Below, piece by piece: positions 1 through 42,196 of a stretch of 42,196 bases of DNA; within the stretch, counting starts at the first letter, position 1; the number at the start of each line of letters is the position of its first letter. Below the pieces are notes generated by a model. That model saw only the letters and a list, made by a program, of their open reading frames with translations, was not told where the DNA came from and did no database searches. Location: assembly GCA_016875025.1 (NCBI GenBank), contig VGSH01000013.1, positions 1-42,196 on the forward strand. The letters are read 5' to 3'. A program made the position numbers and the translations under genes. The DNA is from Deltaproteobacteria bacterium. GTDB lineage: Bacteria > Desulfobacterota > WTBG01 > CAIYCZ01 > CAIRTM01.

Positions 1-3000
1 GAGATACGCACGGAAAAGGACAGTCAGGGCCGCATTGCATCCAAAAACAGCACGCTGTACCGCAAGCATGCCTGGGGCCGGGCCGTGAAGGAGCAAACAA
101 TTGATCCGGATGCGGCCCGTCTCACCACCCGCACGCAGCACGATCCGACTACCGGGCGTGTACTTAGCCGGACGCAGCCTGATGGATCAAGTACACAGTA
201 CAGCTATGGTGCTCAGGGCCGCACAATGGTTGAGACCCGTTCGTGGCTTGATTCGCCTGCAAACCGCGCCTTTCATTATGATTACGAGCCGGTTGATCCG
301 CAGGACTCAAACCTTTCACAGGATGCCCATCGTCCGCGCACAGTAACAGAGACGATACGCGGCGCAGCGGTTACGAAGACGTATTATTCCTATGCAGAGG
401 ATGCCGAGGGAAGCCGGATCGAGATCGTCGAGCAGGCCTCCGCTCCCGGCGCAGGCTTCGGCGCTACGGGCAATCAGCGCACAATGCGCTCGTATTACCG
501 CAAAGGCACCGGCAGTGTGAGTTCCGGCAGGATCAAGGCCGTTGCCTATGCTGACGGGCGTTTTGATACGTACAGCTATCTTGGCGAACCCTATTATATT
601 GCAGGAGAAGGCAATGTTGTCGGCGGGGAAGTGAAGAGTATTGTAACCCGCGGAACCGTCACTCATCCTGAGGGCATACCCAACAAGACAACCCGCGAGA
701 TTACCACTGAGAGCTGGTTCGGCCGCACCATGAAGCAGGAGACGTTTGTATATACCGGCTCAGGCTATGACAGCGTTAACTGGAGCGTTAATACCTATGA
801 CAATGAGGGCCATATCATTCAGGTCGTAAACTCAGATGGCACCATGACCACTGCCAACTGGGACTGCTGCGGCAAGACCGACGAGACGGATGCGCGCGGT
901 ATTGTGACGAACTATGAGTATGACTTCATGAAACGGGTAACGCACATGACGCGCACAGGTGCGCACGGCCCGGTCACCACCTCTTACACTTACGACGGCT
1001 CTGGAAGGCGCTTGACAACGACGGTGAGCGCCGGTGAACTAAGCCAGAGCAGTTCAAGCGAGTATGACGGTGCGGGCCGTCTGAAGAGCAGCATTGGGCC
1101 GGATGGTCTGGTAACGAAGTACAGCTATGCACCCGGCGGTCTTATCAGCACGGTCACCCGGCCCGGAGGAGCAACCGAGATCACGGAGCGCTACCGTGAT
1201 GGTCAGATTAAGTCAGTTGCCGGCACGGGCGTGATCCAGCGCTTTTATGAATACGGGGTAAACGCTGATGGCGCGCAGTTCACCACCGTGTACACCAAAG
1301 ACCCGAACGGCCCGGTGTGGGAGAAAACCATTACCGATATGCTCGGCCGCACGGTCAGAATTGAAAAACCCGGTTTCGGTGGCAGTGTGGAAGTGAGTGA
1401 GCATTTTTATAATGACAAGGGTCAGCTTGAAAAAATCACTGCTCCCGGCATGGCCGCCACATTGTATGTGTACGATGAGCTGGGCAATCAGGTGATGAGC
1501 GGCCTCGATGTGGATGGCAATAATATGCTTGAACCCTTATCAAATGACAGAATAAATACGTCCTCTTCGTCTTATATGTCCTATGACAATACCTGGTGGC
1601 AAAAGAGCGAGCAGCAGGTTTATGTAACCGATAACAGCGCCGCTCTCTCAACCGTTTCAACGCATTTAAGCCGCCTGAGCGGGCTTGGTTCAGGCGGGCT
1701 GGTGAGTGAGAATGTTTCAATTGACATGCTCGGCAACCGGGTGGTATCACGGACAGTAATCAACCGGGGCGCACAAACAGAAACCAGCACGGTTGATTAT
1801 CCTGACAGTGAAATTGATGAAGTTAGTATCAGCGTAAACGGTTTGCTCATGTCAAGCACGGATAAAAGCGGGGTCACCCTGACGTACTCCTACGACAGCA
1901 TTGGCAGAAGGGTAGGGGTAACAGATCCGCGCACCGGCACGTCAACCACCGGCTACAATGCGCAAGGCCGGGTCGACTGGGTGCAGGACGCAGCCGGCAA
2001 CCGCACCGTGTACGGCTATGATCCGGAAACCGGCGAAACGATTACCGAAACCAACCCGGACAACACAACCGTGCGCTACAGCTACAACAATCAGGGTCAG
2101 ATCACCCGTCAGTGGGGCAGCGCCACCTATCCGGTCAGCTATGAGTATGACGGCTACGGCAGGTTAGAGAGCATGCAGACATATCGCGATGGATTAGGTT
2201 TTGACGCAGACATTTTCCCCTCTGGAGCAGCCGGTGATGAAACCCGGTGGCTGTATGATGAGCCAAGCGGGCTGCTTGCAGCCAAGCAGGATGCTGAAGG
2301 TAAACAGGTGAGCTATACCTACGCATCAGGCGGCAGACTGCAAAGCCGCACCTGGGCGCGCGAAGGCGGCACAATTGTCACCACCTATATCTATGACCCC
2401 GCAACCGGAGAGCTTGTGGAGATTGATTATTCTGATGCCACGCCGGATGTGCAGTTTGCCTACGACCGCCTCGGCAGGCAGAAGACAATACATGATGCCG
2501 TAGGCAGCAGAACATTTGCCTATAACAGCAGCCTGCAACTCGAATCAGAAACCATGACCGGCCTGATCTCTGAAACCATTACCAGAAGCTACGATGATTT
2601 AGGGCGTTCTTCGGGCTTTTCTCTTGGCACTGACTACACCACCACCTACGCCTACGACACCACCGGCAGATTTATCAATGTAGGCTGGACAGCCGAAGGC
2701 ATGTCCGGCAATACAACCTACGCTTACCTGCCGAACTCACATCTGCTGCAAAGCGTTACAGCCGACTCCGTCCTTACTACAACCTACGCTTACGAGCAGC
2801 AGCGCAACCTGCGCACGCATATCAAGAATGAACATACCGGCAGCATTATCAGTCAGTATGATTATGCCTACGACAGCATGGGCCGTAGAACCAGCGTGCA
2901 GAACTCCGGCAGTGCGTTTGCTCAGGCTGCATTTAATCTCTACGGTTACAACAGCCGCAGCGAGTTGACCGGCTCCAGCCGCTACACCGGCACTGACACA

Positions 3001-4647
3001 GGCGACACCACAAGCCCGGTCAACGCCGAAGCCCGCTCTTACCTCTACGACCACATCGGCAATCGCGAATCTGCAACCGAAGCATTGACGAAGCAAATCA
3101 CCTACGACCCGAACCCGCTTAATCAATACACCCAGATTTCATCAAACGTAGGGTGGGTGAAACCCACCGAATACGATTACGACGGCAATTTGCTTACATA
3201 CGACGGCGCGAGCTACACATGGGATGCCGAAAACCGTCTGATCGCCGTCGAACCACAAACCCCCGTTCCCGGCAACCGCAAGGTCGAATTTACCTATGAC
3301 TACATGAGCCGCCGCGTGCAAAAGCAGGTGTTCGACTATGCCGACGGTTTCTGGGTTGCCGCTGCCGACACGCGCTTCCTCTACGACGGCTGGAACCTCA
3401 TCCAGGAAGTTTCTACCCCGACCTTGGACCCTGGACTTGAGACCTCTGTTTTTTATGTCTGGGGCCTCGACCTCTCCGGCACTCTGCAGGGCGCGGGCGG
3501 CATCGGCGGCCTGCTCTGCCGCATCAGCGACAACACCGCACACCACTACACCTGCGACGCCAACGGTAATGTGGGTCAGCTGGTTGAATCTGACGGAATA
3601 ATTGCCGCGCACTACGAATATGATCCCTTCGGCAATAACGTTTCCTCCCACGGCCTGCTGGCAGAAGCCAACCCGTACCGCTTCTCCACAAAGTATCTCG
3701 ATGCTGAAACGGGGCTGTATTACTACGGCTACAGATATTATAGTTCGGAGTTGGGCAGGTGGCTGAATAGAGATCCGTTGGGTGAGAGAGGAGGGATTAA
3801 TCTAAATGCTTTTGTAAAAAATGGCCCTGGTATTTATGCTGATCCATTTGGCCTCGCTTTATATGCTTTTGATGGTACTTGGAATCATCCTAAAATGAAA
3901 AGACCAACGAATGTAAGTATACTCCACGATATTTATATGCAGACAAGAAGATATCTTCCTGGAGTAGGCACGAATTTGCATACAAGACATATTGGTGGAT
4001 TGTTTGGAGCAGGAGGAAAGAGCAGGCTGAATGAAATGTATAAACAGTTAGTAAATATATATCATACGAAGGACTCGACTGGCGAAAATCAAAAAATTGA
4101 TATTATTGGTTTTAGTCGTGGTGCCGCCTTAGCCCTCGCTTTTGCAAACATGCTGGATGAAAAAGGTGTTCCTCCAAAAGACAATCCTGATGCTAAAGGT
4201 TGTCCCGTAAAAATAAGGTTTCTTGGTGTTTTTGATACTGTAGCTTCTTTTGGGATTCCAGGTAATAAAATTAATTTTGGATATAATTTAAATGTCCCGG
4301 CCATTGTAGAAAATGTGCGGCATGCAACTGCACGAGATGAAAAAAGGGGAATGTTCCCGCTCACATCAGTGCTTGATAGAGATAACCATGGAGCAAATTT
4401 AAATATAGTCGAAGAATCTTTCCCTGGTGCACATTCGGATGTTGGCGGTGGGTACACTGATGGTGATCTTTCGATCTTGGCTCTGAAATGGATGTGGTAT
4501 GAAGGAATCATGCTGGGAGTCCCTTTTGGACTGTTGTCAGATGAATATTTTGGTGTAAGCAACCCCAAGTACCATGATGAGCGTAATTGGTGGAAAAAGT
4601 GGCGTGATAAACCAAGAAAAATTTATTATCCAAGTACAGGTGATTAA
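1..4647 (+). CDS. RHS/YD-repeat polymorphic toxin, 5'-truncated by the window edge; RHS core then C-terminal DUF2235 (Tle1-like) alpha/beta hydrolase tip
   Basis: Frame is open from base 1 (EIRTEKDSQGRIAS...) through the listed ORF 85-4647. Many YD repeats (YDYDGNLLTYDG, YSYDSIGRRVGVTD), core end YRFSTKYLDAETGLYYYGYRYYSSELGRWLNRDPLGERGGINLNAFV. Tip has FDGTWN, GFSRGAA (about 4108-4128) and PGAHSDVGGGY (about 4423-4455), typical of DUF2235. Confidence 0.93.
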   Translation, partial: EIRTEKDSQGRIASKNSTLYRKHAWGRAVKEQTIDPDAARLTTRTQHDPTTGRVLSRTQPDGSSTQYSYGAQGRTMVETRSWLDSPANRAFHYDYEPVDPQDSNLSQDAHRPRTVTETIRGAAVTKTYYSYAEDAEGSRIEIVEQASAPGAGFGATGNQRTMRSYYRKGTGSVSSGRIKAVAYADGRFDTYSYLGEPYYIAGEGNVVGGEVKSIVTRGTVTHPEGIPNKTTREITTESWFGRTMKQETFVYTGSGYDSVNWSVNTYDNEGHIIQVVNSDGTMTTANWDCCGKTDETDARGIVTNYEYDFMKRVTHMTRTGAHGPVTTSYTYDGSGRRLTTTVSAGELSQSSSSEYDGAGRLKSSIGPDGLVTKYSYAPGGLISTVTRPGGATEITERYRDGQIKSVAGTGVIQRFYEYGVNADGAQFTTVYTKDPNGPVWEKTITDMLGRTVRIEKPGFGGSVEVSEHFYNDKGQLEKITAPGMAATLYVYDELGNQVMSGLDVDGNNMLEPLSNDRINTSSSSYMSYDNTWWQKSEQQVYVTDNSAALSTVSTHLSRLSGLGSGGLVSENVSIDMLGNRVVSRTVINRGAQTETSTVDYPDSEIDEVSISVNGLLMSSTDKSGVTLTYSYDSIGRRVGVTDPRTGTSTTGYNAQGRVDWVQDAAGNRTVYGYDPETGETITETNPDNTTVRYSYNNQGQITRQWGSATYPVSYEYDGYGRLESMQTYRDGLGFDADIFPSGAAGDETRWLYDEPSGLLAAKQDAEGKQVSYTYASGGRLQSRTWAREGGTIVTTYIYDPATGELVEIDYSDATPDVQFAYDRLGRQKTIHDAVGSRTFAYNSSLQLESETMTGLISETITRSYDDLGRSSGFSLGTDYTTTYAYDTTGRFINVGWTAEGMSGNTTYAYLPNSHLLQSVTADSVLTTTYAYEQQRNLRTHIKNEHTGSIISQYDYAYDSMGRRTSVQNSGSAFAQAAFNLYGYNSRSELTGSSRYTGTDTGDTTSPVNAEARSYLYDHIGNRESATEALTKQITYDPNPLNQYTQISSNVGWVKPTEYDYDGNLLTYDGASYTWDAENRLIAVEPQTPVPGNRKVEFTYDYMSRRVQKQVFDYADGFWVAAADTRFLYDGWNLIQEVSTPTLDPGLETSVFYVWGLDLSGTLQGAGGIGGLLCRISDNTAHHYTCDANGNVGQLVESDGIIAAHYEYDPFGNNVSSHGLLAEANPYRFSTKYLDAETGLYYYGYRYYSSELGRWLNRDPLGERGGINLNAFVKNGPGIYADPFGLALYAFDGTWNHPKMKRPTNVSILHDIYMQTRRYLPGVGTNLHTRHIGGLFGAGGKSRLNEMYKQLVNIYHTKDSTGENQKIDIIGFSRGAALALAFANMLDEKGVPPKDNPDAKGCPVKIRFLGVFDTVASFGIPGNKINFGYNLNVPAIVENVRHATARDEKRGMFPLTSVLDRDNHGANLNIVEESFPGAHSDVGGGYTDGDLSILALKWMWYEGIMLGVPFGLLSDEYFGVSNPKYHDERNWWKKWRDKPRKIYYPSTGD

Positions 4648-5009
4648 TGATACAAAAAATACTCATGGTTTTGTTTTTAAATTTCATTGTGAGTTGCTCT
4701 ATGGGATATGAGTATCATATTGTAATAAATAATATTGGTAAAAAAACTATAACGGATGCAAACGTATATTATGGCGATTTTTCTTCGGTAGGAGGAGTAT
4801 TGCCTCCAGGTGTAAATGCTGGTCATATGTTTGTTGACTGTCCGATACCAGATATTGCAACTGTGCGGTGGAAAACAGATGATGGTTTGTTGCATGAAGA
4901 ACGCGTGGAATTTAATAAAAATATATCAAAAAATTTTAAAGGTGAGATATGGTTCAATATTGATGACGAAAATACAGTAAAAGTTCATTTCAAAAAAGAA
5001 ACAAAATAG
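4647..5009 (+). CDS. Small predicted lipoprotein; candidate immunity protein for the upstream RHS-DUF2235 toxin
   Basis: Start overlaps toxin stop (TAATG). N-terminus MIQKILMVLFLNFIVSC is a lipoprotein-type signal peptide with lipobox IVSC. Same AT-rich composition as the toxin tip. Confidence 0.75.
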   Translation: MIQKILMVLFLNFIVSCSMGYEYHIVINNIGKKTITDANVYYGDFSSVGGVLPPGVNAGHMFVDCPIPDIATVRWKTDDGLLHEERVEFNKNISKNFKGEIWFNIDDENTVKVHFKKETK

Positions 5010-5383
5010 GGGGAATACAAGGGGACTAAACTGTTACTTCTCGGAGAAGGATAGGGGACGTCCTATAGTGCTCCTGGCAAGTAGTAAAAAAAATATGCAA
5101 TGTCAAAGAGATAGAAATTTTATTTTTTCGAGCGCACCACTGCCCTGTACCGAAAACGGCATTGGTAAAAAACGGCGAGCTCTCACCTGCGCGCACCGTG
5201 CACCTGATCGTTGTCATTATCCGGCATGCCGATTCCGGCCGCCAATCAACCTCTATCCAGGTTGCAAAATTCAGTGAGAGGCCCAGTAGTGTCCCGCCCG
5301 AGGTCATAGTTCCTGCCCATGTGTTGACAATTGTGCATTAATTGTGTCACAATATGTACACGATAAGACTACACTAAGGAAGA

Positions 5384-5398
5384 ATAGGGGACGTTGTT
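5384..5398 (+). repeat. Left inverted repeat flanking RAYT 1 (ATAGGGGACGTTGTT)
   Basis: Exact 15-bp reverse complement of AACAACGTCCCCTAT at 6435-6449. Partial third copy ATAGGGGACGT at 5051-5061. Confidence 0.85.
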
Positions 5399-5454
5399 GA
5401 CAAGGCGGAAATAAAAGTGTAGAGTGCCGGGAAACATATTGAAGGAGAAGGCAG

Positions 5455-6432
5455 ATGCCTCGACAAGCCCGTTTAGATTCTCCCGGCACGCTGCATCATG
5501 TAATAATACGGGGAATCGAGAAAAAGCCGATAGTAAAGACAGATACAGACCGTGAGGATTTTGTCAGTCGCCTTGGCCGTTTGAGCCTTGAGACGGAAAC
5601 AGCAATATATGCATGGTCGTTAATGACGAATCATGCGCATATGCTTGTTCGTACGTCAGGAGTCGGTCTGTCAAAATATATGCGGCGCTTATTGACGGGC
5701 TATGCCGTTAATTTTAATAATCGGCATAGTCGTCATGGTCATTTGTTTCAAAACAGATATAAGTCAATAGTGTGTGATGAGGACGCATATTTTCAGGAAC
5801 TGGTCCGATATATACATCTGAACCCTCTTCGGGCGAGACTGGTGAATGATATGCGATCCCTTGATGGATATCGCTGGAGCGGTCACAGCGCGATAGTGGG
5901 CAAAGTGGTTCATCCGTGGCAGGATACGGATTATGTATTGGGTTGGTTCGGAAAAACAAAGCCAGAAGCCCGGCGCAGATATCGAGAATTTGTACTATCG
6001 GGAATTGATAGCGGTAAGCGTCCGGATTTGGTTGGGGGTGGTTTGTTGCGTTCGAAGGGCGGGTGGTCTCAAGTCATATCGATGCGGCGCAGAGGTGTGC
6101 GTGAAGCCGCTGATGCCCGCATATTAGGCGATGGCGAATTTGTCGACAAGATACTGTGTGAAGCTGATGGAGTTGTTCAGAGTCAGTTTTCCTGTAAGGT
6201 CGACAGAGGCCATCTGCAGAAGGTGATACGTCGGTTCTGTAAAGACAATAAGCTAACGGAAGAAGATATCTGCTCAGGAAGCCGTCGAAGGGAAATCAGC
6301 CAGGCCCGTGGCCGATTGGCATTACAACTGGTGCGTGAACATGGCGTATCGTTTGCTGAATGCGCACGTCAATTGTACGTGACAACATCCGCAATAGCGA
6401 AAGTAGTAACCAGGAATAATAATTCCGATTAG
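5455..6432 (+). mobile_element. REP-associated tyrosine transposase (Y1_Tnp/IS200-like) with C-terminal DnaA-domain-IV-like helix-turn-helix
   Basis: MPRQARLDSPGTLHHVIIRGI, MTNHAHMLVRT (HxH), GHLFQNRYKSIVCDEDAYFQELVRYIHLNPLRARLV; C-terminus RGRLALQLVREHGVSFAECARQLYVTTSAIAKVV. Confidence 0.93.
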
Positions 6433-6434
6433 GA

Positions 6435-6449
6435 AACAACGTCCCCTAT
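6435..6449 (-). repeat. Right inverted repeat flanking RAYT 1 (AACAACGTCCCCTAT)
   Basis: Exact reverse complement of 5384-5398; begins 3 nt after the transposase stop codon. Confidence 0.85.
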
Positions 6450-6511
6450 GTTCCCCCAAATATGGGCACGCCGGTAACTGACGAACTCCAATACGACGAA
6501 AGGGAAAGCAG

Positions 6512-6523
6512 GGGACAGGCAAA
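6512..6523 (+). repeat. Left inverted repeat flanking RAYT 2 (GGGACAGGCAAA)
   Basis: Reverse complement of TTTGCCTGTCCC at 7729-7740 and 7816-7827. Confidence 0.75.
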
Positions 6524-6623
6524 ATATGTAAAAAGTTGGGAAGAAAATTTTCCGCTTTGCGACTAATACGGTGTATTCAAGAAAAGCGCCGTAACCGTTC
6601 ATAGCTCGCAGGCGGATTTTTTT

Positions 6624-7541
6624 ATGCCCCGAACCTCGCGTTTCTTAATTCCCGGCCAGACAACCGTGTATCATGTCATGAGCCGCTCAGCCCTGCCTGG
6701 CCTCCCGCTGAGCGATGCCGAAAAAGACCACCTGACCTGGCTGATAAAGCGCCTCAGCCGTCTGTATTTCACGGAAATCCTCGGCTTTTGCTGCATGGGC
6801 AACCACTTCCACCTTCTGGTTCGCATGCTGCCCGAAGATAGCTTCAGCGATTTCGAAATGCAGCAGCGCCATGAGCTTTTTTTCGGCGAAGAGAAACGAT
6901 TCTGTGAAGGCCATATTCCCTTTTACCGCCAGAAATACGCGAGTCTTTCCGAATTCATCAAAGAGCTTAAGCAAAGCTTTTCGCGCTGGTACAACCGGCG
7001 CACAGGCCGGAGCGGGTTTTTCTGGTCAGAGCGCTTTAAGAGCGTGATCGTGGAGAAGGGTGAAACCCTGATTAACTGCCTGGCCTATATTGATTTAAAC
7101 CCGGTGCGGGCCGGGATTGTTGCCCGGCCTGAAAACTATCGCTGGAGCAGCCTTGGCTGCCATGTGCAGCAGGGCAATTCCGATGGCTTCTTGTCGCTTG
7201 ATTTCGGGCTGCATGAATCCGGGCAGATAGATCCTGCCGAGCGTTTGCGCAGATACCTGCAGTTTGTGTATGAAGTTGGCGAGCTTGAAACCAGTCATGG
7301 TGCATCTATTGCGCCGGAGATTGCCGAGAAGAAGCGCCGCAGGGGCTACTCACTCACGCGCAAGGATCGTTTTTTATACCGCAGCCGGTATTTCACGGAT
7401 TCAGCCGTGATCGGCAGCCGTGAATTCGTGCTGGAGAGCTTTCAGCGCTTCCGCACAGCGCTGAACATCAGCAAAGACCGGCTGCCAAAACGGGTTGCCG
7501 GACTTGAGGGTATGTATTCACTCAAACGCCTTGGTGCCTAA
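6624..7541 (+). mobile_element. Second REP-associated / Y1 transposase, a different subfamily from RAYT 1
   Basis: MPRTSRFLIPGQTTVYHVMSRSALPG, GFCCMGNHFHLLVRM (HxH), SGFFWSERFKSVIVEKGETLINCLAYIDLNPVRAGIV, YRWSS. Confidence 0.93.
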
Positions 7542-7665
7542 AACTATCAAAGGCAACTGACCGGCACCGACAGTTTATATAAAAGCTTAATTAGCAATTC
7601 CACCCCGTTCTTTTCTGCGGCAGATCATCGGCTGTAAGCACAACAGACCCCAAAATAATGCAGCA

Positions 7666-7836
7666 TTACAGGTGCAACTGAGATCAGGCACAAGATCAAC
7701 AAACGTATTTTATTGCCGGACAACATAATTTGCCTGTCCCGTTTTTTTGTTTTTACAGGTGCAACTGAGATCAGGCACAAGATCAACAAACGTATTTTAT
7801 TGCCGGACAACATAATTTGCCTGTCCCGTTTTTTTT
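7666..7836 (+). repeat. Tandem direct repeat, two copies with 87-bp period, each ending in the RAYT-2 repeat TTTGCCTGTCCC plus a T-tract
   Basis: TTACAGGTGCAACTGAGATCAGGCACAAGATCAACAAACGTATTTTATTGCCGGACAACATAATTTGCCTGTCCCGTTTTTTT begins at 7666 and again at 7753. Confidence 0.92.
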
Positions 7837-7952
7837 CCCGTTTTTTGGTTTTTCGTTTTCAACACGCTGCTAGAAAGACACTGGACATCGGTCTTTCCGG
7901 GTGTAACGACTTTCTGCAGGGCCATCAATTCCGGGTTGCCAACGCACAAGCC

Positions 7953-8825
7953 TTAAAGCGGCAAATGGCCTGCAGGCGGCGGGACCTTCGGGGCAGTTGA
8001 CTCCAGGAACACCGTGCGATGCGGGAAGGGGATGGATATGCCGTGTTCGTCAAAGGCCTTCTTGATCCGTTTGCGGAACTCGCGGGCAACATCCCACTGT
8101 TTGATGGGCAGGGTTTTGAAGAATATTCTGATATTGACCGAGGAGTCGCCGAAGGAGTCGAGCCCCTGCACGGTCATGGGTTCAAGGATCAGGTCTTTGA
8201 AATCAGGATCGCTGCGCATGCCTTCGCCGACTTCGCGCAGCACGCCGATCACCCGGTCAACATCCTCCTTGTAATCCACGCCGATCTCCACCAGCGCGCG
8301 CGACCACTCACGGGTGAAATTGGTCGCAACTTCAATGAGGCCGTTGGGCACGATATGCACGCGGCCCTCGACATCGCGCAGTCGGATGGTGCGCAGATTG
8401 ACCGACTCGACCATGCCTCCGGCACCGGCAATGTTGACCACATCGCCCACTCGTATCTGATCTTCCAGGATAATAAAAAAACCGCTGATAACGTCCTTGA
8501 CAAGGCTCTGGGCGCCGAAACCGATCGCAAGACCGGCAATGCCGGCGCCTGCCAGCAGCGGGCCGATGGCAACGCCGCATTCGGCAACGACCATAATCGT
8601 CGCGGAGGTATACACGGTAACTTTAATGGCAGTGCTGATTATCGCACTGAGGGTTTTGATACGCTTTACTTTTTCGGACGCCGGGCCGTCGCCGAAGCGC
8701 TGCTCGAAACGGCTGACAGCCTTTTTCAGCAGTGTGGTCAGCAGCCATGCGACAAAGATGATGATCAGAATTCTCAGGCCGTGTTCAAGGGCCCATTGCT
8801 GCGCAGTCTGTAAAAGGCTGTTCAT
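7953..8825 (-). CDS. Small-conductance mechanosensitive channel (MscS family)
   Basis: GPLLAGAGIAGLAIGFGAQSLVKDVISGFFIILEDQIRVGDVV and HIVPNG, the MscS TM3/beta-domain signature. Confidence 0.93.
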   Translation of the reverse strand: MNSLLQTAQQWALEHGLRILIIIFVAWLLTTLLKKAVSRFEQRFGDGPASEKVKRIKTLSAIISTAIKVTVYTSATIMVVAECGVAIGPLLAGAGIAGLAIGFGAQSLVKDVISGFFIILEDQIRVGDVVNIAGAGGMVESVNLRTIRLRDVEGRVHIVPNGLIEVATNFTREWSRALVEIGVDYKEDVDRVIGVLREVGEGMRSDPDFKDLILEPMTVQGLDSFGDSSVNIRIFFKTLPIKQWDVAREFRKRIKKAFDEHGISIPFPHRTVFLESTAPKVPPPAGHLPL

Positions 8826-9121
8826 CGGGGTGCTCTCCCGTTAAAAGTGTACGTTTTTGCGTGCCTGTCTGCTGTCAGAGCTGCGCTGAGCATGCACTGG
8901 CGTGAAAAGTCTAAAGGTTTTTGGCCGGCATGTCAAATGAGTGCAGCCCTGTGGCGGCAAACTGACGCAACGCATGGAGCATGCGGTGCTTAAAAACAGC
9001 ACAAAAAATATCTGGACTTGGAGTGCCGGGGTGTTAGAATTAGATTAATTACATCTGCCGGCCGTTCTCAGGGACCGGCGGATGCCGCAACGATGCGCTT
9101 ACCGTACCCGGAGGATACCCT

Positions 9122-9631
9122 ATGATATGCCTGCGTGAAATTTGCTGTGCCCGTGATGTGATGGTTTTTTTCACTGCCATTGTGCTGGCTTCGTGTGTGT
9201 CAGCCGGCAGGGCTGTGGCCGCTGATACGACCGCTGTATGGATGCCGGAGTCCGGAGCACAGGCTGTTTTTACCGCACCTGATACCGGAGGTGCGCCATG
9301 CGCGGAAACACAGCGGGTCGGCCGGAGTTTTTACGACTTCTGCAGCCGCTGGATCGGCAGTAAAAACGGCTATTCCCTGAAGAATATTCGTATTCAGACA
9401 ATGGATGCCTGCCGCGTCAAGGAATACAGCCAGTGCGCAGATGCTTATGAAATCCGGATAACAAAAGCACCGGGCAGCTCCGTGTATGTGGGCACGCTTA
9501 AGTATATTGAGAAGGTCTACCGCACGCCTGCCGGACCAACGGCCCCGGGTACTCCGGAATCTTTTCAGGTAGCCATGGAAGTACCGGTTACGGAATTTTT
9601 CATGTTTATCGATGGCCAGTGGCGCTATTAG
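9122..9631 (+). CDS. Predicted secreted protein of unknown function
   Basis: Hydrophobic signal-like N-terminus; GGAGG-type RBS just upstream of the ATG; no recognised domain. Confidence 0.6.
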   Translation: MICLREICCARDVMVFFTAIVLASCVSAGRAVAADTTAVWMPESGAQAVFTAPDTGGAPCAETQRVGRSFYDFCSRWIGSKNGYSLKNIRIQTMDACRVKEYSQCADAYEIRITKAPGSSVYVGTLKYIEKVYRTPAGPTAPGTPESFQVAMEVPVTEFFMFIDGQWRY

Positions 9632-9633
9632 CG

Positions 9634-9755
9634 GCAGGCTGTTGAAAAACTTCCACCCACCGCAGCAGGTCTATTGCGGAGGACGGACTCATCTGGTTCA
9701 TTGCGTTCCTCATACTATCGCACATCTTGCATATGCGCATTTTTGAACAGCCTGC
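9634..9755. repeat. MITE-like / palindromic intergenic repeat (about 122 bp)
   Basis: Terminal inverted repeats GCAGGCTGTTGAAAAA (9634-9649) and TTTTTGAACAGCCTGC (9740-9755), 15/16 complementary. Confidence 0.7.
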
Positions 9756-9801
9756 ACAACAGGGCCTTGGCGACACACGGATACAGCCCGGGACCGGTCG
9801 C

Positions 9802-10245
9802 ATGACCCGCATAGCATGCAGACGGAGCATATCAGGGAACGCCCGGCTGTTTTTGGCGGCGGCGCTTGTGCTGCTGGCATGCCCGGCGCCTGCGGCTGAG
9901 CAGCCGGAGGCCGAATCCGCGCGCACGCAGGTGGGCGATGTTTTTGTCTGCGACAGCATTGTATCCGGAAAGCCGCAGGGGCGGTCCGTTGTTTTTTCAG
10001 CAGCGCAGGGCACCCTTTTCTGCTACAGTGATTTCGTGCTGGTTGCCGCTCCTGAGCAGATAACGCATGTCTGGTTTTTTCGGGACCGGGAGATCTCCCG
10101 GTTCCGGCTGACCATTCAGCCGCCGCGCTGGTCATCATACAGCAGCCTTAAAATTCCGCCGGGGAGCAAAGGTCCGTGGCGGGTTGACGTGCTTGGCGAA
10201 AACGGCGAGTTATACGGGGTTGCTCGTTTCAGTATTCTTGATTGA
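9802..10245 (+). CDS. DUF2914-type secreted protein
   Basis: Start assigned to MTRIACRRSISGNARLFLAAALVLLACPAPA (signal peptide). FCYSDFVLVAAPEQITHVWFFRDREISRFRLTI...SSLKIPPGSKGPWRVDVLGENGELYG resembles DUF2914. The ORF-track start at 9727 lies inside the MITE-like repeat. Confidence 0.7.
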   Translation: MTRIACRRSISGNARLFLAAALVLLACPAPAAEQPEAESARTQVGDVFVCDSIVSGKPQGRSVVFSAAQGTLFCYSDFVLVAAPEQITHVWFFRDREISRFRLTIQPPRWSSYSSLKIPPGSKGPWRVDVLGENGELYGVARFSILD

Positions 10246-10252
10246 CGCGCTC

Positions 10253-10506
10253 GTAAAAAGTCGCAACACCGTTGTCCAGTGCCTTTGTCAATACTTTAAA
10301 TTCCTGGATTTCGGCTTTCGAGACTGTGTCGCAATTCAAAAAGGTGTCATCTCGACCACCGGGAGAGATCTTTTACTGATGCAAAATCGCAATGACTGAA
10401 GATTTCTCACCCCGCTTGAGCGGGGATTCGAAATGACAGTCTATAATGAATTACGACACAGTCTGTGCGCCGGAATGACTGAAATTGGCATTTTCAGACT
10501 TTTTAC
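10253..10506. repeat. Nested MITE-like element: outer 10-bp IR enclosing an 18-bp IR element
   Basis: Outer GTAAAAAGTC (10253-10262) / GACTTTTTAC (10497-10506), perfect. Inner AGACTGTGTCGCAATTCA (10321-10338) / TGAATTACGACACAGTCT (10447-10464), 17/18 complementary. Confidence 0.7.
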
Positions 10507-10556
10507 AATCGTGTCAACTGTGAACATTTAACAATTTTATAGACACTGCTTGCTGT

Positions 10557-11963
10557 ATGTTTTTTCCGTTTGAGCTTCGCTGGCAGGATATCGTTGATAT
10601 TCTGCTCAACAGCTACATCCTCTTCCGCCTGTACGTGGTATTCCGCGGCACGAACGCCTTTCGTGTTTTTCTGGGCATCATGGGACTGCTGCTCGTGCAG
10701 CGCCTTGCGGTGGCTGTCGGATTGATCCTGACCAGCTGGGCCGTGCAGGGCATCACCGCAGTGGCGGCCCTGATCGTTGTCGTGGTGTTCCGCAATGAAA
10801 TCCGCTCCGCGCTGCAGGCGCGCAACCTGAAGACATTTTTCTGGGGCAGCCCCCGGCCGCTTTCGCGCACGCCGCACGCCTGCATTGCCGAGGCTGCCTT
10901 CGGCCTGGCCGAAAAAAGAATAGGCGGCCTGATCGTGCTGCCCGGCGACAGCGACGTGCACCTGGAAATACACAGCAGCCTGCGCATTGACTGCCGCCTG
11001 TCTCGTGAAATGCTGATGAGCGTTTTCTGGCCCGACAACCCGGTCCATGACGGCGCGGCCATCGTGCGCGGCGACCGTATCGAGGAGGTTGCCGCAGTGC
11101 TGCCGCTTTCCCAGCGCGATGATATGCCGTCGTACTGCGGCATGCGCCACCGGGCCGGCGCGGGTATTGCCGAAGCGGCCGATGCGATCGCCATCGTTAT
11201 TTCCGAGGAGCGCGGTACGGTCAGCGGTTTTTACAATGAGGAGTTCAGGACGTTTGCCGACGCTGCCGCGCTTGAGCACTATCTGGAGCGCCATCGTCCG
11301 GCTGTTGCTACCGTGAACGCCGACCGCCGCGAAGCCCTCACCATGGCCGTTGCCGGGCTCGTATCGCTGCTGTTTATCACGTCAGTGTGGTTCAGCTTTG
11401 CGCGGCGCGACGGTACTCTTGTGACCATGGAAATTCCGCTCGAATATGTGCGCCGCGATTCACATTTCGAGTATGTTGATGCCGACGTCGATACCGTGCG
11501 CCTGCAGCTCAGCGGTGCGGCAGCGCTGCTGAAAAACATCACTGCCTCACAGCTCAAGGCGCGTGTTGAGCTGAAAAGCGGCGTGATCGGTGAAAATGTT
11601 TTCCGGCTTGAGCCGTCGAATTTCAGTCTTCCTCCTGGCGTGGCGCTGCGCAAGGTGACACCGGATACCGTGACCGTCAGTCTGGACAGGGATGCCGTGC
11701 GCCTGCTGCCGGTGCAGGTCGACTGGATCGGCACGCTGTTGCCGGGGCTGCGCATCGAGTCCGTCGAGGTCATCCCGGAGCGTGTGCAGGTCAGCGGCCC
11801 GAGTCTGCGTATGGATGAGATTGCAACCGTCTATACTGAAGCGCTCGATGTATCGACGCTGCCGCGCGGTGTCATCAATGATGTACGGCTGGTCGTTCCG
11901 CAGGGTGCAAAAATGCTTGCGACTGACACGGTAACTGTCAGCTATGGTGTGCAGCGGCCCTGA
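10557..11963 (+). CDS. CdaA-type diadenylate cyclase (DAC domain) fused to C-terminal YbbR/CdaR-like region
   Basis: N-terminal TM segments; DNPVHDGAAIVRGDRI (DGA motif) and GMRHRAGAGIAEAADAIAIVISEERGTVS (RHR motif); then a TM segment and YbbR-like repeats (IPLEYV..., VQVDWIGTLLPGLRIESVEVIPERVQVSGPS). Confidence 0.88.
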   Translation: MFFPFELRWQDIVDILLNSYILFRLYVVFRGTNAFRVFLGIMGLLLVQRLAVAVGLILTSWAVQGITAVAALIVVVVFRNEIRSALQARNLKTFFWGSPRPLSRTPHACIAEAAFGLAEKRIGGLIVLPGDSDVHLEIHSSLRIDCRLSREMLMSVFWPDNPVHDGAAIVRGDRIEEVAAVLPLSQRDDMPSYCGMRHRAGAGIAEAADAIAIVISEERGTVSGFYNEEFRTFADAAALEHYLERHRPAVATVNADRREALTMAVAGLVSLLFITSVWFSFARRDGTLVTMEIPLEYVRRDSHFEYVDADVDTVRLQLSGAAALLKNITASQLKARVELKSGVIGENVFRLEPSNFSLPPGVALRKVTPDTVTVSLDRDAVRLLPVQVDWIGTLLPGLRIESVEVIPERVQVSGPSLRMDEIATVYTEALDVSTLPRGVINDVRLVVPQGAKMLATDTVTVSYGVQRP

Positions 11964-12040
11964 CAGCTGGATGAATGGTGGACATTGTGTGGACGCGGTG
12001 GACGAAGTATTTTTTCACTCTCGAAACAGCAGGGAGGGCA

Positions 12041-12529
12041 TCACGCAAGCGTTTTGCAGTAGATTAGCTTGCCGTCGCCGGGCGCGTAGAAATCTGACAG
12101 CAGAGCGGCCTGGCGGTAACCGCAGGCCGCGTAAAAGCTGCGCGTGGGCAGATACTGCTCCCGCGATGATGTGTCCGCGTACACCCGCGTTCCTCCGCGC
12201 TTCCTGATCGCGTCTTCAGCGGCCGCCATCAGGCATTGGCCGAGTCCTGAGCCCTGCTGTTCGGGCGCAACCGCGATCCAGTACAGATCAAAGCTCTCCC
12301 GCGTGAGCGGCACGGGCCCGAAACAGCAGTAGCCTTCAAGCTCCCCGTCAGCTTCGGCAAAGATAAAATAATAGCCGGACGCCTCCCCCTTTGCGAGCGC
12401 TTCTTCAACCAGTTCGCCTGCAATGGTTATTTCTTCATCGGAGAAAAAACCGGTGGATGAAATAAGCCGCCGCACGGATTCGATGTCCTTCATCTGCGGC
12501 TGTGCCCGCAGGCTGTAAGCACTCTTCAC
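12041..12529 (-). CDS. GNAT-family N-acetyltransferase
   Basis: LYWIAVAPEQQGSGLGQCLMAAAEDAIRKRGGTRVYADTSSREQYLPTRSFYAACGYRQ. 4-bp overlap with the upstream ATP-grasp gene. Confidence 0.88.
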   Translation of the reverse strand: MKSAYSLRAQPQMKDIESVRRLISSTGFFSDEEITIAGELVEEALAKGEASGYYFIFAEADGELEGYCCFGPVPLTRESFDLYWIAVAPEQQGSGLGQCLMAAAEDAIRKRGGTRVYADTSSREQYLPTRSFYAACGYRQAALLSDFYAPGDGKLIYCKTLA

Positions 12530-13524
12530 GAAACAGCCTCCTGTTTCAGTACGGCCGCGTGCAGGATGCGCTCAATCACAGCCTCAGGGGCATAACCGCT
12601 TTGCCCGGCAGCGGCCATGAAGCCCGCGTCGATTGAAAGGCAGGGATTGGCATTGATTTCAAGCACCCACGGCCGGTTGTGCGCATCGACCCTGAAATCA
12701 ACGCGTGCATAGCCGCGCAGCGAGAATTCGCGCCAGCAGGCCAGGGCCGCTGCTTTGAGGGACTCAAGCAGCGTGAGGTCGGTATCGCCAAAAGCAAATG
12801 AGCGCTGTGTGTTTATGTATTCAGGCGATGATTCGCTCCATTTCGCGCTGTAGCCGACAATTGCCGGCCGGTCACCGAAGTTTGTAAACATAATCTCGGC
12901 CGGCGCGAGCACTTCCGGGCCGCCGGGCCCGTCAAGTATCGAGAGGTTGAATTCGCGGCCTGCAATGAAGGCTTCGACAAAGAAGCGGCCTGAGCGGAAG
13001 CGTTGCGCGAATTTCCGGCGTGCGGCAGCGGCATCGGCCGTTGAGCCGATTTCAACAACGCAGTCAGCCTCAAGGCCGGCGGAGGCGTGCTCGGTTGCCG
13101 ACTTGATGATACAGGTGCCCGGTGCGCTCACGCAGGCGAGGGGATCATTCAGGTCGATATGCGCGGGTGTCGGTATGACGGCGCAGGCCATCAGGCGCTT
13201 GGCAATAAGTTTGTCGGATGTCAGAAAGAGCGCTGCGGCGGAAGAACCGGTAAAGGGGATGCCAACGGCTTCAAGCAGCGCAGGGTACACGTGAATGAGC
13301 GCATCCGATCCTGCAAGCGACTCGACCAGATTGAAAACCACGGCAGGCTGTGTTCGGCGTATCGTTGAGAGCACCTGCGCGCAGTCAAGGTCCGCGGCCA
13401 CACGGCAGACTGCATGTCCCAGCCGCTTGAGCGTCTCCGAGATTTCAGCGGCCTGCACCAGCACGTCCTGTTCGTCAGGGCCTGCGCCGGGTGCGACGTT
13501 GTTGTGCAGAACACAGACATTCAT
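12526..13524 (-). CDS. ATP-grasp ligase, D-alanine--D-alanine ligase-like
   Basis: VFNLVESLAGSDALIHVYPALLEAVGIPFTGSSAAALFLTSDKLIAKRLM; C-terminal GYARVDFRVDAHNRPWVLEINANPCLS. Confidence 0.88.
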   Translation of the reverse strand: MNVCVLHNNVAPGAGPDEQDVLVQAAEISETLKRLGHAVCRVAADLDCAQVLSTIRRTQPAVVFNLVESLAGSDALIHVYPALLEAVGIPFTGSSAAALFLTSDKLIAKRLMACAVIPTPAHIDLNDPLACVSAPGTCIIKSATEHASAGLEADCVVEIGSTADAAAARRKFAQRFRSGRFFVEAFIAGREFNLSILDGPGGPEVLAPAEIMFTNFGDRPAIVGYSAKWSESSPEYINTQRSFAFGDTDLTLLESLKAAALACWREFSLRGYARVDFRVDAHNRPWVLEINANPCLSIDAGFMAAAGQSGYAPEAVIERILHAAVLKQEAVS

Positions 13525-14545
13525 CGCATTATGCCCGCTGCTGCGCGGACCCGGTCAGGGGCCCGGTCAAGCAGGCCATATCGGGCGAGGGCCGAGGCCA
13601 TGATGCGGCTGATAAGCTCATCATAGGCGATGCCCTCGGCCGTGCAGATGATGGGCAGATCGCTGTGCGTGGGGTGCAGGCCAGCCAGCGGGTTAACTTC
13701 AATGAATTCGGGGATATTGCGCTCGTTGCCGCGCAGATCAACCCGGCCCGCGTCAAAGCAGCCCAGGCCGCGCCACACATCAAGCGCGGTCGCAACAGCC
13801 AGGGCGGCTTCACTGTCATCGGGCCGCGTGTAGGTTACCAGCTCCTCGCAGCGGTCTTTATTGAGGTAGGAATACACGCCCTGTTCGGCCTGCGCATGCA
13901 GGATCACTTCGGCGATGCCGACCGCGCATGCACGCTCAGCCGTGCCGACAATGCCAACGGTAAACTCCCGGCCGGAGAGATAGCGCTCGACCAGCACCGG
14001 CTGCGAGTACTGCTCCAGCAGCTGCGAGCACATCTGTACCAGTTCGGCGCGGGAGCGGATCACGGAGCGCTCCGTAACACCCTTGCTGGTGCCCTCTGAA
14101 TACGGTTTGACGAACAGGGGAAATTCCATGCGCACCTGCGCACTATCCTGCAGGGTCTCCACCAGGAAAACTCCGGGGTGGGGATGCCCATGTCGCGCAC
14201 GGCGCGTTTGGCCAGGGCCTTGTGCAGGGTGAGGCTCAGTATGCACGGATCTGAAAATGTGCAGGGAATGCGGTAGGCATTCAGCAGGCCCGGCACCTGG
14301 GCTTCGCGGCCGATGCCGTAGAGGCCCTCGCAGATATTGAACACCATGTCCCAGGTGTCACCGGAGGCAAGCGCCCTGACAAGGCTGAAAATATTGCCGA
14401 TCCGGCAGGTTTCAAACCCGATCCGCTGCAGGGCGCCTTCGATTGCCTGGATTGTTTCAGGCGAGTCGAATTCGGCGATCTGGTCTTCGCTCAGCCCAAG
14501 GCCGCGGTAATCATCCTTGAGGTCATAGGTTAAGCCGATCTTCAT
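13521..14545 (-). pseudogene. Second ATP-grasp (D-Ala-D-Ala ligase-like) gene, interrupted by an apparent 1-nt frameshift
   Basis: N-terminal half MKIGLTYDLKDDYRGLGLSEDQIAEFDSPETIQAI...FNICEGLYGIGREAQVPGLLNAYRIPCTFSDPCILSLTLHKALAKRAVRDMGIPTPE is in one frame; continuation VFLVETLQDSAQVRMEFPLFVKPYSEGTSKGV...EFIEVNPLAGLHPTHSDLP is in another. Frames join near 14171-14184 (CTCCGGGGTGGGG). Confidence 0.8.
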
Positions 14546-14570
14546 TGCGCTTTTGCTCCGGTCAAAGCTC

Positions 14571-15881
14571 TCAGATGCTGTCGGGATAGCGGAAAAACCT
14601 GCCCGCGTAATTTTTGAGAACGACATCATCGGATTCACGAGCCTGAAAGTAATCCGGCAGCAGGGGTATTTTCCCGCCGCCTTCCGGAGCATCGATAACG
14701 TAATGCGGCACAGCCAGGCCGGTGGTATGGCCGCGCAGGCCCTGAATGATTTCGAGCCCCTTTGCAACCGGCGTTCTGAAATGGGCTGACCCGCTGATGG
14801 GATCGCACTGGTACAGATAATAGGGCCTGACGCGGGCGCGCAGCAGGGCGTGGTACAGGGATTTCATGGTTGCCACGTCGTCGTTGATGCCCTTGAGCAG
14901 AACCGTCTGGCTGCCCAGCGGAATGCCGGCATCGGCCAGGCGGGCCAGGGCCTGCTGCGATTCGGGCGTCAGCTCGCGCGGATGCGTGAAATGGATATTG
15001 ATCCACAGGGGGTGATATTTTTTTAAAATCCGCACCAGGCCATCGGTGATGCGCTGCGGCAGCACGGCCGGCACCTTTGTCCCCGCACGGATGATCTCAA
15101 CATGGGGTATGCGCCGCAGCCGGTTCAGGAGCCAGTCGATGATCTCATCTGAGAGCGTCAGCGGATCGCCGCCCGAAATCAGTACGTCGCGGATTTCCGT
15201 GTGCTGCTCGATGTAGTCCAGGGCTGCGTCCCAGTTTTTGCGGGTTATGCCGAGATTCTGGTCATGGCCCACGCGCCGGGAGCGGGTGCAGTAGCGGCAG
15301 TAGGTTGAACAGAAGTCCGTGGTCAGGAACAGCACTCTGTCCGGATAGCGGTGCACAAGGCCCGGCACCGGCGAGTCGATTTCTTCGTGCAGGGGATCAT
15401 CGGATTCGACGCCCGTGTGCAGCAGCTCGTGCTCGGTGGGGATCACGCAGCGCCGGATCGGATCATCCGGGTCGGTGCGGTCTATCAGGGCCGCATAATA
15501 CGGCGTGACCGCCACAGGCAGCATGGTGACCGTGTTGCGCAACGCGCGCTGTTCCGCTTCAGAGAGCAGCATAAGCGTTGCAAGTTCGGCGGCCGTGCGT
15601 ATCCGGTTGCGTATCTGCCAGCGCCAGTCGTTCCACTCGCGGGTGGTGATAAACGGATAATGCTGTCTGCGGAATGATTTGATTAACGGGGATGTTCTGC
15701 CAATGGAATATTTTTTCTTTTTGGAACGGAAGTCCTCAAGGGGGGATACTGCGCCTGAGAGCTGCAGCAGTAGCGATGGAGGTTCGTCTGTCTCGCCGTC
15801 GTAATCCTCTTTCAGCATACAGGCGTCGGTTTCGTGGTGATACCCTGCAAGCGCTGTTTCAAGCGGGGTCTGTTTTTCCAT
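14571..15881 (-). CDS. Lysine 2,3-aminomutase family radical SAM protein (KamA/EpmB-like)
   Basis: FLTTDFCSTYCRYCTRSRRVG, VLISGGDPLTLSDEIIDWLL, ADAGIPLGSQTVLLKGIND, VRPYYLYQCDPISGSAHFRT. Confidence 0.93.
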   Translation of the reverse strand: MEKQTPLETALAGYHHETDACMLKEDYDGETDEPPSLLLQLSGAVSPLEDFRSKKKKYSIGRTSPLIKSFRRQHYPFITTREWNDWRWQIRNRIRTAAELATLMLLSEAEQRALRNTVTMLPVAVTPYYAALIDRTDPDDPIRRCVIPTEHELLHTGVESDDPLHEEIDSPVPGLVHRYPDRVLFLTTDFCSTYCRYCTRSRRVGHDQNLGITRKNWDAALDYIEQHTEIRDVLISGGDPLTLSDEIIDWLLNRLRRIPHVEIIRAGTKVPAVLPQRITDGLVRILKKYHPLWINIHFTHPRELTPESQQALARLADAGIPLGSQTVLLKGINDDVATMKSLYHALLRARVRPYYLYQCDPISGSAHFRTPVAKGLEIIQGLRGHTTGLAVPHYVIDAPEGGGKIPLLPDYFQARESDDVVLKNYAGRFFRYPDSI

Positions 15882-16197
15882 TCGTCGGGACTCCTTATAA
15901 AAGATTGGGATTGGTGCTACTACATCTTGGGGGTACTATCGGTGCAACGGCACAAGAAGTCAAGTAAAAATATAGTAATTTTGATCAAGGGATGAATTTT
16001 TTTTCAGCCCGGTTTGCTCCCGTGAAATGCGTGCGCTGCACTCCCGGCTCTGCACTGCACGCCGGGTTGCATATATCAGGAGCAGCCGCTATAATGGCGG
16101 CATGTTGTGCTGTGCGTGTCATGGATGCCGGGGCGCTGACTGTCAGGGCCCGGCTGGACGCTGATGTAGAGAATACTTTGTTTGAGCGGGCTGTTAT

Positions 16198-16803
16198 ATG
16201 CTTCAGCATTTTATATCAGAGAGCCCGAACCTGTTCACCTACGTGCTGCTGCCGCTGTTTATTTTCTTTGCCCGCATTGCCGATGTTACCCTGGGCACCT
16301 TCCGGATTATTTTTATATCGCGCGGCATGAAGTATCTCTCGGCGCTGGTCGGTTTTTTCGAGGTGTTTATCTGGCTGCTGGCCATCGGACAGATATTTCA
16401 GAATTTAACCAATATTTTGTGCTATTTCGCGTATGCGGCCGGGTTTGCGGGCGGCAGTTTTCTGGGGGTGTATATTTCCGAGAAGATTGCGATCGGCAAG
16501 GTGGTGCTGCGCATTATTACCGCCCGGGACGCAACGCAGCTGGTGCAGGAACTCAAAGACAGAAATTACGGGGTTACCACTGTTGAGGCGCAGGGTGCGC
16601 TCGGCACGGTTAAAATGGTTTTTTCAATCATCCCGCGCCAGTCCCTGCAGGACGCGCTGGAACTGGTTCAGCGCTGCAACCCGAAAGCGTTTTATTCGGT
16701 TGAGGACGTGCGTTCCGTGAGTGAAGGCATTTTCCCCCGGGCAGCCGGTGTTTTCAGCGGGAATTTTGTCGAGGCATTTCGTCTGCAGCGTAAGTCGAAA
16801 TAG
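16198..16803 (+). CDS. UPF0316/DUF2179-type membrane protein
   Basis: FFARIADVTLGTFRIIFISRGMKYLSALVGFFEVFIWLLAIGQIFQNL, and GVYISEKIAIGKVVLRIIT. Confidence 0.85.
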   Translation: MLQHFISESPNLFTYVLLPLFIFFARIADVTLGTFRIIFISRGMKYLSALVGFFEVFIWLLAIGQIFQNLTNILCYFAYAAGFAGGSFLGVYISEKIAIGKVVLRIITARDATQLVQELKDRNYGVTTVEAQGALGTVKMVFSIIPRQSLQDALELVQRCNPKAFYSVEDVRSVSEGIFPRAAGVFSGNFVEAFRLQRKSK

Positions 16804-16862
16804 CCCGGGGTGTCGTTGCGGCCGGTCAAAACCGTTTTGCGTTCACGAAAGAACAACGCCGT

Positions 16863-18392
16863 ATGGCAAGCGCACGGACACCTGAGCGTTTTTTTACCCG
16901 CGACAGCATCGCCGTACTCGCGCTGCTATGCGTTTTTGTCGCCTCGCGCCTGTGGTTTGCCCATGCCGGCGGCGCCTATGTCGCCAGCCCGCTCGCCTCC
17001 GCCAAGCAGTTTCTGGATGTAAACCTGCTGCAGCATGATCTTTTAAGAAGCCTGTGGTTTCTGCACGCACAGCCGCCTTTGTTCAATCTGTTTCTCGGTC
17101 TGGTTCTCAAAATCGCATCAAGTCCTGAGCTGATCTTTGAGCTGTGCTTCAGGCTCAGCGGGGCGCTGGTGCCGCTTTTCATGTACGGCACACTCTCTTT
17201 GCTGGGGGTAAACCGGGTTGCGGCTTTTGTCTCAACGGTTTGTTTCATGCTGAACCCATCGCTGTTTTTGTATGAGAGCCTGCTCTACTATACGCATGTC
17301 GAGGGCGTGCTGATCATGGCAGCGGCTTTTTTCCTGGCGCGCTGGGGACTGCGCACACGGGCGGCGGATCTTGCTGTGTTCTGGTTTGTGCTGGCGTGTT
17401 TGGGGCTGACGCGCTCGCTGTTTCACCCGATTTTTTTTGTTGTGCTTGCTTTGCTGATGGGTCTTTTTGTGTGGTGTCAGAACAGGCCGGTGCGACCGTT
17501 CGCGGTTGCCGCAGGCCTAGTCCTGCTGGTGCTTGGCGCATGGTGCCTGAAGAACCTGATCATCTTCGGTTTTTTCGGCACATCCTCCTGGGGGGGCATG
17601 AGCCTGTGGACCAAGGCCAATGGCTACGCTCCTGATCAGCTTGAGAAATTCCACGTCCGTGGGCTTGTCAGTGCGGTGGCCCTGCGGGCCGAGCTTTTGC
17701 CGTTTCAGCCCATAGGAAATTTCACCAGCGACAATCTGCTCACAATCGATGCCTGCCATCATCCGGCCGACTGTTGCGAACTGCGCCCGGAAGGGTATCC
17801 CAATTTTAACCACATCGGCTACGTGGCGCTGTCGCGTCAGCTGGGGCACGATGCGCTGCAGCTCATCCGCCACGATCCGGAAACGTTCTGGCTTAATACG
17901 GCCGGGGCCTTCAGTTTAACGCTGTGGTATGCATCCGATTCCGTGCATGCCTTATTTGCTGACAATCTGGCTGTGCTTAAGCCGCTTGAGCAGCTGTATC
18001 GCTACCTGTTTTTCGGGTTTCTGGGTGTGCAGAACCGGCACTCTGATCCGCGGCTGTGGGTGCGCACGGTTTGTGTGAGCGCCCTGTTCGGAGTGCTCTA
18101 TATTCTTACGATCGTACAGGTTCTGCGCCGGCAGAAAAGCCGCGAGCGCTATGCCACGGTGCTGGTGTGCCTGTTTTGCATGCTGGCTCACGTCTTTGTG
18201 CTGCTGGTTTCATCGTTCATCGAATTCGGCGAAAACCCTCGCTTCCGATTTCCGGTTGACGGCGCGTTTTTCATGATCGCGGCACTCATCCTGCTGCCGC
18301 GCCGGCGGCAGCAGGATGAGTGCTATGAGGATGAAGTCCTGTGCGGCCCGGCACGCATGCTGAGGGGAGGAGCGAATGGAAATGCACTCTGA
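16863..18392 (+). CDS. Polytopic membrane protein, glycosyltransferase family 39-like
   Basis: Multiple TM helices; SLWFLHAQPPLFNLFLGLVLK resembles the GT39/ArnT-like first-loop region. Confidence 0.7.
   Translation: MASARTPERFFTRDSIAVLALLCVFVASRLWFAHAGGAYVASPLASAKQFLDVNLLQHDLLRSLWFLHAQPPLFNLFLGLVLKIASSPELIFELCFRLSGALVPLFMYGTLSLLGVNRVAAFVSTVCFMLNPSLFLYESLLYYTHVEGVLIMAAAFFLARWGLRTRAADLAVFWFVLACLGLTRSLFHPIFFVVLALLMGLFVWCQNRPVRPFAVAAGLVLLVLGAWCLKNLIIFGFFGTSSWGGMSLWTKANGYAPDQLEKFHVRGLVSAVALRAELLPFQPIGNFTSDNLLTIDACHHPADCCELRPEGYPNFNHIGYVALSRQLGHDALQLIRHDPETFWLNTAGAFSLTLWYASDSVHALFADNLAVLKPLEQLYRYLFFGFLGVQNRHSDPRLWVRTVCVSALFGVLYILTIVQVLRRQKSRERYATVLVCLFCMLAHVFVLLVSSFIEFGENPRFRFPVDGAFFMIAALILLPRRRQQDECYEDEVLCGPARMLRGGANGNAL
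18282..18323. repeat. Perfect 19-bp inverted repeat with 4-nt loop, inside the reading frame
   Basis: GCACTCATCCTGCTGCCGC (18282-18300), GCCG loop, GCGGCAGCAGGATGAGTGC (18305-18323). Confidence 0.95.
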
Positions 18393-19356
18393 AGTTACTG
18401 AAAATTCAGCGCCGATCAGTCTCGGCATCAGCGCCTGCCTTTTGGGGCAGAACGTACGCTATGACGGCGGGCATCAGCATGACCGCTTTCTGACCGACAC
18501 GCTCGGCCGCTATGTTAACTGGGTGCCTGTATGCCCCGAGGTTGAGTGTGGCCTTCCCGTGCCGCGAGAGGCCATGCGCCTTGTGGGCACGGCCGATGCG
18601 CCTCGCCTGGTCACGATCAGCACAAAGAAGGACCTCACCCGCCAGATGCTGTCCTGGGCGCGCAGACGCGTCGGCGAGCTTGAGTCAGACGACCTGTGCG
18701 GTTTTATCTTTAAAAGCAAGTCGCCCAGCAGCGGCATGGAGCGCGTCAAGGTATACAGCGAAGAAAACGGCATACCGGCGCACAACGGGGTGGGTATGTT
18801 TGCCCGCGCTTTCATGGAGCATTTCCCGCTTTTGCCCTGCGAAGAAGAGGGGCGCCTGCATGATCCGGTGCTTCGTGAAAATTTTATTGAGCGTATTTTC
18901 GTATACCGCCGCTGGCGCGAGACGATTGTTGCCGGGAGCAGGGCAGGGACAGTGGTTGATTTCCACACCCGGCACAAGCTGCTGATCCTGTCGCACAGCA
19001 CCACGCATTACCGCGAAATGGGCCGCCTGGTGGCGCAGGGCAAAGTCCTGCAGACCGCAGAAGGCCGCAGCCGCTACCAGACACTGTTGATGGAGGCCCT
19101 CGCGCTGAAGGCCACGGTTAAAAAGCAGGTGAATGTGCTGCAGCACATGATGGGGTATTTTAAAACAATGCTGTCGCCTGATGAAAAGCAGGAGATGCTG
19201 GAGGTGATCGAGCAGTACCGCAGGGAGTACGTTCCTTTGATCGTGCCGGTGACGCTTATCAATCACTACGTTCGCAAATACGGCGAGCCGTATCTGGCGC
19301 AGCAGTATTACCTGAATCCGCATCCGCTGGAGCTGAAGCTGCGCAATCATGTGTAG
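18376..19356 (+). CDS. DUF523 and DUF1722 domain protein
   Basis: LGISACLLGQNVRYDGGHQHD...VPVCPEVECGLPVPREAMRLVG (DUF523); C-terminal HKLLILSHSTTHYREMGRLVA (DUF1722/YbgA). Confidence 0.9.
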   Translation: MEMHSEVTENSAPISLGISACLLGQNVRYDGGHQHDRFLTDTLGRYVNWVPVCPEVECGLPVPREAMRLVGTADAPRLVTISTKKDLTRQMLSWARRRVGELESDDLCGFIFKSKSPSSGMERVKVYSEENGIPAHNGVGMFARAFMEHFPLLPCEEEGRLHDPVLRENFIERIFVYRRWRETIVAGSRAGTVVDFHTRHKLLILSHSTTHYREMGRLVAQGKVLQTAEGRSRYQTLLMEALALKATVKKQVNVLQHMMGYFKTMLSPDEKQEMLEVIEQYRREYVPLIVPVTLINHYVRKYGEPYLAQQYYLNPHPLELKLRNHV

Positions 19357-19408
19357 GGCTGATTAGTCTGGAGTTCGGAGCAGGGGGGTCGGAGTATACA
19401 GAATGTAG

Positions 19409-19433
19409 GGTGGACTTGCGCAGCACGTCCACC
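19409..19433. repeat. REP-like small palindrome GGTGGAC-N11-GTCCACC
   Basis: TGTAGGGTGGACTTGCGCAGCACGTCCACC; 7-bp perfect arms. Confidence 0.6.
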
Positions 19434-19552
19434 ATTGTAATGTTATTGGTGGGAACGCTTCGCGAGTCCATCCTGCATGGCTACATGGCTGGACACCGGT
19501 TTTCACCGGTGTGACAGATTGTTATTGTTTTAGGAAAATTAAGAACAAAAGG

Positions 19553-20014
19553 ATGCCCATGACACTCAACCGTAACGCATTGCATACTGCAATCGCGGGC
19601 CTGCTCAATGAGCAGCGACTCGCAATTCTCGCCACCGTGGCGCAGCAAAGCCCGTACTGCAACCTGGTGGCCTTTACGCCCTCGGATGACCTGCAGACGA
19701 TTATTTTCACAACCCCGCGCTCTACCAGCAAATACGCCAACATACTAAGCAACCCCAATGTTTGCCTGCTTGTAGATGACCGTGTGCGCAGCGGTTTCGG
19801 TTTTACATCCGGCAAGGTTGTGACCGCTGTCGGCGCGGTTGCGCCGGTCGGACCTCAGAAAGAGGACGAGCTCAAAGGCCGCCACGCGGCCCGGCATGCT
19901 GAGCTCAATGATTTTATCTATTCCCCTGACTGCGCACTGGTGCAGGTGCGCGTCGCGCGCTACATCCTCGTGAGCAGCCTGCACGAAGCGTCTGTATTCG
20001 AAGTCGCTTTATAG
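19553..20014 (+). CDS. Pyridoxamine 5'-phosphate oxidase family (FMN-binding split barrel) protein
   Basis: LLNEQRLAILATVAQQSPYCNLVAFTPSDDLQTIIFTTPRSTSKYANILSNPNVCLLVDDR. Start chosen at MPMTLNR; the upstream GTG at 19511 lies in a hairpin. Confidence 0.82.
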   Translation: MPMTLNRNALHTAIAGLLNEQRLAILATVAQQSPYCNLVAFTPSDDLQTIIFTTPRSTSKYANILSNPNVCLLVDDRVRSGFGFTSGKVVTAVGAVAPVGPQKEDELKGRHAARHAELNDFIYSPDCALVQVRVARYILVSSLHEASVFEVAL

Positions 20015-20024
20015 CGGACTGTGT

Positions 20025-20948
20025 CTATTCCTTCCAGTACTGCCCCTGGCGTGAGTCACGGCGGAGAAGTTCCTGTTCGATCGCGCTTAAAATGTCCTGC
20101 TTGCGCAGGGTCCATTCGGGTGCGACGAGAAGCTTTTTAAGCGGGTCGCCGGTCAGGCGCTCGATGACCGTTGAGGGCGGCAGCATCTCCAGGGCGTCGC
20201 AGACGGAAGCGACAAATTCCTCCTGTAATATCGGTTGAAAATTTCCCTGAATATACTCCTGCTCAAGTGCGGTGCCTTTGTGAATATAGAGGCAGTGTAT
20301 TTTGACCCCGTCGGGTTTGAGCCGGGCAAGTTCGCGGGCGGTTTCATTGACATGTTCGGCTGTTTCCCCCGGCAGCCCGATGATAATGTGCACGCAGACA
20401 CGCAGCGGGTAGCGCCGGGCGAGGGCGAAGCCGTCAAGGAATTCCTTGAATGTATGACCGCGGTTGATGCGCGCAAGGGTTACGTCATGGCAGCTTTGCA
20501 GGCCCAGTTCAAGGGTGACCATCAGGCGCTTTGAATATCCCGCCAGCAGGTCGAGGATTTCAGGGTTCAGGCAGTCGGGCCGGGTGGCGACTGAGAGGCC
20601 CACCACGCCCGGCAGGTCGGCGACGCTGTCGTAGAGCGCATTCAAGTGCTGTGCCGGGGCATAGGTGTTGCAGAAGGACTGGAAGTAGGCTATGAATTTT
20701 TGCGCGTTGTAGCGGTGCTGCATGGCCTGCATGCCGGACAGGGCCTGTGAGCGTACATCCGGTATCTGCGAGGCGGCTCCGGTTCCGGAACCGGATGCGT
20801 CGCAGTAGGTGCAGCCGCCGCGCCCGCGGGTGCCGTCGCGGTTGGGGCAGGTCAGGCCGGCGTCGAGCGTGATTTTCTGCACGCGCTCGCCGAAGCGTTC
20901 TTTCAGGAATGCGTTGAAGGTTAGGTAGAGGAGTTGTTTGCCTGTCAT
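20025..20948 (-). CDS. TIGR01212-type (YhcC-like) radical SAM protein
   Basis: ITLDAGLTCPNRDGTRGRGGCTYCD, GLSVATRPDCLN, LELGLQS, VCVHIIIGLPGET. Start set at MTGKQLLYLTFNAFLKERFG. Confidence 0.9.
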   Translation of the reverse strand: MTGKQLLYLTFNAFLKERFGERVQKITLDAGLTCPNRDGTRGRGGCTYCDASGSGTGAASQIPDVRSQALSGMQAMQHRYNAQKFIAYFQSFCNTYAPAQHLNALYDSVADLPGVVGLSVATRPDCLNPEILDLLAGYSKRLMVTLELGLQSCHDVTLARINRGHTFKEFLDGFALARRYPLRVCVHIIIGLPGETAEHVNETARELARLKPDGVKIHCLYIHKGTALEQEYIQGNFQPILQEEFVASVCDALEMLPPSTVIERLTGDPLKKLLVAPEWTLRKQDILSAIEQELLRRDSRQGQYWKE

Positions 20949-20961
20949 GGGTGCGAAACGG

Positions 20962-21894
20962 CTATCGCCAGTGCAGCAGGATCGGGCGTTCGCGGCTGTC
21001 AAGGCGGCTGAGCCCGGCAGCGCGGGCAGCGGCGAGCGCCTCCTCATATTCTTCAGGCGTTATGCGGCGCTGCAGCTCCTTGAAATCTTTGACGTCACCG
21101 CAGGGGCGGTACTGGTCCATGATATTGACATAGGTGGCAGGCGATATCTCCTCAGCCAGAAAGCGCATGACCGCCTGCGTACCGGCAAGGCCGTCAGGCA
21201 TGACAAGGTGCCGGACCAGCAGGCCACGAACGGCGCGGCCTCTGCTGTCGAGCCGCAGGTCTCCCACCTGCCGGTGCATTTCTCTGACAGCAGCGCGCGA
21301 AACCAGCGGATAATCCGGAGCCGCGCAGTAGAACAGGGCCGGGATGTCGGATGAAAATTTTATGTCAGGCATGTAGATGTCGATGATGCCGTCAAGCAGC
21401 CGCAGGGTCTCAACTCTGTCATAGCCGCCGCTGTTGTACACGAGCGGAATGTTTAAGCCGCTGTCAATCGCCTCGGGCAGGGCCTCAAGTATCTGGGGTA
21501 CAACATGCGAGGGGCTGACGAAATTGATGTTGTGCACCCCCTGGTTTTGAAGCTCAATCATCATGCCGGCGAGCTGCGAGGCTGTTGTTGCGCTGCCTTC
21601 CCCTCCACGGCTGATTTCGGAATTCTGGCAGAATGTGCAGTTCAGGTTGCAGTTGCTGAAGAAGATCGTGCCTGAGCCGAAGCGGCCGACAAGGGGCGCC
21701 TCTTCCCCGAAATGGGGCGCGAAGCTCGCAACCAAGGCATTGCGTCCGGTTCTGCATACGCCGGTTTCGCCGGCGATACGGTCAACCCGGCAGCAGCGCG
21801 GGCACAGCTCGCAGCAGCGCAGGGCTTCCAGCGCCTGCACAATGCGGGCAGCCAGCGTTCTGTTTTTATGGGCCGATATATAGAGGGGTTCCAC
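20962..21894 (-). CDS. PflX-like radical SAM protein (COG1313-type, pyruvate-formate-lyase-activating-enzyme homologue)
   Basis: CELCPRCCRVDRIAGETGVCRTG, FFSNCNLNCTFCQNSEIS, INFVSPSHVVPQILEAL, YMPDIKF. Confidence 0.88.
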   Translation of the reverse strand: MEPLYISAHKNRTLAARIVQALEALRCCELCPRCCRVDRIAGETGVCRTGRNALVASFAPHFGEEAPLVGRFGSGTIFFSNCNLNCTFCQNSEISRGGEGSATTASQLAGMMIELQNQGVHNINFVSPSHVVPQILEALPEAIDSGLNIPLVYNSGGYDRVETLRLLDGIIDIYMPDIKFSSDIPALFYCAAPDYPLVSRAAVREMHRQVGDLRLDSRGRAVRGLLVRHLVMPDGLAGTQAVMRFLAEEISPATYVNIMDQYRPCGDVKDFKELQRRITPEEYEEALAAARAAGLSRLDSRERPILLHWR

Positions 21895-21902
21895 AGCAAA
21901 GC

Positions 21903-22949
21903 CTAGTTGTCCTGATCAAGCAGGACCGAAGGATAATAGCATTTAAAAATGAGACACACGCACTCGTAGATTTCCTTGTAGTTATGGCGCGCCTGTTCGC
22001 GGAATTCTTTCTTCGTCGGCTTTTGATTGCGCAGATAGTCGAGCAGGCCTTTCAGGAAGCGGACATCCTTTATTTTTTTGTCGAAGGTGTTGCCCCGGCC
22101 GACGATTTTGACGCCCGCAAGGCCCATCTCCTCGAGCTCATACAGGGCGCAGGCGCCGCAGGGCCGGTCATCGATATGCACGGCCGACCAGAAATGCTGG
22201 CGCTCCATGGATACTTTCTGCAGCATTGCCTCCTTTTCTTCCTGAGTGTAGTTGCCTTTGACATCAGCGCTGATTTTATAGAGCATCATGCAGGCATTTT
22301 CGAAGTCGTGCTTGCGCTCGGGCTCCTCGACGAATTCGGCCAGGCCGTGCTGGAACGTACAGAACCCGTCGATGTTGGCGCAGCGCGAGTTCAGGATAAA
22401 GGCTTCGAGCTCAATGCCGCTTGTTCTGTCGGCAATGGCCTGGATCTCGTCCAGGGTCAGGTGCCGGGGCAGGATGACGCGCCTGGCTCCGAGGTCGCGG
22501 TAAAAATGTACGGTTTCGGAATTGAAGGCCGTGCCGGCGGTGCTGATATGGATGTTCACATTGGGGTCAATGTCCTGCAGGGTCAGGATCATGCCGATAT
22601 CGCCCACAATAAAGGTATCGGCTCCGGCCTTGAGACACTGCTCGACATAGGCGCACAGGGCCGGGTACTGGCCGTTGCTGTAGTAGTGCTCGTTAAGGGT
22701 GACCGTGACCTTGACATTGTGGGGCCGCGCCAGGTCAACGCAGCGCGCCAGGTCTTCGAATGTGTCCATGTGCGGGCTGGTGCCCTGGGCGCGGTTGTTT
22801 TCCTGGCGGCGGTTGATCGAGGCAGCCACGCTGTAGTCCCGGCGCCACTGCCCGGGCAGAATGCCGCAGTAAAATTCACCGGCCCCGGCTGCAATGAGCG
22901 GTTCGACTTCATCGGTACGGGACAATGGGGAAAGAATTCGAAGTGCCAT
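21903..22949 (-). CDS. U32 family protein (paralogue 1)
   Basis: LIAAGAGEFYCGILPGQW, VTVTLNEHYYSNGQYPALCAYVEQCLKAGADTFIVGDIGM, FILNSRCANIDGFCTFQHGL, DDRPCGACALYELEEMGLAGVKIVGRGN. Confidence 0.88.
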   Translation of the reverse strand: MALRILSPLSRTDEVEPLIAAGAGEFYCGILPGQWRRDYSVAASINRRQENNRAQGTSPHMDTFEDLARCVDLARPHNVKVTVTLNEHYYSNGQYPALCAYVEQCLKAGADTFIVGDIGMILTLQDIDPNVNIHISTAGTAFNSETVHFYRDLGARRVILPRHLTLDEIQAIADRTSGIELEAFILNSRCANIDGFCTFQHGLAEFVEEPERKHDFENACMMLYKISADVKGNYTQEEKEAMLQKVSMERQHFWSAVHIDDRPCGACALYELEEMGLAGVKIVGRGNTFDKKIKDVRFLKGLLDYLRNQKPTKKEFREQARHNYKEIYECVCLIFKCYYPSVLLDQDN

Positions 22950-23099
22950 AGCGCTACAAATGTAGCATAAACAGCCGGGAGGGTAAACAGGCAAATGTAT
23001 CGGGGTGCTGGGTAGTTGAGAACAAAGATGAGTTTTTTTAATTTTTACTGCCGCATCAACCTTGAATTTTAAATATTTTTCTCCTGTCTACAGGCTGTT

Positions 23100-23129
23100 T
23101 TGGACAAAGCAGGCCCTCTGTGATATACT
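23100..23129 (+). promoter_or_regulatory. Candidate sigma70-like promoter for lipB-lipA
   Basis: TTGGAC (23100-23105), 18-nt spacer, TATACT (23124-23129), directly upstream of lipB. Confidence 0.4.
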
Positions 23130-23154
23130 GCAATTTTTATGAAACGAGGCATTA

Positions 23155-23850
23155 TTGGAAACAGTCATGAGTACACACGAGCCGGCCTGGGTGCTTGACA
23201 TGGGTCGCATGGGGTATGAAGAGGCATTTGAGCTGCAGCGCAGATGCGTAGCAGCGCGCGGTCGCGATGAGATACCCGATACGTTTATCATGCTCGAGCA
23301 CAACCCCGTGTTCACCGCGAACCGGGAAGTGACGCTGGGCAATATTATCGCTTCGCCCGAGGTGCTGGCCGAGCACGGCATCGAGGTCTGTAAAACCGAC
23401 CGCGGCGGGGATGTGACCTATCACGGGCCCGGCCAGATCACCGGCTACAGCATCATGGATCTGAAAAAACAGGGCCGTGACCTGCACTGTTATATCCGCA
23501 ATATCGAGCAGGTGCTGATCGACACGGTTGCCGATTACGGTATCACATCCGGTCGTGACGCCATTAATCCCGGCGTATGGGCCGGCATGGAAAAAGTGGC
23601 CGCTATCGGTATCGCGGTCAAAAGCGGCTGGATCACAATGCACGGGTTCGGCTTCAATATTCATCCCGACATGAACCACTATCAGATGATTATTGCCTGC
23701 GGCATCCGCGACCGCGGCGTCACCAGCCTGCAGAAGCTTGCCGGCCGCGACATAGACATCGGCGGGGTGAAGGAGCGCCTCAGCGTTCATTACGGAAAAA
23801 TATTTAACCGTGAAATGCGGCGAATTACGCCGGAGGATCTGCCGTGGTAG
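23155..23850 (+). CDS. lipB: Lipoyl(octanoyl) transferase
   Basis: KTDRGGDVTYHGPGQITGYSIMDLK, AAIGIAVKSGWITMHGFGFNI, IIACGIRDRGVTSL. Confidence 0.95.
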   Translation: METVMSTHEPAWVLDMGRMGYEEAFELQRRCVAARGRDEIPDTFIMLEHNPVFTANREVTLGNIIASPEVLAEHGIEVCKTDRGGDVTYHGPGQITGYSIMDLKKQGRDLHCYIRNIEQVLIDTVADYGITSGRDAINPGVWAGMEKVAAIGIAVKSGWITMHGFGFNIHPDMNHYQMIIACGIRDRGVTSLQKLAGRDIDIGGVKERLSVHYGKIFNREMRRITPEDLPW

Positions 23851-24704
23851 AAACAAAAAAACCGGACTGGATCAGGGTCAGGGGCGTTGACTGGTCCGTG
23901 CTTGAAAAAATGAAGGCGCTTACCGACCGCTATAAGCTGCATACGGTCTGCGAGGGCGCAACGTGCCCGAATATGGGTGAATGCTTTGCCTGCGGCACGG
24001 CGACATTCATGCTGCTGGGCGACATCTGCACGCGTAACTGCGCCTTTTGCAGCGTGACCAGCGGCCGGCCCCTGCCGCCTGATCCGGATGAGCCGCGCAA
24101 CGTGGCCCTGGCTGCCCGTGACCTGGGGCTGAAGCATGTGGTGCTCACCTGCGTGACCCGCGACGACCTGGAAGACGGCGGGGCTGCCCAGTTCGCCCTG
24201 ACGCTGGCCGAAATCAGGCGCTGCCTGCCGGAGGCGACCACGGATGTTCTGGTCAGCGACTTAAAAGGCAGCCGCGATAATATAGCCGTGGTACTCGCGG
24301 AAAAGCCGAGCATATTCGCCCATAATCTTGAAACGGTTCCTGCTTTGTATGCCACCTGCAGGCAGCAGGCCGACTATAAAAAATCACTGAGCGTACTTGA
24401 AATGGCCAAGCAGATCAATCCCGCGCAACTCACAAAGTGCGGCCTGATGGTCGGCCTCGGTGAGATTCCTGAGCAGGTGCTTGAGGTCATGCGGGATCTG
24501 CGTTCGATCGAATGCGATTTTTTAACCATCGGCCAGTATCTGCGGCCCTCTGTCGAAAATCTGCCGGTCACGGAGTTTGTGACCCCGGAGCAGTTCGACC
24601 GCTACCGCGAGGCTGCCCTTTCGCTTGGCTTCACCTATGTCGCCTCGGCCCCGTTTGTGCGCAGCTCATTTCACTCAGAGGACGCGCTCAGGCATATACG
24701 CTGA
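23844..24704 (+). CDS. lipA: Lipoyl synthase
   Basis: CEGATCPNMGEC auxiliary cluster motif, GDICTRNCAFCSV radical SAM motif, C-terminal RSSFHSEDA. Overlaps lipB by 7 bp. Confidence 0.97.
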   Translation: MVETKKPDWIRVRGVDWSVLEKMKALTDRYKLHTVCEGATCPNMGECFACGTATFMLLGDICTRNCAFCSVTSGRPLPPDPDEPRNVALAARDLGLKHVVLTCVTRDDLEDGGAAQFALTLAEIRRCLPEATTDVLVSDLKGSRDNIAVVLAEKPSIFAHNLETVPALYATCRQQADYKKSLSVLEMAKQINPAQLTKCGLMVGLGEIPEQVLEVMRDLRSIECDFLTIGQYLRPSVENLPVTEFVTPEQFDRYREAALSLGFTYVASAPFVRSSFHSEDALRHIR

Positions 24705-24743
24705 AACATATATCAATGAGCCGCTCCGGCGGCAGGCTCAATT

Positions 24744-25541
24744 ATGGAACAGGCGCTCTACATCAGCAGACTGCAGCAGCTCGACTACATACGGGATGAT
24801 TTCACCCGGCTGTATTTCGGCGCCGAGTTCTGCGAGCGCCTGATCCCTGACCCGGCGGAAGCGCTTCGGGTGGCGGAATTTGCGCACGGGCGCGGCCTTG
24901 CGCTGACCCTGATGACCCCCTATGTTACCGACAGCGGGCTTGATCGGCTTTCCCCCGTTCTTGATGCCCTGCGGGATGAACAGATGCCCGTGGAGGTTGT
25001 CTTCAACGACTGGGGCGTGCTTGACCTGCTGCGGCATGACTATCCCGAATTCGTTCCGGTCATGGGGCGTTTGCTGAATAAAACCAAGCGCGGACCGCGC
25101 ATTATGAATATCATCGACAAGCTGCCGGGCTCCTGCCGCAATTATTTCGAGTCCTGCGTGCTGAGTGTCGGTGAGGCATGCGATTTTTTGAAAAAACGCG
25201 CTGTATACCGGGTTGAGTTCGATAATCAGCTTCAGGGCATCCGGCTTGAGAACACCGATCCCGGGATCGCAAAATCGCTCTATGTTCCGTATGTGTTCGT
25301 GTCAACAACCCGGTACTGCCTGTCAGCCGGCTGTGATGATTACGGCCGCATGGACTTCGTCGGCGTGCAGCCCTGCAGTCGTGAATGCCGTGACTACGTT
25401 TTTCAGCTCGACAACCCGGTCATGCGGGTGCCGCTGCTGCGCAGGGGCAACGCTGTGTTTTATGTCAATGACCGGATGCCTGACTGTCTCGCCGGCTCGA
25501 ACTTTGATCGCATCGTGGTTCAGCCGGAGATGCCGGTGTGA
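24744..25541 (+). CDS. U32-associated Cys-rich protein of unknown function
   Basis: RYCLSAGCDDYG...GVQPCSRECRDYVFQL Cys clusters; lies between lipA and a U32 gene on the same strand. Confidence 0.65.
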   Translation: MEQALYISRLQQLDYIRDDFTRLYFGAEFCERLIPDPAEALRVAEFAHGRGLALTLMTPYVTDSGLDRLSPVLDALRDEQMPVEVVFNDWGVLDLLRHDYPEFVPVMGRLLNKTKRGPRIMNIIDKLPGSCRNYFESCVLSVGEACDFLKKRAVYRVEFDNQLQGIRLENTDPGIAKSLYVPYVFVSTTRYCLSAGCDDYGRMDFVGVQPCSRECRDYVFQLDNPVMRVPLLRRGNAVFYVNDRMPDCLAGSNFDRIVVQPEMPV

Positions 25542-25581
25542 TGGCTGCTTTCTTTAACCCCTGCGGGAGCCGTATGCGTCA

Positions 25582-26571
25582 ATGAAAGTTCTCTCACCTC
25601 TTGACAGCGCCGCCGAGGTTGACCTGCTTGTTGATGCGGGTGCTGCAGAATTTTACTGCGGGCTGCTGGACGAGCGCTGGCATGAGCGCTATCCGGTCAT
25701 GTCCATGAACCGACGTCCGGCCGGCAAGGGGCATTTCCGCACATTTTCCAGCCTGCGCGAGGCGGTTATGCGCGCGCACGACCGCGGCGCTCAAGTGTAT
25801 TTTACCCTCAATGAGCATTACTACACCGCCGAACAGTACGAGATTTTGTGGTACTATATCGACGGTGCGCTTGAGGCCGGTATCGATGCGTTCATCGTTA
25901 CCGACTTCGGCCTGATTGCTTCGCTGCATGCGCGGCAGTACCGTGTTGCGCTGCATTGCAGCACCGGCGCAACTGTTTTCAACCGCAGGAGCGTTGATTT
26001 TTTCAAGGAGCTGGGCGTTGTTAACATTACGCTGCCGCGCCACCTTTCGGTCCCGGAACTGCGCAGCCTGAGCGCGCATGTGAGCGGGGTTGATCTGACG
26101 GTTTTTATTTTGAATTCGCGCTGCGTGAACGTTGACGGTTTCTGTACGTTTCAGCACGGGCTGGCCGGGCGTGAGATCCCCCCCATGTACCGCAATGCCT
26201 GCATGCTGCCGTTTCAGGTGAGCGGCTTCAGGATGCAGGACTGCGCACAGCCCCAGGCCCTGCCGCAGGAGGCATGCCAGGTGCGCCGGCAGAAACTGTG
26301 GGAGCGCGTGCACGTCGACGACCACCCCTGCGGCGCGTGCGCGCTCTACGATCTCTACCGGATGGGCATCGGAAGTGTAAAAATTGTCGGACGCGGTAAT
26401 CCGCTTGAGCGCAAGCAGAAAGATGTGGCTTTTATAAGCACGCTGATTGAGCGTGCGCGTTGCGATGATGGTGACAGGGCCGGCTTCCTGCTGCATGCCC
26501 GCGACCTGTATATTCAGACCTATGAGCGCAACTGTCGCGCCTTCATGTGCTATTATCCTGAATTGCTATGA
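25582..26571 (+). CDS. U32 family protein (paralogue 2)
   Basis: LVDAGAAEFYCGLLDERW, VYFTLNEHYYTAEQYEILWYYIDGALEAGIDAFIVTDFGL, FILNSRCVNVDGFCTFQHGL, DDHPCGACALYDLYRMGIGSVKIVGRGNPLERKQKDV. Confidence 0.88.
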   Translation: MKVLSPLDSAAEVDLLVDAGAAEFYCGLLDERWHERYPVMSMNRRPAGKGHFRTFSSLREAVMRAHDRGAQVYFTLNEHYYTAEQYEILWYYIDGALEAGIDAFIVTDFGLIASLHARQYRVALHCSTGATVFNRRSVDFFKELGVVNITLPRHLSVPELRSLSAHVSGVDLTVFILNSRCVNVDGFCTFQHGLAGREIPPMYRNACMLPFQVSGFRMQDCAQPQALPQEACQVRRQKLWERVHVDDHPCGACALYDLYRMGIGSVKIVGRGNPLERKQKDVAFISTLIERARCDDGDRAGFLLHARDLYIQTYERNCRAFMCYYPELL

Positions 26572-27704
26572 AACCGGATTATTATCAGCTGCTGGACCTG
26601 CGCTCAAACTCAACTGCCGCTGAAATTAAAAAAAAATTCCGTGAACTTGCCAAACTGTATCATCCTGACCGCAATCCCGGCAATGCCGATGCCGAGGAGC
26701 GTTTCAAACTCATCAATGAGGCCTATGAACATTTGCGCGATTTGGACAGGCGCGCAGACTATGATCGATATTTAAACCGTCTGCAGTATAAAAAGGCACC
26801 CCGGCGGGCTGCCGCGTGGTATGATACTTTCCACCCGGTTGACCCCGAACTGAGCGACTTCTTTAAAGGTTTTTACAGTTCGCTCAGCGCATCAGGCCGC
26901 CGGCGCGCGGCGCGTGGCGCGGATGTGCGCCTCAACGTGAAAGTTGCCTTTCATGAGGCGGCACTGGGCTGCGTGAAGGAGATTCGTTTTCCGATTTCAG
27001 TAGATTGTCCGCGCTGCGCAGGCTCGGGTGTTCCGGCCGGCGCGCGGCAGCATCGCTGTGCGCATTGCCATGGCACCGGGCGAAATCCGCTGCCTGTCGG
27101 AATCCGGAAGCAATGTGAACATTGCCGGGGATCAGGCCGGGTGTACATGGATCGTTGCCGGCGCTGCAGCGGCAGCGGCAGGGTTGAATCATTCCGCGTA
27201 ATTCAGGTCAACGTGCCGGCAGGCATTGAAACCGGCACGCGCCTGCATTTAAAGGGACTTGGAGCCCGCGGGGCCGCGGGCGGCAAGGCAGGTGATTTTC
27301 TGGTGGTGGTACAGGTGGCGAAACATCCCTTATTACAACTCGAAGAGGGCAGGCTGGTATGCCGGGTTCCTGTTCCGGTGTACCGGGCGCTTGCCGGTGG
27401 AAAGATCGATGTTCCGACGCTCGACGGTATTGCAACCATTGATGTGCCGCCGGGAGCACGTGACGGGCTGGAAATCCGCCTGCAGGGCCAGGGCCAGTAT
27501 ATGCCGGCAGGCAAGCGGCGCGGTGATCTGATTATCCGTCTTGTTGTGGAAATGCCCGCTACAATGACGCGGGCCGAGAAAAAATTGATACAGCAGCTTG
27601 CCGATATGGCTGCAACGTCAGCGTATCCTGCGTCGAAAAAATATGATCGCATGCTTTCAGGCCTGCTGCCAAAGTCCACATCGCGGACTCGCCGGCAGGT
27701 TTGA
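26568..27704 (+). CDS. DnaJ-like co-chaperone with J domain and four-motif zinc centre
   Basis: J domain with HPD (KLYHPDRNPGN); CPRCAGSG, CAHCHGTG, CEHCRGSG, CRRCSGSG; DnaJ C-terminal domains. 4-bp overlap with the U32 gene. Confidence 0.92.
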   Translation: MKPDYYQLLDLRSNSTAAEIKKKFRELAKLYHPDRNPGNADAEERFKLINEAYEHLRDLDRRADYDRYLNRLQYKKAPRRAAAWYDTFHPVDPELSDFFKGFYSSLSASGRRRAARGADVRLNVKVAFHEAALGCVKEIRFPISVDCPRCAGSGVPAGARQHRCAHCHGTGRNPLPVGIRKQCEHCRGSGRVYMDRCRRCSGSGRVESFRVIQVNVPAGIETGTRLHLKGLGARGAAGGKAGDFLVVVQVAKHPLLQLEEGRLVCRVPVPVYRALAGGKIDVPTLDGIATIDVPPGARDGLEIRLQGQGQYMPAGKRRGDLIIRLVVEMPATMTRAEKKLIQQLADMAATSAYPASKKYDRMLSGLLPKSTSRTRRQV

Positions 27705-27775
27705 CTGTGAGCAGGGTTGGGTGAAAGCAGAACAAAGAGTGTAGATACCAGTCAGCGCAGGCAGGGGAGGTTTAT

Positions 27776-28657
27776 ATGATAACTCGTGAGCAGGTTGATC
27801 AGGCAATTGCAGGCTGGCAGAAACCCTATGTTGATTTTTTAAGCAAACATGCCGCATTGTGGCGTACCTGGGCTGCCCAGTCCGACAGCATGGTAGCGGG
27901 TAAGCAGGTCAGGCTTGAGGATGTGCCGGATTTTTTCAAGTCTGATTACGAGTGGGCTGAAGTTGTGCTCGACATGGGCGGCAAGGAGCAATTCAACTGG
28001 AATGATCCCCGCATTGCGGGACTTTTTGCGAAAGCGGTCAAGACACCCTTTTACAAGCTGTGGGGTGATACCATTGTGGGAATTGCGATCGCGCTTGCAG
28101 CGTCCGGCGGCATTAAAACTATGCTGGAGATCGGCGCAGGGCGAGGCAACCTGTCAGGGCTCATGCTGGAGTCCCTGTGGAAAAGCAATATGAATCAGCC
28201 GCTTGTTATTACCGATGCGCATGCGACCGTGCTTGACAACCTGTCCGGTCTGCAAGAGAAGTGCCCCGGCCGGCGGATCGATACGGTTATCTGGGATGTT
28301 AACCAGCCGGCTCCGCAGGAGCTCGATGCGTTGAGCGCACCTGTTCTGCTGTATGAGCGGGCCAGTTTAACGTATGCCAATTTCGGGGCGATCGAGAATC
28401 TGGCACGGGTCGCGGACGTGCTGGTGCTAGGGGATTATTTTAATTATACCGGTGAGCTGTTTGCTTATGATTTTCTTTTTGAGCGCATAGGTTTGCAGCC
28501 GCTGATGTACCGTGATGTGCAGCCGCTGCTGGAGCGCTGCTTTTCAGAACACATCATCGTCGACAGGCAGGTGCAGGCAGCAATCGGACTGCCCAATGTC
28601 AGCCTGATTGTCGCCTGGAAGCAGGTTCCACAGACCCCGAAAAAATTTATTTCTTAA
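27776..28657 (+). CDS. Class I SAM-dependent methyltransferase-like protein
   Basis: IKTMLEIGAGRGNLSGLMLESL resembles motif I; AGGGGAGG RBS region upstream. Confidence 0.7.
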   Translation: MITREQVDQAIAGWQKPYVDFLSKHAALWRTWAAQSDSMVAGKQVRLEDVPDFFKSDYEWAEVVLDMGGKEQFNWNDPRIAGLFAKAVKTPFYKLWGDTIVGIAIALAASGGIKTMLEIGAGRGNLSGLMLESLWKSNMNQPLVITDAHATVLDNLSGLQEKCPGRRIDTVIWDVNQPAPQELDALSAPVLLYERASLTYANFGAIENLARVADVLVLGDYFNYTGELFAYDFLFERIGLQPLMYRDVQPLLERCFSEHIIVDRQVQAAIGLPNVSLIVAWKQVPQTPKKFIS

Positions 28658-29426
28658 TATCTGCTTCGCGTTTCTGAAGGTAGCCGTTGCGGATCGCGAC
28701 ATAGGGATCAAGCGAGGCGGCTTTGATCTCATCGTATTCATCCGGATTCAGTGAAGTCTTGATAACCGGTTCCAGCAGCAAACGGATCCCGGGGATGGGC
28801 AGGTAGGTGAGCGGATCCATGAGCGTATCAAATATAATTCCGACCGAATCCCTCCCGCTGCTCGGGCCCAGCACCGGAATCATTAAGTAAAAGCCAGGTT
28901 CCGCACCGTAGCGTCCGAAGGTCTGCCCTGTATCCTCCTTGTAGGTCGGCAGGTTGAAGAAGCTGCCTGCCGGATCAAACAGTCCGCCGATGCCTGCCGT
29001 TGAATTGATGATGAAGCGCCAGAGTTCAACACCGAGTTCGGGGCCCTTGAGCTGGAACAGGCAGTTTGCGGCACGCACCGGCATGGACAGGTTGTAAAAG
29101 AAGTTTTTGAGGCATACGCGCGAAGGCTCTGGCAGTACAAAGGCAAAACCTTGCGCGGCCGGCTTCAGCGCATAATAATACATCTTGTCATTGAAGGTAT
29201 ACATGGGCCGGTTGAAATCCTGAATCGGATCGGGCACCTGCGAACCGGATACGGCGCCGTTGTCATCGTCGCCGGCGAAGGGGTCGTCATCGGCAAGGCC
29301 GGCAAACAGCAGCGGCGCCCTGGCGCCGGCTGAATCAGGGGCATTGTCAGAGGCATACACGCATGGTACGGCGGCAAGGCTGAGGCAGAACAGTACACAG
29401 CGCACTAGTGTAATTTTTGCATGCAT
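28647..29426 (-). CDS. MlaA/VacJ family phospholipid transport protein
   Basis: DPIQDFNRPMYTFNDKMYYYALKPAAQGFAFVLPEPSRVCLKNFFYNLSMPVRAANCLFQLK...FIINSTAGIGGLFDPAG, GRYGAEPGFYLMIPVLGPSSGRDSVG. Overlaps convergently with the previous CDS. Confidence 0.92.
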   Translation of the reverse strand: MHAKITLVRCVLFCLSLAAVPCVYASDNAPDSAGARAPLLFAGLADDDPFAGDDDNGAVSGSQVPDPIQDFNRPMYTFNDKMYYYALKPAAQGFAFVLPEPSRVCLKNFFYNLSMPVRAANCLFQLKGPELGVELWRFIINSTAGIGGLFDPAGSFFNLPTYKEDTGQTFGRYGAEPGFYLMIPVLGPSSGRDSVGIIFDTLMDPLTYLPIPGIRLLLEPVIKTSLNPDEYDEIKAASLDPYVAIRNGYLQKREADIKK

Positions 29427-29520
29427 GGTCAGGCCCTTTCCTCGTAAGGGGTTTGGTCGGGACTTTTTTATCAAATAACAGTTTTGAAGTTCTAAATCAA
29501 TCTATTTGCATGCCATGGGA

Positions 29521-29555
29521 AAGGGCGTTTCGAACAATATGTTCGGAACGCCCTT
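29521..29555. terminator. Stem-loop between nuoF 3' end and mlaA, possible terminator
   Basis: AAGGGCGTTTCGAAC-AATAT-GTTCGGAACGCCCTT, 15-bp stem with one wobble; no strong U-tract on either side. Confidence 0.5.
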
Positions 29556-29596
29556 GAATTTTGCGGAAAACATTTGTTAGCGGTTCGTGCCGTATC

Positions 29597-31285
29597 CTAT
29601 TGCAGGTAGCTGTCGTAGTCGCCGCGGAAATGTTTCATGGTTGAGGTTACCGGTACCATGGCGGTTTTGCCGAGCGCGCAGGCGCAGGCTTTGGTGATCG
29701 GAGCCGCCATTGCGGTAAAGTGTTTCAGCACGGACTTGTCCGACCGTCCGGCGATGAGTTCGTCGAGCATGTCGCGCACGCGGCACACGCCTTCGCGGCA
29801 GGGAACGCATTTGCCGCAGGATTCGTTGACGAAGAAGTCGGTGAAGTAGCGGGCGAGCTTGACCATGTCGTTGCTGTCGTCCATGATGACCATGCCGCCT
29901 GAGCCCAGCATTGATCCGGCTGCAGCCAGTTCATCATAGTCGATGGTGAGCTTGGCCATCGATGCCGGCAGTACGCCGCCCGAGGGGCCGCCGGGCTGAA
30001 TGCCCTTGAGCTTTTTGCCGCCGGGTATGCCGCCGCCGATGACATCGATGATCTTGCTGATTTTCGTGCCCATGTCGACTTCGATCATGCCGGGTCTGGA
30101 GATATTTCCTGCCAGGGAGAGCACCTTGGTGCCCTTGCTTTTAGCCGATCCGATGGCGCCGTACCATGCTGCGCCCTTTTCGATGATCACCGGGATATTG
30201 GCCCAGGTTTCGACGTTGTTGATGCAGGTCGGCTTGCCGAAAAGGCCGCAGTTGGTGGGGAAGGGCGGGCGCTGGCGCGGTTCGCCGATGTTGCCTTCGA
30301 TGCAGGCGATCAGCGCGGTTTCCTCGCCGCAGACATAGCGGCCGCCGCCTTCCTTGACGATGATGTCCATGCAGAAGCCTGATTTCAGGATGTCGGCTCC
30401 AAGCAGGCCTGCCTCGCGGGCATCGCTGACCGCTTTGGTGATGCGCTGCAGGGCTACCCGGTAATTGTCGCGCACATAGATGTAGGCAGTACGCGCGCCG
30501 ATGGCAAAGCCGCCGATGATCAGGCCTTCGACGACCGCATGCGGGTCGGATTCAAGAAAGCTGCGATGCATGCCGATGCCGGGTTCGCCTTCGCTGACAT
30601 TGCAGATAAGGTATTTTACATCTCCGGCTGCCTCACGGCACATGCGCCATTTGACTCCGGCGGGAAATCCCGCGCCGCCGCGTCCGCGCAGGCCGGATTC
30701 GGTCACTTCCTGCACGATTTTTTCAGGCTTCATGCCGAGCGCTTTGGCAAGCGCGAAGTAGCCGCCGCGCGCGATGTATTCATCGATATTTTCAGGGTCA
30801 ATGGAGCCAGCATTGCGCAGGATGACTTTGTGCTGTGTTTTTGCAAAATCGGTCGCCTCTATTTTCGCAACCGGGTGGCCGGGTGATGCGCCGTCAGTGG
30901 CATAGTCGATGCTTCCGACCAGAATATGGTCTTCGGAGTCCACGCGGGCAACGGCCATATCGGCAAGCACTTCATTTTTTGCAATGGCCTCCAGAAGGCG
31001 GGGCACTTCCTTTTCGGTTATCTTGCCGTAAATGATTTTCGGCTTTCCGGGCTGATGGACTTCAACCACGGGCTCGGCCCAGCACATCCCGTTGCAGCCG
31101 ACTTTCACCAGCTCTGCATTGATGTTGCCGGACTTTATGCCGTAGGCAAGCGCGTTGTAGGTCAGTTCGGCTCCCTTTGCCAGGCAGCAGGTCGATGTGC
31201 CGACATTCACGCGTACCCGGCTGCCGAAAAGGCGCTTATTGCCCTGTTTTTTTGCTTTTAAAAGATCATCTGCACATGTAATCAT
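29597..31285 (-). CDS. NuoF/HndC-type NADH-binding FMN/Fe-S subunit with N-terminal thioredoxin-like ferredoxin domain
   Basis: GLRGRGGAGFPAGVKW, NVSEGEPGIGMHRSFLESDPHAVVEG, GRYVCGEETALIACIEG, ESCGKCVPCREG; N-terminal GTSTCCLAKGA...VGCNGMCWAEPVVEV. Confidence 0.95.
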   Translation of the reverse strand: MITCADDLLKAKKQGNKRLFGSRVRVNVGTSTCCLAKGAELTYNALAYGIKSGNINAELVKVGCNGMCWAEPVVEVHQPGKPKIIYGKITEKEVPRLLEAIAKNEVLADMAVARVDSEDHILVGSIDYATDGASPGHPVAKIEATDFAKTQHKVILRNAGSIDPENIDEYIARGGYFALAKALGMKPEKIVQEVTESGLRGRGGAGFPAGVKWRMCREAAGDVKYLICNVSEGEPGIGMHRSFLESDPHAVVEGLIIGGFAIGARTAYIYVRDNYRVALQRITKAVSDAREAGLLGADILKSGFCMDIIVKEGGGRYVCGEETALIACIEGNIGEPRQRPPFPTNCGLFGKPTCINNVETWANIPVIIEKGAAWYGAIGSAKSKGTKVLSLAGNISRPGMIEVDMGTKISKIIDVIGGGIPGGKKLKGIQPGGPSGGVLPASMAKLTIDYDELAAAGSMLGSGGMVIMDDSNDMVKLARYFTDFFVNESCGKCVPCREGVCRVRDMLDELIAGRSDKSVLKHFTAMAAPITKACACALGKTAMVPVTSTMKHFRGDYDSYLQ

Positions 31286-31318
31286 GGTAATCCCCGTTCG
31301 TTAAAAGCCGTTTGATGC

Positions 31319-32221
31319 TTATGCAAGGGTTATGGATTCGATTTTAGCCTGCGCCTCTGCGCCTTTGTAAACCTTGCCGTCGATCTCAACAACGGGAGCG
31401 CAGTCACAGCAGCCAAGGCACAGGGTTTTTTCGATTGAAACGCCCGGGCTGGCAGCAATTTTTGTTTCGATCTCCCGGCCGACGCCTGCGGTGTCGTGGA
31501 TATGGCAGGCGGTACCGCAGCAAAGCTTGACATGGTGAGCGCCCGTGCGTTCAAGGCGGAAGGCTTTATAGAAGCTCGCCACGCTGTAAATGGCGCTGAC
31601 CGGGATGCCGGTTTTGTCGCTGATCGCAAGCATGGCCTCGCGGGGCAGGTATCCGATTTCATCCTGGGCCGCATGCATGATAAACATCAGCTTGTCGCGG
31701 GAGGTGCCGAAGCGCTTGACAATTTCGCCGATAATGGCGGGATCGAAGTCGCCGAGAGTTTTGAATTTTTTAAGGATGCTGCTTTTAAAGGGCTCGGGCA
31801 CGATTTCATTGACTACGGCATTGACGTGATCTTCGGTCACCGCGCCGCTCTGGGTCTTTTGCGCGATAACCGCGCTCAGCTTGCCGCGAAAGATCGCGCG
31901 CATGCCTTCGGGGACCTCACCCAGCATCAGCTCGAACATGATCTCGCTTTTGCCGGTCCACTCAAGCGAGGGACCTTCCTGTGCGGGCTGCGAAGGCGCC
32001 TGCATGCCGATAGCCTGCATGAGCGCGCTTTTCTGCGGTTCGGGCAGGTCTTCCTGAACCATGGTTTTGATTATAGCTTCATCAATTGCGACGGACCCTG
32101 CCCGCTGTGCGAGCATCTGGATCAGTTTCGGCTTGATTGTCTCGCGCATTGCTTCAGGAACCGCAGCGAGAAGCTTTCCAAAAAGTTTTTCACCTTCCGG
32201 CGACCAGGTTACCTCTGCCAT
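31319..32221 (-). CDS. NuoE-like [2Fe-2S] subunit with two N-terminal PCP_red-like repeats
   Basis: C-terminal domain HAAQDEIGYLPREAMLAISDKTGIPVSAIYSVASFYKAF...KLCCGTACHI...KTLCLGCCDCAPVVEIDGKVY. N-terminal repeats VTWSPEGEKLFGKLLAAVPEAMRETIKPKLIQMLAQ and LEWTGKSEIMFELMLGEVPEGMRAIFRGKLSAVIAQ. Confidence 0.9.
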   Translation of the reverse strand: MAEVTWSPEGEKLFGKLLAAVPEAMRETIKPKLIQMLAQRAGSVAIDEAIIKTMVQEDLPEPQKSALMQAIGMQAPSQPAQEGPSLEWTGKSEIMFELMLGEVPEGMRAIFRGKLSAVIAQKTQSGAVTEDHVNAVVNEIVPEPFKSSILKKFKTLGDFDPAIIGEIVKRFGTSRDKLMFIMHAAQDEIGYLPREAMLAISDKTGIPVSAIYSVASFYKAFRLERTGAHHVKLCCGTACHIHDTAGVGREIETKIAASPGVSIEKTLCLGCCDCAPVVEIDGKVYKGAEAQAKIESITLA

Positions 32222-32298
32222 TCCATTCTCCCTTGTTATGCTCTGTGCATTCAAACGCACATTGTTGTATGTATACGGGCCCGGCACAGGTGCCGGGG

Positions 32299-33012
32299 TT
32301 AATTCATCTCGTGCGCAGCGCTGTTGTGCAGCTGAGCATACAGTCTGTCGGTCTGCTCCTGCAGCGTCGCAATCTGAGCTTTTTTCCAGGAAGCAAAACG
32401 GGCCTGGCGACCGATGTAGTCGGCAACCGTGCGCGGCCGCATGTCCTCAACCGTGATGTTGTAATGGCCCTCGGCAATTTCATACAGAGGGAAGACGCGC
32501 GCTTCAACTGCCATGCGTGCAATTCTGACCGTGTTTTCCATCTCAAAACCCCAGGACATGGGGCAGGGGCACAGGATGTGGATATAGGCAGATCCGGCAA
32601 TGCTCCAGCCGCGCCGGATTTTTTCGATAAGGTCAAACGGGTGGCTCGGGCTGGCGGTTGCAGCATACAGGCAGCCGCTTGCAGCAGCCTTTGCGGGACT
32701 TTTTTTGATAAGCTGATCAGGTATGGTTTTCTTGCCGACGGCCTCGGCGTCAAAACAGATGTACAGGCGGTTTTCGCCGGCCTTCGGGATGATCAGAACG
32801 GGTGCGCCGGGTGTTTCACTGGCTGCGAATATGCCGGTGGGGGTCTCGTCCCAGCGCGCCTGCGCAAGATCGGTGCTTTTATCTTCAAGCGCCTTGTAGA
32901 CATGGCGCAGGGCCAGCGCAGTGCCGCTGCCGGCACAGGCATTGTGCCCGCCCGGAAGATAGCGTTCATTAAAGGGCAGGAACTGGCCTGCAAAAAGAGT
33001 ATATGTATCCAT
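32299..33012 (-). CDS. PorB-like (2-oxoacid:ferredoxin oxidoreductase beta) protein, apparently lacking the TPP-binding core
   Basis: N-terminal ERYLPGGHNACAGSGTALALRHVYKALED and C-terminal ATASPSHPFDLIEKI...SAYIHILCPCPMSWGFEMENTVRIARMAVEARVFPLYEIAEGHYNITV...VADYIGRQARF are PorB-like; no GDG TPP motif between them. Confidence 0.85.
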   Translation of the reverse strand: MDTYTLFAGQFLPFNERYLPGGHNACAGSGTALALRHVYKALEDKSTDLAQARWDETPTGIFAASETPGAPVLIIPKAGENRLYICFDAEAVGKKTIPDQLIKKSPAKAAASGCLYAATASPSHPFDLIEKIRRGWSIAGSAYIHILCPCPMSWGFEMENTVRIARMAVEARVFPLYEIAEGHYNITVEDMRPRTVADYIGRQARFASWKKAQIATLQEQTDRLYAQLHNSAAHEMN

Positions 33013-33299
33013 TATTCCACCTCCTGCATGCTGATGGCGCCGAACCAGCATTCCCTGTGACAGATGCCGCAGCTTTTGCACAGATCCTGATCCGCATCAA
33101 AATAACCGTCTGCCTGCCTGCTGATCGCCGCGTCCGGACAGTAGAGATAGCACAGCGCGCAACGGGCACATACCAGTTTGTCCCAGACCGGTTTGAGAGG
33201 CTTTTCAACGGCAGAAAAGGACTCAACCTTTCCGTCTTTTATGAGCTGATCCAGCAATTTGGAAACAGCAGTCATTTGTTTTGAACTTTTGGTTGCCAA
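33012..33299 (-). CDS. PorD-like 2x[4Fe-4S] ferredoxin
   Basis: LVCARCALCYLYCPDAAI and DLCKSCGICHRECWFGAI. TAATG junction with the PorB-like gene. Confidence 0.92.
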   Translation of the reverse strand: MATKSSKQMTAVSKLLDQLIKDGKVESFSAVEKPLKPVWDKLVCARCALCYLYCPDAAISRQADGYFDADQDLCKSCGICHRECWFGAISMQEVE

Positions 33300-33574
33300 C
33301 GTTTGGTCTCCTGTATAAAAAGGTTACACACACGTGATGCAGCAGGGATCAATCAGCATCTATTTTTAAAGCCAAAACAGTAGCGGTATCTGTCGAAATT
33401 GTCAAGATTTTATTTGCCGCACACACGGCCGGATGCAGCAGGGCTCGGGCGCGGCTGCCTTCATCCGACATTGTAAAATTAAAGGTTATCTGCTATGGTT
33501 CCCAGGCGGAAACCGGACAACAGCGTATGCGTTGCGCGGGTGAAGCGAAATCGGACCGCAAAGGGGATGAGAGT

Positions 33575-34507
33575 ATGAAAATCGTTATTGTCGGCGCCGG
33601 GGCCATGGGATGCCTGTTCGCGGCCCTGCTGCGCCGCGCCGGTCTGGAGCCCCTGCTGCTTGAGAAAAGCCCCTCGACGGTCGCGGCCATCGGCTGCGGG
33701 GGGCTTGTGCTTGAAGACCTCACGGGCACTCATGCTGTTGACCGGATTGCCATAACAGGGGATGCGGCCGGGATCGGGCCTGCCGACTATGTTGTTTTTT
33801 TTGTAAAAGCCTTTGATACAGCGTCTGCCGCCGGATTCGCGGCAGCCTGTATCGGGCCTGCAACCGTTGTAGTTACACTGCAAAACGGGATCGGCAACGC
33901 CGATGTTTTATCTGAACGTTTCCCCGGCAGCAACGTGCTGGCCGGTATAACCGCACACGGCGCAACCCTGCTCGGCCCCGGCCATGTGCGGCATGCCGGC
34001 TGTGGTGAAACCGCGTTCGGCCCGCTGCACCCGTCCGGAAGGCGCAGCGCCGAAGTGCTCTGTGATGTATTCAATGCTTCCGGCATTGCCGCGCGCATTG
34101 ATGATGATGTGCATGCGTTGCTGTGGGGCAAGCTTTGCGTTAATATCGGCATCAATGCGCTGGCAGCGATTCTGGACATCAGTAACGGACGGATTCTTGA
34201 AATGGACCCTGTGCGCGATATCATGCGCAACGCGGTTCGCGAGGCGGTTGCGGTTGCCGTCGCCCAGGGACTCGAGTTTGACGCCGATGAGCAGGTCGCG
34301 CGTGTCGAGCAGGTGTGCCGGGCCACGCAGTCAAACATCTGTTCGATGCTGCAGGATGTGCGTGCCGGGCGCATGACCGAAATCGAGTATATCAACGGTG
34401 CTGTCGTCCGTGCAGGCCGCTCCCTGCACTGCCCCGTTCCGGTCAACGCCATGCTGGCTGATCTTGTGCGGGCCCGACAGATGCTTGCTGCCGGGAAATC
34501 CGCGTGA
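33575..34507 (+). CDS. 2-dehydropantoate 2-reductase (PanE/ApbA family)
   Basis: MKIVIVGAGAMGCLFAALLRRAG, VFFVKAFDTASA, VTLQNGIGNADVL, WGKLCVNIGINALAAI. Confidence 0.9.
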   Translation: MKIVIVGAGAMGCLFAALLRRAGLEPLLLEKSPSTVAAIGCGGLVLEDLTGTHAVDRIAITGDAAGIGPADYVVFFVKAFDTASAAGFAAACIGPATVVVTLQNGIGNADVLSERFPGSNVLAGITAHGATLLGPGHVRHAGCGETAFGPLHPSGRRSAEVLCDVFNASGIAARIDDDVHALLWGKLCVNIGINALAAILDISNGRILEMDPVRDIMRNAVREAVAVAVAQGLEFDADEQVARVEQVCRATQSNICSMLQDVRAGRMTEIEYINGAVVRAGRSLHCPVPVNAMLADLVRARQMLAAGKSA

Positions 34508-34544
34508 AGCCTGCGAGCGACCGCTCTATGAAAAGTCTGACGAT

Positions 34545-36776
34545 ATGAGAACGATGATTAGAAAGCATAAAGAGTTTATAGCAACCTGCGCTGCCGGGCT
34601 TGAAGAGCTGCTCGCAGGAGAGATTGAATCCTGCGGGGGTAAGAACATTTCCCGTTCCGAAGGAGCAGTGTTCTTTTCGTCGGCGCTGGCGTCAGCCTAC
34701 CGGGCCTGCCTGTGGTCGCGCTATGCCAGCCGGATACTCATGCAGCTCACTCAGTTTGATGCCCCGGATACTGATGCGCTTTACGCCGGTGCGCGCACGG
34801 TTGACTGGAGCAGTCATTTCGGCCTCGCGGAAACGTTTGCCGTTGACGCCGCGGTCAGAAATTCCGGGATTACGCATTCGCGCTTTGCCGCCCTGCGCGT
34901 CAAGGACGCTGTGGCCGACCGGTTTATGGAGACAAAATACCGGCGGCCTTCGGTTGACACGCAGCGGCCCGATATCCGGCTGCATCTTCTGCTTGACACG
35001 AACAGCGCCCGGCTGTGCCTTGACCTGTCGGGCGAAGCCCTGCATCAGCGCGGCTACCGGGTATCAGGCGGTGCAACCCCGCTGAAGGAAACCCTGGCAG
35101 CCGCGATTGTGAGCCTTGCGGGGTGGTCATCCGGGCAGGCTGCGGATGCCGTCCTGCTTGATCCCATGTGCGGTTCCGGCACGCTTCTGATCGAAGCCGC
35201 GTTTATTTGGGCCGGTATCGCGCCTGGGCTAGGCCGCAGTTTTTGGGGTTTTCAAAAATGGCGCGGGCATAACGCGGCAGTGTGGGACGATATGGTTGCC
35301 GAGGCCCGCGAGATACGGCGCGCGGCCTGTGAGCGGCCCTGGCCGAAGTTCGTTGGTTTTGATGCCGGTTTGGGGCCGGTCAGGGCGGCAATTGCCAATT
35401 GCGACAGGGCCGGGCTCGGCAGCCGCATACACATTGAGCGCCGCAGCCTGGCGCAGCTCGAAAATCATTACGGCTCCGGCAGCGGCTTCATAGTTGTCAA
35501 CCCGCCCTATGGTGAGCGCCATGGCGGCAGCACCGAGGTCCGCTATCTCTACCGCTGTCTTGGGAGGATTTTGCAGGAGCGTTTCTCGGGCTGGCACTGT
35601 TCGGCACTGAGCCCGGACCAGCAGTGCCTGCGCGAGCTGTATCTGGAGATTGAGTCTACGCATACGCTGTACAATGGCCCCCTGGCCTGTGAGCTGCGCT
35701 GCGGCGCTGTTGCTGTACAATCCCGGATTGCCGGCGGCGCGCGGTATCTACGGACGCGTACCCCATCAGGGGGTGAGGGTGATTTTGTCAACCGGCTGAG
35801 AAAAAACCGCAGCCGGCTTCAGCCCTGGCTTGAGAAAAGCGGGGTGAGCTGCTACCGTCTCTATGACGCCGATATCCCGGAGTATAATGTTGCCGTGGAT
35901 GTGTATGATAAATGGGTGCATGTGCAGGAGTACGCCGCTCCCGCATCCATTGACCCGGGCAAGGCCGCGCAGCGGCTCGATACGGTGCGCCGTGATCTTG
36001 AGGCCGTTTTTCAGATTGACGCACGCAATATTTTCATGAAAGTGCGCCGGCGGCAGACGGGCTCGTCCCAGTATCAGAAACATGCGCATGAGGGCCGGCT
36101 GTTTGAGGTGCAGGAAGGTGGCTGCCGTTTTCTGATCAACCTGAGCGATTATCTTGACAGCGGTCTTTTTCTGGATCACCGCAGCGTGCGTTTTATGCTG
36201 GCTGATATGGCACCCCACAAGCGTTTTCTCAACCTTTTCGGGTATACCGGAACGGCCACCGTGCATGTTGCGCTGGCAGGCGCTGCGCGTACCGTGACGG
36301 TCGACCAGTCGGCGCAGTATCTTGAGCGGGCCGCAAGCAACCTGTATCTCAACGGGCTGGGCGGCGATCAGCACCGCTTTGTGCGTGAAGACTGCCTGCA
36401 GTGGCTGTCCGGGAGTGCGGATCATTTTGATCTTATGTTTATAGCGCCCCCGACATTTTCGAATACCAAGCGCAAAGAGGGCGTGTTTGATGTGCAGCGC
36501 GATCACGTCCGGCTGCTTGAGTCTGCGGGCCGCCGGCTTGAACCCGGCGGCATTATTGTTTTTTCAACACACGCCAGACGTTTCCGTCTTGATGAGAGCC
36601 TCAGGCGGAATTTCAGCATCGAGGATATAACCTCCCGCACCATACCGCCTGATTTTGCACGCACCCCGCGTATGCATCAGTGCTGGCTTGTGCGCAGGCA
36701 TTCCGCAGCGTTAAAAGCGGAGGAGTTTGATGACCCTGCCCGCAGGGCACCCGAGGTTTCGGACGAGGCGCAGTGA
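34545..36776 (+). CDS. rlmKL: Bifunctional 23S rRNA methyltransferase RlmKL
   Basis: THUMP-like N-terminus; LLDPMCGSGTLLIEAAF, FIVVNPPYGER (RlmL half); ISDYLDSGLFLDHRSVR-like LSDYLDSGLFLDHRSVRFMLADMAPHKRFLNLFGYTGTATVHVALAGA (RlmK half). Confidence 0.93.
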   Translation: MRTMIRKHKEFIATCAAGLEELLAGEIESCGGKNISRSEGAVFFSSALASAYRACLWSRYASRILMQLTQFDAPDTDALYAGARTVDWSSHFGLAETFAVDAAVRNSGITHSRFAALRVKDAVADRFMETKYRRPSVDTQRPDIRLHLLLDTNSARLCLDLSGEALHQRGYRVSGGATPLKETLAAAIVSLAGWSSGQAADAVLLDPMCGSGTLLIEAAFIWAGIAPGLGRSFWGFQKWRGHNAAVWDDMVAEAREIRRAACERPWPKFVGFDAGLGPVRAAIANCDRAGLGSRIHIERRSLAQLENHYGSGSGFIVVNPPYGERHGGSTEVRYLYRCLGRILQERFSGWHCSALSPDQQCLRELYLEIESTHTLYNGPLACELRCGAVAVQSRIAGGARYLRTRTPSGGEGDFVNRLRKNRSRLQPWLEKSGVSCYRLYDADIPEYNVAVDVYDKWVHVQEYAAPASIDPGKAAQRLDTVRRDLEAVFQIDARNIFMKVRRRQTGSSQYQKHAHEGRLFEVQEGGCRFLINLSDYLDSGLFLDHRSVRFMLADMAPHKRFLNLFGYTGTATVHVALAGAARTVTVDQSAQYLERAASNLYLNGLGGDQHRFVREDCLQWLSGSADHFDLMFIAPPTFSNTKRKEGVFDVQRDHVRLLESAGRRLEPGGIIVFSTHARRFRLDESLRRNFSIEDITSRTIPPDFARTPRMHQCWLVRRHSAALKAEEFDDPARRAPEVSDEAQ

Positions 36777-36857
36777 TGCCGGGCCGTGCAGGGCGCGTGG
36801 AAGTACCTGTGCACCGTCAGGCCTGCTCCGGTATGCTGTAACTCGCACGGGGAGTGT

Positions 36858-37304
36858 ATGATGCACACTGAAAACAAAACCGGACTGCAAAAACTCGCAT
36901 GCCTGAGCCATCGGGAATGGGAGCAGCTCTGCGACGGATGCGCGCGCTGCTGCTTGCATAAAATTGAGTTTGAAGGCACCGGCGAGATCGTATACACGCG
37001 CATTGCATGCCGCTATCTCGATCAGCACAGCTGCCGCTGCGGCGTCTATGAAGAGCGCACGCGTCTTGTGCCGACCTGCTGCCGGCTTGCTCCTGACAAT
37101 CTTGAGGATGTTTATTTCATGCCGGAAACATGCGCCTACCGGCTTTTGGCGCATGGGCAGCCCCTTGCTTCGTGGCATCCGCTTGTAAGCGGTGATGCAG
37201 CCTCCGTGCATGAGGCCGGGATTTCGGTGCGCGGCCGGGTTGTGTCTGAATCAGACGTTGACAGTGATGACTGGCCCGCATATGTTATTGACTGGGTTCA
37301 ATGA
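36858..37304 (+). CDS. YcgN/YkgJ-type cysteine cluster protein
   Basis: WEQLCDGCARCCLHKIE, ACRYLDQHSCRCGVYEERTRLVPTCCRL. Confidence 0.87.
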   Translation: MMHTENKTGLQKLACLSHREWEQLCDGCARCCLHKIEFEGTGEIVYTRIACRYLDQHSCRCGVYEERTRLVPTCCRLAPDNLEDVYFMPETCAYRLLAHGQPLASWHPLVSGDAASVHEAGISVRGRVVSESDVDSDDWPAYVIDWVQ

Positions 37305-37405
37305 AATGGTCTGTGCAGGCGCAGTCCACTCCATTGAGCAGTTCACGGCATGGTGCAACAGCATAACGACCAATAATTGATTTATTGTGATGAAAGGTAA
37401 CGGCT

Positions 37406-37564
37406 ATGAGTTCCTCCCGGCAGAATGCGCTGCGCGATACCGTTGAGATTATCAAAGCCCATGGATCGAATCCCAATTTCAATTATTCGCGTATTGCAAA
37501 GAATATTCGCGAGACCTACGAGGAGCTGGTGAAGCTGTACGCTGAGACGGAAGCGCAGGATTGA
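37406..37564 (+). CDS. 52-aa small protein, absent from the supplied ORF track
   Basis: MSSSRQNALRDTVEIIKAHGSNPNFNYSRIAKNIRETYEELVKLYAETEAQD*, preceded by AAAGG at suitable distance. Confidence 0.6.
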   Translation: MSSSRQNALRDTVEIIKAHGSNPNFNYSRIAKNIRETYEELVKLYAETEAQD

Positions 37565-37587
37565 GTCGTGCTGGCATGCAGAAAAAA

Positions 37588-37620
37588 ACGCCCGGCGCAG
37601 GTGCTGCAGACGCCGGGCGT
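37588..37620 (-). terminator. Rho-independent terminator for the minus-strand gene at 37638-38078
   Basis: Minus strand: ACGCCCGGCG...CGCCGGGCGT 10-bp perfect stem followed by T7. Confidence 0.88.
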
Positions 37621-37637
37621 ATGCTGGATTGCGCGGG

Positions 37638-38078
37638 TTACTTTTTCCCCCGTTCGTACTTAAAAATGCACACGCAGTCGCCGTCGGCAATGGCAGCGAT
37701 AATGCCGCCCCGCATGCCGTCGAATGCCTTCTTGGTCGCCTGGACGTCCATTTCGCAGATCACGTTGCATGGTTTTGCAAATCCGTATTCCTTCGCCATT
37801 GCCAGTACCGGGCACACCCGCTGGATTTCAAGCACCGCGTCCATATCGTTGTTAGAAATGTCGATTACGGCCATGTCCATGCCGAGCATTTTATACGCGG
37901 GGATTGCTTTGGTGAAACCATCGGCCAGCGTATTGTTGTCAATGAACGGCCCCATGTTTTTTTTCTGGCGTTCGGGGTAGCCTTCCATAAGTGTATCCCA
38001 GGCTTTCTGTTCACCTTCTGAATCCATAATGCTTTTATAGGTTTCAAATTTTTTCTTGAACATCTCGATTGGATTCAC
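37638..38078 (-). CDS. L-2-amino-thiazoline-4-carboxylic acid hydrolase-like protein
   Basis: VCPVLAMAKEYGFAKPCNVICEMDVQATKKAF...DGDCVCIFKYERG; family call by motif memory only. Confidence 0.5.
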   Translation of the reverse strand: MNPIEMFKKKFETYKSIMDSEGEQKAWDTLMEGYPERQKKNMGPFIDNNTLADGFTKAIPAYKMLGMDMAVIDISNNDMDAVLEIQRVCPVLAMAKEYGFAKPCNVICEMDVQATKKAFDGMRGGIIAAIADGDCVCIFKYERGKK

Positions 38079-38373
38079 AATAGTCTCCTTTCAGTTTACT
38101 GGGCCGCAGTTGAGACGGACCGGTTGTATAATAATACAGTTGCAGTGATTGCATTGCGAACTTGCTTCCGGCTGTTGAAACCCTGAGTAAAAAAACGCTT
38201 CGCGCGTACGAGCAGTTTGTTGCTGCCATCATCGGCGCATGCTTTCAGGGCCTGCGGCGGTCTGCCGTGATTTATTGCGGGATTGTTTAACATGTATTGA
38301 CACTTTTAGCAACAGGGAATATAACGGTAACCTGATTTGCAGTGTAATCCACTTTTCCGCAGGAGAATCTTCC

Positions 38374-39882
38374 ATGCTTTTCCGCTGGTTAGCGTTGTTC
38401 ATGACAGCTTTTCAGATTCTGTTTTTTTTAACGGGATGTGAGCAGATCAAGACATACCGTATGAAAGCATACTATGAGAAAGCCCAAAATCTTTATGAAG
38501 CGCAGGACTATCGTGCAGCACTTAAGGAGCTACAGTATGCACTTGTATTTAACCCTGATTATGACGATGCAGTGATCTTGAAGGCGATGTGTCAGTATGA
38601 GCTCAAGGATTATGGGGCTGCCGCAAGCTCATTTGAATATGGCGCTCTCCTGAGAGGATTGTCAGGAGACTTATTGATGAAAGCAGCAGATGCAAGGATG
38701 CAGGAAGGACAATTCGTGTTGGCGAGAGACCTCTCGGAGCGGATACTTGCAAAAAGTCCTGAGAATGCCGCCGCCTTGTATATTAATGCGAAGTCACGCA
38801 TTCGGTCCCGCAAGATACATCTTTGGCGCAAAGCGCTCGACTTTTTGGAGCCATTGCTTGCCGCTGATGATTATAAAGATGAGGCCTTTGCGTTGCTGGC
38901 AGAGCTGGCTATTGTGAATGACAATCTTGCCGAAGCGGAATCGATTTTAATTGAGCATGCGCAACCGAATGACGACTGGTTTTTTGCCATGCGGGTTCTT
39001 GCGGAAAAATATGAATCCCGGGGCGACTACCAGTCAGCGGCACGGATGTACCGAAAGATTCTGGAATTACAACCTGACAGCACGGCGGACGCAGATTTGC
39101 TGCTTGCCGTGTTGCGTCGAGCTAACAACATAGATGAAGAGCGGCAGATGCTTGAATCCCTGATCGCCGCTGCTGCTGATGACGATCAGCAAATTCGCTA
39201 TACGCTTAAGTTGATTGATTTTTATATATACTGCGGACGGTTGGAGGAAGCGGAGCGGCATATCCGTGTCGGTCTTCAGCGCGATGAGGGGTTTCTCGAA
39301 TTTTCAAGGTATTTGATCGAAGTTTACGAAATAACGAACCGCAATGCTGAGGCCATCGAGGTTGCCAAGAAGGTTCTCAGCAGAGTCGCGGATGCATCCA
39401 ATCTTCAGGTTGAATTTATGAATATCCTGGCGAGGCTCTATTATATGCATGATAATCCGGAGCTTGCCAAGTTCGTTATCCGTTGGGTGTTTAGTATCGA
39501 CAGAAATAGTCACGCGGCACGTTTTTTGCATTCCCGCATAGCGCTTGATGAGGGACGCACATTGCTTGCAATTGCTGAATTGCGCAGTCTCGGATCCGAG
39601 GATACCGACAATCCTGCGTATGATTATTACCTCGGTTTGGCCCATATGGAACGAGCCGAATACAATATCGCACAGCAGTCTTTCAAGGAGGCGTTGCAAA
39701 AACAACCCTCGTACAAGCCGGCTCTGCTGAAAATTGCGGAGTTATATTTTGACAGGGGCTTCTTTCTTGATGTGGAACGTATGGTAAATGAATTTTTAGC
39801 TGTCAGCCCCGGTGATCCTGATGTGCTTGCATTGCAGGAAAAGGTGGCAAAAAGGACGGTTGAGGAGCCCGGGGCTGAATGA
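38374..39882 (+). CDS. TPR-repeat lipoprotein
   Basis: MLFRWLALFMTAFQILFFLTGCEQ (lipobox LTGC), repeated TPR-like helices (AQNLYEAQDYRAALKELQYALVFNPDYDDA); AGGAGA RBS. Confidence 0.82.
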   Translation: MLFRWLALFMTAFQILFFLTGCEQIKTYRMKAYYEKAQNLYEAQDYRAALKELQYALVFNPDYDDAVILKAMCQYELKDYGAAASSFEYGALLRGLSGDLLMKAADARMQEGQFVLARDLSERILAKSPENAAALYINAKSRIRSRKIHLWRKALDFLEPLLAADDYKDEAFALLAELAIVNDNLAEAESILIEHAQPNDDWFFAMRVLAEKYESRGDYQSAARMYRKILELQPDSTADADLLLAVLRRANNIDEERQMLESLIAAAADDDQQIRYTLKLIDFYIYCGRLEEAERHIRVGLQRDEGFLEFSRYLIEVYEITNRNAEAIEVAKKVLSRVADASNLQVEFMNILARLYYMHDNPELAKFVIRWVFSIDRNSHAARFLHSRIALDEGRTLLAIAELRSLGSEDTDNPAYDYYLGLAHMERAEYNIAQQSFKEALQKQPSYKPALLKIAELYFDRGFFLDVERMVNEFLAVSPGDPDVLALQEKVAKRTVEEPGAE

Positions 39883-39965
39883 TACAATGTTGCCTGCTCC
39901 CCGCGCCATTCAACGCCGGATAGGCTGTTATTCCGACTCTTGCATTCGACACAGCCACTATTTGT

Positions 39966-41867
39966 ATGAACAATAAAAAGAAGATTATCATAGCTCTGCT
40001 GTTTCTCCTGGTCACCTGTGCTGCCCTGATTTGTGTTTTTTTTTCACCCCGGGACATGCTGTCGGCTGAGCCGGTCTACTCTGATGATTACACCCTGCAT
40101 TATTCCAGCGCGCTTGCGGCCCGGACCTTTTGGGGCGGATGGGGCCGCTGCTGGGGGTATGACCCGTATCTGCTGGCGGGCTTTCCGAATGGCGCGCTTG
40201 CCAATGCCGATAACAAGGCCTGGGAGCTCGTTGTCATAACACTCGGTCCGCTTTTGGGATATGGTCGAGCTTTTAAGGTGTATGTGCTCGTATCTTTGCT
40301 GTTTTTTCCTCTCCTGCTGTATGCGGCCGCCCGTAATTTTAACCTCTCGCGAGGGCAGGCGCTTGGCGCTTCTGTCTTGTCTTTTTTCTTTTTTTACCTT
40401 TCGCTTCCTAAGGATTTCGTTCTGTGGGGCATGACAGCATATATTGTTTCCTGCTTTTTTTCAGTCTATGTGCTTTCGCTTCTTTTTCGCCTGTTGGCAG
40501 GTTCTTTTTCTTCCGGCCTGTATTGCTGGACCATCGTCTGTGCAAGCCTTTTGTTGTTGAACCATATTCTCTCTCCGATGCATATTGTTCTTCCGGCCGG
40601 GCTGCTGTATGTGCTGTTCGCACGCCGCGTCAGCAAAAGCCGGCTTCTGTTGATAGCCGCTATTCCTTTTGCTGTTGCAGCTGCAAACATGTTCTGGCTC
40701 GTGCCGGTTTTTGATTTTTTACATGACAAAACCACCACTCCGGAACATTACGAATTCGCATTACAGATAAAAGATTTTCTTGAGCCGTTTAATGTTTACG
40801 TAAAACAGCGTCGAGGGATAGCGCATTCCATCCCTGTTCTTAACAGCACATTCATTGAAGCAGTTCTCATGGTGCTGGGGATCTTTGGATGTGGATACTG
40901 GTGGAGAAACGGGCAGCGCCGGCTTGCTTCTGCTTTTGGCGGGGGAATCGTTTTTATTTTTCTTGTTACTTTCTATGGTTCACATATGCCATTTTTTTCC
41001 CAGTTTCAGCCTCAGCGCTTTGCCAATGCTTTGAACGTTCTGCTGCTTATACCTGCCGGGATCGGGTTGACGCTTTGTCTGGATCTGCTTTTTCGCAGAC
41101 GATCCCGTTTTGAGGTTTTGATGCTGTCTGCTGTGCTGTTTGTGATACTCTATCAGCCGGCAGTGCGGCCTTTTCTGACCATTGCCCGTAGCAATCTCTA
41201 CCGGCTCAACTGTACAATGCCGCCGCCGGTAATTGATCTCGTGGACTTTCTTGCACAGCACACCACACCGGATGGTCGTATCCTCATCGAAGATTCCGAG
41301 TTTATCAACGAACCCGGTTATTCTGAGCCTGAAGCATATTACGGCACGCACCTTCCGGGACTTTTTCCTGCCCTGCTCAAACGCGAGTACCTGTGCGGCC
41401 CGCGGCCCATGTATCCGATCAAGCACAGCTTTGCCAGTTTCACCCGTGGCGTTCTGTTCGACCGTCCGATCGCGGATTACAGCTTGCAGGAGTTGCAGGC
41501 CGCATTTGATCTGTTTAATGTGCGCTGGATCGTCTGCTGGTTTGACGAGTCCTGCGCTTTTTTTGACGCTTTGCCGCAGTATATTCGCAAAGCGGGAGCA
41601 GTTGATAAGTTTACGGTCTATGAAGTGCTGCGCGAGCCGTCTTTTTTTATAAAAGGCAGCGGGCGTGTAACCTCAGATTATAACCGCATAGAGCTTTCAG
41701 ACGTGCAGGCCGAGGACGAGGAGGTGATTATTTCATATCACTGGATGCAATACCTTGTCACGGACAGCGGGGCGCAGCTCGAACGTGTGATGATAGGAGA
41801 TGATCCGATCGGTTTTATAAAAATAAAAAATCCCCCGAAACATTTTACCATTTACAACGGCTATTGA
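39966..41867 (+). CDS. Large polytopic membrane protein, glycosyltransferase/YfhO-like
   Basis: Many TM helices; N-terminal loop PVYSDDYTLHYSSALAARTF; soluble C-terminal domain. Confidence 0.6.
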   Translation: MNNKKKIIIALLFLLVTCAALICVFFSPRDMLSAEPVYSDDYTLHYSSALAARTFWGGWGRCWGYDPYLLAGFPNGALANADNKAWELVVITLGPLLGYGRAFKVYVLVSLLFFPLLLYAAARNFNLSRGQALGASVLSFFFFYLSLPKDFVLWGMTAYIVSCFFSVYVLSLLFRLLAGSFSSGLYCWTIVCASLLLLNHILSPMHIVLPAGLLYVLFARRVSKSRLLLIAAIPFAVAAANMFWLVPVFDFLHDKTTTPEHYEFALQIKDFLEPFNVYVKQRRGIAHSIPVLNSTFIEAVLMVLGIFGCGYWWRNGQRRLASAFGGGIVFIFLVTFYGSHMPFFSQFQPQRFANALNVLLLIPAGIGLTLCLDLLFRRRSRFEVLMLSAVLFVILYQPAVRPFLTIARSNLYRLNCTMPPPVIDLVDFLAQHTTPDGRILIEDSEFINEPGYSEPEAYYGTHLPGLFPALLKREYLCGPRPMYPIKHSFASFTRGVLFDRPIADYSLQELQAAFDLFNVRWIVCWFDESCAFFDALPQYIRKAGAVDKFTVYEVLREPSFFIKGSGRVTSDYNRIELSDVQAEDEEVIISYHWMQYLVTDSGAQLERVMIGDDPIGFIKIKNPPKHFTIYNGY

Positions 41868-42196
41868 TTGCTGCCGTTGCGGTCGATGCGATACAGAATA
41901 AAGCGGCTGTTTTCGAAGGCCTTCGGCAGATCAAATTCCTTGGGTTTTTCAGTTACGACAAATGAGGCGCCATATTTGTCCGCGACTTTTTTAATAGCGG
42001 GGGTTGTGAGGCTGTTAAAGCCTTCACGGGCATTGTGGCGCTTTGTCCATCCCAGACCATGCATGCGTTCGAACCATTCTGCAGTAAATTGATTGTCAAG
42101 ATAGAGCAGGGTTGACCCTTCCGCCCAGTCACCGAGAACAGCGCGCTGGGAATAGTGGTAGAAGTCATTGCATAGCGGCGGCACGATAAAAAGGTC
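41861..42196 (-). CDS. C-terminal part of a protein truncated by the window edge, possibly a membrane protein with a soluble C-terminal domain
   Basis: Frame open to window end (DLFIVPPLCNDFYHYSQRAVLGDWAEGSTLLYLDNQF...). Converges on and overlaps the preceding CDS by 7 bp. Confidence 0.65.
   Translation of the reverse strand, partial: DLFIVPPLCNDFYHYSQRAVLGDWAEGSTLLYLDNQFTAEWFERMHGLGWTKRHNAREGFNSLTTPAIKKVADKYGASFVVTEKPKEFDLPKAFENSRFILYRIDRNGSNQ

Follow-up and report, generated by a model that had tools for sequence, protein, structure and literature searches.

A TPP-less PorB homologue encoded with PorD-, NuoE- and NuoF-like proteins in an uncultured class of Desulfobacterota: a putative non-catalytic electron-transfer subunit

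Introduction

PorB-type subunits of 2-oxoacid oxidoreductases combine a TPP site with an iron-sulfur cluster, TPP sitting between PorA and PorB. In a structurally solved relative, Mg2+ at TPP is bound by a GDG motif plus an Asn 27 residues downstream, and the proximal cluster is held by a CxGC loop which faces the ferredoxin (PMC5020499). Full-length, GDG-bearing relatives adjoin PorA, and many of them lie in PorC-PorD-PorA-PorB-NuoE-NuoF-NuoG operons of Desulfobacterota, Chloroflexota and other bacteria. A characterised archaeal geranylgeranyl reductase requires a ferredoxin from its own locus (PMC10821996).

The window, i.e. the whole 42,196-nt stretch of DNA analysed here, encodes a much shorter protein of this kind, which we call mini-PorB. 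A preliminary description of the window considered it a PorB homologue that has lost its TPP-binding segment and part of its Fe-S ligands. In this study, we show that mini-PorB has been conserved by purifying selection. Its homology to PorB, in sequence and in predicted fold, is beyond chance.

Results

The window operon

The window operon comprises four genes, none of them NuoG-like or FixC-like (Table 1). The PorD and mini-PorB genes share a single nucleotide, in which the stop codon of the former meets the start of the latter. PorD scores above the TIGR02179 cut-off and carries two CxxCxxCxxxC motifs (8/8 Cys); all eight cluster cysteines are kept in every aligned copy. The NuoF-like protein matches PF01512 (FMN/NADH domain, 1.8e-43) and PF10589 (2.8e-24), and its four C-terminal [4Fe-4S] cysteines are conserved. 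The N-terminal repeats of the NuoE-like protein measure about 65 aa each and are poorly covered by Pfam, their sole match being a weak one to DUF2621. Near the PorD gene lies a PanE/ketopantoate-reductase-like gene (33527-34507, +), and several other loci, from different genera of the family, have such a gene beside or near PorD, mostly divergently oriented (L024, L029, L030, L034, L038, L042, L052).

Table 1. Positions of mini-PorB, its sequence landmarks and the neighbouring operon genes in the window
Feature	Position	Strand	Details and basis
mini-PorB, TPP-less homologue of PorB / oxalate oxidoreductase beta	32299..33012	-	237 aa plus stop
CAGS loop, residues 26-29; cluster-binding CxGC loop with second Cys replaced by Ser	32926..32937	-	alignment; loop role PMC5020499
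Shortened region, residues 42-84; site of third cluster Cys and GDG Mg2+/TPP motif in full-length PorB	32761..32889	-	alignment
CFDAE, residues 86-90; corresponds to C(F/Y)DNE as a remnant, Mg2+-ligand Asn replaced by Ala, downstream TPP lid deleted	32743..32757	-	alignment
CPCP, residues 148-151; C150 is the fourth cluster Cys, retained	32560..32571	-	alignment
PorD-like 2x[4Fe-4S] ferredoxin subunit, all eight Cys	33012..33299	-	domain/profile match, alignment
NuoE/HoxE-like [2Fe-2S] subunit, two N-terminal repeats, four [2Fe-2S] Cys present	31319..32287	-	domain/profile match, alignment
NuoF-like NADH/FMN/[4Fe-4S] subunit	29597..31285	-	domain/profile match, alignment

Homology and predicted fold

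The PorB-like peptides quoted in the preliminary description are all present, with KALED at residue 40, LYICFDAEAVGKK at residue 83 and the others at residues 16, 118 and 150. The NCBIfam PorB model NF008819 matches mini-PorB with an E value of 4e-36 (best stretch residues 93-229); at 124.7 bits, the score lies far under the 405 bits required of a true PorB. A sequence search of the PDB retrieved oxalate oxidoreductase beta (E 7e-27) and PFOR beta (9bt4, 7e-21), the alignment covering mainly the C-terminal half, while a Pfam search of mini-PorB gave no match even at E 1. An AlphaFold2 model of the window protein (pLDDT 84.4, pTM 0.85; residues 1-13 and 20-23 below 50) found its only strong Foldseek matches in oxalate oxidoreductase beta and PFOR domain VI (E 1e-10). 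A second model (pLDDT 83, residues 1-23 of low confidence), made from a mini-PorB with a complete CxGC motif, agreed with the first in the order of its strands and helices. The retained part thus has a predicted PorB-type fold.

Loss of the TPP site

Thirty distinct mini-PorB sequences were collected, all sharing the same deletions. There are three of these as compared to full-length relatives, in the numbering of the full-length PorB from locus L051: 45-57, including the third cluster Cys, 97-130, including GDG, and 144-166, the TPP lid. The lid (NTG..TP.GA.TTSPSG) directly follows the position of FDAEA. The initial reading of a single shortening from KALED onward was correct in that this region is shortened and GDG-less, but it left the lid uncounted. 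GDG is absent from the window protein and the GDG columns are empty in 30/30 aligned mini-PorBs; the letters GDG do occur inside four of them, at non-homologous positions, and are not the motif. The Asn of the YDNE motif, judged by spacing to be the Mg2+ ligand Asn118 beta of the solved relative (PMC5020499), is Ala in the window, as the comparison of FDAEA with YDNE had indicated, but is still Asn in 22/30 mini-PorBs. Since GDG and Asn bind Mg2+ at TPP in the solved relative, the missing segments represent the cofactor site. Every TPP/Mg2+-contacting segment is missing in 30/30 sequences, which supports the earlier proposal that the protein would be unable to bind TPP. The CxGC loop and the PCP-W region have been kept, as has a remnant of the DNE motif.

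Cluster cysteines

The expected loss of part of the Fe-S ligands was borne out. Among the four cysteines of the proximal [4Fe-4S] cluster of PorB, C26 and C150 are invariant (30/30) and the third is lost family-wide (30/30); in the window the second is gone as well. The change to CAGSG, previously pointed out, is real but specific to the genus: CxGC is complete, with C29 kept, in 28/30 mini-PorBs, and Ser is limited to the window and its congener. A Cys at position 148 is found in 24/30 mini-PorBs versus 1/51 full-length PorBs. A cluster with a replaced ligand is possible in mini-PorB, and we infer that Cys148 may substitute for the lost one. Cluster ligands have been lost from NuoE and from the N-terminal [2Fe-2S] domain of NuoF in the sister operons L023, L025 and L041 (genomes G000, G001 and G005), the rest of the operon being kept. 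Because of this ligand loss in a sister lineage and of the Ser in the window-genus loop, parts of the proposed electron wire may have become an electron-dead scaffold.

Distribution and selection

Mini-PorB is present in 14 of the 17 genomes of the window genome's own small class of Desulfobacterota; when 298 genomes of the phylum were sampled, it was confined to members of that class. The named records are MAGs of Desulfobacterota/Thermodesulfobacteriota type plus one labelled Myxococcota (L088). This last MAG (JALOQD010000017.1) carries a whole six-gene sister operon, by gene transfer or by mis-binning. In a tree on 194 shared columns, a branch with 100/99 support sets the mini-PorBs apart from the other sequences. 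The MAG LaPlata bin-1461 encodes a mini-PorB of 87% identity. Comparison with the congener of the window genome, an independent MAG, by a Nei-Gojobori script gave a dN/dS of 0.070/0.476 = 0.15, close to the values of about 0.10-0.11 for PorD, NuoE and NuoF.

Operon context and a second, longer TPP-less form

The order PorD - mini-PorB - NuoE - NuoF is constant wherever the contig extends far enough, and in 27/27 cases the PorD stop lies between 1 nt overlapping and 4 nt ahead of the mini-PorB start. PorA and PorC are both missing from the mini-PorB operons. Considering all loci read and both TPP-less forms, PorA is adjacent to 58/59 GDG-bearing PorBs versus 0/28 GDG-less ones. The window genome holds a second mini-PorB copy (G000:C15, L023), whose operon extends into genes for a NuoG/HoxU-like ferredoxin as well as a FixC/geranylgeranyl-reductase-like flavoprotein.

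The same genomes encode ten more PorB homologues, close to the usual length at about 275-313 aa, in which GDG is replaced (L148 on G004:C130, L149, L150, L151, L164, L166, L168, L171, L173 and L174). Their operons read PorD - PorB* - NuoE - NuoF, PorB* being the longer form, without PorA; if the contig is long enough, they also include NuoG- and FixC-like genes. A single origin of all TPP-less forms is possible, since together they occupy one side of a 100/96 branch; the long row of L148 lowers certainty.

FixC-like flavoproteins

With the L023 flavoprotein as query, 8-18 copies of the FixC-like family (E up to 1e-20) were found in each of the 14/14 mini-PorB genomes; 45 relatives lacking mini-PorB, three of them from the same class, gave no match. 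As this co-occurrence lies within a single lineage, it represents few independent events. The expansion covers genomes G000-G010 and G012-G014. A FixC-like gene is nearby in 13/22 GDG-less loci, as compared to 0/28 GDG-bearing ones. The sister-operon flavoprotein is a weak member of the FixC/geranylgeranyl reductase superfamily (TIGR02032, under the family cut-off). Some copies lie in tandem arrays with MarR-type regulators (L148, L156). One copy (L153) lies among genes for a thiolase, an amidohydrolase and a cysteine-rich CCG-domain Fe-S protein, which suggests a catabolic use of FixC-like proteins. Directly after another FixC-like gene, a member of the ferredoxin-dependent bilin reductase family is encoded (L157 5461-6246, G000:C20; PF05996, E 7.6e-16).

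Discussion

We propose that mini-PorB is probably a non-catalytic, TPP-free electron-transfer and docking subunit derived from PorB. Recycling into a non-catalytic electron-transfer part is most likely because the TPP site is lost, yet the gene is kept in an operon that also encodes a ferredoxin plus an NADH-oxidising module. The ancestor would have been an NAD-linked 2-oxoacid oxidoreductase of the order PorC-PorD-PorA-PorB-NuoE-NuoF-NuoG, from which PorA, PorC and the TPP pocket were presumably lost, with the path from NuoF (FMN) via NuoE and PorD to the cluster region of PorB retained. NADH would thereby exchange electrons with the cluster region kept in mini-PorB, and the end of the path formerly fed by the TPP intermediate would now face a different redox partner. 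For the longer sister operons this is most likely the FixC/geranylgeranyl-reductase-like flavoprotein encoded beside NuoG; for the four-gene operon of the window it is perhaps one of eight FixC-like proteins from elsewhere in the genome. Electrons may run either from NADH to the flavoprotein or from the flavoprotein to NAD+. More tentatively, at slightly below even confidence, TPP-free PorB derivatives, short and longer, may be lineage-specific hubs linking NuoEF(G) and PorD to expanded FixC-like flavoenzymes; a 2-oxoacid oxidoreductase would then have been converted to a general NADH:flavoprotein electron-transfer complex.

Missing motifs, plus one further Cys lost in the window genus, could be taken for a decaying pseudogene or an assembly artefact, but this is extremely improbable: the gene is intact in 14 genomes from independent MAGs, LaPlata bin-1461 included, and the deletions are shared within a monophyletic group. 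Conservation in these genomes and a dN/dS of about 0.15 exclude decay and misassembly, in line with the earlier preference for a neofunctionalised or structural subunit over simple decay. A local deletion is likewise ruled out, because all mini-PorB orthologues share the deletions, and a search for a GDG-bearing orthologue in the PorD-mini-PorB-NuoE-NuoF context found none. The loss of ligands would fit a purely structural adaptor, in which a clusterless mini-PorB would hold PorD against NuoEF or shape a regulatory complex. The third cluster Cys is gone in every member, the second in the window genus, and in some sister operons ligands are also missing from NuoE and from the NuoF N-terminal domain. 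We nevertheless consider such an adaptor rather unlikely, as the persistence of C26, C150 and, nearly throughout, C29, with a new Cys148 that is almost confined to mini-PorBs, is easier explained by a bound cluster.

Mini-PorB could also pair with PorA and PorC from elsewhere and keep 2-oxoacid chemistry. POR_N and POR domains indeed occur at five further sites of the window genome (C31, C46, C33, C157 and C62), one of which, C157, encodes a 589-aa fused gamma-alpha protein with no beta subunit visible before the contig ends soon after. However, the single 1189-aa chain of C31 includes a GDG, C33 and C46 both encode a beta subunit of their own, separate and with GDG, and C62 resembles an indolepyruvate-type oxidoreductase pair (610 + 239 aa) for which PorB is not required. 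No POR alpha subunit in the window genome visibly needs mini-PorB. With the TPP/Mg2+ residues all missing and PorA adjacent to none of the 28 TPP-less forms, trans-complementation is very unlikely, and the sequences argue strongly against NAD+-dependent 2-oxoacid oxidation by a mini-PorB complex.

The putative electron-transfer subunit would illustrate how a modular redox enzyme can lose its catalytic half and retain its electron-transfer half, the same genomes containing both a longer version that is TPP-dead and the shortened endpoint. Moreover, PorB homologues in metagenomes are no proof of pyruvate oxidation.

Comparison with known systems

A literature search of incomplete coverage found no description of the mini-PorB system; publications on anaerobic benzene flavoproteins and on deep-sea Chloroflexi had no bearing on mini-PorB. 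The modules are known; their combination points to a putative NADH-linked flavoprotein system of an uncultured class that has apparently not been described. With PorB/PFOR domain VI and oxalate oxidoreductase beta (PDB 5c4i, 5exd, 9bt4), mini-PorB shares the C-terminal half (27-40% identity in the top structural matches), the PCP-W cluster Cys, the CxGC loop and the fold of the retained part; it differs in being about 75 residues shorter and in lacking GDG, the TPP lid, the third cluster Cys and a PorA/PorC partner. The NAD-linked PorC-D-A-B-NuoE-NuoF-NuoG operons (L051, L097, L110, L134), among the nearest full-length PorB relatives, likewise bring together PorD, PorB and NuoEF(G), but have retained both PorA and PorC, and their TPP site is intact; the NADH-dependent phenylglyoxylate dehydrogenase is likened to them by name only. 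NuoE- and NuoF-like subunits, and in sister operons a NuoG/HoxU-like one, are shared with the NuoEFG/HoxEFU diaphorase modules, which are joined to complex I or hydrogenase, whereas here NuoEF is joined to PorD and a TPP-less PorB. The flavoprotein neighbour in the sister operons belongs to the same superfamily as FixC and the geranylgeranyl reductases, but is tied to an NADH-oxidising module.
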